A DNA stretch of 64,000 bases from Sphingobacteriales bacterium (GTDB lineage Bacteria > Bacteroidota > Bacteroidia > AKYH767-A > OLB10), in contig JAJTFW010000002.1 in NCBI GenBank assembly GCA_021299095.1, positions 61,503 through 125,502 on the forward strand. Reading direction: 5' to 3'. Positions within the stretch are counted from its first letter, which is position 1. Each line of letters begins with the position of its first letter. The position numbers and the translations under genes are program-made. Below the pieces are notes generated by a model. The model had not been told where the DNA came from and made no database searches. It saw nothing but the letters and a program-made list of their open reading frames with translations. Below, in pieces: positions 1-64,000 of this stretch.

Positions 1-206
1 ACCACCTTGACCTTATCAAAAGGCGTCCGATCAAAAGCGGCAAAGATGCGTGGCCCAGGAGGATAGATACACTCGCCACGGGCCCGCTCAGTCTTTAAAA
101 AAGCGACCAGTGCCGCAAACGATGGGGATTGAAATGCCTCGTACAATGCTGTTTTCCAAGAAGATTCAATCCGGATTTCGTCTTTAAGTTGGTCCAATGC
201 ATTCAT
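1..206 (-). CDS. ung: Uracil-DNA glycosylase, N-terminal part (runs off the window start)
   Basis: Reverse-strand translation from the ATG at 206: MNALDQLKDEIRIESSWKTALYEAFQSPSFAALVAFLKTERARGECIYPPGPRIFAAFDRTPFDKVKVV; the IYPPGPxIFAAFxxTPFDKVKVV motif is typical of family 1 UDGs. Confidence 0.9.
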   Translation of the reverse strand, partial: MNALDQLKDEIRIESSWKTALYEAFQSPSFAALVAFLKTERARGECIYPPGPRIFAAFDRTPFDKVKV

Positions 207-322
207 TTTTCCGAAAATACAGCAGGATTGGCTTGGTTGTGAACACTCATCGGCTTTTCGTGAATAAAAAACCAGTTCCGCTGAGCGGTAAAATTTCTTT
301 ACTTTGTTCCCGTTCAATAGCC

Positions 323-457
323 ATGTATACAATGCGTAACGTCTCCCTCCTGATTGTCCTTGCAAGCATCGCTCTGGCCGTTTCTTCCTGCAAGCCCCGT
401 GAAAAATGCCCCGCATACGGACATGTACAGGTCACAGAGCAGCAAAGCGCTTCCTGA
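323..457 (+). CDS. Small predicted lipoprotein (about 44 aa) with CPAYG motif
   Basis: MYTMRNVSLLIVLASIALAVSSCKPREKCPAYGHVQVTEQQSAS: lipoprotein signal peptide (AVSSC) and short tail; followed by a hairpin terminator. Confidence 0.6.
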   Translation: MYTMRNVSLLIVLASIALAVSSCKPREKCPAYGHVQVTEQQSAS

Positions 458-480
458 TACGCATCAGCCCTTCACGCTAC

Positions 481-509
481 AAACCGGCCGCGAGCCGGTT
501 TTCTCGTTT
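481..509 (+). terminator. Rho-independent-like terminator
   Basis: Stem aaccggc / gccggtt followed by ttctcgttt. Confidence 0.6.
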
Positions 510-519
510 AGAATCCGGC

Positions 520-550
520 TTGTTTCCACGAGCTTGAGTCCGTACTTTTG
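520..550 (+). promoter_or_regulatory. Bacteroidota sigma-ABfr-type promoter for the M-box/mgtE transcript
   Basis: TTG (520-522), 20-nt spacer, TACTTTTG (543-550), matching TTG-N19-21-TAnnTTTG. Confidence 0.65.
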
Positions 551-565
551 CCGGGCCATTGACAG

Positions 566-727
566 TAAGCTTGTTAGGTGAGGTTACTGAATGAACATAG
601 GCTGCTGCCCGGAAATGTCGAGAGACGCCAATGGGTAGAACAGGCGTAGTCGGATCAAGGCTTCGCATAAGGCAGCTTTCCGCTAAGGCGGAATAAGTCA
701 TTCTGAACTGAAGCTCAACGTGGAGCA
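566..727 (+). ncRNA. M-box (ykoK leader) Mg2+ riboswitch aptamer
   Basis: Contains the conserved blocks cTTgTTAGGTGAGGtt..., GCTGCTGCCCggaaAtGTCgAgAGACGCCAATGGGT, ...GcATAAGGc..., ...ctGAAGCTC; lies directly upstream of mgtE. Confidence 0.92.
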
Positions 728-818
728 CTGATTCCGTTCCCGGCGGCCCCGTAGTCAACACCGACTGCCACACCCGACGGCTCTGCCTGGCTTACGGGGA
801 AAATTCTCCGAACGGAAA

Positions 819-2198
819 ATGGAAATCGAAGTAGAAAAGCCCCTCATTTTCGCCCTGATTGATCAAGGCGAAAAAAACCAGTTGGCGGAACGTTTGGAAA
901 CGTGGCTGCCGGCTGAACTTGCGGAGCTTTGTGCCGATTTATCGACCCAGGAGCAGGCGCTCGTTTTTTCGCTCATCGACCGGGAACAAGCCTACCAGAC
1001 CTTCGAGCTTCTCGACCTGAATGCCCAGGTGCTATTGCTTGATGCCCTGCGCAACCGACAGGTTCAGTTGATTTTGAACGATATGTCGGCCGATAACCGG
1101 ACGGCGCTGCTCGAACAACTCGACTCTGAGCAATTGAATAAGTTGCTCAAACTACTAACCCAAAAGGAACGCAGGGTCGCGCTTTCATTGCTTGGCTATC
1201 CCGAAGATTCAATCGGACGTTTGATGACTCCCGATTACATCGCTGTAAATCAGGATTGGACTGTCCGTGAAGTACTCGATTACATTCGAAGAGTGGGTGA
1301 GAAAAGCGAGACCCTGGATGTGATTTACATAGTTGATGACATGGGATATCTCATGGACGACATCAACATTGGCGATATTCTTCTTGCCGACGATGATCAG
1401 CCGGTGAAGGAACTTCTCGATGGAAAATTCACCTCCCTGCTCGTAACCGCCGACGAAGAGGTGGCCGTAAATGCATTCTCGAATACAACCCGCGTAGCTG
1501 TACCGGTAACCGATGCCGGTGGCCTGCTGCTAGGAATCATCACCGTTGATGACGTACTGGATCTTGCTAAGAAGGAAGACACGGAGGATATTCAAAAAAT
1601 CGGTGCTGTGGAAGCGCTAGAGGACCCCTACATGGATGTCGGCTTGGGAGAAATGTTACGAAAACGCGCACCCTGGCTCGTCGTTCTCTTTATCGGCGAA
1701 TTGTTCACTGCGTCGGCCATGGGATTTTTCGAGAACGAAATCGCAAAAGCCGTAGTACTGGCTTTATTCATACCGCTTATTGTTTCAAGCGGAGGCAACA
1801 GCGGTTCTCAGGCCTCCACACTCATCATACGTGCCCTTGCGCTCGGCGAAATCACGATTGGGGACTGGTGGAAAATCATGCGCCGTGAGATCATCACCGG
1901 AGCACTGCTCGGACTAATCCTGGGCTTACTTGGTTTTGTCCGCGTAGGAGTCTGGAATGTATTTACCGAGCTATACGGCCAACATTGGCTGCCCATTGGC
2001 CTAACCATTGGACTCTCAGTAGCCTTTGTCGTTTTGTGGGGAACGGTGATGGGCTCAATGATGCCCCTCCTACTCAAAAGACTTGGGGCCGATCCCGCTA
2101 CTTCATCCGCTCCGTTCATTGCAACACTTGTTGATGTAACCGGACTTATCATTTACTTCAGTATCGCCGCACTTTTGTTGACCGGCTCGCTGCTTTGA
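819..2198 (+). CDS. mgtE: Magnesium transporter MgtE
   Basis: 459 aa; MgtE N-terminal domain, CBS pair, C-terminal TM domain with VVLALFIPLIVSSGGNSGSQASTLIIRALALGEI. Confidence 0.95.
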   Translation: MEIEVEKPLIFALIDQGEKNQLAERLETWLPAELAELCADLSTQEQALVFSLIDREQAYQTFELLDLNAQVLLLDALRNRQVQLILNDMSADNRTALLEQLDSEQLNKLLKLLTQKERRVALSLLGYPEDSIGRLMTPDYIAVNQDWTVREVLDYIRRVGEKSETLDVIYIVDDMGYLMDDINIGDILLADDDQPVKELLDGKFTSLLVTADEEVAVNAFSNTTRVAVPVTDAGGLLLGIITVDDVLDLAKKEDTEDIQKIGAVEALEDPYMDVGLGEMLRKRAPWLVVLFIGELFTASAMGFFENEIAKAVVLALFIPLIVSSGGNSGSQASTLIIRALALGEITIGDWWKIMRREIITGALLGLILGLLGFVRVGVWNVFTELYGQHWLPIGLTIGLSVAFVVLWGTVMGSMMPLLLKRLGADPATSSAPFIATLVDVTGLIIYFSIAALLLTGSLL

Positions 2199-3154
2199 CC
2201 GACATGGCTGTAAAGGTTCTGCTCGTTGATTCAGTTCACGCTTGTTTCAATCACTTGATGGAGGCAGAGGGCATCGAGGTTGTTGACGGCACCAGTTGGA
2301 CCAAAGAAGAAATCATTAAGACAAGTGCTGATTTTGCAGGACTGGTGATTCGAAGCCGCTTCCAAATAGACGAGGCATTTCTGGTTTCCTGTCCTACGCT
2401 CAAGGTAATTGGCCGTGCAGGAGCAGGTATGGAAAACATCGATGTAGATCGTGCAAGCCAGCTTGGAATAGCCTGTATCAATACTCCGGAAGGAAACCGA
2501 GATGCGGTTGCTGAACACGCACTGGGGATGCTACTCCTGCTAACCAACAAACTCCGAACCGCTGATGCAGAGGTACGCAAAGGCATATGGCGACGCGAAG
2601 AGAATCGCGGAACCGAACTGATGCAAAAGACCATCGGCATTCTGGGATTCGGAAACATGGGCGGTGCTTTTGCACAACGATTGCAAGGATTCGGTGTACG
2701 TATTTTGGCGTTGGACCCATATATCACCATCGACAAGGAGCGGTATCCATATGTTGAGCAATGTGACGCTGACTACTTTTATGATTCCTGTGATGTCGTC
2801 AGCCTTCACCTGCCACTGACAGAAGTCACATATCATCTTGCCGATTCAGCGTGGTTCGCACGCTTTCGCAAACCGATTTGGCTGATCAATACGGCGAGAG
2901 GAAAAAATGTAGATACGGAGGCACTTGCAAACGCCCTACAGCAGGGAAAAGTACTTGGGGCTGGACTTGATGTTTTAGAAGCCGAATCCGTTAGTTTCGA
3001 GCAGGTCGAATCCGGCAATCGGTCTTCAAGTATGGATTTCTTACTGCAATCCGACAACGTGATTCTCACACCGCATGTAGCTGGATGGAGCTACGAGTCG
3101 CACGTAAAAATTTCCGAATTTCTTTTCCAGAAAATGCTACCCTACTTGCGTTGA
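2195..3154 (+). CDS. D-2-hydroxyacid / D-3-phosphoglycerate dehydrogenase family
   Basis: 319 aa; NAD-binding motif GILGFGNMGGAFAQRL and LPLT...INTARG...DVLE...LTPHVAG. Confidence 0.88.
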   Translation: MTDMAVKVLLVDSVHACFNHLMEAEGIEVVDGTSWTKEEIIKTSADFAGLVIRSRFQIDEAFLVSCPTLKVIGRAGAGMENIDVDRASQLGIACINTPEGNRDAVAEHALGMLLLLTNKLRTADAEVRKGIWRREENRGTELMQKTIGILGFGNMGGAFAQRLQGFGVRILALDPYITIDKERYPYVEQCDADYFYDSCDVVSLHLPLTEVTYHLADSAWFARFRKPIWLINTARGKNVDTEALANALQQGKVLGAGLDVLEAESVSFEQVESGNRSSSMDFLLQSDNVILTPHVAGWSYESHVKISEFLFQKMLPYLR

Positions 3155-5586
3155 ACTGCAGGTAGAAATCGCAGTCGAGCTTTCGATTCAGCTTCGACTT
3201 CACTCCATATCATGCGCTGCACCCTGCGCCTGCCCGTGTTGTACAGTATGGCCTGATCATCGTAATGCGCGCTATTCACATGCGCCGACTGGCCTGTCGG
3301 CAAAACATTTAGCGCGTGAAATGGCTTGGAAAAGTCAATCGTTGTACGCATCGCTGCACCGTATTTGGTACGGTAAACCCCGGTTTCGTTCAGATCAAAG
3401 CCCATCTGACACAGGACCTCAGGGCCACCCGGTGCAGGGAATGGCCCAACATTGAACAGGTGATTCAAAGGAGCCTGCTCACCCACCGGATGTTTGTGTT
3501 CCAGTAAATGAACGCGACTCCATGTCCAGGTTTCCATGTCAGGGCCCAGCTGGGCGTAAAGCTCTTGCAAGGTCTTGTCGACAGCTTGTTCAAAAACGGT
3601 CAAACGCGACTCAAAGACCTCGTCGGTGCGCACATCATTCCACCAATCACTGCTATCGTTCAGCACGAGAGGCAGTGTACTTACTTTAACAACGTGTGTA
3701 GACAAAAACCGGGCAAAATGCTCATCACCCATTTCATCCGATAATGCACCATGAAAAATATGATAGAGCAATTTGTAGTACAAAACCGGCGCCTTGTCAT
3801 TAAGCCCATGCGAACCATCCCAAGTACGCAAAATGGAAGTGAATTTCTTTCTGGCTTCGGTAGCATCTAGAAAGGACTTGGGCAAAGCGTCAAGAACAAC
3901 TCCGGCGACGCGAGGGGTGACCGGGGAGCGATGATCGTTTTGCCAGGCTACCGACTCACCAATGCCAATTTTTGACACGGAAGTCTCTAGCTCACGGATT
4001 CGCAACGCGCGATCCTCTGGAGTATAGTAACCCGGATACAGTTCACTACCTGGTGAAGCCGAAGGCTGGTTGTTGGCATTATACACAATTCCGACTTCCG
4101 GATCCACATTGAATGGATTCTCTGTAAATGGCAAAAAACCGAGAGGATGTGTATTGGTATCAGATGCATCCTGCAGTATGACTGGGTCAACTCCTGGATT
4201 GCGCTTCAGGAGTTTTGCAGCAGCCCACCAAGCTATATGCCCGCTTGAATCACCGTACAAAACATTGATACCGGGTGAAATGATTTCCGATACAGCCGAT
4301 TCAAATTCAGCCATATTTTGGCTTTTACCCATCCGGTGGGTTACTTGCAATAGATTCGACGGGAATTTCAACTGCGTCCAAAACACTGAAACGGGCTTGT
4401 TGGTAACAGCCTTCCACTCGGGCATAACATCCTGGACCAAAGGACCACGCGCTGTTTCCCTGACCAACAAGCGGATATCAGAAGAATCTTTTACGCGTAT
4501 GACTTCTTCCCGTGAATCGAACAACATGCTCGTATTTCCGACCATGTATCTAGAAGAATCTGCAGGAAACACTTCCTCTGAATAAAAATCCATGTCGTCA
4601 TTCTCCATCATGGTTAACCCCCAGGCCTTACCGGCATCATGACCGATTGCAGCAAATGGAAAGCCTGCCAAGTAGAGTCCGTAAAGGTTGAATCCAGGAT
4701 ACCGAAGATTAGCCTCATACCAAACTGAAGGCTGGCCGAAACCAATGTGGGTATCATTACCCAACAAGACCTTGCCGCTGGCAGATCGCTTAGGCGAAAC
4801 CACCCAACCGTTGCTTCCCTTCAATGGTGGTACAGGTATTTTACTCAACTCCGAGGCAAGTGACCAATCAATTGACTGACCGGATAATGAAACAGATCGA
4901 TTCCCAACCGGAATCGTCAGGCTTCCGGGCACAGTTGCATGAGCCAAATCACGGTAGTACGGTTCGCCCATCCGATATCGTATATAACTCATCACAGGAT
5001 CAGTGCGGACTGCCATTGAAAAATTAAAGGCCAGGTATTCGCTAGTCAGATACAAATCAGTGGCCGTGAATTTTGATACAGAAATATCCATCAAGGTGAA
5101 CTCGACCGGTAATACCCCTTCATCAATAAACGCATTGATTCCATTCAAATACGCCAGTGCTGCACGTTGGTAGGGTAATGAATCACTCGACAGATACAAA
5201 GCAGCACTCTCCTCCGCATGCCGTCCAAGGCCAAGCGTTCTGAAAAAAGCATCGATACGCACAAAGTCAGCACCAAGAATCTCCGACAATCGCCCCGAAG
5301 CCACTCGTCGGGTGAGTTCCATTTGAAAAAGTCGGTCACGGGCCTGCACATAACCCAATGCAAAATAGGCATCCGCCTCTGACTTCGCATCAATATGCGG
5401 AACACCATAAGCATCGAATAACACATCAACAGGTGCCGACAAGGAAGGATGGACAACCGAATCGTTATCCGGGGGCACAACCCGTTCAAGCCACAAGAAT
5501 GTAGCCAGAGATCCGGCACCCAAAATGGCTGCCAAAACCAGGGCGACCTTCAACAAGACTCTCCGGACGGGTGATTTTCGCACCAT
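3142..5586 (-). CDS. Penicillin acylase family protein (Ntn hydrolase)
   Basis: 814 aa; KGSNGWVVSPKRSASGKVLLGNDTHIGFGQPSVWYEANL autoprocessing-site region; C-terminal PTGQSAHVNSAHYDDQ. Confidence 0.9.
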   Translation of the reverse strand: MVRKSPVRRVLLKVALVLAAILGAGSLATFLWLERVVPPDNDSVVHPSLSAPVDVLFDAYGVPHIDAKSEADAYFALGYVQARDRLFQMELTRRVASGRLSEILGADFVRIDAFFRTLGLGRHAEESAALYLSSDSLPYQRAALAYLNGINAFIDEGVLPVEFTLMDISVSKFTATDLYLTSEYLAFNFSMAVRTDPVMSYIRYRMGEPYYRDLAHATVPGSLTIPVGNRSVSLSGQSIDWSLASELSKIPVPPLKGSNGWVVSPKRSASGKVLLGNDTHIGFGQPSVWYEANLRYPGFNLYGLYLAGFPFAAIGHDAGKAWGLTMMENDDMDFYSEEVFPADSSRYMVGNTSMLFDSREEVIRVKDSSDIRLLVRETARGPLVQDVMPEWKAVTNKPVSVFWTQLKFPSNLLQVTHRMGKSQNMAEFESAVSEIISPGINVLYGDSSGHIAWWAAAKLLKRNPGVDPVILQDASDTNTHPLGFLPFTENPFNVDPEVGIVYNANNQPSASPGSELYPGYYTPEDRALRIRELETSVSKIGIGESVAWQNDHRSPVTPRVAGVVLDALPKSFLDATEARKKFTSILRTWDGSHGLNDKAPVLYYKLLYHIFHGALSDEMGDEHFARFLSTHVVKVSTLPLVLNDSSDWWNDVRTDEVFESRLTVFEQAVDKTLQELYAQLGPDMETWTWSRVHLLEHKHPVGEQAPLNHLFNVGPFPAPGGPEVLCQMGFDLNETGVYRTKYGAAMRTTIDFSKPFHALNVLPTGQSAHVNSAHYDDQAILYNTGRRRVQRMIWSEVEAESKARLRFLPAVQRK

Positions 5587-5590
5587 CTGA

Positions 5591-7825
5591 TCAACGATTC
5601 ACCACCAACATGGCAGAGGCGGTGTATCCAGCGCCAATAAGGCGGACGGTATACAACCCTGATGCAACACCCTCCAGCGACAGTTCAAACGGGACACCGG
5701 AACCGGAGTTCGACAAATTGTCCTTAAAAACAATACGGCCCGTTGCATCCGAAATAACAACCAATGCATTTCCGGGCATTTCCCTGGATGGAGCAAGTGT
5801 AAGTCGATTGGATGCAGGGTTCGGAGCAAGACGAAGCCCTACTGGGCCAGATAGATCGTCCAATCCGATAATCGTATTGATGGAGAAATTCACGTCGGAA
5901 ATATCAAAAAACACATTGCCTCCTCCACGCACCATGATGCGGGCAGTAGACGTATTGACGCCGGGTACATTGATCAAAGCCGATCCGGTGTTGGGTAAAC
6001 CCGCTGCAACCAAATAAGGATACGTAAAGCCACCATCAATCGACAAAAACACCTCTACTTGGGATGTGTTGATTGGAGCGGTATCGGTTCCTGCTACATT
6101 CCATGTAATAAGTTCCTGAGTGTTACCGGTCCAGGAAACGGCCGTGTTCGGTACGGTTACTTGAAATGGAACCCCAGTGTATACTGCATCGATTGTTACC
6201 GAAACATCCTCATACGTCACACCACCGCCTCCGGCACGGTTGTCCCTTGCCGTTAGGCGAAAATGCAATGAACGGGTGTATGCAGGCAATCGCTCACCGA
6301 TAGAGTTGGAATTGTTGACTAACGCACTCAACTTGGGGAAATACCGCTGTTGATTCAAGGTCGGATTGAACGACCTGAAAAGCGGGGCATTGCCAACTGG
6401 AAATGCCGGAGAACCTGAGGGGCCCAAATCATATTGTTCCCAACAGTAATATACAGAATCCCCGTCGGGATCGGCTGCATTTCCTGAGAGGACAAATGGG
6501 GTGTTGCAGGGAATGACATGGTCACCTCCGGTTGAAAGGATTATGGGAGGATTGTTTCCAGTGGGTGTACTCACGGGACATATTCCTCCCGTAGAGGTTG
6601 TAATGTAGTCCAACACCTCATCGAAACTGGCCGTATGGAAGTATGGGTCACTGAAATTCTGTGTGTTCTGGCCGGTGCAAAGGCCTGCATAGGCCATAAT
6701 GGTGGTACCACTCCCCGGCTCATAAGCGGTCTGTACGTTAATGTTACCCGAACAACCTCCTGTGTTTCCATTGAAGGTATGGTTGGCACCAAACTGATGA
6801 CCCATTTCGTGAGCCACATAATCGATATCGAAGGGATCGTTTACCGGCGATGCGGATCCGGTCACACCTCGTGCCTTTTGGGAGGGTGAGCACACAACCC
6901 CCAAGCCGGCAATTCCACCACCGCCTGTACTAAACACATGGCCGATTTCATAAAACCCATTGCCGATGTACAAGGCGATTGTTTGCTGATTCTGCGTCAG
7001 CATCGTTCCTCCACTGTTGTTTGTGTAAGGATCTGTAGCAGGATCAAGAAAAATTATGGTGTCGTTGTTGGGAACGAGCGTCATGCGCACACTGAACTCC
7101 TTTTCGTAAACACCTGTAACGCGATTCAAACTAGTGACAATGGCTGACAATGCTGTAGGCTTTGTACCGCCGTGAAATGAAGCATACTCACCAGTACAGG
7201 CAATTGCAGTCCGGTATGTACGCAGGGTGATTCCGTTCGAACGGAGAACAGATGGTGATTGCTTCGAGTCTGATTTCACCTCAATAGGACGGGACTCACC
7301 AGCAACAAAACCGCATGAGACAGCAGCACCATCTGGGATGGCATGACGGCGATAATACACCTGCACATAATCCGGAACCGTACGATGCCAGGGATCAATG
7401 AACACATCACCCTCAGGATCCAGTACCATGGCATGAAAACCCTGATAAGTCAGATCGAGGTGAATACTTGCACCCGGACGAAGCGGATCGGTTCCAGAAA
7501 AGGTGTGAATCCTGGGATAACGACTTTGCAACTCTACCGGCACAATCGGAGTGCGAGAAATCTCAAACTTCCTGAAGGTACCATCTGGCATGGGGAAATA
7601 TACCGGGAGCACACCAGCACCTTCCACAGGGGCTGTGGTCAGCTGAGCCTCCAGTTGAAGCAGATTAATACGGTACACAATGGAGGCACTGGTAGCTATA
7701 TCTGGGTCGGTAAAAGCCTTAGGAGTGGAGCGGGGAACTTCTGTCCAAATGACATCGGCGAATATTGGTAAGGACGAGGCAAACGAGGCCATTACAGCCA
7801 ATACGAATACGACACGGTTTTTCAT
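5591..7825 (-). CDS. Secreted reprolysin-like metallopeptidase with T9SS C-terminal domain
   Basis: Zinc motif HEMGHQFGANH (HExxHxxGxxH), signal peptide from M at 7825, C-terminal LAPNPASNRLTL...GLYTVRLIGAGYTASAMLVVNR. Confidence 0.88.
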   Translation of the reverse strand: MKNRVVFVLAVMASFASSLPIFADVIWTEVPRSTPKAFTDPDIATSASIVYRINLLQLEAQLTTAPVEGAGVLPVYFPMPDGTFRKFEISRTPIVPVELQSRYPRIHTFSGTDPLRPGASIHLDLTYQGFHAMVLDPEGDVFIDPWHRTVPDYVQVYYRRHAIPDGAAVSCGFVAGESRPIEVKSDSKQSPSVLRSNGITLRTYRTAIACTGEYASFHGGTKPTALSAIVTSLNRVTGVYEKEFSVRMTLVPNNDTIIFLDPATDPYTNNSGGTMLTQNQQTIALYIGNGFYEIGHVFSTGGGGIAGLGVVCSPSQKARGVTGSASPVNDPFDIDYVAHEMGHQFGANHTFNGNTGGCSGNINVQTAYEPGSGTTIMAYAGLCTGQNTQNFSDPYFHTASFDEVLDYITTSTGGICPVSTPTGNNPPIILSTGGDHVIPCNTPFVLSGNAADPDGDSVYYCWEQYDLGPSGSPAFPVGNAPLFRSFNPTLNQQRYFPKLSALVNNSNSIGERLPAYTRSLHFRLTARDNRAGGGGVTYEDVSVTIDAVYTGVPFQVTVPNTAVSWTGNTQELITWNVAGTDTAPINTSQVEVFLSIDGGFTYPYLVAAGLPNTGSALINVPGVNTSTARIMVRGGGNVFFDISDVNFSINTIIGLDDLSGPVGLRLAPNPASNRLTLAPSREMPGNALVVISDATGRIVFKDNLSNSGSGVPFELSLEGVASGLYTVRLIGAGYTASAMLVVNR

Positions 7826-7883
7826 GATTTGAATCTCAAGGACCTGATTATTTGACAAATGTAAAAACAATGCAGGTGGGACA

Positions 7884-7913
7884 TTGGTTTCAAAACAGAA
7901 CGCTCTATTTTAG
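7884..7913 (+). promoter_or_regulatory. Candidate Bacteroidota-type promoter for the TPP riboswitch transcript
   Basis: TTG (7884-7886), 19-nt spacer, TATTTTAG (7906-7913; one mismatch to TAnnTTTG). Confidence 0.45.
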
Positions 7914-7919
7914 CCGAGT

Positions 7920-7990
7920 CACTGGGGTGCCCGACAGGGCTGAGATCATACCCATCGAACCTGAACCGGGTTATGCCGGCGTAGGAAGTG
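7920..7990 (+). ncRNA. TPP (thi element) riboswitch
   Basis: cACTGGGGTGCCCgacaGGGCTGAGATcataCCCatcGAACCTGAACCGGGTTATGCCGGCGTAGGAAGTG; P1 CACT/AGTG closes. Confidence 0.96.
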
Positions 7991-8030
7991 TATCGATGCA
8001 GTCTTTTCGCACCCCGCAACAACTGCACCC

Positions 8031-10496
8031 ATGAGATACACCTTCGCCATTCTGTTTCTACTCCTGGTCGCTCCCTTTGCCTGGGGCCAAACCAACCTTA
8101 GCGGAAAGATTACCAATCCCGAACGCAAAACCATAGCTGGAGCCTATTTGACGGTTCGTGGATTCAACCTGGAGCGCTCTACGACGAGCGCTTCAGACGG
8201 CAGCTTCCAGTTTTTGGGCTTACCCCAAGGACAACCATTCGAAATTGCTGTCACTGCGGATGGCTACCAGCACTTCAAGCGGAAACTCAGCAGCAATACA
8301 GCGGCCAGTCTTCAAATCACTCTGTTTCCGTTGAGTCCTATTAGTCTGCGCGAGGTTCCAGTCGCGGCCACAAGAACAGGCGAAAAATCGGGCATGGCAC
8401 GTACCCTGGTAGACAAGAAAGATCTCGAAGCACTCAATACCGGACAAGACCTTCCCTATCTCTTAGCGCTCACCCCCTCTGCGGTGGTGACTTCCGACGC
8501 TGGTAACGGTATCGGATATACGGGAATTCGAATAAGAGGGAGTGATCCAACACGCATCAATGTCACTGTGAACGGCATCCCGCTCAACGATGCGGAATCG
8601 CAATTGGTGTATTGGGTCAATATGCCCGATTTCGCCAGCTCTGTGGAGAACATCGAAGTGACACGCGGAGCCGGATCGAGCACAAATGGAGCCGGGGCTT
8701 TTGGTGCATCGGTGAACATCCTCACCCAGGATCTGCGCAATGATTCGTATGCCACACTCACCACAGGAGCGGGATCTTTCAATACACTTCGCAACAACGT
8801 CGGCTTCGGTACAGGATTGCTTGCGAACAAGTTCATTGTTGAGGGTCGTCTTTCCCGCATCATTTCGGACGGGTTTATAGACAGGGCAAGCTCCGACCTG
8901 AAATCATTTTACATGACAGGCCAATACCGCGGAAAAAAAAGCACGCTTCGCGCCAACATCTTCTCAGGGCGCGAAAACACCTACCAAAGTTGGTACGGGG
9001 TTCCGGAAAGCCGTATCAATAACGATGTGCAAGGCATGTTGGACTACAGCCTCAGAAACGGACTTACGGATACTGAAACAGCAAACCTGCTAAACAGTGG
9101 ACTCAGCTATAACTACTACACCTACGAAAACCAAGTAGATAATTACGGACAGGACCATTATCAATTGCACTACAGCCGGGAATTACCGAACAACCACATC
9201 CTGCAAATCGCCTTGCATGCCACCAAAGGCGGCGGGTATTACGAAGAATATAAATCAGACCAGGACCTGGATAGCTACGGCATCGCACCAGTCATCGTCG
9301 GTTCGGACACACTCAACGAGAGCGACCTCATCCGCAGGCGCTGGCTGGATAATTGGTTTTATGGCACAACATTCTCTATTCGTGGAAGGATTCGCGAAAA
9401 ACTTAATTATACATGGGGAGGAGCTGTCAATCGCTACGACGGCGACCACTTTGGAGAAATCACATGGGCACGAATTGCAGGCAATTCGGAAACCGGCCAA
9501 CGCTATTACGACAACAATGCCGTAAAGGACGATTACAACACCTACCTGAAAGGCGAATATAAGTTGCGAGAAACCGTATTGTTGTACAGCGACATCCAAT
9601 ACCGTCGGGTGGACTATCGCTTCACCGGGCCAGATGAAGATGGTACACCCGCACCACAAAATGACCAACTCAACTTCATCAATCCCAAAGCCGGTGTTAC
9701 ATGGGACGTAAACGACAAACTACGCACCTATGCATCATTCGCAATTGCGAGGAAAGAACCCAACCGCAACGATTATACGGAAACAACTACCAGATCGCGT
9801 CCCAGACCGGAAACGCTTCGCGACTGGGAAGCAGGCCTTCAGTATAAAGACTACCGCTGGACGGGAGGCATAAACGTGTATTACATGGACTATATCGACC
9901 AACTGGTGCTGACCGGACAGGTCAACGACGTAGGTTCCTATACACGAACTAACATCGACAAAAGCTACCGAACTGGAATCGAATTGGAAGGGGGATGGAA
10001 AATCTCGAAGAAAATCTCGCTAAGCGGCAATGCTACGTTCAGCGACAACCGCATCCGAGAGTACACAGAATTCACCGATGCCTACGACGCGGACTTTAAT
10101 TACATCGGTCAAAAAGGTATCGCCTATACCAATTCCCAAATCGCCTTTTCCCCCGCAATTACCTCGACCCTCCAGCTCAGTTTCACCCCAAGCCAGACTA
10201 CCGAATGCAGACTAATCGGAAGGTATGTTGGGGAGCAATTCATGGACAACACTGGAAGTACGAATAGCGTAATGCCTGCTTTTTCGGTTCTTGACCTGCG
10301 TGCATCCTGGACACCGGAAATCAAAGGACTCAAATCCCTTCGCTGCGAACTGCTGATAAACAACCTCTTGGATGCTGTGTATGTGTCAAACGGATACACA
10401 TTCGGTTACAATGTCGGCTCTCAACGCATACGTGAAAACTTCTTTTACCCGCAGGCTGGATTGAATTTCATGGCCCAACTCAGCTTGGCCTTCTAA
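8031..10496 (+). CDS. TonB-dependent receptor (predicted thiamine/thiamine precursor uptake)
   Basis: 821 aa; CarboxypepD_reg-like N-terminus, plug (GYTGIRIRGSDPTRINVTVNGIPLNDAE), beta-barrel C-terminus; 40 nt downstream of the TPP riboswitch. Confidence 0.9.
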   Translation: MRYTFAILFLLLVAPFAWGQTNLSGKITNPERKTIAGAYLTVRGFNLERSTTSASDGSFQFLGLPQGQPFEIAVTADGYQHFKRKLSSNTAASLQITLFPLSPISLREVPVAATRTGEKSGMARTLVDKKDLEALNTGQDLPYLLALTPSAVVTSDAGNGIGYTGIRIRGSDPTRINVTVNGIPLNDAESQLVYWVNMPDFASSVENIEVTRGAGSSTNGAGAFGASVNILTQDLRNDSYATLTTGAGSFNTLRNNVGFGTGLLANKFIVEGRLSRIISDGFIDRASSDLKSFYMTGQYRGKKSTLRANIFSGRENTYQSWYGVPESRINNDVQGMLDYSLRNGLTDTETANLLNSGLSYNYYTYENQVDNYGQDHYQLHYSRELPNNHILQIALHATKGGGYYEEYKSDQDLDSYGIAPVIVGSDTLNESDLIRRRWLDNWFYGTTFSIRGRIREKLNYTWGGAVNRYDGDHFGEITWARIAGNSETGQRYYDNNAVKDDYNTYLKGEYKLRETVLLYSDIQYRRVDYRFTGPDEDGTPAPQNDQLNFINPKAGVTWDVNDKLRTYASFAIARKEPNRNDYTETTTRSRPRPETLRDWEAGLQYKDYRWTGGINVYYMDYIDQLVLTGQVNDVGSYTRTNIDKSYRTGIELEGGWKISKKISLSGNATFSDNRIREYTEFTDAYDADFNYIGQKGIAYTNSQIAFSPAITSTLQLSFTPSQTTECRLIGRYVGEQFMDNTGSTNSVMPAFSVLDLRASWTPEIKGLKSLRCELLINNLLDAVYVSNGYTFGYNVGSQRIRENFFYPQAGLNFMAQLSLAF

Positions 10497-10523
10497 CCTT
10501 TGATATTCACCGATGGCAACTGA

Positions 10524-12878
<2,355 letters not shown>

Positions 12879-12895
12879 CAACCAACAACTCAATT

Positions 12896-12926
12896 AAAAA
12901 AGGTGACTCCAATGGGTCACCTTTTT
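12896..12926. terminator. Bidirectional hairpin terminator between katG and rsmA
   Basis: aaaaaaggtgac-tccaatgg-gtcaccttttt; A-tract and U-tract flank the stem on both strands. Confidence 0.8.
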
Positions 12927-12932
12927 CATTTT

Positions 12933-13724
12933 TCATAGGCGAGATTGAGGAACCAATACCAAAGTCAATTCGACAAACTGCTGCCAGGTCAAAGCCTCGG
13001 CGCGTAAATCCAGATACGGCACCGCACGATAATCAGCGGGCAACATCGGCTTGAGCGCATTACGCAGGGTCTTGCGGCGTTGACTGAAGCCCTGTTTTAC
13101 TACCCTTTTGAAATCCACTTCATTACACTCCAAATGAACACGCGCATTTCGTTTCATCCGCAACACTCCAGACTTAACGCGGGGAGGTGGTTCAAAGACA
13201 TGCTCGGGAACCGTAAATAAATATTCGATGTCATACCAAGGCTGCAGCAAAACACTTAAGATTCCGTAATCCCGGTTGCCTGGACCAGAAGCAATGCGTT
13301 CGGCAACTTCCTTCTGGAACATTCCGACAACGACTGGAATCCTGTCACGTAATTCAAGGACACGAAATAAAATTTGGGTGGAGATGTTATAAGGGAAATT
13401 TCCAATGAGTGCGAAGGGCGCGGGGATTATGTTGGTGAGATCCGTACGCAGGAAATCCGCATTAATCAGGTTAGGTACTAATTCAGGATAATGAGTCTTT
13501 AAATGCGCTACGGACTCATCGTCTACTTCTATGGCCCAAAGCTCAATTCCGGGACGAGCCAACATATACTTCGTCAGCACACCGGTTCCGGGCCCTAGCT
13601 CAAGCACATGAGACACATCATCTTCAAGTAGCAATGCATCGGCGATATCTTCTGCAATCCGCTCATCACGCAGGAAATGTTGACCCAGGTGCTTTTTCGC
13701 CCTGACCGGCGACCTGGAATTCAT
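12933..13724 (-). CDS. rsmA: 16S rRNA (adenine1518-N6/adenine1519-N6)-dimethyltransferase
   Basis: KKHLGQHFLRDERIAEDIADAL, LELGPGTGVLTKYML, IGNFPYNISTQILFRVL. Confidence 0.95.
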   Translation of the reverse strand: MNSRSPVRAKKHLGQHFLRDERIAEDIADALLLEDDVSHVLELGPGTGVLTKYMLARPGIELWAIEVDDESVAHLKTHYPELVPNLINADFLRTDLTNIIPAPFALIGNFPYNISTQILFRVLELRDRIPVVVGMFQKEVAERIASGPGNRDYGILSVLLQPWYDIEYLFTVPEHVFEPPPRVKSGVLRMKRNARVHLECNEVDFKRVVKQGFSQRRKTLRNALKPMLPADYRAVPYLDLRAEALTWQQFVELTLVLVPQSRL

Positions 13725-14023
13725 CGCACAACCTCCAGAAGCGTACGAAAGGCCACGAATTTGCCACCAAAATGCTTCATGGTGTCTGCCTGCAAAGCTG
13801 GAGCAAACTCATCACGGTAGCGCTCATAGGTATCCATATCGCTGCATGTATATTGCACAGCATAGGTCAATCCACCTTCCTCTTCCGCAAGGACTCTGCA
13901 CAACCGATAATCCAAAAACATTCCGGTTTGCATTACATCAGGAATATGAACATCCTGCATCCATGCTAGCCATCGTTCGGCTACATCCGTGTCCACATTC
14001 AGCGTTACATTGTAAATGATCAT
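13721..14023 (-). CDS. DUF4286 family protein
   Basis: 100 aa; MIIYNVTLNVDTDVAERWLAWMQDVHIPDVMQTGMFLDYRLCRVL pattern. Confidence 0.75.
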   Translation of the reverse strand: MIIYNVTLNVDTDVAERWLAWMQDVHIPDVMQTGMFLDYRLCRVLAEEEGGLTYAVQYTCSDMDTYERYRDEFAPALQADTMKHFGGKFVAFRTLLEVVR

Positions 14024-14039
14024 TGGCTGTGTATACTTA

Positions 14040-15860
14040 TCAATTCATCTTATCGCCACGCAATTGTCTGAATCGCTTTCGGGCATCAACAGCATATAAA
14101 CTACCCGGATACTTGGTCAGTAATTGCTCATACAGGCCTCGGGCCTTTTCCTTATCACCCAATCGCAGCTCGACTAGTTCGGCCCAGTAAAACAAGGCAT
14201 CATCCGCGAGAATATCGTCGGGATATTCCTCCGTTACGCGCTGAAACAAGGCAGCGGCAGCGAGGTACTCACCTCGCGCCCTGAGTATGCCAGCCTTTTT
14301 GAAAAGCACTTCATCCATCAGTGTATGCTTGGAGAAATACTCCTGCATACTATCGAGCGTCATGAGCGCCAGACTGTCTGCATTTTGAAAATCGAGCAGA
14401 TCGGCACGCGCATACATCAATAAGGCATCCGCTGTGGTATCCATATTGGTATTGTCGGTGATCAACAAGGCAAGCGATAGTGCATCGTTGCTGATGAGCT
14501 GACTCGTAGCCGCCTTGAGCACGTTGAGTTGATCCTTTGCCCAATCAAACTCACCAAGAAAATACGACAACCGTGCATTCCTGAATTTCGCTTCACGCCC
14601 CAACGCGTCGTTTTTAAAATCCTTGTCGACCTGACCATACAAAAGTGCTGCATCCCACACATCGCCGGAGAAAACATGAATGTCTGCCAGTTCAAGTTTG
14701 CATTCGGCCTTGAACTGAGGTCTCACATTCGGCAAATCAATGGTCTCATTTAGCATTGCAATGGCTGAGTCAGACTGGTATAGAAAAAACGCCTTGAGGT
14801 GGGCATAGGAGCGCATCAATGGAGCTGTGGCAGCCTGCCGGCCAAGTTCATCCAGTGCCGCCCTGTAATCCATCTCCAATTTGAACAGATCGGCTGTTGA
14901 ATATGCAGCGGTAGTAAGCCGTTCGTTGGCAACCTGCAGAAGCTCCATCCGAGCCGTAAGGTAGTTTGCGCCGTTGCGCCCTAACTCAACAACGAACCGA
15001 TAACAGTTCTCGGCCATTAGAAAGTCTCCATTGCTCTGGCAGGTTTTTCCGAGTTCAACCAGCCTTGAACCCTCTTCATTTAACCGGCGATCGAGGGCTT
15101 TCGCCTGGATGAAAGCCGACTCGAAATCCTTTTCCTGAAGAAATAACCAATACAGCAACTCGCTGTAAATAAACTGACCCTGATCCTTTTGGATTTTGCG
15201 CAATAGGGACTGCCGAATCAAATCATTGAGGCTGCCGTTGAGATCATTGGCCAGTTTGTTCTGTAAAATACTCTGGACATTGGCCAGATAGCCGGGATTG
15301 GTTTCCAGCACTCCCACATATTCATTGATCATTTCCGGAAACTGCCCAAGACGACCGTATACATCGGCAAGCTCGAAGGAGAATGCGTAAGAACCTTTCA
15401 TCAAGCGTCGGCCAGCCAAATAGGTCTCTTTGACCTCCTCATACATCTGCCTGCGCATGAAAGCAGATGCCAACAAGTTCACCGGATTTACATCGGGCTT
15501 GAGCTCACGGATCAGATCCTGATATACTTTGGACGCCTTTTCGGGTTCGCCACGTTCGAGGAAGAGGTCACCTAAATCCACACGGAAATTCGGATCCTGA
15601 GGAATTCGCTTTTGTTGCTTACGGATAAGCTTCTCTGCCCGGTCGAATTCCTGCAATTTGAGTAAGCAACTCAGGTAGTTGGGATAGGCCCCTACCGGAT
15701 CCTGGTCGTAGGCTTTTTCATAATACACAACCGCCTTGTCGAACTCACCAGTACTGAAGTATTGATTGGCTAATTCGGAATTGCTTTGACCAGGCTGCGC
15801 AAAAGCAAAGTCTGTCAGGCAGACCAGAAAAGCAACGCTAAGAATCCAACGTAAATTCAT
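14040..15860 (-). CDS. Tetratricopeptide repeat protein (secreted/periplasmic)
   Basis: 606 aa; signal peptide and repeated TPR-like motifs (FDKAVVYYEKAYDQDPVGAYPNYLSCLLK...). ATGA overlap with the upstream serS. Confidence 0.8.
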   Translation of the reverse strand: MNLRWILSVAFLVCLTDFAFAQPGQSNSELANQYFSTGEFDKAVVYYEKAYDQDPVGAYPNYLSCLLKLQEFDRAEKLIRKQQKRIPQDPNFRVDLGDLFLERGEPEKASKVYQDLIRELKPDVNPVNLLASAFMRRQMYEEVKETYLAGRRLMKGSYAFSFELADVYGRLGQFPEMINEYVGVLETNPGYLANVQSILQNKLANDLNGSLNDLIRQSLLRKIQKDQGQFIYSELLYWLFLQEKDFESAFIQAKALDRRLNEEGSRLVELGKTCQSNGDFLMAENCYRFVVELGRNGANYLTARMELLQVANERLTTAAYSTADLFKLEMDYRAALDELGRQAATAPLMRSYAHLKAFFLYQSDSAIAMLNETIDLPNVRPQFKAECKLELADIHVFSGDVWDAALLYGQVDKDFKNDALGREAKFRNARLSYFLGEFDWAKDQLNVLKAATSQLISNDALSLALLITDNTNMDTTADALLMYARADLLDFQNADSLALMTLDSMQEYFSKHTLMDEVLFKKAGILRARGEYLAAAALFQRVTEEYPDDILADDALFYWAELVELRLGDKEKARGLYEQLLTKYPGSLYAVDARKRFRQLRGDKMN

Positions 15861-17131
15861 CGGATATGGGTGAAGCCGGTATAAGGTACCAAAACAGGAG
15901 GAATCCGGATTCCATCGGGTCCCTGGTTGTTCTCAAGCATGGCCGCTACGATACGCGGTAACGCGAGGGCAGAGCCATTTAGTGTGTGCGCCAGTGCAGG
16001 CTTGTTGTTTCCTTCCCGATAGCGCAAACGGAGGCGATTGGCCTGGAAATTTTCGAAATTGGATACGGAACTCACTTCAAGCCAACGCTGCTGGGCACCG
16101 CTCCAAACTTCCATGTCGTAGGTGAGTGCGGATGCAAAACTCATATCTCCTCCACAAAGTTTCAGCGTACGAAATGGAAGTTCGAGCATTTTGAGCAGGC
16201 CTACAACGTAATTTCTCATCTCCTCCAAAACAGCGTAGCTTGTATCGGGATGCACAACCTGCACGATCTCAACTTTATCGAACTGGTGGAGTCGGTTCAA
16301 ACCACGGACATGGGCACCGTACGAACCGGCTTCACGCCGGAAACAGGGTGTGTAGGCTGTATATCGCACCGGTAATTCGTCTGACTTCAAGATGGTATCC
16401 CTAAAGATGTTGGTGACCGGAACTTCAGCAGTTGGAATCAGATACAGATCATCGCCAGTCACATGGTACATCTGACCTTCTTTGTCTGGCAATTGCCCGG
16501 TGCCAAAACCCGAATCGGCATTGACCAAAATCGGTGGTTGTACTTCATAGTAACCTGCATGTGTGGCCTGATCCAAAAAGAAATTGATGAGCGCACGTTG
16601 CAACTTGGCGCCCTGTCCTTTATACACCGGAAATCCGGCACCGGTCAACTTATTACCCAGCTCAAAGTCGATCAGATCGTACTTTGCGGCCAAGTCCCAG
16701 TGTGGCAATGCATCACCGGACAACTCAGGCTTGTGGGTCTCATCCAGAAATACCACTTCGTTATCATCGGCTGTCTTTCCATGCGGAACCTGAGGAGAGG
16801 GTAAATTGGGTAGGCGCAGAAGAATATCCTGGATTTTTCCTTCCAGTTCAGCTTGCTGCTCCTCCAGCGTCCGGGCTGTTTCCTTAATGGCGGCGCTTCG
16901 GTTTTTAAGGTCGTCAGCCTCTGCCTTCTTCCCCGCTTTGAATAATTCGCCGATTTGTTTTGCCAGGGTGTTTTGTTCTGCTAAAAGTGCTTCGGATTCT
17001 GTCTGTACACGACGTTTTTCCGCATCGGCTGCCAGCACCTCATCTACTACTGATGAGGCATCCAGATTTTTTACGGCTAGACGTGAAACCACATCGTCAC
17101 GGTGTTCGCGTATGTAGGCTATTGGGATCAT
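15857..17131 (-). CDS. serS: Serine-tRNA ligase
   Basis: MIPIAYIREHRDDVVSRLAVKN...; class II motifs FRREAGSYGAHVRGLNRLHQFDKVE and NGSALALPRIVAAMLENNQ. Confidence 0.96.
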   Translation of the reverse strand: MIPIAYIREHRDDVVSRLAVKNLDASSVVDEVLAADAEKRRVQTESEALLAEQNTLAKQIGELFKAGKKAEADDLKNRSAAIKETARTLEEQQAELEGKIQDILLRLPNLPSPQVPHGKTADDNEVVFLDETHKPELSGDALPHWDLAAKYDLIDFELGNKLTGAGFPVYKGQGAKLQRALINFFLDQATHAGYYEVQPPILVNADSGFGTGQLPDKEGQMYHVTGDDLYLIPTAEVPVTNIFRDTILKSDELPVRYTAYTPCFRREAGSYGAHVRGLNRLHQFDKVEIVQVVHPDTSYAVLEEMRNYVVGLLKMLELPFRTLKLCGGDMSFASALTYDMEVWSGAQQRWLEVSSVSNFENFQANRLRLRYREGNNKPALAHTLNGSALALPRIVAAMLENNQGPDGIRIPPVLVPYTGFTHIR

Positions 17132-17203
17132 AATTTGCTTTGCTAAACAAAAGTAGGGCATTTGCGAGGGGAGCTGCATGTCCATCGTGCTATTTTTACA
17201 CCG

Positions 17204-17992
17204 GTGAAAACAGCCTTATCCGATTCCATTGATTTCCTGAAACCATTGAGCGCAGCGGCTCCCGCCATTGGTCTCATTATGGGGACCGGATTGCACAGGC
17301 TGGCGGATGCCATAACAATTCGGCACGCTGTTGACTATGCCGACATCCCCCATTTCCCCATCAGCACGGTGGAATCGCATACAGGTCGCTTACTTTTCGG
17401 AACGATTGAAGGCCGGGAAGTAATTGCTATGCAGGGGCGTTTTCATGGTTATGAAGGTTATTCGGAAGAGCAAATCGCCTATCCCGTATCCGTACTGCAT
17501 GGATTGGGGGCGAACGTCCTACTGATTTCCAATGCAGCCGGGGCACTCAATCCGGATTTCGAAAAGGGTCGGCTGATGCTCCTTGGCGGGCTGATTTCTT
17601 TGCAGGACAAGGCATTTATAGCGGACTTGGCATCGTCAACAGAGCACCTGTTTGATGACACCCTGTGCGAACGGTTTCGAACCGTTGCCAAGCAGGAACA
17701 AATTCCTATCCACGAGGGTGTTTACGTGGCAGTCCAAGGCCCCATGCTTGAAACCAGAGCAGAATACAGATACCTGATCCGCGTTGGCTGCGATGCTGTA
17801 GGCATGAGCACAGCTCCCGAAGCACGGAGGGCCAAGGCCTTGAACATGGCATGCCTGGCTGTATCGGTACTGACCGACAGCTGCGATCCCGACCACCTGG
17901 AACCGGTTACACTCGAAGAAATCATTGCAGTAGCCGGGCAAGCTGACCGAACCTTGTCCGACCTATTCACCAAACTCATCGCATCATGTTGA
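17204..17992 (+). CDS. Purine-nucleoside phosphorylase
   Basis: GLIMGTGLHRLAD, MQGRFHGYEGYSEEQIAYPVSVLHGLGANVLLISNAAGALNP, VGMSTAPEARRAKALNMACLAVSVLTD. Start uncertain; GTG at 17204 preferred over TTG at 17162. Confidence 0.9.
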   Translation: MKTALSDSIDFLKPLSAAAPAIGLIMGTGLHRLADAITIRHAVDYADIPHFPISTVESHTGRLLFGTIEGREVIAMQGRFHGYEGYSEEQIAYPVSVLHGLGANVLLISNAAGALNPDFEKGRLMLLGGLISLQDKAFIADLASSTEHLFDDTLCERFRTVAKQEQIPIHEGVYVAVQGPMLETRAEYRYLIRVGCDAVGMSTAPEARRAKALNMACLAVSVLTDSCDPDHLEPVTLEEIIAVAGQADRTLSDLFTKLIASC

Positions 17993-18444
17993 AGGAATAC
18001 CTTTCCTCCTGCCATCTGTTCATTTTTCAGGGCCTGGTGCAAGATGATGGTTCATTCGGATTCCCGACTCCGGAACCCGGAAGATTACCTGAATTCCCCG
18101 AAGGACTGATCACTTCGGAAATCAGACTTAAACCCGAACGTCAAGAGGAGCAGATAGAAGATGCGTTCCGGAAGGCATTTGATGCTGGAAAACGTAAAGT
18201 TGGCGGCCTATTTTCTATCCCGAACGGCCTGGAAACCAAACACCTTGAAGAAGCATTTTTGTCGCTTAGAATTCTGGATGTGTGCATCGGACCGGATCAG
18301 CAGGGAGGAATTTATTTTCTTGGAATGAACGCTTTTGCCACTGAACATTTTCCGAACGAATGGCAGGAGGCCCGTGTCGCCAAGCTGCACATACGGCGCC
18401 TGGGTGACCACAAAAAAATCTTGTATCGTCTACCTGCACTCTGA
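17986..18444 (+). CDS. Hypothetical protein
   Basis: 152 aa intact ORF overlapping the PNP stop by 7 nt; no family recognised. Confidence 0.65.
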   Translation: MLKEYLSSCHLFIFQGLVQDDGSFGFPTPEPGRLPEFPEGLITSEIRLKPERQEEQIEDAFRKAFDAGKRKVGGLFSIPNGLETKHLEEAFLSLRILDVCIGPDQQGGIYFLGMNAFATEHFPNEWQEARVAKLHIRRLGDHKKILYRLPAL

Positions 18445-18502
18445 AAAGCGTGGGGAATACACCGAAAAACGATTCCTTTGCAGCCCTAAACCCAACTAGG
18501 TT

Positions 18503-19726
18503 ATGCTTGAGCTACTGAAGCGATTTGAAGATAAAAAACCGGAAATTGTCTTCGAGTGGAATGATCCGCTCAGTGAAGCCCGGGGATGGATCGTCATCAA
18601 TTCGCTGCGCGGAGGCGCGGCAGGTGGTGGTACGCGTATGCGCAAAGGTCTCGACCGACGGGAAGTTGAATCGCTTGCTAAAACCATGGAGATCAAGTTT
18701 ACGGTTGCGGGCCCGGCCATTGGTGGTGCGAAATCCGGAATCGATTTTGACCCGAGCGACCCCAGAAAGACCGAAGTGCTGGAGCGCTGGTTTGCAGCCG
18801 CACTACCCCTCCTCAAGCAATACTACGGGACCGGCGGGGACCTTTTTGTTGATGAAATCCATGAGGTAATTCCCATTACTGCAGGACTAGGCTTGCTGCA
18901 TCCTCAAGAAGGCGTGGTGAACGGGCACTTCCGAAGCACCGGTGAAGACCGTGAACAACGTATCCGTAAACTTCGGGATGGTGTCAGTCTGGTTGTGGAC
19001 GACCCCCGTTTTGTACCCCATGCAACCATGTACCGAGTGGCCGATATGATTACAGGATACGGAGTTGCCGAATCGGTGATTCACTATTACCGTCATCACA
19101 ATCAGCATGTGGAGGGAAAACGGGTACTGGTTCAGGGATGGGGAAATGTAGGAGCAGCTGCAGGATATTACCTCTCGCAGGCGGGAGCAAAGGTGGTGGG
19201 TATCCAGGATAAATCCGGTGGAGTGGTACGACACGATGGATTTAGCCACGACGAGGTCAGTAGACTGTTCGTTTCAAGAACAGCTCGCATGTTTGATGGA
19301 TTCCAGATGGATCCGGATATCAATGTTAACTTTTGGAAGCAACAGGCCGACATCTTCATTCCGGCAGCCGCATCCCGCCTGGTACAAAGCGACCAGATGG
19401 AACAGCTCATTAATAACGGATTGAATGTGGTCGGTTGTGGTGCAAATGTCCCCTTTGCTGATGAAGCGATTTTCTTTGGACCTATTGCACAACTAACCGA
19501 CAAGCACCTTGCCCTCATCCCCGATTTTGTATCAAACTGCGGAATGGCCAGGGTATTCGCATACCTGATGGGTAATCCCGAGCGAAGTGATGCTGAAGCC
19601 ATTTTTCGCGACGTGGCCGAAACTATTAGCAAGGCAATGGATACCATTATGGAAGACGGAGTATTAAGCACGGGCCTTACAGCCACCGCATACAAAAAGG
19701 CACTCGGCCAGTTGCAACTATCCTGA
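18503..19726 (+). CDS. Glu/Leu/Phe/Val dehydrogenase family protein
   Basis: 407 aa; RGGAAGGGTRMRKG, GGAKSGIDFDP, VLVQGWGNVGAAAGYYLSQAGAKVVGI. Confidence 0.88.
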   Translation: MLELLKRFEDKKPEIVFEWNDPLSEARGWIVINSLRGGAAGGGTRMRKGLDRREVESLAKTMEIKFTVAGPAIGGAKSGIDFDPSDPRKTEVLERWFAAALPLLKQYYGTGGDLFVDEIHEVIPITAGLGLLHPQEGVVNGHFRSTGEDREQRIRKLRDGVSLVVDDPRFVPHATMYRVADMITGYGVAESVIHYYRHHNQHVEGKRVLVQGWGNVGAAAGYYLSQAGAKVVGIQDKSGGVVRHDGFSHDEVSRLFVSRTARMFDGFQMDPDINVNFWKQQADIFIPAAASRLVQSDQMEQLINNGLNVVGCGANVPFADEAIFFGPIAQLTDKHLALIPDFVSNCGMARVFAYLMGNPERSDAEAIFRDVAETISKAMDTIMEDGVLSTGLTATAYKKALGQLQLS

Positions 19727-19748
19727 ACCAACACCACTTTTCGCCTAC

Positions 19749-20849
19749 ATGAACAATACCTGGATGGACATACTGCTTCTAGACAATAAAATAGAAGCCT
19801 GGTTGCGGTTTGTAGGAATTGTACTTGTGGGTTTCGCGCTTAAAAAGGTGGTTTCTCACCGTGTAGCCGACCTCTTGTATGGTTTTATCCGTCGCCATGT
19901 TCAGGGAGTCAGTGTTTCAGAATTGAGACTCTTGATGCGCAAGCCATTCGGCGTGTTTGTCCTATTGATAAGTCTGTACCTGGCATCGCAGCAAATCCAT
20001 TATCCCACGGCCTGGCACTTGGCTGCCGGGAATGAGTTCGGACTGCGTATGGTTGTATGGAAAATTTTCCAGCTCGGTGTGCTCCTCTCCATCACCTGGG
20101 TCATTACACGTCTGGTCGATTTCCTTGGATTGGTATGGCTGCACCGTGCGCGAATGACAGAATCCATGACCGACGACCAACTGGTGCCGTTCATGAAAGA
20201 GAGTATTAAGCTGGTGGTGATGTTGTTCAGCGCCTTCATCTGCCTGGGCTCCGTGTTTGAAGTCAATGTGGCTTCACTCATTGCAGGATTGGGAATAGGC
20301 GGAATCGCAATTGCACTTGCAGCTAAAGATACGCTGGAGAATCTGCTCGGTTCGTTCACCATCTTTCTAGATAAACCCTTCACACAAGGCGACCTTGTCA
20401 AGGTGGGCCAAGTCACAGGAAGAATCGAAAAAATCGGCTTTAGGAGCACACTGGTACGTACGCTCGAAAAGTCCCTAGTAACAGTACCGAATAAAAAAAT
20501 GATTGATGCTGAGGTTGAGAACATCAGTAAGCGTGAATTCATGCGCAACTCAACACTGCTAATACTTCGTCACGACACCCCCATCAACCTGATCCAGGAA
20601 TTTTGCAGCCGCTTGCATCAACACCTGCTTGAGCAAGACCAGGTCATCGGGGATCCAGCCCCATCCGTACGGCTTGAACGAATTCTGGAACAGGGGCTGG
20701 AAATCCACATTCAGTATTATCTGCGCACCACTGAACCGGACGAATTCAGCGCATGGAGAGCGGCAATCCACCTTCGGACATTGGGTTTGTGCACTGAACT
20801 AGGACTTCGACTCGATAGCAAGACCCAGGATTTCCACCTCCACGGGTAA
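19749..20849 (+). CDS. Mechanosensitive ion channel (MscS) family protein
   Basis: 366 aa; GLGIGGIAIALAAKDTLENLLGSFTIFLDKPFTQGDLVKVGQVTGRIEKIGFRSTLVRTLEKSLVTVPNKKM. Confidence 0.92.
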   Translation: MNNTWMDILLLDNKIEAWLRFVGIVLVGFALKKVVSHRVADLLYGFIRRHVQGVSVSELRLLMRKPFGVFVLLISLYLASQQIHYPTAWHLAAGNEFGLRMVVWKIFQLGVLLSITWVITRLVDFLGLVWLHRARMTESMTDDQLVPFMKESIKLVVMLFSAFICLGSVFEVNVASLIAGLGIGGIAIALAAKDTLENLLGSFTIFLDKPFTQGDLVKVGQVTGRIEKIGFRSTLVRTLEKSLVTVPNKKMIDAEVENISKREFMRNSTLLILRHDTPINLIQEFCSRLHQHLLEQDQVIGDPAPSVRLERILEQGLEIHIQYYLRTTEPDEFSAWRAAIHLRTLGLCTELGLRLDSKTQDFHLHG

Positions 20850-20905
20850 ATCACCCTACATGTACAGGAAATGCACTATCTTGGAGTGATCCAATCCAAT
20901 ACGGC

Positions 20906-22846
20906 ATGAACTATCAGGAAGCCGAATCGTTTGTGTTCGATTACCTCGAACAACACCTTTCTCCGAAACTCCACTACCATAGTTTCGACCACACGCGCGA
21001 TGTCATGCAAGCGTCGGTCAAACTGTGCGAAATGGAGCAACTAAGTGAAGAGCAGACAATCCTTGTCAGAACAGCAGCCCTGTTACACGACAGTGGCTTT
21101 GCTAAACAATACCAGCGTAACGAACCCATCGGTGCCGCTAACGCCGCAGAGTGGCTTCCTCGCTTTGGTTACTCTCCCGAACAAATCGAATCCGTTAAGG
21201 AATTAATTCTTGCCACCGATATCACAAGGCAGCCCAATGGCCTTTTACAAAAAATCCTTCGGGATGCAGACCTGGATTACATCGGCAGACACGATTTCTT
21301 CTCGATTTCCCAGCGTCTCCGCGAAGAGCTCTTCGAGCACGGTAAATCAATCAAATTGGTCGAATGGCATTTGATAGAGAAAGATTTTCTGGAAAAGCAT
21401 GTGTATTATACCGATTCGGCTTACCGACTGAGAAACCGGGGGAAGCATGAAAACCTGGAAGAAATAAAAGCATTGCTGCAGGAAGCAGGTGGGCTATTCA
21501 GCAAAACGAATACGCGTCACCCGGAAGCCCAACCCTTGCCCGACGAACGTCGCAACATCGTACATACACTCGAGAACACTTCGCTTTTCCAGAATGCTGA
21601 GCCCATCTTGTTGAAGCATGTGGCCATGGCCATCGAGCGCATTCACCTTAAAGCAGAGGAGCCGCTTTTCCGAAAAGGAGATCCGGGCGAAAGCATGTAC
21701 ATCATCGAGGAAGGCACCTTAAAAGTTCACGAGGGATCCATCACTTTCGCCGAACTCGGACCCTCAGAGTATTTCGGTGAAGCCTCGTTGATTGACAATT
21801 CACCACGTAGCGCTTCTGTATCTGCCGCAACAGATGCAATTATTCTTCGAATCGGAGAAAAAGATTTCTACAGCTTGTTGGTCACCTATCCCTCAATCAA
21901 CAGGATGCTCATGAAAGAACTCATAAACCGTCTGCGAAATCAGAACAACGCGGTGGTGAGTGAGTTCAGAAATCGCGAGCAGAAACTCCAGGAGTTGGTT
22001 GAATTGAGAACACGTCAGATTGTCGAAGAGAAAAGGAATGTGGAGCGTAAGTCGCAGGAACTGGAGGCAGCGCTGAAGGAACTTCAGGATGCCCAGCACT
22101 TGCTTATACATCAGGAAAAGATGGCCTCGCTCGGACAAATCACCAGTGGAATCGCGCATGAACTGCTGAACCCACTCAATTTTGTAAACAACTTCAGCGC
22201 TGTTTCCAAGGGACTCGTGGACGAATTATCCGAAAACACAACCGACGAGGATTCTCAAGAAATATGCCGTGACCTGAATGATAATTTGGGACGGATTGCC
22301 CAGCATGGGTATCGTGCTGTAGAAATCGTCCGTAGTATGGCAGAACATTCCGCATCCTTCGGAACAGATAAGCAACAGGTAAATCTGAGAAGTCTGTTGG
22401 AAGATGCAGTTAATGTGACCCGAAAAAGTAACGGAACGGAATTACCGGAGGAAGTCATCGATTTCAAAATCAACATCACGGAGCCAATACCGGTTGTCAG
22501 TGCTGTTTATGGAGACCTGTTCAGGGTCATGATCAACTTGCTGAGGAATGCCACACTGGCGATCGCCGATAATCATGCTGCAGGAAACAATCAGCCTGGA
22601 CATGTTGAGATTAGCTGCACAAGTGACGGCCAAACCGCAGAAGTATTGATCCGCGACAATGGAATCGGAATTGCTGAGAATGATCGAGCAAGGGTCTTTT
22701 TACCCTTCTACACGACACGTGCTGCTGGTAAAGGTGTAGGACTCGGACTAAGCATCAGTCACCAAATCGTTTCGGCTTACGGCGGTACGATTGAATTGAT
22801 GCCCGGACAAGAGGGAACTGCGTTCCGCATGGTGATTCCGGTGTAG
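20906..22846 (+). CDS. HD domain / cyclic nucleotide-binding domain / histidine kinase fusion
   Basis: 646 aa; HD motif (RTAALLHDSG), cNMP domain (ILLKHVAMAIERIHLKAEEPLFRKGDPGESMYIIEEG...YFGEASLIDNSPRSASV), H-box ASLGQITSGIAHELLNPLNFVNNFS, N/G boxes (VMINLLRNATLAIAD; IRDNGIGI; GKGVGLGLSIS). Confidence 0.9.
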   Translation: MNYQEAESFVFDYLEQHLSPKLHYHSFDHTRDVMQASVKLCEMEQLSEEQTILVRTAALLHDSGFAKQYQRNEPIGAANAAEWLPRFGYSPEQIESVKELILATDITRQPNGLLQKILRDADLDYIGRHDFFSISQRLREELFEHGKSIKLVEWHLIEKDFLEKHVYYTDSAYRLRNRGKHENLEEIKALLQEAGGLFSKTNTRHPEAQPLPDERRNIVHTLENTSLFQNAEPILLKHVAMAIERIHLKAEEPLFRKGDPGESMYIIEEGTLKVHEGSITFAELGPSEYFGEASLIDNSPRSASVSAATDAIILRIGEKDFYSLLVTYPSINRMLMKELINRLRNQNNAVVSEFRNREQKLQELVELRTRQIVEEKRNVERKSQELEAALKELQDAQHLLIHQEKMASLGQITSGIAHELLNPLNFVNNFSAVSKGLVDELSENTTDEDSQEICRDLNDNLGRIAQHGYRAVEIVRSMAEHSASFGTDKQQVNLRSLLEDAVNVTRKSNGTELPEEVIDFKINITEPIPVVSAVYGDLFRVMINLLRNATLAIADNHAAGNNQPGHVEISCTSDGQTAEVLIRDNGIGIAENDRARVFLPFYTTRAAGKGVGLGLSISHQIVSAYGGTIELMPGQEGTAFRMVIPV

Positions 22847-22870
22847 TCCGCCTGAATTCCGAACCATTGC

Positions 22871-23698
22871 TCACCAGCTTCCGCCGGCTCCGCCGCCGCC
22901 GAAGCGACCGCCACCAAAACCGCCAAAGCCTCCGGAGGAACTACCGCCTCCGAAACCACCACCCATTCCACCGATAAAACCGCGGGGCCGATTACTCCGT
23001 CTTGCTGCAGCTGCAGCCGCGTTGACCAAATTCCAGGCCGTCCAAAATGGAAGGTTGTTGAGGCGTGCATACTGTTTTACAACAGCTACCTGAAAGGCGA
23101 AGTAAAAAAACACAAACAGAAGTAAGGCCCCAATCAAGAGCACATCACCCCAATCAATCCGAAGGGACCTCGGTGCTGCTCCGGGATCCTGATACTCGCC
23201 TTTTACCGCTGCAATTATCTGATCTGTTCCTGCATACAATCCACCATAATAATCACCATCCTTGAAACGCGGGGTGATCACATGCTCAATGATCTGGCTA
23301 CAACGAATATCCGGCAAGGCAGCATCGATGCCGTAGCCCGTAGCGATGAACAAGGTGCGATCGTCCTTGGCCACCAAGAGCAAGACTCCATTATCGTACT
23401 TCGCCGACCCAACACCCCAGGCTTCACCGAGCTCCGCTGCGTACTGGGCTATGTCTTCACCCTCGGTGCTTGAAATCAGTACGACTGAAACCTGCGTGGA
23501 CGTGCAATCATTGAGGAGAACGAGCTTCGACTCCAGGGCCTCGCGCTGAACATCGCTCAGCGTTCCAGTAAAATCATTCACCAGTTGTGGTGGATTTGGA
23601 GTAGGTGGAAGACCTGCAACCACTTGGGCGATGGGCTGAATTAAAAACAGCAGCACCAGGGCCGGAATCACCAGACGGAAATTAAAACGCAGGCGCAT
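22871..23698 (-). CDS. TPM domain protein (YgcG-like), Gly-rich C-terminus
   Basis: PNPPQLVNDFTGTLSDVQREALESKLVLLNDCTSTQVSVVLISSTEGEDIAQYAAELGEAWGVG...DNGVLLLVAKDDR; tail GGMGGGFGGGSSSGGFGGFGGGRFGGGGAGGSW. Confidence 0.88.
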   Translation of the reverse strand: MRLRFNFRLVIPALVLLFLIQPIAQVVAGLPPTPNPPQLVNDFTGTLSDVQREALESKLVLLNDCTSTQVSVVLISSTEGEDIAQYAAELGEAWGVGSAKYDNGVLLLVAKDDRTLFIATGYGIDAALPDIRCSQIIEHVITPRFKDGDYYGGLYAGTDQIIAAVKGEYQDPGAAPRSLRIDWGDVLLIGALLLFVFFYFAFQVAVVKQYARLNNLPFWTAWNLVNAAAAAARRSNRPRGFIGGMGGGFGGGSSSGGFGGFGGGRFGGGGAGGSW

Positions 23699-24119
23699 CG
23701 GGTAGCTCATTGATATCGTCGTGCTTCTTTGGAAAATGTTCGCGAAGGCGCTGGCCCAATTCCGCAAGTCCGGCAGTAATTCCGTCCGTAAACCTTCCCG
23801 ACCGGAACTCAGCTTGCATCTTAAAGCCCAAATCATCCCAATATGTCTGCCCTAGAAGTTCGTGAACACCTGAATCACCGAAAACAGCGAAGCGATGATC
23901 TTCCATGGCTAAATACAACAACACAGCATTGCGGTCGCGCGTCTTTTCCATACCCAACTCCTGAAATACCCAGGCCGCCTTTTCAACCGGATCACCCTTG
24001 CATTTATCGTCGATAAACACCCGGATTTCGGCGGAAGTATGCAATTCCGCTTCAGCAACCGAATCGGCAATTCGCTCCCGATCACTGGCCGAAAAAAAAT
24101 CAGGCGCTCGCATGGTCAA
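23682..24119 (-). CDS. TPM domain protein
   Basis: 145 aa; SAEIRVFIDDKCKGDPVEKAAWVFQELGMEKTRDRNAVLLYLAMEDHRFAVFGDSGVHE. Confidence 0.88.
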   Translation of the reverse strand: MTMRAPDFFSASDRERIADSVAEAELHTSAEIRVFIDDKCKGDPVEKAAWVFQELGMEKTRDRNAVLLYLAMEDHRFAVFGDSGVHELLGQTYWDDLGFKMQAEFRSGRFTDGITAGLAELGQRLREHFPKKHDDINELPDAPAF

Positions 24120-24706
24120 AATGCCACTTTGGGAGCCTGCTGTGCAGCCGTCTCGGCTTCGAAGAATGGTCGGGCATGGAAACCGTAAACTCCGGCAAGC
24201 ATTACCTGTGGGAACTTACGTATGTAGGCGTTGTATTCATTAGCGGCCTCATTGAATTTCCGTCTTGCATTCGAGATTCTATTTTCGGTCGATTCAAGCT
24301 GAACTTGTAATTCCGAAAAGTTGCGATTCGCTTTGAGATCAGGGTATTGTTCAACAACCACCATCAGCCTGCCCAGCGCTGTACTGAGCTGCCCCTGGGC
24401 CTGCTGGAATTTCGCAAGATCTTCAGGAGTCATATTCGAAGGGTCGACTTTTACCTGTGTCGCGTTGGCGCGGGCCTCGATGACGGCGGTGAGGGTCGAC
24501 TTTTCGAATTCAGCAGCACCTTTCACCGTGCTGACCAGATTGGGAATCAAGTCAAGTCGGCGCTGGTAGTCATTCTGAACTTGCGCCCAGGCGGATTCAA
24601 CCTTGACCTGTCGGTCGACCATGGAATTATACATGCTGGCGAACATGCCTACCAGTAACAAAATGACTCCTACGACTACAATTCCGATGAGCAAGGGTTT
24701 TTTCAT
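24116..24706 (-). CDS. LemA family protein
   Basis: 196 aa; N-terminal TM, YNSMVDRQVKVESAWAQVQNDYQRRLDLIPNLVSTVKGAAEFEKSTLTAVIEARA. Confidence 0.95.
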   Translation of the reverse strand: MKKPLLIGIVVVGVILLLVGMFASMYNSMVDRQVKVESAWAQVQNDYQRRLDLIPNLVSTVKGAAEFEKSTLTAVIEARANATQVKVDPSNMTPEDLAKFQQAQGQLSTALGRLMVVVEQYPDLKANRNFSELQVQLESTENRISNARRKFNEAANEYNAYIRKFPQVMLAGVYGFHARPFFEAETAAQQAPKVAF

Positions 24707-24763
24707 GGGTTATCTGGGGATTGAAAATTAAAGACGATTAAAGCGGTTGGTTATTGTGCGGAT

Positions 24764-25429
24764 TCAGGACCATTGGAAGCGAAGGTATTTGATCAGCTCG
24801 CCTTTGTCCATGAATATTTTCTCGTATGTGGTTCGGATGCTGAGGTCGAATCCCTCGGGTGGCGAGGTATAAAGGTCGCGGGTTTTGACGATGAAGGAAC
24901 CACTCTGCTGCTCCAACATTTCGACTGAATAGTCGAAAAAACCCGTATTGTCCGTCTTGAGGTGCAACAACCCGCCAGGCCCTGACAGGCTCCGGTACAA
25001 GTTCAGGAAGCGGGGATTGGTAAGTCGGAGATTCTCGCGCGAGAGCTGGGGCTGTGGATCCGGGAAGGTGATCCAAATCTGGGCCGCTTCACCCGGCTCG
25101 AAAAAAAGGTGCAACCACTCGATACGTAAGCGCAGAAAAGCTGCATTTCGGATATCCTCCTCGTTAATGGTTTTTGCTCCCCGCCAAAGCCGAGCACCCT
25201 TGACATCAATACCGATGAAATTCAGCTCAGGGAAGGATTTGGCCATGGCAACGGTGTATTCCCCCCTGCCGCAACCAAGTTCAAGCACTACGGGATTGCT
25301 GTTTCCGAATACTTCCTTTGCCCAGTTGCCTTTCAGTCCGTGATCCGTGTGAATTAGCGGAAAAGGAAATTGAAAAGTACGTTGAAAGCCCTTCAACTCT
25401 TCGAACCGCTGCAATTTCCGTTTGGCCAT
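24764..25429 (-). CDS. trmB: tRNA (guanine-N7-)-methyltransferase
   Basis: VLELGCGRGEYTVAMAKSFPELNFIGIDVKGARLWRGAK; WITFPDPQPQLSRENLRLTNPRFLNLYR. Confidence 0.92.
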   Translation of the reverse strand: MAKRKLQRFEELKGFQRTFQFPFPLIHTDHGLKGNWAKEVFGNSNPVVLELGCGRGEYTVAMAKSFPELNFIGIDVKGARLWRGAKTINEEDIRNAAFLRLRIEWLHLFFEPGEAAQIWITFPDPQPQLSRENLRLTNPRFLNLYRSLSGPGGLLHLKTDNTGFFDYSVEMLEQQSGSFIVKTRDLYTSPPEGFDLSIRTTYEKIFMDKGELIKYLRFQWS

Positions 25430-25490
25430 GTTGCTTTGCGGTACGAAAGTACGTTAGTACCCACACCTGTCAAAACCCTACATTTGATGA

Positions 25491-26567
25491 ATGCAGGCTC
25501 CGTCGAAGCACATCCTGTTTACGGTCCTCGACTGGGGACTCGGACATGCTACACGGAGTGTGCCTGTCATTGAAGAACTGTTGCAGCGCGGCATGCGCAT
25601 CAGTCTTGCAGGCGAAGGTTATTCACTCGAAGTCTTGAAGCGTCAATTTCCAGAACTGCCCTCCTACCCACTGCATGGTATTCAGGTGCGCAGCAAGCAC
25701 CGCGAACCGACGCCACTCTGGTTGCTAAGAATAGCCATGACCATGCCTGGCCAAATACGCAACGAGCGGAGGCAATTAGCCACCTTGTGTGAGCGAATCC
25801 TCCCCGATGCCATCATCAGTGACAACCGTTATGGTGCCTGGCATCCAACCATTCCCTCGGCGCTCATCTGTCATCAACTTAATCTGCCAACACACGGCTT
25901 GTTGGAACCACTTGTACAGGTATTTTATCGTCCATACCTCAATCGCTTTTCAGAGTGCTGGATTCCGGATGTACCTGGCAATGATAGCCTTTCGGGAAAG
26001 CTGAGTAAAGCGAAACTACATGGAACGAAAATCGCATACATCGGTATCTTGTCAAGACTCAAAGCGGGGCTGAAAGAAGTGAGTTGCGATGCAAATGACT
26101 TGCTCATCCTTCTTTCGGGCCCCGAACCTCAGCGCGGGATTCTGGAGCAAAAACTTCTTGCTGAACTCAGCTCAAAAAGCCTACGCGTTGTGCTGTTTCC
26201 GGGCAGACCTCCCATTGAATCCGATGCACGGCTTCCAGAATCGATTCAAGTACGCTGTAAGCCCGAAGTGGATGAACTATCCCTCCAGTTAACTACGGCA
26301 AAATACATCGTTTGCAGACCTGGATACTCGAGCCTGATGGACTTGGCGCGACTCAACAGACCAGCCCGCTGTATTCCGACTCCCGGTCAGCCCGAGCAGC
26401 AGTACTTGGGAGTTATTCATGCCAATAAAAAACGCATTGAATTGCGCCACCAGCATGAAAACCGTTTACTTGACCACCTCGAGTCGCTGGACGAATGCGT
26501 AGGATGGCCCGATACACAAAGTAATCTATTGAACGAAACACTCGACCGTTTTCTGAAAACCATCTGA
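25491..26567 (+). CDS. Glycosyltransferase (MurG/UDP-glycosyltransferase-like)
   Basis: 358 aa; FTVLDWGLGHATRSVPVIEELLQRG; C-terminal YIVCRPGYSSLMDLARLNRPARCIPTPGQPEQQYLG. Confidence 0.85.
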   Translation: MQAPSKHILFTVLDWGLGHATRSVPVIEELLQRGMRISLAGEGYSLEVLKRQFPELPSYPLHGIQVRSKHREPTPLWLLRIAMTMPGQIRNERRQLATLCERILPDAIISDNRYGAWHPTIPSALICHQLNLPTHGLLEPLVQVFYRPYLNRFSECWIPDVPGNDSLSGKLSKAKLHGTKIAYIGILSRLKAGLKEVSCDANDLLILLSGPEPQRGILEQKLLAELSSKSLRVVLFPGRPPIESDARLPESIQVRCKPEVDELSLQLTTAKYIVCRPGYSSLMDLARLNRPARCIPTPGQPEQQYLGVIHANKKRIELRHQHENRLLDHLESLDECVGWPDTQSNLLNETLDRFLKTI

Positions 26568-26597
26568 ACCTTTGTTTTAGCTAGATTCGCCTTGCCA

Positions 26598-26770
26598 AGG
26601 TTTTCCAATCTCTAATTGGAAATGAAAAGGGAACGCTGTGAAATCCGGCGACAGTCCCCGCTGCTGTAAACAGGGTTTGCAAGCTTTGCAAGCCAGGATG
26701 AACGCCACTGAATGATCCGGGAAGGCATCCGAACTGTGAGTCAGAAGACCTGCCTGGGCAACATACCAGC
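26598..26770 (+). ncRNA. Cobalamin (AdoCbl) riboswitch
   Basis: AAAAGGGAAcgctGTGAAAtCCGGcGACaGTCCCCGCTGCTGTAA...GCCAGGAtgaaCGCCACTGaa...CCGGGAAGGCatc...GAGTCAGAAGACCTGCCtgggcaacatacc; includes the B12-box GCCACTG. Confidence 0.96.
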
Positions 26771-26873
26771 GCCCCTTCGGAGGAGAGGAAGGCTGCGGCC
26801 TGGCTAATTGCCAGTCTACTCCACCCTCTTTCGGCGGGCGCTAAATCGTTGTTTTAAAAACACATAAAGCGCC

Positions 26874-27941
26874 ATGAATTACCCCCGCATCCTCCTATCA
26901 GTCGTCCTAAGCCAGTTTCTGCTGATTAGCTGTGAAAAGGAACCTGACCGCTCCAACGACTCAGTACCTCCCAGCCTGAAAGGTGTATTCTGCATCAACG
27001 AGGGCGCCTTTCTTGCTTCCAACGGAGGAGTTACGTTTTGGCCATCGGATGGGAGCGCAGGTGTCGTCGATCTTTTTTCAACTGCCAATGGCTTCCCGGC
27101 TGGAGACGTCCTGCAATCGATGCGCATCCATAATGGCAGGGCATATCTGTGTGTTAACAATTCACAGAAAATTGAAGTTGTGTCCATGGCCGACTTCAAG
27201 CGCTTAGGGACAATCAGTGGAATTGCAGGCCCAAGATATTTCTTGGGATTAAATGATTCACTTGGTGTTGTTAGCGATTGGGTCAGCAATCAGGTTTACC
27301 TGATACACCTCAATTCCTTCGCTCCAATCGATTCCCTGGCCTGCGGCACAGGACCTGATCAAATGGCACTATTAAACAACCTTCTTTTTGTGTGTAATAG
27401 CGGAGGGTTTGGCGAGGACAGCAGTATAACCATCATAAATACCAACTCGTTTTCCGTTCAAGCCACCATTCAAACTCCTGTCAATCCAGCCTCAATCAAA
27501 ACCACCACGAATGGCGACCTACTGGTTTTATGCAAAGGCAGCCTTGGTGACGACTTCACACCCAGCCCCGATGATCCGGGTGGCGCTATACTGCGCATCA
27601 ATCCGACAAGCTTATCCGTCACAGATAGCATTCAATACAACTGGGACCAACACCCCTTACAGCTACAACTCAGCCAAGACAATACAACTGCGTATTTTCT
27701 GATGGGAACCGGTGCCTATACCGGGAAAATAGTAAAGCAATCCGCCACCGACTTCAATCAAGCACACCAGGAGCTCAGCAACCGCGAATTCTATTCATTG
27801 GGCCTGGAAACGGATGGCACACGGTTGTATGCCGGAAAAGCATCATTCAGTGCCAACACCCACACACTGCGATACACCACTCAAGGAACCCCTGAAATCA
27901 GCGGACCAAAAGCAGGTCATCAGAATAAGCTGAGTTGCTAA
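26874..27941 (+). CDS. Beta-propeller surface lipoprotein, BtuG-like (predicted cobalamin binding/uptake)
   Basis: 355 aa; lipoprotein signal SQFLLISCEKEP, YncE/DUF5074-like repeats (GVFCINEGAFLASNGGVTFW..., VVSDWVSNQVYLI, GPDQMALLNNLLFVCNSG); immediately downstream of a B12 riboswitch. Confidence 0.75.
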   Translation: MNYPRILLSVVLSQFLLISCEKEPDRSNDSVPPSLKGVFCINEGAFLASNGGVTFWPSDGSAGVVDLFSTANGFPAGDVLQSMRIHNGRAYLCVNNSQKIEVVSMADFKRLGTISGIAGPRYFLGLNDSLGVVSDWVSNQVYLIHLNSFAPIDSLACGTGPDQMALLNNLLFVCNSGGFGEDSSITIINTNSFSVQATIQTPVNPASIKTTTNGDLLVLCKGSLGDDFTPSPDDPGGAILRINPTSLSVTDSIQYNWDQHPLQLQLSQDNTTAYFLMGTGAYTGKIVKQSATDFNQAHQELSNREFYSLGLETDGTRLYAGKASFSANTHTLRYTTQGTPEISGPKAGHQNKLSC

Positions 27942-28455
27942 AGTGCTCGGCGCGGTCGCGTATACGAAACTCAAAACGACCAGCCTGGCTTAACAGAATC
28001 AGCGCACTGGCGTAATCCATACGGTAACGGACAGAGGCTTCGATGTCGCGCGAATTTCCCTGCGGTTCGATGTACTGCATGCGCTGATTGAACTTAACTT
28101 GCACACTGTCAAAATAAACAAGTGTATCACAAGCAGGCGTCACTTCAACAACTTCAAGCCACAACTTCTTCGGACGGTAAGCGTTACCCGATTTCTCCTC
28201 ATAAGCCAGGTACAAATTGAAGTTATCGGCTCCGCAGGAGTTGTCGAATTCGTTTTCGCGGAAGCCTATATCACCATCGCCGTCACGAATGGTAAAAATG
28301 AAATCCACCGCAGTATCCCTGCCTGCGGCATCAGGATATTTGATGAATTGATCGAATGCAATCTCAGGTATCGGACTGATTAGCTCATCATCCTTGCATC
28401 CCGCTATGTAAAGCAGAAAAATCAAGCACACGGAACACGGAAGCAATCGCTGCAT
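27898..28455 (-). CDS. Hypothetical lipoprotein
   Basis: MQRLLPCSVCLIFLLYIAGCKDDELISPIPEIAF...; lipobox IAGC; DFIFTIRDGDGDIGF motif. 3' end overlaps convergent neighbour by 44 nt. Confidence 0.75.
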   Translation of the reverse strand: MQRLLPCSVCLIFLLYIAGCKDDELISPIPEIAFDQFIKYPDAAGRDTAVDFIFTIRDGDGDIGFRENEFDNSCGADNFNLYLAYEEKSGNAYRPKKLWLEVVEVTPACDTLVYFDSVQVKFNQRMQYIEPQGNSRDIEASVRYRMDYASALILLSQAGRFEFRIRDRAEHFSNSAYSDDLLLVR

Positions 28456-28465
28456 TGATGCGAAG

Positions 28466-29791
28466 TTAGGAAACACCCGCCGAAACCGCAGGGCGATAAA
28501 TCAGCTCTGAACGTCCGGCCGGATCAAGTATATCGCGTGCTACTGAACTCAATTGGGACGAATTTACAGACCGGATACGGTTAAACACCTCGTCTTGGGT
28601 CAAAACCCGACCCAGGTTTAACAGGCTTTTGGCCATGGAAAGCAATACACTGAGACGACTCTCCTGAGCAAGCCTGATTTGTCCGACGAGTTGTTCCTTG
28701 TACTGATTCAGCTGCCGCTCGGTAAGGGGTTTTCCGGTCAAGATATCCAGTTCTTTACCCAGCAGGGCCAACACGCGCTTGTAATTCCGTTCGTCTGTGG
28801 CAAAATAGATGTGAAAGATCCCGTTATCGGTGAACGTATGGTATCCCGACTCGATGGTATATGTATATCCGTAGCGCTCCCGAATACGCAGGTTCAAAAT
28901 GGAATTCATGCCAGGCCCACCCAATAGGTTATTCAATAACACAAGCGCATATCTATCCGGATGATGCAATCCATAAGCAGCACGTCCGCTAATGAAATGC
29001 ACCTGGCTAAGTGCTCTCGAGTCTTCTTTGGATACGGGCCGCGATTTCCGGGCTTTATGCCTGGGTGGACGGCCAGCACCGCTTCGTACTGCAGAAAAAT
29101 GACGTTCAACAACCCGAAGCACTTTATCCTCTGACTGGGAAGTGCTGATAGCTAATACCATGTTTCCGGCATGATAATGCTTCGCCGTAAACTCCTTTAA
29201 CTGCCGCTGTCGAAAAGAGCGTACTGACTGGTTCGTTCCCAGAATGGGATGGCCGAGCGGATGGCCAGCAAATACTAGGCCTTCAAAATCGTCGAAAATC
29301 TGCTCGTACGGCGTGTCCTGGTACGAATTGATTTCATCGATGATGACATCCTTTTCCTTGTCAATCTCGCGCACCGGAAAAACTGAATGAAAAGCGATGT
29401 CGGAGATCAACTCGAGGGCCCGCTCCAGGTGTTCATCCATCACAGATGCATGGAGGCAGGTTTCTTCCTTGGTGGTATATGCATTCAGTTCACCTCCGAC
29501 GGTTTCCAGGCGGTTGAGGATGTGATAAGCACGACGCTTTCGGGTACCTTTAAACAGGCAATGCTCAATAAAATGCGCCAGACCAGCCTCCTCCTCCTTC
29601 TCCTCTCGGGTCCCGGCCCCAATCAAGAGCCCACAATGAGAGACCTGGCTTTCAAGGGATTGAACGATTAACACCTGCAACCCGCATGGCAACCGATGGA
29701 TTTTCCACTGCTTCATGGAACAAACATAGCACGAAGAACCTTGGTAATCGACTAACCATTTGTCGAGCGGATTGTTTAAGGGTTGATGCAA
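28466..29791 (-). CDS. M16 family (insulinase-like) zinc peptidase
   Basis: HFIEHCLFKGT (HxxEH) and R/Y motif region RIRERYGYTYTIESGYHTF. Confidence 0.93.
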   Translation of the reverse strand: MHQPLNNPLDKWLVDYQGSSCYVCSMKQWKIHRLPCGLQVLIVQSLESQVSHCGLLIGAGTREEKEEEAGLAHFIEHCLFKGTRKRRAYHILNRLETVGGELNAYTTKEETCLHASVMDEHLERALELISDIAFHSVFPVREIDKEKDVIIDEINSYQDTPYEQIFDDFEGLVFAGHPLGHPILGTNQSVRSFRQRQLKEFTAKHYHAGNMVLAISTSQSEDKVLRVVERHFSAVRSGAGRPPRHKARKSRPVSKEDSRALSQVHFISGRAAYGLHHPDRYALVLLNNLLGGPGMNSILNLRIRERYGYTYTIESGYHTFTDNGIFHIYFATDERNYKRVLALLGKELDILTGKPLTERQLNQYKEQLVGQIRLAQESRLSVLLSMAKSLLNLGRVLTQDEVFNRIRSVNSSQLSSVARDILDPAGRSELIYRPAVSAGVS

Positions 29792-32170
29792 ACACTACGC
29801 TCTTTCATACTAGTCGCTGTTCTGTTGATTTCAAAGGATGCAATGGCCCAGAAATGCAGGCTTTCAGGACGCATTTTCAGCAGTATCAACAACGAATCGG
29901 TATCCTATGCCGTAGCTGTATTGAAATCAGGAGGCCAAAATTATCCTGCCACATCCGATTCGGCTGGAAACTTCAGCATAGTGGTTCCAAAGCCCGGATT
30001 GTACGACCTTGAAGTCAATATGGCTGGATTCAAGCCTTTTTTTCAAGCCGAGACGGAATTGAAGCCCGATCGCATCGCTCAGATTGACATTCCGATGGAA
30101 CCAGATCTAAAATACATCGGAGAGGTCACTGTCACTGCTCAGCCGTTCATGCGAAAAGATGAAAGCCCGCTTTCCATGCGAAGTGTTGGTGTAGCTGAAA
30201 TCAAACGAAATCCCGGCGGAAACAGGGACATCTCCAAAGTGCTGCAAAGCCTACCTGGGGTAGCCTCACCGGCATCCTTCCGGAACGACCTCATTGTCCG
30301 GGGAGGTTCGCCCAACGAGAACCGGTTTTATCTGGATGGCATCGAAATTCCAAACATCAACCATTTTGCCACACAGGGCGCATCCGGCGGGCCGGTCGGT
30401 TTGCTCAACGTCGATTTCATCAATGAAGTGGACTTTTACTCGGGAGCTTTCCCGGCAAACAGGGGAAATGCCTTGTCTTCAGTCCTCGACATCCGTTTCA
30501 AGGAAGGCAGGGCTGATAAGACCGGGGTTTCGTTTGCCCTGGGAGCAACAGATCTTGCCACAACCATTGATGGTAGTATCGGAAAGCATTCGAACTTCAT
30601 TGCCTCCTACAGGCGCTCCTATTTGCAATTCCTATTCGCTGCCCTTGAACTGCCTTTTTTACCTACCTACAACGATTTCCAATTTAAATACAAATACAAG
30701 CCCGACAACAAACAGGAATTCAACTTCATTGGACTTGGCTCGTACGATCAATTCGCCTTGAATCGTGAAGCAAATGAAACTGAATCCCAGCAGTACATTC
30801 TCGGAAACATCCCAGAAAACTCGCAATGGAGCTACACGGTCGGTGCGAGTTACAAACGATACAGCGCCAATTCGTTCAGCACATTCGTCATGAGCAGGAA
30901 TCACCTGAACAATCAGGCGGTAAAATACTTCAACAACGATGAGTCAACAGACAATAATCTGATCCTGGACTATAATTCACAGGAAATTGAAAACAAATTC
31001 CGGTTTGAAAACACCCGCATCGTAGGGACCTGGAAGTTCAACATGGGAGTGAATGCCGAAGAAGCCACCTATACCAACACCACGTTCAACCTAATCCCGC
31101 TTGTTGGTGAAGTGAATTATGACTCCAGGATTGTGTTTTACAAATACGGATCCTTTGCGCAGCTAACCAAAACCTTTCCGGCCTCCGGTCTGGTAATCAG
31201 CGGGGGAGTACGGATGGACGCAAACACCTTCGGGGTGAACATGCGTGATCCGCTGGATCAATTGTCGCCACGAATTTCGATATCGAAATCCATCACCGAC
31301 CGTATCACCCTAAGTGCCAACACCGGCCGGTATTTCCAGCTTCCGGCATATACCATCCTGGGATTTAGACACAACGATGGAACTTTAGCCAACACCAACA
31401 TCAAATACATACGCGCTGACCATTATGTGGCAGGGGCTGAATACCTGACACGTAAAAACGGAAGGTTCAGTGTCGAGGTTTTTTACAAACAATACAACGA
31501 CTATCCATTCGGCCTTGACGACTCAGTCTCTATCGCCAACCTAGGCAGTGACTTCGGCGTAGTGGGGAATGAACCGGCCGATTCACGTTCCGAAGGCTTT
31601 TCCAGGGGAATCGAATTCCTGTTCCAGCAAAAACTCTATAAAGGGTTCTATGGCTTACTGGCCTATACATACGCAGAAAGCCGCTTTACAAACCTGGACG
31701 ATACATACCTGCCCTCCAGCTGGGACTTCCGGCACACCTTCAGCCTCACCACGGGCAAGACATTCGGAAAAAACTGGGAGACCGGCATCCGTTTCCGTTA
31801 CAACAGCGGAGCGCCATACACGCCCTACGATGTGGCCGAATCATCGCTAAAGGCCAATTGGGACTTGACCGGACAGGGACTTCGCGACAAGCAGGCCTTA
31901 AATACACTTCGTACAGGAGCATTCAGCCAGCTCGACTTCAGAATCGACAAGAAGTACTATTTCAAAGGATGGTCGCTCGATGTGTACTTTGATGTTCAAA
32001 ATCTGCTCAACACACCCACAGAACTGCAACCCTTTATAACGGTTGTGCGCGATCAAAACGGAAATCCACTGACCGATCCGCAGGACCCTTCACGCTACCT
32101 GACCAAGGAACTCGAAAACACCTCCAACACCAGCTTCATTCCGAGTATCGGCATCATTGTCGAGCTCTGA
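29783..32170 (+). CDS. TonB-dependent receptor, carboxypeptidase regulatory-like N-terminus
   Basis: 795 aa; VLQSLPGVASPASFRNDLIVRGGSPNENRFYLDGIEIPNINHFATQGASGGPVG plug motif; barrel C-terminus. Confidence 0.92.
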   Translation: MMQTLRSFILVAVLLISKDAMAQKCRLSGRIFSSINNESVSYAVAVLKSGGQNYPATSDSAGNFSIVVPKPGLYDLEVNMAGFKPFFQAETELKPDRIAQIDIPMEPDLKYIGEVTVTAQPFMRKDESPLSMRSVGVAEIKRNPGGNRDISKVLQSLPGVASPASFRNDLIVRGGSPNENRFYLDGIEIPNINHFATQGASGGPVGLLNVDFINEVDFYSGAFPANRGNALSSVLDIRFKEGRADKTGVSFALGATDLATTIDGSIGKHSNFIASYRRSYLQFLFAALELPFLPTYNDFQFKYKYKPDNKQEFNFIGLGSYDQFALNREANETESQQYILGNIPENSQWSYTVGASYKRYSANSFSTFVMSRNHLNNQAVKYFNNDESTDNNLILDYNSQEIENKFRFENTRIVGTWKFNMGVNAEEATYTNTTFNLIPLVGEVNYDSRIVFYKYGSFAQLTKTFPASGLVISGGVRMDANTFGVNMRDPLDQLSPRISISKSITDRITLSANTGRYFQLPAYTILGFRHNDGTLANTNIKYIRADHYVAGAEYLTRKNGRFSVEVFYKQYNDYPFGLDDSVSIANLGSDFGVVGNEPADSRSEGFSRGIEFLFQQKLYKGFYGLLAYTYAESRFTNLDDTYLPSSWDFRHTFSLTTGKTFGKNWETGIRFRYNSGAPYTPYDVAESSLKANWDLTGQGLRDKQALNTLRTGAFSQLDFRIDKKYYFKGWSLDVYFDVQNLLNTPTELQPFITVVRDQNGNPLTDPQDPSRYLTKELENTSNTSFIPSIGIIVEL

Positions 32171-32181
32171 CCTTTACCGGA

Positions 32182-33555
32182 TCAGGCTTTAGACAATTCG
32201 GCGTACTGCTGGAAGAAGTAAGGAATGGTCTCGATGCCTTTCAGGAAGTTAAACACACCGAAGTGCTCGTTCGGACTGTGAATAAGATCACTATCGAGAC
32301 CAAAGCCCATTAACACACTCTTCAAACCGAGTTCCTTTTCAAAAAGGGCCACAATCGGAATACTACCACCGCCCCGTGTTGGTATCGGCTTCTTTCCAAA
32401 GGTCTTCTCCATGGCCATGCTAGCCGCTTTGAAAGCAACTGAATCCGTCGGGGTCACAACAGGCTCACCGCCATGGTGAGGAGTTACTTTCACCTTCACA
32501 CCCTCTGGTGCCATGCGCTCGAAGTGTTCAGCGAAAAGCCGCGTGATGGTCGCCGAATCCTGGTTGGGAACCAAACGCATCGAGCATTTCGCATACGCCT
32601 TGGATGGCAGTACCGTCTTGGCGCCTTCGCCTGTATAACCACCCCAAATGCCATTCATTTCAAATGTGGGACGTATACCTGTACGCTCGAGAGTAGTATA
32701 ACCCCTCTCTCCGTGCACATCATTTACATCCAGATCACGCTTGTACTCGTCAAGGCTGAACGGAGCCTTGTTGAGTTCTGCACGATCCGCTGAGCTTAAC
32801 GCCACGACATCATCGTAAAATCCGGGAATGGTGATGTGATTGTTTTCATCCTTCATTTTTGCAATCATCTCGCACAGAATACTGATCGGATTGGCAACCG
32901 CTCCACCGTAAACGCCGCTATGAAGATCACGATTGGGACCCGTTACCTCGACTTCAACATAGGAAAGACCACGCAGACCAACATCAATACTTGGAATATC
33001 ATTGGCGATAATGGATGTATCAGAAATCAGGATCACATCGCCCTTTAGTCGCTCCTTGTTGGCCCTGATCCAATCACCGAGGTGGGATGAGCCTACCTCC
33101 TCCTCACCCTCAATCATAAACTTCACGTTGCAAGGCAAAAGATTATTGCGCATCATGAATTCAAACGCCTTCACATGCATGAACACTTGACCTTTGTCAT
33201 CACATGCCCCGCGGGCGACAATCAGTCCATCCTTGATTACGGGCTCAAAAGGTGGCGAATCCCACAACTCGAGGGGATCAGCTGGTTGCACATCGTAGTG
33301 TCCATAAACCAACACGGTCGGCAAAGAAGCATTGATGATCTTCTCGGCATAGACAATTGGATGGCCCGGTGTCGGACAGATTTCAACATGATCTGCTCCG
33401 GCAGCCACCAAGCTATCGCGAACGAAAGCCGCAGTTCTGGCAACATCTTCCTTGTACCTTGAGTCGGCACTCACAGAAGGGATGCGTAAAAAATCACACA
33501 GTTCGGAAAGAAAGCGATCCTTGTGTTCGTTTATGTAAGACTGAATTTGATCCAT
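32182..33555 (-). CDS. M20 family dipeptidase
   Basis: MDQIQSYINEHKDRFLSELCDFLRIPSVSADSRYKEDV; VLVYGHYDVQPADPLELWDSPPFEP; MIEGEEEVGSSHL. Start reassigned to 33555 (track ORF extends to 33705). Confidence 0.93.
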   Translation of the reverse strand: MDQIQSYINEHKDRFLSELCDFLRIPSVSADSRYKEDVARTAAFVRDSLVAAGADHVEICPTPGHPIVYAEKIINASLPTVLVYGHYDVQPADPLELWDSPPFEPVIKDGLIVARGACDDKGQVFMHVKAFEFMMRNNLLPCNVKFMIEGEEEVGSSHLGDWIRANKERLKGDVILISDTSIIANDIPSIDVGLRGLSYVEVEVTGPNRDLHSGVYGGAVANPISILCEMIAKMKDENNHITIPGFYDDVVALSSADRAELNKAPFSLDEYKRDLDVNDVHGERGYTTLERTGIRPTFEMNGIWGGYTGEGAKTVLPSKAYAKCSMRLVPNQDSATITRLFAEHFERMAPEGVKVKVTPHHGGEPVVTPTDSVAFKAASMAMEKTFGKKPIPTRGGGSIPIVALFEKELGLKSVLMGFGLDSDLIHSPNEHFGVFNFLKGIETIPYFFQQYAELSKA

Positions 33556-33716
33556 AAATCCTTGTATTAGACTGCGCAAAGGTAGCGCTTCACACCGCCC
33601 GCAAAGATTGGATTTCTGCATCTGGCTTGTTGATAATTCCAGTACAGTCCATACGAATCGGGCTGATGCCCCCGTTCCATCAATGTATTTTTGAAATGAG
33701 TGCACTAAGCTGATTC

Positions 33717-36703
33717 ATGAAAAAAAAGATCTTTAAACTGCTGATTTACAGCGCCATACTCTTGCCTTTCGCAGTAAACGCGCAATTGACGGACGCCTAT
33801 ACTGAAGCCGACAGGCCCTACAAAGATGCATGGGAGCTCTACCTGAAGGAAAAATTCGGTGCAGCACGACGCGGATTCGAAGCGTATTTGGGTACCGGAA
33901 AAGGGGGTGAAAACTTCAAGCAGAAAGCACGAAAGCACCACTGGCCTGGTTCTATCTTGGCCGTCATCATTATCGGAATAAGCGATACACCAAGGCGCTC
34001 CCGGCCCTGGAAAAGGCCGACATCTATTACTTATCGGGCGACGAGGTACCCGAATATTATTTCAAACTTGGTTACTGCCAGTTCAACAAGGGCGATAACG
34101 AAAAGGCCCTGAAAAATTTCAAGGAGATCAGTGGCGTAGAATCAAAATATCAGACTGCTGCCATTTACTATTCGGGTCACATTGCATATTCGTCCGGAAA
34201 TTACAAGACTGCCCTAGAACTTTTTTCTCGCCTCGATTCCTCGGCCACATTCGGACCTCTTGTCCCCTATTACATCACACAGATGCATTTCGACCAGGGC
34301 AAATACAAAGAGGTCATCGCTTATGCAGTGCCTGTATTAAAAGAAAAAAGTCCGCAAAATAATGTGGAAATCATGCGCATCGTAGCCGAGTCATATTACC
34401 GTACTGGCGACTACCGCAATGCGCTCGTTTATTTTGACGGCTTTCGACAAGGCACTCCATACTTGAGCCGCGACGACCAATACAGTATAGCCTTTTGCGA
34501 GTACAAATCCGGTAATCCGAAAAACGCCATTGCCTATTTCGAAAAAGTGATGGGGCCACAAGATTCGTTGGAACAGAATGCCTGGTACCATCTTGGCGAC
34601 TGCTATCTACGGACAGATGATAAAAAAGCAGCGCGCAACGCATTTCAGCTAGCATCAAAGCTCGATCATAGCCCAGCCATCCGTGAAAAATCACTTTTCA
34701 CCTTCGCCAAACTCAGCTATGAATTGAAATTACCGGGAGCACTTACTGCATTCAGGGAACTTCTAGAGAAATATCCAAATTCATCCTTAACAGACGAATC
34801 GAATGAACTGCTGGCCGAGTTATACCTCAGCACCCGAAATTATAAAGATGCCTTTGCGGCGCTGGATAAGATTAAAAACAAATCAACGCGAAGCCTCAGC
34901 GCTTATCAAAAAGTAGCTTACTACCGCGGGATCGAACTGTTCAACGATGGATCATATGACAAATCGGTCGGAATGTTCGAAAAGGCGATTGTAAACGACG
35001 TGGACCCTATGTTGAAGGCACGCGCAATTTATTGGAAAGCAGAAGTGCTTTACCGCCAGGAAAAATTCGAAGCGGCAACAAAGCAATACCGTAGCTTCAT
35101 TTTTAATCCGGGATCTGTAAATACCGATCTGTATCAGCCGGGACATTACAACCTCGGATATTGCTACTTCAAGCTGGGCAATTACAGTGAAGCACAATCG
35201 TGGTTCAGGAAATTCATAAATGCCAAGCCAGAACCTACAGCCGCCATGCGGAACGATGCATTGTTGCGCACAGCCGATTGTCAATACGCCTTGCGCGATT
35301 TCGGTAATGCCATGCGTTATTATGAAGAAGCCATTTCCAACAAGGCCAGCTCAGCCGATTATGCCTTGTTTCAGAAAGGGATGATTCAGGGACTGCAGGG
35401 AGAACACCAATCCAAATCCTCCACCCTGACGAGTCTCATTAGTGGATATCCGAAATCAAAATTCAGAGGAGACGCACTCTTTGAGCGGGGTCGTGCAAGG
35501 ATGACACTGGCCGACAATGAGAAGGCCCGACAAGATTTCAACGCCCTGCTGCGTGAATATCCAAACCATGCATACGCTCGTAAAGCGAAGCTGAGCAATG
35601 GACTGATGTATTACAACGACAAGCAAGACGATGAAGCCCTTCGTGAGTTCAAGCAACTCATCGGACAGTATCCGGGCACTCCCGAAGCGACAGAAGCACT
35701 TGCCGCCGTAAAAAACATCTACATTGGAAATGGCAAACCCAATGACTACTTTGACTTTGTTCGCGGAATTCCCAATGCGCAAGTGAGTGCAGGTGCACAG
35801 GACTCCATCACCTACGAGGCCGCCGAACAACGCTATCTGAAAGGCGACCTGACCAATGCAGGTAGTGATTTTTCAAATTACCTGAAGCAATTTCCGCAGG
35901 GAGCATACAAGCTTAACGCCACGTTTTACCGAGCAGAATGCTTGTACAAGGGCAATTCCTTTGCGGATGCACTTACAGGTTATGAGGAAATCGTTGCTGC
36001 ACCAGCCAATATTTTCACAGAGAAGTCGCTCTCAAAAGCTGGACAGATCCGATTGGGAGAAAAGCAATATGACAAGGCTATCGCACACTTTCAGCGACTT
36101 GAACAGATTGCCGAGTTGCGCGACAACATACTGGTCGCTCAAACGGGCCTGATGCGCTCATACCACGCAACAGCGCAGCACGAGCAAGCCATCGTGTATG
36201 CACAAAAACTGTATGAATCCGAGAAAGCGAATCCAGAAACAGTGACCGAGGCCCACTTGATTCACGCCCGATCGGCACTGGCCCTGAACGATTTGACAAC
36301 TGCAAAAAGAGAGTTCTCGCAGATCAGTAAAAACCAGGGGCAAGCTGGCGCAGAATCAAAGTACCAAATTGCCTACATCGATTTCCGCATGGGCAATTTC
36401 AAAGCCTCCCAGAACAAGTGCTACGATGTAGCGAACTCGGTCCCTTCATACGACTTCTGGATTGGCAAAAGCTTCATCCTACTGGCTGACAATTACATTG
36501 CACTGAAAGACACCTTCCAGGCAAAGGCAACACTACAGAGCATCCTGGAGAATTACGAAAAAGACCCATCTGACCCCGAAGACATTCGGGCTCTGGCGCA
36601 GGAAAAATTCGATGCCATCCTTAAAAAGGAAGAAGAGAGTCAACCCAAACCGGAAAACAAACCTGAACCCGAAACGGACTTAAACAAAGAGTCTGACAAG
36701 TAA
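33717..36703 (+). pseudogene. Tetratricopeptide repeat protein, interrupted by an apparent 1-nt frameshift near 33930
   Basis: N-terminal signal peptide ORF (33717..34112 frame) reads MKKKIFKLLIYSAILLPFAVNAQLTDAYTEADRPYKDAWELYLKEKFGAARRGFEAYLGTGKGGENFKQKARK, then coherent TPR sequence continues in the other frame from about 33932 (KAPLAWFYLGRHHYRNKRYTKALPALEKADIYYLSGDEVPEYYFKLGYCQFNKGDNEKALKNF...) through to 36703. Confidence 0.85.
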
Positions 36704-36715
36704 TACCTACAGGCC

Positions 36716-38404
36716 ATGAAGAACAAAACTAAACTCCTGATCTCTGCAGGCATACTCCTGAGTTCAAGCTGCATTCCTGTTTTAGCACAGCAAACCGGCG
36801 GGGGTAAAACAGGTCAACTTGGCAACGAAGACATTGATATTGTCAAGGAATATCAACCGGTTGTCAACGATGCGTTCAAAATCAATCTGCAGCCGGATCA
36901 GGACACGCTGAGTACCGGTACCGGACAAGCGCTCAAGTACGCTGTTGATCCGATTCAGGCAAAATCACAGTACAACACCTCGCCTATCAAACCTGTACGG
37001 ATCAAAGACGATTCCATCCGAAAACTGTACAAGGGCTGGGTGAAAGCGGGATACGGTTTGGAAAACATGCCGCTGCTGGATGCATCCTTTAACAGCATTC
37101 GTTCAAAGAATTACGATGCCGGAATCAGCCTTAAGCATCTGTCCGCCTCGGGAAACATCAAAGACTACGGATTTCCTGGCAATAGCCGCTCTACCGCCGA
37201 TTTGTATGGCACCCGTTACTTCGAACGCTTCAGCCTTGGTGCCCATGCGGGATTTCAGGCCGACAAAGTACATTATTATGGATTCCTGACTCCGCCCGAG
37301 CTTTTCAGCAAAGCGGAAACCAAGCATACCATGAATAAAGTATTTGGTGGATTGGCAATCCGGGGCATTCAGCGTGATGATGACCGCTGGCAGTATAAAG
37401 GAGCCCTTGATTTTTATTCTTTCGGGGACAACTTCGATAGCCGCGAGAACGACATTCAACTCAGTGGGAAGTTGAGCAAGTCCATGAACAATTCGGCTTT
37501 CGAACTTGACCTTGCAGGGCAGTTCGGCGAAATCAAGCAGGAACAGTTTTCGTTTGGCAGATCCATCATTCGCTTCAACCCACGCTTTATCATCAAGCGA
37601 GACCTGCTTACGCTGACGGTCGGCGGGCGCGTTGCGGTGGAAACCAACAACAACGATAGCGAATACCGGATCTATCCGGAAGCACAGGCAGAATATAGGA
37701 TCATTGCCGATGCCGTGAGGGTTTATGGCGGAATGTATGGAGATCTGCAACGCAACGATTTAAGTCAATTCGCTCAGGAAAATCCGTTCTTCGGCAATTT
37801 TGTTCCACTCGTAAATACCAACGACAAACTCGTGCTGAAAGCCGGAACAGCAATCCGAATGGAACACGATCTCATGTTCACTGCGGAAGCCCGGTTCAGA
37901 AGATCACGGCATTTACCCTTCTTCTACAACACCTGGAATGCGGATTTCCCGAACACATTCACTGTCCAATACGACAACGGCGAAGTGTTCACCTTGCATT
38001 CGAGCATCGAATACAAACGAACGGAAAAATCATCCCTTTCAGCCAGTGTTGAATACAATCGATACAGTCTCGATGAACTTGAAAAGCCATTTTATGCGCC
38101 AAGGCTTCGTGCCGGGCTGAATGGCCATTACAAGATTGGAGAAAAAATACTCGTCAAGGCAGATGTATTTCTGAACAACGGGATGGATGGATTGTCGTAT
38201 ACGAAGAAAGATTCACTTGTGGTTAGCAACGTGACTGAACTCAAGGGCTGGGTGGATTTCAACCTGAGCGTTGACTACCGTTACAGTAAGCAGCTATCGG
38301 CATGGATTAGCATGAACAACGTCGGTTTCAGCCGATATTTTCGCTGGTACGATTACCCAAGCTACCGATTCCTTGGTATGGCGGGGGTCAGCTACTCATT
38401 TTGA
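36716..38404 (+). CDS. Outer-membrane beta-barrel protein (TonB-dependent receptor-like barrel)
   Basis: 562 aa; signal peptide, QLGNEDIDIVKEYQPVVNDAFKINLQPD, alternating beta-strand C-terminus ending in YRFLGMAGVSYSF. Confidence 0.75.
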   Translation: MKNKTKLLISAGILLSSSCIPVLAQQTGGGKTGQLGNEDIDIVKEYQPVVNDAFKINLQPDQDTLSTGTGQALKYAVDPIQAKSQYNTSPIKPVRIKDDSIRKLYKGWVKAGYGLENMPLLDASFNSIRSKNYDAGISLKHLSASGNIKDYGFPGNSRSTADLYGTRYFERFSLGAHAGFQADKVHYYGFLTPPELFSKAETKHTMNKVFGGLAIRGIQRDDDRWQYKGALDFYSFGDNFDSRENDIQLSGKLSKSMNNSAFELDLAGQFGEIKQEQFSFGRSIIRFNPRFIIKRDLLTLTVGGRVAVETNNNDSEYRIYPEAQAEYRIIADAVRVYGGMYGDLQRNDLSQFAQENPFFGNFVPLVNTNDKLVLKAGTAIRMEHDLMFTAEARFRRSRHLPFFYNTWNADFPNTFTVQYDNGEVFTLHSSIEYKRTEKSSLSASVEYNRYSLDELEKPFYAPRLRAGLNGHYKIGEKILVKADVFLNNGMDGLSYTKKDSLVVSNVTELKGWVDFNLSVDYRYSKQLSAWISMNNVGFSRYFRWYDYPSYRFLGMAGVSYSF

Positions 38405-38416
38405 TTTTACCACTAC

Positions 38417-38450
38417 GAAAAACGCCGCCGGAAATCCGGCGGCGTTTTTC
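38417..38450. terminator. Bidirectional hairpin terminator
   Basis: gaaaaacgccgccgga-aa-tccggcggcgtttttc between convergent genes. Confidence 0.9.
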
Positions 38451-38466
38451 ATTGAGTCTACGTTAA

Positions 38467-39609
38467 TCATCCTTTGAGCAGATCACGCGCGATTACCATC
38501 TTTTGGATCTCACTGGTTCCCTCGCCAATTGTACACAGCTTAGAGTCACGATAAAACTTCTCGACAGGGAAATCTTTGGTGTATCCGTAGCCGCCGAAAA
38601 TCTGAACGGCCTCGGTGCTACAACGCACAGCCACTTCGGATGCATAATACTTGGCGAAGGCACTTTGTCGTGTCACTTTCTGTCCGCGGTTCTTTAAATC
38701 GGCCGCCTGCATCGTGAGCAGTTCGGCCGCTTCGATCTGCGTGGCCATATCGGCAAGTTTGAACGATATCGCCTGAAAATTGGAAATCGGCTGACCGAAT
38801 TGCTGGCGCTCCTGGGCATATTTGAGTGATGCGTCAAGCGCACCTTTCGCGATACCCAACGACAAAGCCGCAATGGAAATACGTCCACCGTCCAGGATTT
38901 TCATCGCCTGAACAAAACCATCCCCAACCTTTCCGAGTATCTGATCTTTGTGAATTCTGCAATCTTCAAAGATCATTTCGGCTGTTTCAGAGGCACGCAT
39001 ACCCAATTTGTTCTCCTTTTTTCCTGCTTTGAATCCTGGAGTACCACGCTCAACGATGAATGCCGTTATACCATGTGAATCCAGAAGCTCACCAGTGCGG
39101 GCCAGTACTACGGCGACATCTCCAGAAATGCCGTGGGTAATCCAATTTTTTGCACCGTTAAGAATCCAGTGGTCACCATCCTGACGGGCTACGCAACGCA
39201 TTCGCATGGCGTCTGACCCTGTATTGGCTTCAGTCAGCCCCCAGGCACCTATCCACTCAGCAGAAGCAAGCTTGGGAAGGTAGCGCTTCTTCTGATCTTC
39301 ATTACCAAACATCAGAATATGTCCCGTGCACAAGGAGTTGTGTGCGGCCATGGATAATCCCACTGATCCGCAAACGCGGGCTAATTCCTGTATCGCTGTG
39401 ACGTATTCAAAATAACCCAGGCCAGCACCACCGTACTGTTCCGGAACGAGCACACCCATCAAGCCGAGTTCACCCAACTGTTTGAAAACATCAACAGGAA
39501 AAATCTGCGCTTCATCCCACTCCATGAATTGTGGCCGGATGGAACGTTGTGCAAAATCACGAACCGTCTGTGCAATCAGTTCCTGGTTCTCGGTAGGGGA
39601 AAACTCCAT
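38467..39609 (-). CDS. Acyl-CoA dehydrogenase
   Basis: 380 aa; [75 protein letters not shown]. Confidence 0.96.
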
Positions 39610-39614
39610 GGCTG

Positions 39615-40532
39615 TCAGTGGGAATCAAAAGATAAATAAGGTGCAAGTTTACGCAGTATTTCAGCGTCGGACAAGGGCAAAACCGACAGGTCTGTTAAGC
39701 CATTGTAAAGTCCGTGCTGCTCTCTGTAAGCAACAACCATCCGTGCCAAGGGTTTTGGGCAGTAAGGGTGAACCAGGCTGTCCACGGGTGCATGATTGAT
39801 CTGTAATTTGCGGTAAATAGGTGTTGCTATACCGACAAAAGGCAAAATAGCACTGATTACACTGTCAGGAAGCGCTCTGATTTCATTGAGCTGCGACAGG
39901 TCGTGAAAGCCACCCAGGCGCTCCCTATAGCGATAAATTGCCCGAGCCCTGCCGGAACCAATCAAGGGAAGGTCCAGAAGGTCGTTGGTATCGGCGCGGT
40001 TGAGGTCGATGACGAGTGAACGCTGGGCTCGAGATGGAACTGACCCATGAGGCCTGCCGGTGCTCGCACGAGGAGAATACTCTGGCAAGGAAATAAATGG
40101 TGACCACAGGGCAAATAAAGCAGAATCGAGCACCCTGACCTTCCTGACATCCTCCTTCGACCGGAATCCGCCTCTCAACTCCCTGTAGCGAATCAGGGAC
40201 TCGGCTTGTCTTTCACTTAGACCCAAGTCAACGAATGCCTGTGCATCGAGCGAATTGGGATCGAAAGGTTGGAGTGCCGTTTTCAGCTCCTCCCATTTCC
40301 TGTACACCTTCGCAGGATGCTTTGGGTTCGGATTATTGAAAGCAGCCGACTGGTAAGCAGTTTCAAGAACAGCCTCGGAGAGTCCCGGTCCGGATGGATG
40401 CTGGCCAGTACGGAATTCGCGCCAGGCTTGGAGCGACAGTATGGCGGCAATTAATATCCAGGATGCATTGCGCTCTGATCGGGTACATGTAAAGTACGTC
40501 ACCACTAGATTTCGAATCCGCTCCTTGCGCAT
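39615..40532 (-). CDS. Helix-hairpin-helix domain protein (ComEA-like)
   Basis: [44 protein letters not shown] and two further HhH repeats; N-terminal TM. Confidence 0.85.
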
Positions 40533-40605
40533 GAGTGCAAAGGAAACATCATGATACCCGAGTACGTGGTAAAAAGCGTTTACATCCGACTACAAACAGA
40601 AAAAA

Positions 40606-41442
40606 TCACCAGCCACGCTCAGCCAAGAGACTATCCATTTCGTCCCTCACTTTAGTCGCTTCTGCACGTGCAGCCTCAGCAAAATCACGACCGGATGAGG
40701 CATACAGGATTTGACGTGAAGAGTTGACGAGTAAGCCACATTGCGCATTCATACCCGTGCGTGCAACAGCAGCTAAATCGCCGCCTTGTGCGCCAACACC
40801 AGGTACAAGGAAAAAATGATCAGGGGCAATCTGACGCAGATGACTGAATTGTTCGGAACGTGTGGCTCCACACACAAACATCAGTTCGTCAGGGCCTGCC
40901 CACTCCATGGCCTCTCGCATAACACGCTCAAAGAGCGGGATACCATCAGCATCCTTACTAAGTTGAAAATCATGCGCACCCGGATTGCTGGTGAGTGCAA
41001 GTAACACCACCCATTTACCGGGAAACCCGATAAAGGGTTTAACGGAATCATGTCCCATATATGGTGCGACTGTCACCGCATCAAAATTCATGTTTTCGAA
41101 AAAAGCCCTGGCATACAACTGCGATGTATTACCGATATCACCCCGCTTTGCATCAGCGATGGTAAATACATCCCTTGGAACGATTGACATGCTGCGCTCA
41201 AGACTGGTCCAGCCTTTGGCTCCGGAGGCTTCATAAAAAGCCAGGTTGGGCTTATAGGCTACACAAAGATCATGGGTAGCCTCTATGATTGCGCGGTTGA
41301 ACGAATACAAAGGATCTTCGTCGTCAAGAAGATGTTCGGGCAGGCGAAGAGGGTCCGAATCCAAACCGATGCATAAAAAACTGCGCTTACGAAGGATGTT
41401 CTGAAAGAGTGTATTTCTATTCATGGAATCCATATCATTCAC
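40606..41442 (-). CDS. pyrF: Orotidine 5'-phosphate decarboxylase
   Basis: [41 protein letters not shown] (DxKxxDI); [12 protein letters not shown]. Confidence 0.95.
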
Positions 41443-42532
41443 CTACGTTGTTCTCGGCTTTCAGTTTCTCAGCATTTTCCGCTAATTGAAGGGCATCGAT
41501 GAACTCCTGGATATCACCGTTCACAACGGCAGAAAGATTGTGTGATGTATGACCAATGCGGTGATCTGTCACCCGGCTTTGGGGATAATTGTACGTCCTG
41601 ATTTTAGCCGAGCGGTCACCCGTACTGACCATGGTTTTCCGCTTACGGGAAACCTCTTCCATCCGCTTCGTGTATTCGATTTCATACAACTTGGAGCGGA
41701 GCATTTGCAAAGCCATATCACGGTTGGCATGCTGAGAGCGCGCCACCTGGCAGGTAATCATAATGCCCGAGGGCTTATGGGTCAATTGCACCTTGGTCTC
41801 GACCTTATTTACATTCTGGCCACCCGCACCGCTTGACCTGGCAGTTTGGAATTCAAGATCTGCAGGATTGATTTCCACACCGTCGAATTCATCGGCTTCG
41901 GGTAATACAACCACGGTTGCCGCAGAGGTGTGAATACGCCCCTGCGTTTCCGTATCGGGAACACGTTGCACGCGATGAACCCCACTTTCGTACTTCAACA
42001 CACCATATGCACCCGCGCCTTTCACCTCCATCACAACCTCTTTGTATCCGCCGGTATTGCCATCATTGAAATCAACAACATCGGTCTTCCATCCGCGAGC
42101 TTCACAATACCGCTGATACATCCTGAACAGATCGCCGGCAAAAATACTGGCCTCATCCCCTCCTGTTCCCGCACGAATCTCAACTATCGCATTGCGGCTA
42201 TCCTCGGGGTCCTGAGGAATTAGCAGAAACTGTATGTGTTCTTCCAACTTCTCACGCTCCGGCTCCAGTTCTTCCAATTCAGCCTTTGCCAATGCTCTGA
42301 AGTCTTCATCCTTATCGTTCGCGAGTACATCCCTGGCCTCGGCAATTCGTGCCACAACCCCTTTATATGAACGTGTGGCCTCAACAACATCCTCCAGTTC
42401 CCGGTAGGATTTATTGAGTTGCATAAAGCGCTTCTGATCGCCGATAACCTGTGGATCGGACAGTTGAACCCCGATGTCGTGAAAGCGGGACTCAATCCCC
42501 TCTAATCTAATAATAAGTGAATCCGCCGACAT
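41435..42532 (-). CDS. prfA: Peptide chain release factor 1
   Basis: [52 protein letters not shown] (GGQ motif); [13 protein letters not shown]. Confidence 0.96.
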
Positions 42533-42537
42533 CGCAG

Positions 42538-43716
42538 TTACCAGGTAAACTCACCGTGCATTGAACGAATAGTTAAACGCTGAGCAGCAGGAGACTCAAC
42601 CCTGCCCACAATACGGGCTTCAATTCCGAAGTGCGTTGATATTCCGACCAGCTCATCAGCGATGGCTTCAGGCACATACAATTCCATGCGGTGGCCCATA
42701 TTAAAGACCTGATACATTTCTTTCCATTCGGTACCTGATTGATCCTGAATCATCCGAAACAGCACAGGCGTGTCAAATAAGTTGTCTTTAATGATATGGA
42801 GATTTTCGGTGAAATGCAAAACCTTGGTCTGCCCTCCACCACTGCAATGAACAATGCCATGCACGGAACTCCGGAAGCGATCAAGGATCGCCTTGAGAAC
42901 CGGAGCATAGGTTCTTGTTGGAGAAAGCACAAGTTTTCCGGCATCACACAGCACTCCATGTACGGCGTCGGTCAGCTTCATGGCACCGGTGTAAACCAGC
43001 GAATCATCAATTCCCTGGTCGTAAGATTCGGGATATCGTTCTGCAAGAACTTTGGAAAAAACGTCGTGACGGGCAGAGGTTAAACCATTGCTGCCCATGC
43101 CCCCGTTGAAAGCCTGCTCATAAACTGACTGGCCGGACGAAGAGAGCCCCACAATCACATCTCCTGCCTCGATTCGCGCATTGTCAATTACATCCTTCCG
43201 GGGCATTCGGCAAGTAACGGTACTATCCACAATAATGGTTCTTACCAAATCGCCAACATCTGCAGTCTCACCACCTGTCGTATGAATTCCGATTCCATGG
43301 CCTCGTAACTCCTCAACCAGTTCCTCTGTACCGGAGATAATTGCCGCAATGACTTCACCGGGCACTAAGCGCTTGTTCCGTCCTATGGTGGAGGATAGCA
43401 AAATGCGATCTGTCGCACCAACACACAACAGGTCATCGATGTTCATCACCAATGCGTCTTGCGCAATCCCCTTCCAGACGCCCAAATCACCCGTTTCGCG
43501 CCAGTACATGTAAGCCAAACTGCTCTTTGTACCGGCACCGTCGGCATGCATAATGTTGCACCATTCCGGATCCAATCCGAGGTGATCGGGCACGATTTTG
43601 CAAAATGCCTTAGGATAAATCCCTTTATCTACCGTCCGAATTGCGGCATGCACTTCATCCTTGGTGGCTGATACTCCGCGCGCGGAATACCGATGGGATG
43701 AGTTGAGACCGGACAT
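42538..43716 (-). CDS. purM: Phosphoribosylformylglycinamidine cyclo-ligase (AIR synthase)
   Basis: [26 protein letters not shown]...; [42 protein letters not shown]. Confidence 0.9.
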
Positions 43717-43734
43717 AGGTATAAATCTGAGCTG

Positions 43735-43742
43735 CAAAGATA
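43735..43742 (-). promoter_or_regulatory. Candidate -7 box of purM promoter
   Basis: Reverse strand TATCTTTG matches TAnnTTTG, about 20 nt upstream of the proposed purM ATG. Confidence 0.4.
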
Positions 43743-43746
43743 CACG

Positions 43747-43771
43747 AAGGGCGGCCTTGCGGACCGCCCTT
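43747..43771 (-). terminator. Hairpin between porE-like gene and purM
   Basis: aagggcgg-tccgcaagg-ccgccctt on the minus strand; no strong U-tract. Confidence 0.45.
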
Positions 43772-43796
43772 TGGTGATGTTCGGATGGAAAGAAAA

Positions 43797-45791
43797 TCAG
43801 TTCTTGGGAACGTAAGTGGTACCCGTCACTTCAAACTCAGTGCGGCGGTTGTACTGGTGTGCCTTCTCTTTGTCTTCTTCACTAGCAAGTGCATCAATGA
43901 ACTCCTTCGTAAGTACATCGCCGGTTTTAAATGGAGCATACTCCTCGTCGTTCTCAACCGATTTAGCCTGGGTTTCGCCCTTACCTTCAGATGTTAAGCG
44001 ATCGGCTGGAACACCATTGGCAATCAGGTAGTCCATTACACTCTTGGCACGACGATCAGACAGTTTCTGGTTGTATGCATCTTCAGCACGGTAATCGGTG
44101 TGTGCGGTCAACTTGATGGTGATGGTGGGGTTCTCGTTGAGGGTCTGAATCAAACCATCCAATGCTTTCTTGGATTCTGCACGGAGCGTAGACTTGTCGA
44201 GGTCGTAGAAAATTTCCGGAACGGTAATCGGCTTGGATGTAGACTTCAGCGGGAAGTCAAAGTCTTTGGTGAAGTCTTCGTCTTCTTCAAGGCCCACAGT
44301 CGACAATTCGTGGAATTTGGTCAAATAACCGGTGAATGATGCAGAGAGCTTGTACTTCACGTTCGCCTTCAGCTCATAACGATACATACCATCACTACCG
44401 GTCTGAACGCTCAGCGAAGTACCATCAGAACCGAAGAGTTCAACAGCTGCACCTTCAAGGCTCTCCTTGGTGTCTGTATCATACACACGACCACCTACAT
44501 TCAGCTTCAATGGCGGAACAATGAAAGAGTAAACATCATCCATACCCTTACCTCCGTCACGGTTGGAAGTGAAGTATCCGGTTGACTCAGAGTTCCAAAT
44601 CAGACCGAAATCATCCGCAGATGAATTCATGGGCGACTTCATGTTGGCCGCTTCAGTCCATGTGCCGCCTTCGTAAGATGCATGGAACATATCAAGACCA
44701 CCCATTCCAGACCGTCCATTGGATGCCAAATAGAGCTTACCGTTCTTTCCCATGGTGGGGAATAATTCATCGCCACTAGAGTTCACATTCGACCCAAGGT
44801 TGGTTGGAGTACCCCAACTCGAACCGTTCCAAGCCGAAACCCAGATGTCTTTGCCACCTTGTCCACCCGGCATATCCGAGGAGAAGTACATAGAATTCCC
44901 GTCGGGCGACAGACATGGATGACCACAGGTGTACGATTCGCTGTTAAAAGGCAAATCAATTGGATCACTCCACTTCCCATCGGTCATTGTGGTCATGACG
45001 ATTTTGCACTGTGTATTCTTGTCACGGCTGTTGGGACAGGTGGTGTAATACATCACCTTGCCGCTTGCATCAAAACAGGCTGCACCATCGCTGTACTCGG
45101 AGTTTGCCGGTCCAGGAATGGCGGTTGGAATGCTCCATTTGCCATTGTTATCCATGGCGGCCTGGAAAAGGTCAAAGAACTTCTCACCATACCACTTGTC
45201 ACGGTCCTTACCGTTCGCCTCTTCACGGGAAGATGAAAACACCAAACTGTTCTTGACTGCTGGATTCTCACACACGGCGAATTCGTAATACTTGGTGTTC
45301 AGGGCGGACATATTGTCTACGCGATGACGCGTAGGCTTGTCTTTCCATGCCTGGGCCTGGGTTGTTGCCGCAATGGCCGCGTTCACTGAGTTATCTTCAG
45401 GATTCAGTGCTTTGTAGGCATTGTACTGGGCAATCGCCTCGTCGTACTTGCCGTTTCCTTTGAGCGCATCTGCATATCGCAATACACCGATAGGAGCCTT
45501 GTATTTCGCAGCGACTGCCTTTCCGTACCAGTCCTCAGCCTCGAGGTGGTTACCCATCATGCGGGCACATTCTCCGGCTTTAAAGGCAGCAACGCTCTTG
45601 TATTCGTTTTTCTTGAACCGGGTGTAGGCCTTTTTGTACAGCGTGGAGGCCGTATAATACTGACCGATATTAAATTGCTTGTCAGCCTTTACCGTCTTGC
45701 TTTTAGGAACTTTCACGGCCTTGTCCTGGGCGATTCCAAAATTGAGTGCAACGGAAAGAATCAGCAGAACACCAAGGAGTTTCTTAATCAT
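43797..45791 (-). CDS. OmpA family protein with TPR, PD40 propeller and carboxypeptidase-regulatory domains (PorE-like)
   Basis: 664 aa; TPR N-terminus, SYTCGHPCLSPDGNSMYFSSDMPGGQGGKDIWVS PD40 repeats, VGGRVYDTDTKESLEGAAVELF, OmpA C-terminus IFYDLDKSTLRAESKKALDGLIQTL...TDYRAEDAYNQKLSDRRAKSVMDYLIANGV. Confidence 0.9.
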   Translation of the reverse strand: MIKKLLGVLLILSVALNFGIAQDKAVKVPKSKTVKADKQFNIGQYYTASTLYKKAYTRFKKNEYKSVAAFKAGECARMMGNHLEAEDWYGKAVAAKYKAPIGVLRYADALKGNGKYDEAIAQYNAYKALNPEDNSVNAAIAATTQAQAWKDKPTRHRVDNMSALNTKYYEFAVCENPAVKNSLVFSSSREEANGKDRDKWYGEKFFDLFQAAMDNNGKWSIPTAIPGPANSEYSDGAACFDASGKVMYYTTCPNSRDKNTQCKIVMTTMTDGKWSDPIDLPFNSESYTCGHPCLSPDGNSMYFSSDMPGGQGGKDIWVSAWNGSSWGTPTNLGSNVNSSGDELFPTMGKNGKLYLASNGRSGMGGLDMFHASYEGGTWTEAANMKSPMNSSADDFGLIWNSESTGYFTSNRDGGKGMDDVYSFIVPPLKLNVGGRVYDTDTKESLEGAAVELFGSDGTSLSVQTGSDGMYRYELKANVKYKLSASFTGYLTKFHELSTVGLEEDEDFTKDFDFPLKSTSKPITVPEIFYDLDKSTLRAESKKALDGLIQTLNENPTITIKLTAHTDYRAEDAYNQKLSDRRAKSVMDYLIANGVPADRLTSEGKGETQAKSVENDEEYAPFKTGDVLTKEFIDALASEEDKEKAHQYNRRTEFEVTGTTYVPKN

Positions 45792-45973
45792 AATGTACGC
45801 CTGCGTTTTACGGGTTGATTGAAAGGCAAAGGAAGCAAATAATTTCTAAAAGGAAAAATGGGTGCACCAGGGCGTTTCTCCATCGAAAAACGCTGTAAAT
45901 CAAGTCGGTCATGAGGAAAATCAAGGTTTATTCTTATCCAATTTAATTGGTGATTGCACTTAGCTTTGCAGGC

Positions 45974-46345
45974 ATGTTTCGACGATCTGCCTTATTGAGC
46001 ATTGGCCTTATACTTTCCTCCGCTCTTTGCCTGAAGGCACAAAACAATTACCGCACTGCACTCGGTTTACGGTTGAACGGTGGAGCCGGAATCAGTGTCA
46101 GGCATTTTTTAAACACGAAGGGTGCGCTTGAAGGTATTCTATATACCCGATGGAGAGGAACCAACATCACGGGGCTCTACACAGTGAATACAGCCGTTTT
46201 TGACGAACCTGGCTTTAATTTTTTCATTGGCGGAGGTGGCCACATCGGATTTTGGGTTGACTGGAAACCTGCTATCAATCTGGTAGGGGTACAGAACTTT
46301 TGGGGTAGTGATGTCGCCCTATCAGTCCGGTACACCTTTAAATAG
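45974..46345 (+). CDS. Hypothetical secreted/outer membrane protein
   Basis: MFRRSALLSIGLILSSALCLKAQNNYRTALGLRLNGGAGISVRHFLNTKGALEGILYTRW...; signal peptide, small barrel-like sequence. Confidence 0.7.
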   Translation: MFRRSALLSIGLILSSALCLKAQNNYRTALGLRLNGGAGISVRHFLNTKGALEGILYTRWRGTNITGLYTVNTAVFDEPGFNFFIGGGGHIGFWVDWKPAINLVGVQNFWGSDVALSVRYTFK

Positions 46346-46348
46346 CCC

Positions 46349-46873
46349 TCAGTACTCCAGGAACTGTTGACAATGGTTCTGAATCAGCGCACTTAATTTT
46401 TCATCCGCCTGACCAGCTGGGCTAATGTGCATATCGGCGTGCGACACTGCAATTAATTTGGGCATGACCGTTACACCCATGTAGTGCAAAACGCCGGAAA
46501 AGTGATCCATCCCCCTCAGGTTCCCGGCGCGGCCGGTTGAAACGCCCAGTAAGGCTGCTTTCTTTCCTTCAAAACAACGGCGCGATTCGAGCCCGTCAAC
46601 CAATAGTTTCAGCACACCCGGATAGCTGCCGTTGTACTCGGGCAGTATGAAAATGAATTTCGCGGCAGAATTGAAATGTGACTCCTGAAGACTGAGGGTA
46701 AAATCGGGCCTGGGCTTGTCATACATCTGTGCGTTTAGAAAAGCGGAGGGGAGATCGGCTAAATCCAAAAAGGAGGGGCTAACCGATTTCGACTCCAGGG
46801 CCTCTTTATATATGAGTGCAATTTTACGCGTTAAGCTACCCGGACGGTTGGTTGAAGAAATTAAAGTAATCAT
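46349..46873 (-). CDS. NAD(P)H-dependent FMN reductase family
   Basis: MITLISSTNRPGSLTRKIALIYKEAL; FIFILPEYNGSYPGVLKLLVDGL; AALLGVSTGRAGNLRG. Confidence 0.88.
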   Translation of the reverse strand: MITLISSTNRPGSLTRKIALIYKEALESKSVSPSFLDLADLPSAFLNAQMYDKPRPDFTLSLQESHFNSAAKFIFILPEYNGSYPGVLKLLVDGLESRRCFEGKKAALLGVSTGRAGNLRGMDHFSGVLHYMGVTVMPKLIAVSHADMHISPAGQADEKLSALIQNHCQQFLEY

Positions 46874-47065
46874 AGGGTATATAACACCTAAAACGCTTTG
46901 GTGTTTCCGACCATGATGAATCAACATCAAAAAACAGGATGTCAACCCCACAGGCAAACAAGTGCTTTGAAGGCATTTTCAGCGCCCAAGGGCGACTTTT
47001 TCAACACAAACCCGAATTATCAACATGCGGCTTAAAAACGTGGCTTCAGAAGGCCTAAAAATCCT

Positions 47066-47073
47066 TACCTTTG
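47066..47073 (+). promoter_or_regulatory. Candidate -7 box of gyrB promoter
   Basis: TACCTTTG matches TAnnTTTG, about 35 nt upstream of gyrB. Confidence 0.45.
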
Positions 47074-47102
47074 TTAGCCTCTGAAAAAAGAAATATAACT
47101 GA

Positions 47103-49082
<1,980 letters not shown>

Positions 49083-49126
49083 TTTCTCTCTCTAATCATA
49101 ACACTCCAATCAACCATCCACAACAA

Positions 49127-50068
49127 ATGAAAGTCACTGTTGTAGGCGCCGGAAACGTCGGTGCTACCTGCGCAAACGTAATTGCACACCGCGAACTTGT
49201 CAACGAAGTCATCCTGCTCGATATCAAGGAAGGAATCGCCGAGGGTAAATCACTCGACATCTGGCAAACATCGCCAATCAATATGTTCGACACCCGGGTG
49301 AAAGGTGTCACAAATGACTACGCGGCAACAGGAGGATCCGATGTCGTCGTAATCACTTCCGGACTTCCCCGCAAACCCGGCATGAGCCGCGATGACTTGA
49401 TCGCGACAAACGCCGGCATAGTCAAGTCGGTCACTGAAAATATTGTCAAATTCAGCCCAAACGCCATCATTATCGTCGTCAGTAATCCGCTTGACGTGAT
49501 GACGTATTGCGCCTACCTAACTGCCGGAATTGATTCAAAGCGTGTGTTCGGTATGGCGGGTATTTTGGATACGGCACGCTACCGCGCGTTTCTTGCTGAA
49601 GCTCTAAACACATCGCCTAAAGACATCCAGGCCGTTCTGATGGGTGGACACGGTGACACGATGGTTCCTCTACCACGTTACACCACTGTAGCAGGTATTC
49701 CGGTAACCGAGTTAATTGAGAAGGATAAACTCGATGCGATTGTTCAGCGCACCAAAGTAGGTGGCGGCGAATTGGTAAACCTGATGGGCACCTCAGCCTG
49801 GTATGCACCTGGTGCAGCAGCGGCTCAAATGGTAGAAGCCATTGTACGTGACCAAAAACGAATTTTCCCGTGCTGCGCATGGCTTCAGGGCGAATACGGC
49901 ATGAAGGATGTTTATTTGGGTGTACCCGTCAAGCTAGGCAAAAATGGAATTGAGCAAATCATCGAACTTCAATTGAACGCCGACGAAAAAGAACTCCTCA
50001 GTAGTTCCTCTACGGCAGTCAAAGAAGTCATGTCTGTTCTTGACCGCATGAGCGAAGCCGTTAAGTAA
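49127..50068 (+). CDS. mdh: Malate dehydrogenase
   Basis: MKVTVVGAGNVGATCANVIAHRELVNEVILLDI; ITSGLPRKPGMSRDDLI; VLMGGHGDTMVPLPRYTTVAGIP. Confidence 0.96.
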   Translation: MKVTVVGAGNVGATCANVIAHRELVNEVILLDIKEGIAEGKSLDIWQTSPINMFDTRVKGVTNDYAATGGSDVVVITSGLPRKPGMSRDDLIATNAGIVKSVTENIVKFSPNAIIIVVSNPLDVMTYCAYLTAGIDSKRVFGMAGILDTARYRAFLAEALNTSPKDIQAVLMGGHGDTMVPLPRYTTVAGIPVTELIEKDKLDAIVQRTKVGGGELVNLMGTSAWYAPGAAAAQMVEAIVRDQKRIFPCCAWLQGEYGMKDVYLGVPVKLGKNGIEQIIELQLNADEKELLSSSSTAVKEVMSVLDRMSEAVK

Positions 50069-50088
50069 TAACCAATATGGTCCTTGAG

Positions 50089-50115
50089 AAAACCTCGCAC
50101 CTGCGGGGTTTTTTC
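50089..50115 (+). terminator. Rho-independent terminator after mdh
   Basis: aaaacctcgca-cc-tgcggggtttttt. Confidence 0.85.
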
Positions 50116-50117
50116 GT

Positions 50118-50513
50118 TTAGATGAAGCGCTCTTTTTCCAATGCACTCAAAGGCAGCCTGCAATTGGTCCGGGCGCCGAACCATCGATATCGATTTTTCG
50201 CCAACAACCTGTAAACCATGTTTCGAATTGGACGTGGAAGAAACAAGAATACGTTACACAACTGCCACAAGCCCCCTAAACCGGAAAGGATTCGAATTGC
50301 GGCGCAGGACTCCCTGTACAGCAAACCTTGACGAATCAAAATCACCGAGTCAGCCTTTTCCAGTCCAGCCGAATTCAACAATTGAATTCCTGATTCCGAC
50401 TGCATCGTTGCAAAACGATACCGGCCACGAACATCCTTTCGCAAAAGGAAGTCGACAGAACGCGAACACATCACACAGCATCCGTCAAAAAGTATAATAT
50501 CCGAGCCCGACAT
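50118..50513 (-). CDS. DCC family thiol-disulfide oxidoreductase-like protein (DUF393)
   Basis: IILFDGCCVMCSRSVDFLLRKD...RFATMQSESG; IRNMVYRLLAKNRYRWFG. Confidence 0.93.
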   Translation of the reverse strand: MSGSDIILFDGCCVMCSRSVDFLLRKDVRGRYRFATMQSESGIQLLNSAGLEKADSVILIRQGLLYRESCAAIRILSGLGGLWQLCNVFLFLPRPIRNMVYRLLAKNRYRWFGARTNCRLPLSALEKERFI

Positions 50514-51622
50514 TACCCGATACTGACTCCAATGAGTCTGCCAATACCGAACGTGATTGCAGCGGCCACAAGGCCGAATAAGACCTGCCGCATACCTGAA
50601 TATATTACAGGCTTAGAAGTAAACAGCGTAATAGCGGATCCGATCAGAAACAGGCCTAAAGCACTGATACCTGCGGAAGCAAAAACCGCATTCATACCTG
50701 AGAGAAAGAAAAATGGAATCACAGGTAAGATGGCTCCTATTGCAAACAAAACAAATGAAAATACTGCGGCTTCCATGGCGGAGCCCTCCAATTCTTCCGG
50801 GTTGATGCCCAACTCTTCGCGAACCAGAACTGCATGCGCCTGATCCTTGTCACGCATGACCTCTGCTGCCATACGATGTGCTTCATCAGATTGGATTCCT
50901 TTCGCAATGTAGATTAGCGCCAATTCCTGCTGTTCTCCTTCGGGATTATGCTCGAGCTCTTCCATCTCGACAGCCATTTGGTTTTCATACAACTCCTGGG
51001 AACTCTTCACAGAAATCCACTCGCCAAGCGCCATGGACAATGCTCCCGCAAGCAAGCCAGCAATTCCGGTCAGCACAACAGTCGACTCACCTGCAGCCGC
51101 GCCCGCAACGCCCATGACCAAACTGAAATTGGAAACCAATCCGTCATTCCCGCCCAGAACCGCAGCACGCAAGGCATTACCACCGACATTACGATGCCTT
51201 TTCTCAAAACGGGCTATGCTTATTCCAGCCAGTTTTTGATCGCGTTGACGAATGGCATCAATGATACGCACATGATTCGCCTCCCCTCCTGTAATTGCTA
51301 TTCCGTGAACCTTACGACCCTGGGTTACCGCTCCAGCAAGTCGCTTTTCCGTCTCCATCAGTACTCCTAAAACGTACTCGTATCCGAAAAGCTTTCCAAT
51401 GCGGTTCAGAATCCTGGCTCTCATTGATGGAGCGGGCAAATCGGACTCCCCTCCACCCGATTTACGAATAAACGCCATGGCGTGGCCATGCTCGATCCCA
51501 CTCATCTGGCGGAACACGTCGGCAATAACCGGATCAGATTCCACATCTGCTAGCCTAGCATACAGGTAGGCTGCATCGACCTCGGTTTGGATTCCGGTAA
51601 GTTCAGTTGTTTTCATGCTCAA
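50513..51622 (-). CDS. Erythrin-VIT1/CCC1 type iron/manganese transporter (ferritin-like + VIT domain)
   Basis: N-terminal rubrerythrin-like helices (EVDAAYLYARLADVE...GIEHGHAMAF), C-terminal GGNDGLVSNFSLVMGVAGAAAGESTVVLTGIAGLLAGALSMALGEWISVKSSQE. Confidence 0.9.
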   Translation of the reverse strand: MSMKTTELTGIQTEVDAAYLYARLADVESDPVIADVFRQMSGIEHGHAMAFIRKSGGGESDLPAPSMRARILNRIGKLFGYEYVLGVLMETEKRLAGAVTQGRKVHGIAITGGEANHVRIIDAIRQRDQKLAGISIARFEKRHRNVGGNALRAAVLGGNDGLVSNFSLVMGVAGAAAGESTVVLTGIAGLLAGALSMALGEWISVKSSQELYENQMAVEMEELEHNPEGEQQELALIYIAKGIQSDEAHRMAAEVMRDKDQAHAVLVREELGINPEELEGSAMEAAVFSFVLFAIGAILPVIPFFFLSGMNAVFASAGISALGLFLIGSAITLFTSKPVIYSGMRQVLFGLVAAAITFGIGRLIGVSIG

Positions 51623-53104
51623 CTAGGGGATGCGCCGTATGGAAACAGCATAAGGATCGACACTTACTTCGGGACTGAATGAAGGGTCTGCTTCAAGGGT
51701 TGTCAACTTGATACTGCTCAAATAGCCATTCTTCCCTGCACAGGATGCAGCATGATGGGGAGCAGTGCCGCCAATAAAATTCCTATTGGCTACAATTACC
51801 TTCCCCAGCACTTCATCTATTGCGATTCCATGAGGCTGCCAACCAGTCCTCACCCGCTTGATTTCGGTTAACGAGTTGACATCAATTACACTGATTGAAC
51901 CACGCATACCGGCAAAATAATCGTCTTCGGTATTGGTGACAAACAGATGGCCCGTTGAAGCGGATACAGCCATTTCAAGCGGCACCTTACCCACCGGAAC
52001 CACTTGAATCAGCTGATCATTGGAAGTTGAAAAAACACGCACCTGATTCACATTGGTATCCTGACAGGTAACGAAGTATTTGCTGTAGTCGGGACTAAAA
52101 ACAACTTCGTGGGGCTTTAACAGACTTGAGGACTGCCAAGGGCCTGGTGGATTGAGATTGACATCACTGTAGTCGGCAATGTTGTTGACCGGTATTTTCA
52201 GGAGTTTACTGATTTCCTGACAGGTGACGTACAAGGTGTCCTGAGAGGCGCTAAGTGCAATTCCGTGCAGATTAGGTACCGGATTTCCGGTGATTGGAAA
52301 GGGACCATTGGTTTGAGAAGTACCCGCCAATAAATCAATGAACGCAATACGACCACCATTGTAGTCAACCGCATAGGCATCACGCGAGTTATCTGCGATA
52401 ACGAGGGTATTCCATCCACCCGCAACTCCATTCCCAATGGGAATGCTCCTGACCAATTGATCCGTACTTGCATCAAAGACTTGAACAATATTGGCGTTGA
52501 GAAAAACGACACACCAGAACTTTCCATCGGGTGTGACTTTAACACCGTGGGGTGATTCAGGTGGAGTTGCTCCGGGCAATTGACCAAGGTCAACCATTCG
52601 CATCGCGACCATGGTTTCGGCATCAAAAACAGTGGCGACATCACATCCCTGGTTGATTACGTACGCCTTGGCGCGGCCGGGGTTTGAACTGAAAGGTACC
52701 AGTCCGTTAATGTCTGGAGCTCCTGATGAAATCCAGTCGCGCAGTAATGCGTATTGCGATGCGGTTAATGGTGCAGCATTGATCGGCATCGTAGGTAAGG
52801 CCACGATTCCCTGCGTGCTATCGGTGTTGGTGTAATAACAAAACAGGCTGAAATCGGGACGAAAAGGAATAACTACCGCCCCGTTTGACGTTCCACGCAA
52901 CATTGCCCCGAAGCTTGACAAATCCAGGCCACCCGCAGCTGCACTGCTTGCTTCCGTATGACAACCGGGTGTTGCACACTGACTCATGACTATCGCATCG
53001 ATTTCAGGAGGATATCCCGAATCCTCAGCAACAATAGGTAGCTCATGCGTACAGGAAGTAACGATGAGCAACAAACAAAAAGGTAGCCAGCTATTCCGCA
53101 ACAT
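51623..53104 (-). CDS. Lipoprotein with cytochrome-like CX4CH motif and YncE-type beta-propeller
   Basis: 493 aa; VTSCTHELP lipobox, MSQCATPGCHTEASSAAAGGLDLSSF, YVTN-like repeats (VQVFDASTDQLVRSIPIGNG; VRVFSTSNDQLIQVVPVGKVP). Confidence 0.8.
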   Translation of the reverse strand: MLRNSWLPFCLLLIVTSCTHELPIVAEDSGYPPEIDAIVMSQCATPGCHTEASSAAAGGLDLSSFGAMLRGTSNGAVVIPFRPDFSLFCYYTNTDSTQGIVALPTMPINAAPLTASQYALLRDWISSGAPDINGLVPFSSNPGRAKAYVINQGCDVATVFDAETMVAMRMVDLGQLPGATPPESPHGVKVTPDGKFWCVVFLNANIVQVFDASTDQLVRSIPIGNGVAGGWNTLVIADNSRDAYAVDYNGGRIAFIDLLAGTSQTNGPFPITGNPVPNLHGIALSASQDTLYVTCQEISKLLKIPVNNIADYSDVNLNPPGPWQSSSLLKPHEVVFSPDYSKYFVTCQDTNVNQVRVFSTSNDQLIQVVPVGKVPLEMAVSASTGHLFVTNTEDDYFAGMRGSISVIDVNSLTEIKRVRTGWQPHGIAIDEVLGKVIVANRNFIGGTAPHHAASCAGKNGYLSSIKLTTLEADPSFSPEVSVDPYAVSIRRIP

Positions 53105-53547
53105 CAGTCTCCCTCTGTGATATAAACATTCAAACTATCCGTTCCGCTTGAGGCAGATGTATTGTATGGAATCCCGCCCTTACAAATCCAGTTTACCGGA
53201 TCGAGCAAACTGTCTATACCGACCGCGTAAATGTAATACTGTCCACAAGCCAGGCTGTCAATCGCAGCGAATGAACTCCATGCGTCAGCCGTTGTACTGT
53301 AATCATACAGTCCGGGATCCTCACCCGGAAATTCAACCGCGCCGTATTTGATGTACACAGTTGCGCCTTTAATCGGCCGTGTGTGATGAATCATGTTTAA
53401 CACAATCCGGAGATTTCCGGATCGCCCCGGACTACAATCGTCGCCATCCTCGTCTTCGGGTTTACAACCCTGGAAGAGAAGCATCACCGGAACGGTGAAA
53501 ACCATAATCACAAAGACACTCCAGTAGATTGATGAGATTTTTTTCAT
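53104..53547 (-). CDS. Hypothetical lipoprotein
   Basis: 147 aa; lipobox LLFQGCKPEDEDG; Ig/CNA-B-like ATVYIKYGAVEFPGEDPGLYDYSTTADA. Confidence 0.7.
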   Translation of the reverse strand: MKKISSIYWSVFVIMVFTVPVMLLFQGCKPEDEDGDDCSPGRSGNLRIVLNMIHHTRPIKGATVYIKYGAVEFPGEDPGLYDYSTTADAWSSFAAIDSLACGQYYIYAVGIDSLLDPVNWICKGGIPYNTSASSGTDSLNVYITEGD

Positions 53548-53558
53548 GCGCTAATGAA

Positions 53559-55820
53559 TCAATACGTGATGAATGTGGCTTTTCCGGCCCACCCGCCCAC
53601 TTGAACATGCAGCAAATAGACACCTGGTACTAGGTCGGCAATTTCAAGGAAATGAGGCGAACGTTTTCCGGTTTCAGTCTTGACAAGCCGGCCGGTCATA
53701 TCGAATACCCGCAATAGAGCATCTGAACCCGCAGCCAATTCACCCCATGAAATGGTTAAACGTTGTTTGGCAGGATTGGGATATACCATCAGGGTTAGCA
53801 ACTCGGGCTTAGCCTGTACTGTCAGTGATGTGTTTTGCGTGTAAAGTGAAATACCGCCAGAGAATACACCAACAAAAAGATCCGGCTTGGCATCACCATC
53901 AACATCGGCAAAATCTGGAGATGCGTAGGTGGGCTCAGCGATGCCCTGAAAAATACTGTCACGAAGCCGGAAAGTTCCGTTCAAGTTTGCATCAATGGAA
54001 TCATAATGATGAATAAACCCATCCTGAGAACCTACAATCAACTCATAAACCCCTCCCCGATCGATAAGACGTGGCACAGAGAAACCGGTAAACGAACCTG
54101 GCGCTGTTACATTAACTGAGCCGAACTGAGAAGTTACAAGACTGAAAACCGGATTGGAAACCGAACCGGTGTTTCTGAAGTAATTGATATTACCGGCCCG
54201 TTCGCCAATCAGTAGATCCAACAATCCATCCCGGTCCACATCGATCAACTGGGGAGCCGCATTATCGCCCACATCGATTCCCTGATACGCCGCAACATCA
54301 AAAACAAACACAGAGGACGCACCTGAAGGTGCTGTATTGCGCATAAACACCATCTGCCCACCAGACTCGCCAATCAACATATCCTGATCTCCATCACCAT
54401 CAAGGTCACCGAATGTCAAGTGGAGTGCTAGTAAACCGAGACCAGACAAGGAGGTGAAATCATCCGTCACCCATTCGAATTCGGCCTTGGGTCCGGAACC
54501 GATATTTCTGTAATAGGCCACTTGACCAGACAAGTTGCCTCCGTTGAAGTAGTAATCATTTCCAACTAGCAAATCCAACCTGCCGTCCTGATCAACATCG
54601 AATGAAACCGGATGTGCTCCGGTACCCACATCCACCATAGTAGAAGACAACCAACGATCGCTTTGCTTTGCAAATACATTGGTTTGATTGCTTGTTGTAT
54701 TACGGTAAAACTTCATATTCTGATAATCCTCCGATGCAAAGTAGAAACTACCGGCAAGCAGATCCTTATTCCCATCGTTGTCCAAATCCATATAATGCGG
54801 ACTCACCATCTCCTTCATCCTAACGGGCTGGTCATACGAAGGGAATGCAGTATCCTGACTACATATCCAGGCCGAATCAGGTGTTCCGCAGTTTTGAAGA
54901 TAAAGCAGGTTATTACCCAAAATATCGCCATTGAGTACATCCTTGTCACCATCACCATCAAGGTCACAAACCAACAGGCATGATCCGGCGTGACGCAAAC
55001 GTCCCGTTTGCTGATCAAACCGATTTGACAAATCATTCAATTGAGGGCTGGAGTCAGCATCTATGCGAGGCGAGTTGGCCGGCGTGAGTGGACAGATATT
55101 CGGAATGGGTGGCAATAAGGCGGAATTACCCGTATTGGTCAATACGAAATAACCCCAACAATTGGGTATGTTCCGCATCGGTGACAGAGCCACCACACCA
55201 GTCGAATCAACCGAATAATTCCGGTGGTGTTCAATGAAAGACCCACTAATGCTCAGGGCGACTACATCCATGTCGCCGTCGTTGTCCAGATCACTCAAAG
55301 CAGGAGCATTGACCCTGGATGCATAGATGTTGGTTTGAAAATTACCATAATAGGTCTGCAGTTGTGCCGTGATAAATGTGAACTGAAGCCCCAAAGAAGG
55401 GGAAAAGTCATTTCTATACACCGCTATACCTCCACCATTGTAGGTGAAAAAATCCATGTCCCCGTCGTTATCGTAGTCAAACGACCTAATCCAACCTTCG
55501 ATTTGACCCACGGGAAAGCGTGATACATATTCGGGGGCGTATACGTATGATGACTGATTCAAGATGCCCAGATTTATGAACGTATTGAATCGGTTGGCAG
55601 GGGCGTCCAGGTGTAAAAGATCCATCTTGCCATCCCCATTCAGATCAATTTCGGCAATTGAAGCACTGTTGATTCCCGGTGCCCATGCGTTGGCTAAACG
55701 CTGACCGGCACGCACAACACTGACGGATGTATCCCTGTACAACTGGAATTGTTGGGCAAAAGAACTCAGGCTGGTAAGAACCAGGAGCAGACTGATTACC
55801 GATTGAAATTTCATCCTCAT
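53559..55820 (-). CDS. FG-GAP/VCBS-repeat T9SS-secreted protein
   Basis: 753 aa; many DxDGDGxxDLL repeats and C-terminal LMVYPNPAKQRLTISWGELAAGSDALLRVFDMTGRLVKTE...PGVYLLHVQVGGWAGKATFITY. Confidence 0.9.
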   Translation of the reverse strand: MRMKFQSVISLLLVLTSLSSFAQQFQLYRDTSVSVVRAGQRLANAWAPGINSASIAEIDLNGDGKMDLLHLDAPANRFNTFINLGILNQSSYVYAPEYVSRFPVGQIEGWIRSFDYDNDGDMDFFTYNGGGIAVYRNDFSPSLGLQFTFITAQLQTYYGNFQTNIYASRVNAPALSDLDNDGDMDVVALSISGSFIEHHRNYSVDSTGVVALSPMRNIPNCWGYFVLTNTGNSALLPPIPNICPLTPANSPRIDADSSPQLNDLSNRFDQQTGRLRHAGSCLLVCDLDGDGDKDVLNGDILGNNLLYLQNCGTPDSAWICSQDTAFPSYDQPVRMKEMVSPHYMDLDNDGNKDLLAGSFYFASEDYQNMKFYRNTTSNQTNVFAKQSDRWLSSTMVDVGTGAHPVSFDVDQDGRLDLLVGNDYYFNGGNLSGQVAYYRNIGSGPKAEFEWVTDDFTSLSGLGLLALHLTFGDLDGDGDQDMLIGESGGQMVFMRNTAPSGASSVFVFDVAAYQGIDVGDNAAPQLIDVDRDGLLDLLIGERAGNINYFRNTGSVSNPVFSLVTSQFGSVNVTAPGSFTGFSVPRLIDRGGVYELIVGSQDGFIHHYDSIDANLNGTFRLRDSIFQGIAEPTYASPDFADVDGDAKPDLFVGVFSGGISLYTQNTSLTVQAKPELLTLMVYPNPAKQRLTISWGELAAGSDALLRVFDMTGRLVKTETGKRSPHFLEIADLVPGVYLLHVQVGGWAGKATFITY

Positions 55821-58012
55821 TGTTTAACCAGCCGTTTACAGGAATACATGATTTCAGATTTTGCCTCAACAAAATAAACGCCTGAAGGAAGGGTTGTAAG
55901 ATCCAGTATAAGTTCGTTTGAACCCGTACTGAACTCTCTGACGGATTGACCATGCAAATCGAGTAATCGAACACGCACCAATGCATTCGTGTTTCCTGAA
56001 GGCAGAGCAATACGCACTGTGCTTTCAGCGGGGTTCGGATAAAGCATGATACCGGCGTTACGGGCAAGTTGATCGGTATCGGATGCAGCAGTGGAAGTAC
56101 TTGAATAAAAACGAATGCCGCCAGCATTACAACCAGCCATCAAGTCCGGATTACCATCACCATCAAGATCCGCACGGGCAATGGTTATCCGCTTCAATTC
56201 CTGAATGCCAGAATAGACTGAGTCAGCCAGTAAAAATGAGCCGCCAAGGTTGCTGTCGATATCAACAAAATGATAAATGCTTCCGTTGTCACAACCCACT
56301 AAAAGCTGATACCCGGATGGAGAATCATACATGTAAGGGTCGCTATAGCCGGCTATTCCACCCGGCTGCAACACGTTCACCGCACCAAAATTGGAAGACA
56401 CGAGACTAAACAAAGCGGGGCCGGAAGGACTGATGTTCCGGTAATAATTCAAGACGCCAGAACGCTCGCCTATCAATAAATCCATCCGGCCATCGCGATC
56501 AACATCGATGAGCTGAGGCTGGCTATTGTTTCCAATGTCGATTCCCTGCCAAGCGGGAGCATTGAACACGAATTGAGGTGCCTGACCTGCTCCCGCTACA
56601 TTGGAGTACAGAATCAAAGTTCCATCGGCATTTCCCAACAAGAGATCGGCATCTCCGTCAGCATCTACATCACCAAATTCAGGTGCGAGGCCATATTGTT
56701 GAAGGGAGGATAAACCAAGCCAGTCGCGGTCTACCATCTCAAAAGAAGGAGCACTAACAGAACCAACGTTCCGCAACCATGCAAGCCTTGAATAAGTCAA
56801 ACCGGGATCGGTATTGAAGTACAACTCATTCCCGACCACCACATCCTGAAGGCCATCGTTGTCCACATCGAACAACACGGGACTTGAAGCGGTCCCAAGG
56901 TCTATGGTTTGCCGGCCCACGAATTGGGTATCTGTCAACTGGAAGATATTGGAGCAATTGTCCGTTGTGTTTTGATAACAATGCAAGTTATTGAAATCTT
57001 CGCCTACAGTCGCAAATGGACTCACCAGCATATCTTTCTGCTGATCGTTATTCAGGTCTATATAATAAGCTCCAGGAAGATTTTGCATCATCACAGGAAC
57101 ATCGTACACAGGAAAGTTGATATCCTGCTGCGTGATGATCGCCGAATCGGGCGTGCCACCATTGAGGAGAAAGAGCATATTCTCACCTAGAATGTCTCCG
57201 TTGAGTAAATCCACGTCGCCGTCGCAGTCCTGATCCATTGGCGTAAGCACCGAACCGGCATGTCTTCGTGCTGAAAAAACAGCGGAATCCAACACACCTG
57301 AGCGACAACTTTGGTTCAACAAACCGGTGTTGCTCAGTCCGCTCAGTTTGAAATAACCCCAACAATACGGCTCGAGTGAAAAGCGAAACGCATTACAGGT
57401 TCCGGCTGAGTCAATTGCATAATTTCGGTGATACTCCAGGTAATTGCTCGAACTGGAAAACGTGATGATATCAAGATCGGTGTCACCATCTACGTCGACC
57501 AATGCCGGAAGATTGACCTGGCTGACAAATATGGGATTCTGAAACGAACCATACCATGAGGGCAGTTGCTGTACTACAGGTGTAAAGGTCAGCCCGAAAC
57601 CAGGACTGAAATCATTCCTCCAAACTCCGATTGCAGCATTGGTGTAACTAAACAAATCCATATCCCCATCACAATCAAAATCAGCAGACCGCACCCAATC
57701 GTGGAAGGGTGGAAGGAGATTGGTCCATTCGGGCATATAGCGGTAAGGCATTGCTGCCGTATCGCCGGTATTTTTGAAGGGAGTGATTCGATTTCCAACG
57801 CGGTCGAAAAAAAACAGATCCATCACAGCGTCACCATCGAAATCCAATTCGACCGGGATGATGCTATTGAAGCCTCCTGTCCAGGGGAAGAGCAGGGTAT
57901 CGCCCAGAACCGTAACCGGCGGACGCTGATCGAGCCGGAGCAGGGGTGCCTGCTGAGCCCTGACTACTGATCCACAAGCCATAAGCAGGAAAATAGCAAT
58001 AAATGATCGCAT
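55817..58012 (-). CDS. FG-GAP/VCBS-repeat T9SS-secreted protein (paralogue of the next gene)
   Basis: 731 aa; same architecture as 53559..55820; C-terminal IMLYPNPAESTVRIALPSGNTNALVRVRLLDLHGQSVREFSTGSNELILDLTTLPSGVYFVEAKSEIMYSCKRLVKQ; ATGA overlap with the downstream gene. Confidence 0.9.
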   Translation of the reverse strand: MRSFIAIFLLMACGSVVRAQQAPLLRLDQRPPVTVLGDTLLFPWTGGFNSIIPVELDFDGDAVMDLFFFDRVGNRITPFKNTGDTAAMPYRYMPEWTNLLPPFHDWVRSADFDCDGDMDLFSYTNAAIGVWRNDFSPGFGLTFTPVVQQLPSWYGSFQNPIFVSQVNLPALVDVDGDTDLDIITFSSSSNYLEYHRNYAIDSAGTCNAFRFSLEPYCWGYFKLSGLSNTGLLNQSCRSGVLDSAVFSARRHAGSVLTPMDQDCDGDVDLLNGDILGENMLFLLNGGTPDSAIITQQDINFPVYDVPVMMQNLPGAYYIDLNNDQQKDMLVSPFATVGEDFNNLHCYQNTTDNCSNIFQLTDTQFVGRQTIDLGTASSPVLFDVDNDGLQDVVVGNELYFNTDPGLTYSRLAWLRNVGSVSAPSFEMVDRDWLGLSSLQQYGLAPEFGDVDADGDADLLLGNADGTLILYSNVAGAGQAPQFVFNAPAWQGIDIGNNSQPQLIDVDRDGRMDLLIGERSGVLNYYRNISPSGPALFSLVSSNFGAVNVLQPGGIAGYSDPYMYDSPSGYQLLVGCDNGSIYHFVDIDSNLGGSFLLADSVYSGIQELKRITIARADLDGDGNPDLMAGCNAGGIRFYSSTSTAASDTDQLARNAGIMLYPNPAESTVRIALPSGNTNALVRVRLLDLHGQSVREFSTGSNELILDLTTLPSGVYFVEAKSEIMYSCKRLVKQ

Positions 58013-58140
58013 CCGTCAAAGATACACCCACCCATAGGCATGAAATGCTTGAAAAACACTGATTTTTGCACGGGCAGCCCACACATGACAAAGGGCTTGC
58101 ATAAACTCTTCCAACCTCCGTTAAACAAACACACCGCCTC

Positions 58141-58632
58141 ATGCCATCTTTCGATATTGTCAGTGAAATTGACCTTCAGAAACTGGATAATGCCATCAAC
58201 GTGGCGGTCAAGGAAATCAGTTCGCGTTATGATTTCCATGGCTCTAAGACCGAGCTGAACCTCGATAAAAAGACCATGTTGATCACGTTTGTGACCGAAA
58301 ACGACATGAGGGTCAAAGCTATTCAGGACATTCTCATCGCCCGAATGCTCAAGCAAGGACTCGACCCGGCCTCACTTGACTTCGGGAAAGACCACTACGC
58401 CAGCGGGAACATGATCCGGAAGGAAGTGCAGGTGAAGAAGGGAATCGACAAAGACACCGCCAAGAAACTTGTCAAATGCATCAAGGACAGCGGACTTAAA
58501 GTGCAGGCGTCCATCATGGATGAACAGCTTCGTGTAACCGCCAAAAAAATCGATGATCTGCAGGCCACCATTGCCCAGGTAAAGACTTCAGGAGTGGAGC
58601 TCCCGCTTCAATTCACTAATTTTAGGTCTTAA
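58141..58632 (+). CDS. YajQ family nucleotide-binding protein
   Basis: MPSFDIVSEIDLQKLDNAINVAVKEISSRYDFHGSKTELNLDKK...KLVKCIKDSGLKVQASI. Confidence 0.96.
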   Translation: MPSFDIVSEIDLQKLDNAINVAVKEISSRYDFHGSKTELNLDKKTMLITFVTENDMRVKAIQDILIARMLKQGLDPASLDFGKDHYASGNMIRKEVQVKKGIDKDTAKKLVKCIKDSGLKVQASIMDEQLRVTAKKIDDLQATIAQVKTSGVELPLQFTNFRS

Positions 58633-58809
58633 AATACTGTTTTTCAAAACGTTGATTACAACAGTCATCTGACTGTCAAGCTCCGTGCGCACCACAATTT
58701 ATTAACAAACCGCCGTTTCAAAGTAGGGGTAGATTCGCTAATATTGTCGCCCCTTTACAGACCAAAAACAACATATAAAACCATACTTCTTACCTAACCC
58801 ATCAACACC

Positions 58810-59613
58810 ATGAGTCAGAACAAATCCGGATCCGGAATTCAAGGCATGCTGGCGGCTATTGTCATCCCTGCCTCCATCGTCCTGTGCACTATCATTTACA
58901 TGTTCATTCTGGGTAATCCATCCAATTTCCAGGACAACAATCCCGAACTGAACCCACTCCCCGGAAACTACCTTGGCATCATTTACAAGGGAGGATTCAT
59001 CGTGCCAATCCTGATGGCGCTGCTCGTTATTGTCATCACCTTCGTAATTGAGCGCTTCATTACGGTAGCTCAATCGACGGGTACCGGGAAAATCGACGCC
59101 TTCGTACACAAAGTACGCTCATCACTCTCTAGTGGTAACATCGATGCTGCCCGCGCAGAGTGCGGCAAACAAAAAGGCTCTATCGCCGCTGTAGTCAGTG
59201 CGGGACTGAACGCATACAAGCAGATGGAAGGTGATAAAACCCTCGATAAAGAAAAGAAAGTTGCTGTCATCCAAAAGGAAATTGAAGAAGCCACTACCCT
59301 CGAGCTTCCGATGCTTTCGAAAAACCTGGTCATCATCTCAACGATCGCCTCCATCGCTACCCTCATGGGACTGCTCGGAACTGTTATCGGTATGATCAGG
59401 GCCTTCGCAGCTCTTGCTCAGGCCGGAGCACCTGACGCCGTAGCCCTTGCTACCGGTATCTCCGAGGCACTGATTAACACCGGTCTCGGTATCGGAACCT
59501 CCGCTATCGCTATCATCTTCTACAACTACTTTACGAACAAGATCGATTCGATCACGTACGGTATCGATGAAGCCGGTTATTCGATTGTCCAAACCTTCAC
59601 TTCACGTAACTGA
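58810..59613 (+). CDS. exbB: MotA/TolQ/ExbB proton channel family protein
   Basis: 267 aa; ISTIASIATLMGLLGTVIGMIRAFAALAQAGAPDAVALATGISEALINTGLGIGTSAIAIIFYNYF. Confidence 0.93.
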   Translation: MSQNKSGSGIQGMLAAIVIPASIVLCTIIYMFILGNPSNFQDNNPELNPLPGNYLGIIYKGGFIVPILMALLVIVITFVIERFITVAQSTGTGKIDAFVHKVRSSLSSGNIDAARAECGKQKGSIAAVVSAGLNAYKQMEGDKTLDKEKKVAVIQKEIEEATTLELPMLSKNLVIISTIASIATLMGLLGTVIGMIRAFAALAQAGAPDAVALATGISEALINTGLGIGTSAIAIIFYNYFTNKIDSITYGIDEAGYSIVQTFTSRN

Positions 59614-59656
59614 TCAGCTCAGAAACGTTTTCAAAACCAGATAAAACAAGAGACGT

Positions 59657-60292
59657 ATGCCAAAAGTGAAGTTGCCGAAAAAGAGTCCGTCCCTCGACAT
59701 GACGCCGATGGTAGACTTGGCCTTCCTCCTGGTGACGTTCTTCATGCTCACCACCCAATTCAGGCCTGACGAGCCAGTCATTATCGACTCGCCGTCTTCG
59801 ATTTCTGAAAAAATCCTGCCTGAAAAAGTCATGGTTGTTAGTATCGACCGCGGAAACCGTGTTTTCTTCAATCTTGAAGGAAAAGATATCCGCAAAACCA
59901 TGCTAACACAGATGGGTGAAAAATACAGCGTGAAGTTCGACGACAACGATCTCAAGCGTTTCTCCGTCATGACCACATTCGGAATGACCGTCCAGCAGCT
60001 GAAGCAATACCTTCCGATGGGCGAGGAGCAACGCAAAGCCTTCATGAAGCAAAGCCAGGGTATCCCCTACGACTCACTCAACAACCAGCTCGGCGATTGG
60101 ATCCGGTTCGGACGTCTTGCCGACGCCCAGTTGAGCGGTGATGTAGACAAGGAAAAACAACTTCGGTTTGCCATCAAAGGCGATGCGAACGCCAATTACA
60201 CGGCCGTTAAACGCGTAATCGAGATCTTCCAGGAGATGAAAGTGAACCGATTCAACATGATTACATCACTAGAAGACAATCCCAACCAATAA
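59657..60292 (+). CDS. exbD: Biopolymer transport protein ExbD
   Basis: SPSLDMTPMVDLAFLLVTFFMLTTQFR. Confidence 0.93.
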   Translation: MPKVKLPKKSPSLDMTPMVDLAFLLVTFFMLTTQFRPDEPVIIDSPSSISEKILPEKVMVVSIDRGNRVFFNLEGKDIRKTMLTQMGEKYSVKFDDNDLKRFSVMTTFGMTVQQLKQYLPMGEEQRKAFMKQSQGIPYDSLNNQLGDWIRFGRLADAQLSGDVDKEKQLRFAIKGDANANYTAVKRVIEIFQEMKVNRFNMITSLEDNPNQ

Positions 60293-60304
60293 CCGATATC
60301 CAAC

Positions 60305-60919
60305 ATGGCAGAAGTACAAAGCAACGAACAGGACTCGGGGAAAGGCGGGAAACACAAGAAAGTCCGTGCCAAAAAACAGAGCACTCACATCGATATGACT
60401 CCGATGGTGGATCTCGCGTTTCTGCTGCTCACTTTCTTCATGCTTACGACCACCTTTGGGAAACCCAAAACGATGGAGATCAACATGCCGGTGAAGCCTG
60501 AACTTGAAGATCAGCAAACGCTTGTAAATAATGCCATCACCATACTGTTGACCGGCGACAACAAGATCTACTGGTACTTCGGCGAATTGAAGCCAGAGAC
60601 CACACTGTCGCCCACCAACTATTCCCAAGAAGGACTTCGTAAACTCTTGCTCGAAAAGAATCAATATGCTTTTGACAAGATCAAACAGCTACGCGAGCAG
60701 GCGGTAAAAACGAACATGGCCGATACTACACTCAAGCGGCTGGAAGTGGAAACCAAGGGCGAGAAAAAAGCACTTATGGTACTTGTAAAAGCCGACGACA
60801 AAGCGATTTATAAAAATGTTGTTGACGTGCTGGACGAACTGAATATCACCATGGTGGGTAAATATGCCATAGTTGATATCGGGCAGCAGGAATATGACCT
60901 TATGACCGCCATGAAATAA
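60305..60919 (+). CDS. exbD: Biopolymer transport protein ExbD (second copy)
   Basis: STHIDMTPMVDLAFLLLTFFMLTTTFGKPKTMEINMP. Confidence 0.93.
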   Translation: MAEVQSNEQDSGKGGKHKKVRAKKQSTHIDMTPMVDLAFLLLTFFMLTTTFGKPKTMEINMPVKPELEDQQTLVNNAITILLTGDNKIYWYFGELKPETTLSPTNYSQEGLRKLLLEKNQYAFDKIKQLREQAVKTNMADTTLKRLEVETKGEKKALMVLVKADDKAIYKNVVDVLDELNITMVGKYAIVDIGQQEYDLMTAMK

Positions 60920-60938
60920 CATTGAAGACACACAAAAC

Positions 60939-62126
60939 ATGGCAGACATAAAACAACTCATATACATCGTTGACGACGAACCCTTACAGGCCGAAGTCCT
61001 GAAGGATCATCTTGTCAATGTACACAAATGCGACATAAGCATTTTCAGTACCGGCGAAGATGCCCTTGCAGTTATCGAAAAAGAAAAGCCGTCAATCGTA
61101 TTCCTGGACTACAACCTTGACTCCAAGGTGCGTGAAGCAAAAAACGGCTTAGACATTCTCAAAGAAATTAAGCGACGCCTACCTGACACCCAGTGCATCA
61201 TGCTTTCGGGTCAGAATAAAATTGAAATAGCAGACCAAGCTATGCAAGCCGGCGCCGTCGAATACATCAAGAAGGGAGATGGCGCACTGCTGAAAGCCGA
61301 GAAAACAGTTTTCAACCTGAACAACCTGATGCCTCAGCCGGGCTGGGACAACCCTACTTCACCGGAACGCACGGAAATGGTTTTCCAGAACAGGAACAAA
61401 CATTACGGTGCGTATGTGATTCGTAAAGGGTATAACCGAACCGCGGCCAGGGCATTGTTGGCTTCCCTATTTGGATTTGCCTTTCTCATCAGTTTGCCGG
61501 TCATTATCAGTCTCATTGGCTCAGTGGACTTAAACGAGGTCGAAAAGCCGGTGGAAGTCACCGTGGAACTCAAGGAGCCACCACCCCTTGATAAAAACGA
61601 GCCCCCACCCCCACCGCCACCGCCACCACCACCCACCATCGAGACCGTAAAGTTTACACCTCCCGTTGTGGTTGACCGTGAACTTGAAGAAGAGGAGCAA
61701 CCACCACCCCAGGAGCAGCTGAGCGAAACCAACGTTGGCGTAGTCACCCAGGAAGGTGATGAAAACGCAACGGAGCTTCCACCTGATGAACCCGTTGATC
61801 CAGATGCAGGCAAGATTTTCACCTATGTGGAAGAACAGCCCACATTCCCCGGAGGCGAATCAGCGATGTACGAATATCTTCAACGCAACATCAAATATCC
61901 GGCCCTTGCCCGTGAAAATGGCATAACGGGACGCGTATTCATCACCTTCGTTGTAGGATCCGATGGCCAAATTCGCGACGTAAAGATTTTACGCGGTATC
62001 GGTGCAGGATGCGATGAAGAAGCCCTAAGGGTAGTTCGCAACATGCCCCCTTGGAAACCAGGAAAGCAGAATGGTCGTTCGGTGAATGTGCAGTTCAACA
62101 TGCCGATCAACTTTACCCTCAAGTAA
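60939..62126 (+). CDS. Response-regulator receiver domain fused to TonB energy transducer
   Basis: 395 aa single ORF: REC domain (IYIVDDE...VFLDYNLDS...IMLSGQ...AGAVEYIKKG) followed by the Bacteroidota TonB N-terminus (MVFQNRNKHYGAYVIRKGYNRT), one TM segment, Pro-rich spacer, and TonB C-terminal domain (PTFPGGESAMYEYLQRNIKYPALARENGITGRVFITFVVGSDGQIRDVKILRGIGAGCDEEALRVVRNMPPWKPGKQNGRSVNVQFNMPINFTL). Confidence 0.93.
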   Translation: MADIKQLIYIVDDEPLQAEVLKDHLVNVHKCDISIFSTGEDALAVIEKEKPSIVFLDYNLDSKVREAKNGLDILKEIKRRLPDTQCIMLSGQNKIEIADQAMQAGAVEYIKKGDGALLKAEKTVFNLNNLMPQPGWDNPTSPERTEMVFQNRNKHYGAYVIRKGYNRTAARALLASLFGFAFLISLPVIISLIGSVDLNEVEKPVEVTVELKEPPPLDKNEPPPPPPPPPPPTIETVKFTPPVVVDRELEEEEQPPPQEQLSETNVGVVTQEGDENATELPPDEPVDPDAGKIFTYVEEQPTFPGGESAMYEYLQRNIKYPALARENGITGRVFITFVVGSDGQIRDVKILRGIGAGCDEEALRVVRNMPPWKPGKQNGRSVNVQFNMPINFTLK

Positions 62127-62144
62127 CATTTACAATCCGACTCC

Positions 62145-62180
62145 GACAAGGCCCCACACTGTGGGGCCTTGTCATTTTAA
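62145..62180 (+). terminator. Rho-independent terminator after tonB
   Basis: Perfect 14-bp inverted repeat gacaaggccccaca / tgtggggccttgtc then atttt. Confidence 0.8.
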
Positions 62181-62232
62181 GCCATCACCTAAATCTCATT
62201 CCCGGTCGATTTGCAATCGATATCTTCGCAGC

Positions 62233-62448
62233 ATGGCTCGTTCACCTCTGCTTTACCGCTTTACGCTGGCCATGACAGCGCTATATGCCTTGCTTGGAAT
62301 CTTTCTGATTTTTTCACCTGATATGCAGAACATGCTTCCAGGTTGGAAACATATCGTACTGGGAATGATGCTCATCGTTTATGCATTTATCCGCATGAAA
62401 AGATTGAAGGATTTGCAGAAAGGAATGGACGCAACCGATAATTCCTGA
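62233..62448 (+). CDS. Small membrane protein
   Basis: MARSPLLYRFTLAMTALYALLGIFLIFSPDMQNMLPGWKHIVLGMMLIVYAFIRMKRLKDLQKGMDATDNS; two TM segments. Confidence 0.75.
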   Translation: MARSPLLYRFTLAMTALYALLGIFLIFSPDMQNMLPGWKHIVLGMMLIVYAFIRMKRLKDLQKGMDATDNS

Positions 62449-62460
62449 TTCAGATATTCC

Positions 62461-63402
62461 ATGCACACCTTGAGCCGATTCATTTTCATATCGCTGCTAA
62501 CACTGCTGTTCTCTTGCGGCAGTGACCCGAACAAGCCTTACAACGACACGCCTACATCGGGTACAGTTCGTGTTGTAGGTGATGAAACTCTCGCGCAATT
62601 GCTTGACGCAAACGCTGACACGTTTATGGGACTGTACAGGTATGCGACTATCCAGTTGGATTACGGCCCGGAACAGGACTGTTTCAAAAAATTTATCAAT
62701 GATTCTGCGAAGGTCATCCTCTCCACACGCAAGCTTCGCACAGACGAAGAAGCATATTTCAAATCGAGAAACCTATTTCCGGTAACGACTCGTATCGCTA
62801 TTGACGGACTTGCCATCATCATCAACAAACAGAATAACGACAGTCTCTTGAGTACGGATCAACTCAAGGCTATTTTAAATGGCGAAATCAACGATTGGAA
62901 TGCCATCAACCCTTCCTCGAAGCTTGGTGAAATACGCTTTGTGTTTGACCATACCGGATCTTCTACCGTGCGGAGTTTGTCCGACTCCTTACTGAACGGC
63001 AAAACCGAATTCCCCCCGAATTGCTTCGCTGTGCAAACCAATCCCCAGGTGATTGATTATGTGGAACAACATCCAGAAGCGATTGGCGTGATTGGCGTGA
63101 ACTGGATTAGCGATCGTGACGACCCTCAACAGTTGAGCTTCAGCAAACGGATCCGCGTGGCCTGGCTCAGTACAAAACCGGACCCCGTTTATCCTGACGA
63201 TTTTTTCGGGCCTTACCAAGCCTATCTATTCACGGGTGAGTATCCACTGCGCAGGGATGTTTACCTGATAAACCGCGAAGGCAGGAACGGGCTTGGCACG
63301 GGCTTTGCCTCATTCGTCGCCGGAGAACAAGGCCAACGAATCGCAAAATTATCAGGACTGCTTCCTGCTTCACCATACACCCGCGACATCATTCTGCGTT
63401 AA
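62461..63402 (+). CDS. PstS-like phosphate/substrate-binding lipoprotein
   Basis: LLFSCGSDPNKPYNDTPTSGTVRVVGDETL; DGLAIIINKQNNDSLLSTDQLKAILNGEINDWNAINPSSKLGEIRFVFDHTGSSTVRSL. Confidence 0.88.
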   Translation: MHTLSRFIFISLLTLLFSCGSDPNKPYNDTPTSGTVRVVGDETLAQLLDANADTFMGLYRYATIQLDYGPEQDCFKKFINDSAKVILSTRKLRTDEEAYFKSRNLFPVTTRIAIDGLAIIINKQNNDSLLSTDQLKAILNGEINDWNAINPSSKLGEIRFVFDHTGSSTVRSLSDSLLNGKTEFPPNCFAVQTNPQVIDYVEQHPEAIGVIGVNWISDRDDPQQLSFSKRIRVAWLSTKPDPVYPDDFFGPYQAYLFTGEYPLRRDVYLINREGRNGLGTGFASFVAGEQGQRIAKLSGLLPASPYTRDIILR

Positions 63403-63420
63403 TTCCCCATACTATACCCA

Positions 63421-64000
63421 ATGAAACATCTTATTTCCCTTTCGCTCCTGCTTATCGGTGGAGCATTGGTTTCTCAGGCCCAGACCCTTCAGGAGGCTAT
63501 ACGACTGAATGAAAATGAGCAACAAGATCAGGCTGAAGCAATGTACGAAAAGCTGATTGCCTTGCAACCAACCAATGGTACTTTGTACTACTACTACGGA
63601 GAAAATTTCCTCGATGCCGAAATGCCAGAGAAAGCAGAGGCGGCATTCACAGCGGGAAGGAGCAAGGATCCGGCGAATGCCTTGAACCTGATCGGTCTTG
63701 CGGAATTGAAATTACTCAATGGTGATTTAGCAGGAGGAAAAGCACTCATTGATGAGGCAACAAAACTGGCGGGCTCGAAAAACGCCCTGGTATATCTCGA
63801 AGCGGGTGAAGCTTACCTGAAATACCGCAAGGCGCAGGATCTAATGAGTGCTCAAACGCTGATAGACCAGGCCATCAAGTTAGAACCGAAAAACCCCGAG
63901 GGCTATAGTTTGTTAGGTGATGTTTATTCTGAATTGAACAACGGTAGCAAAGCCGCTGAGAACTATAACAAGTCGCTTGAACTTGATAAAAAGCACATCA
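63421..64000 (+). CDS. Tetratricopeptide repeat protein, N-terminal part (runs off the window end)
   Basis: MKHLISLSLLLIGGALVSQAQTLQEAIRLNENEQQDQAEAMYEKLIALQPTNGTLYYYYGENFLDAEMPEKAEAAFTAGRSKDPANALNLIGLAELKLLNGD... Confidence 0.88.
   Translation, partial: MKHLISLSLLLIGGALVSQAQTLQEAIRLNENEQQDQAEAMYEKLIALQPTNGTLYYYYGENFLDAEMPEKAEAAFTAGRSKDPANALNLIGLAELKLLNGDLAGGKALIDEATKLAGSKNALVYLEAGEAYLKYRKAQDLMSAQTLIDQAIKLEPKNPEGYSLLGDVYSELNNGSKAAENYNKSLELDKKHI

Follow-up and report, generated by a model that had tools for sequence, protein, structure and literature searches.

A recurrent receiver-TonB fusion in uncultured freshwater Bacteroidota, derived from a phosphorelay output and possibly linking it to the Ton motor

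What does a two-component receiver (REC) do at the N-terminus of TonB, a protein whose limiting factors are commonly taken to be proton motive force, the supply of TonB itself and the occupancy of receptors? The question is raised by a gene in the window (the whole 64,000-nucleotide stretch of DNA analysed here), which belongs to a Sphingobacteriales metagenome-assembled genome (MAG; 2.5 Mb, 96% complete; G000). As a sequence-only reading had proposed, this gene (60939-62126, + strand) is a single open reading frame encoding 395 amino acids, running from ATG to TAA without an internal stop. The same reading had described a full receiver with D12-D13, D57 and S90, and this is what we find in residues 1-128 (60939..61322, +): the Pfam match to Response_reg (PF00072) covers residues 8-112 with 69.5 bits against a cut-off of 30.2, the AlphaFold model shows a canonical (beta-alpha)5 fold with target-based TM-scores of 0.8-0.9 to solved receivers (Foldseek), and the active site combines the acidic pair, phospho-Asp, Ser/Thr and Lys of a receiver with Y109. 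Only the catalytic lysine had been misplaced by one residue, at position 111: in the alignment of the six fusions described below, K112 is invariant, as are D12, D13, D57, S90 and Y109, while position 111 is a serine in three relatives (G014, G018 and G020).

The remainder of the protein is a TonB, and alignment, Pfam and the model all agree with the earlier description of a juxtamembrane segment, a single transmembrane (TM) helix, a Pro-rich spacer and an intact C-terminal domain. Residues 129-172 (61323..61454, +) constitute the linker and cytoplasmic juxtamembrane segment with the Bacteroidota RNKHYGAYVIRKGY motif, and alignment with unfused TonBs identifies them as the junction between REC and the former TonB start. 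These are followed by the TM helix at about residues 173-193 (61455..61517, +), the Pro-rich periplasmic spacer at residues 194-305 (61518..61853, +; pLDDT mostly low), and the C-terminal domain at residues 306-395 (61854..62123, +; pLDDT about 90), where the match to TonB_C (PF03544; residues 317-394) reaches 77 bits against a curated cut-off of 24.6. In the model, REC leads into helices 116-130 and 142-153 and then into a single long helix, 158-194, that holds the membrane span and after which the Pro-rich part is disordered; the packing of REC on the remainder is not confident (pTM 0.50). This helix and the positive-inside rule support the proposed N-in topology, which would place REC in the cytoplasm where kinases and HPts act, with ~44 residues between it and the membrane, the conserved RNK.YGAY..R segment among them. 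A TM-helix histidine within an E. coli-type SHLS motif has been described for TonB/TolA (PMC12204202) and is not defining in this clade: the TM helix of the fusion contains no histidine, nor do those of the unfused orthologues compared, and its absence is a trait of the clade, not an effect of the fusion.

The sequence features of a TonB are found together in this protein, i.e., TonB_C above cut-off, a single N-proximal TM helix, a Pro-rich spacer, and linked exbB and exbD genes. The fusion is the fourth gene of an exbB-exbD-exbD-tonB operon, preceded on the + strand by exbB (58810..59613; MotA/TolQ/ExbB proton channel, PF01618, 104.2 bits), exbD1 (59657..60292; PF02472, 65.6 bits) and exbD2 (60305..60919; PF02472, 71.9 bits), with intergenic gaps of 43, 12 and 19 bp, the last of these separating the exbD2 stop codon from the fusion gene. 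On its 3' side lie genes for a small membrane protein, a PBP_like_2 (PstS-like) lipoprotein (62461..63402, +) and a TPR protein, and this order, including the synteny of the lipoprotein with the ton locus, is kept across the taxonomic order. Upstream of the locus, two adjoining large secreted proteins that resemble FG-GAP-repeat proteins and carry sorting-like domains at their C-termini (53559-58012) are kept in several relatives. No kinase gene adjoins the fusion gene. The whole genome encodes two TonB_C proteins, i.e., the fusion and an orphan on contig C77, two ExbB-like proteins, one of them in the fusion operon, and nine recognised receptor barrels. The second ExbB-like cluster (L230:3531-5514, contig C89) includes an ExbD-like protein and a TonB/TolA-like protein not recognised by TonB_C; the cluster overlaps a folC-like ORF. 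No TonB other than the fusion was recognised within an exbB-exbD-exbD operon of this genome.

Full-length REC-TonB is also present in five MAGs of one sister genus, g5 (G007, G014, G018, G020 and G022), with 63-66% identity, an open reading frame and conserved synteny at the same locus. That all known cases are MAGs might point to an assembly or chimera artefact, but the junction and synteny are common to six genomes assembled in separate projects; since the fusion recurs in five further genomes, it can be explained neither by chance nor by one faulty assembly, and we attach almost no probability to an artefact. In the genus of the source genome itself, G001 and G002 carry a TonB without REC at this locus; the same holds for G009, G021 and G023 and for the remaining members of the family and order that were inspected. 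A separate REC gene 5' of tonB was ruled out in these unfused relatives, where exbD2 runs straight into tonB. A sample of ~790 Bacteroidota genome slots, made up of 395 genomes from the class and 396 from the phylum with some overlap, yielded no further homologous fusion, and other long TonB ORFs (G098, G067, G077 and G036) contained no REC; a contig scan with two narrow N-terminal patterns, which could miss independent REC-TonB fusions, returned the same five MAGs and unrelated RECs. Overall, REC-TonB is narrowly distributed, its carriers being a few freshwater Bacteroidota, all uncultured. A search of the openly available literature found no report of REC-TonB, and, in line with the sequence-only reading, the arrangement seems to be undescribed.

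The dN/dS of REC was 0.04-0.10, similar to that of the TonB C-terminal domain, and by this measure the receiver is under strong purifying selection. This bears on the possibility that the fusion is near-neutral: TonB would work as before with REC as a tolerated addition, or translation from an internal start (M131 in the window) would yield an ordinary TonB. While the patchy occurrence of the fusion and the ATG found close to the junction in 6/6 fusions would be consistent with such neutrality, the strong purifying selection and intact active site speak against it, as does the fact that the junction ATG occupies different aligned positions in G000 and g5, making a near-neutral fusion improbable.

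Mapped onto a tree of the neighbouring genes, the distribution of the fusion requires at least three changes, which rules out a single gain followed by simple vertical descent, and the unfused G021 and G023 nest among fused genomes of the sister genus. Compared to their fused neighbours, these two display a strongly different juxtamembrane and TM segment and a near-identical C-terminal half; across g5, the difference between fused and unfused TonBs lies in the linker and membrane segment and does not extend to ExbB/D or the C-terminal half. Almost all of what distinguishes the nested unfused TonBs of loci L041 and L042 from their fused neighbours is confined to the juxtamembrane and TM segment. 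For G014/G018 against G022/G007, pS was 0.43-0.50 over REC versus mostly 0.55-0.95 in the flanks, a difference less clear for G020 against G022. Because synonymous divergence is lower over REC than over its flanks, these alignments suggest some exchange of the REC module by recombination between g5 sublineages. In G000, by contrast, the TM segment of the fusion resembles that of its own genus.

The nearest relatives of the fusion REC are REC-TM proteins, which are about 173 amino acids long, consist of a REC and a C-terminal TM helix, and occur across the order (L081:627-1148, L086:7450-7971 and orthologues) beside an HPt protein and kinases. Specifically, in 12 of 14 contexts REC-TM lies 3' of the HPt gene, and the neighbourhood often also encodes a TPR-histidine kinase, a REC and a REC-kinase-REC hybrid; no output domain was recognised in REC-TM, whose short tail mostly ends in PGW plus one more residue. 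The source genome encodes a second REC followed by a C-terminal TM helix at L082:7086-7643 (contig C52), which is more distantly related. The six fusion RECs group within the g1/g5 REC-TM lineage (support 98/92 and 99/96) when REC-GDH, a sister REC located N-terminal to glutamate dehydrogenase (L099:6279-7880, i.e., G000:C66:14278-15879), is left out. When REC-GDH is included, a branch with 98/91 support sets the fusion RECs and REC-GDH jointly apart from the rest, and the six fusion RECs as a clade apart from REC-GDH are neither shown nor rejected (AU p 0.15-0.17). Phylogenetically, the fusion REC derives from REC-TM, a membrane-anchored phosphorelay output. In known systems, the alpha-1 helix of receivers contacts the kinase or HPt. 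Over this helix, the fusion REC is identical to the same-genome REC-TM at 10/13 positions and to REC-GDH at 8/13, versus 6/13 for two paralogues and ≤4/13 for the remaining RECs of the genome, i.e., its putative partner-recognition helix still matches that of REC-TM.

The HPt protein beside REC-TM is a good candidate phosphodonor, though perhaps not an obligatory one. HPt orthologues are present in fusion genomes G000, G007, G014 and G018; in G009, HPt is present and REC-TM is not beside it. Because no HPt orthologue was found in the two other fusion genomes, G020 (99% complete) and G022 (92%), the phosphodonor is uncertain, and this gap, together with the patchiness within the genus, counts against a simple fixed pathway. 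No REC-TM was detected in these two genomes either, and REC-TonB could therefore substitute for it there. This would be expected if TonB were a mere anchor, providing a helix and co-expression while itself remaining unregulated, and REC kept a REC-TM-like role, as a phosphorelay member held at the membrane or as a sink for phosphate, much as its nearest relatives are just a REC and a membrane helix. However, G000, G007, G014 and G018 hold both REC-TM and REC-TonB, and the g5 linker and membrane segment varies with fusion state, which hints at REC and the part in contact with the motor belonging together; we consider the anchor role rather unlikely.

The architecture, conservation, ancestry and operon context are observed here, whereas any phosphodonor, gating step and direction of effect are inferred. 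Our leading interpretation, to which we give slightly better than even chances and which follows the gating suggested by the sequence-only reading, is that a working REC from REC-TM sits on TonB, where phosphorylation of D57 tunes the engagement of ExbB-ExbD. REC would have been duplicated from REC-TM and joined in frame to tonB within the exbB-exbD-exbD-tonB operon, and a kinase or HPt would phosphorylate D57. Phosphorylated REC may then alter the face contacting the TonB juxtamembrane segment, the cytoplasmic part of ExbB, or a neighbouring REC-TonB, and thereby raise or lower the ability of TonB to engage the ExbB-ExbD motor; in related motors, the TonB TM helix packs on ExbB TM1 near the cytoplasmic leaflet (PMC9022066). 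Uptake energy would thereby be tuned post-translationally by a signalling family also acting on REC-TM and REC-GDH. REC-GDH was detected in all six fusion genomes, G003 and G021, while G001, G002 and G009 encode a glutamate dehydrogenase without REC, and this parallel distribution, drawn from few independent lineages and uncorrected for phylogeny, suggests a common pathway for REC-GDH and REC-TonB. That the phosphorelay controls the Ton motor in cis and coordinates it with nitrogen metabolism via REC-GDH is a more tentative proposal. Information may also flow in reverse, with TonB energisation or occupancy changing REC access to the kinase or HPt so that the cell senses Ton activity. The location of REC in cis to the motor and the membership of its sister RECs in a phosphorelay would suit such sensing, but receivers usually act as effectors of output domains and no sequence evidence separates reverse from forward control, leaving this reversal with a low likelihood.

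Taken together, these comparisons indicate that REC-TonB is real, recurrent, selected and derived from a phosphorelay output, while its function is inferred. If forward control holds, two-component signalling would act on the motor directly and after translation, through a receiver built into TonB. In addition, because sister genomes carry fused or unfused alleles at one locus, these alleles provide a natural tool for studying how TonB engages ExbB-ExbD.

The fusion can be compared with several known systems. With the Bacteroidota TonBs of exbB-exbD-exbD-tonB loci it has in common the RNK.YGAY..R motif, TM helix, Pro-rich spacer, C-terminal domain and operon, but it carries an N-terminal receiver in place of the first few residues. 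Its REC is 57% identical to that of the same-genome REC-TM (60/105 columns) and is likewise followed by a TM helix; it nevertheless falls outside the REC-TM family, whose members end ~10 residues beyond the TM helix and adjoin HPt, whereas the fusion continues into a periplasmic TonB part and has no adjoining HPt. REC-GDH offers a parallel, with a sister REC at the N-terminus of a non-regulatory protein, although the partner there is a soluble metabolic enzyme. Finally, YcgR, a cytoplasmic signal-bound protein, has been reported to brake the MotA stator of the ExbB/MotA family (PMC10140304, PMC12713396). This is an analogy only: YcgR is a separate protein that responds to c-di-GMP and acts on the flagellar motor, while REC-TonB would act in cis, through phosphorylation, on the Ton motor.
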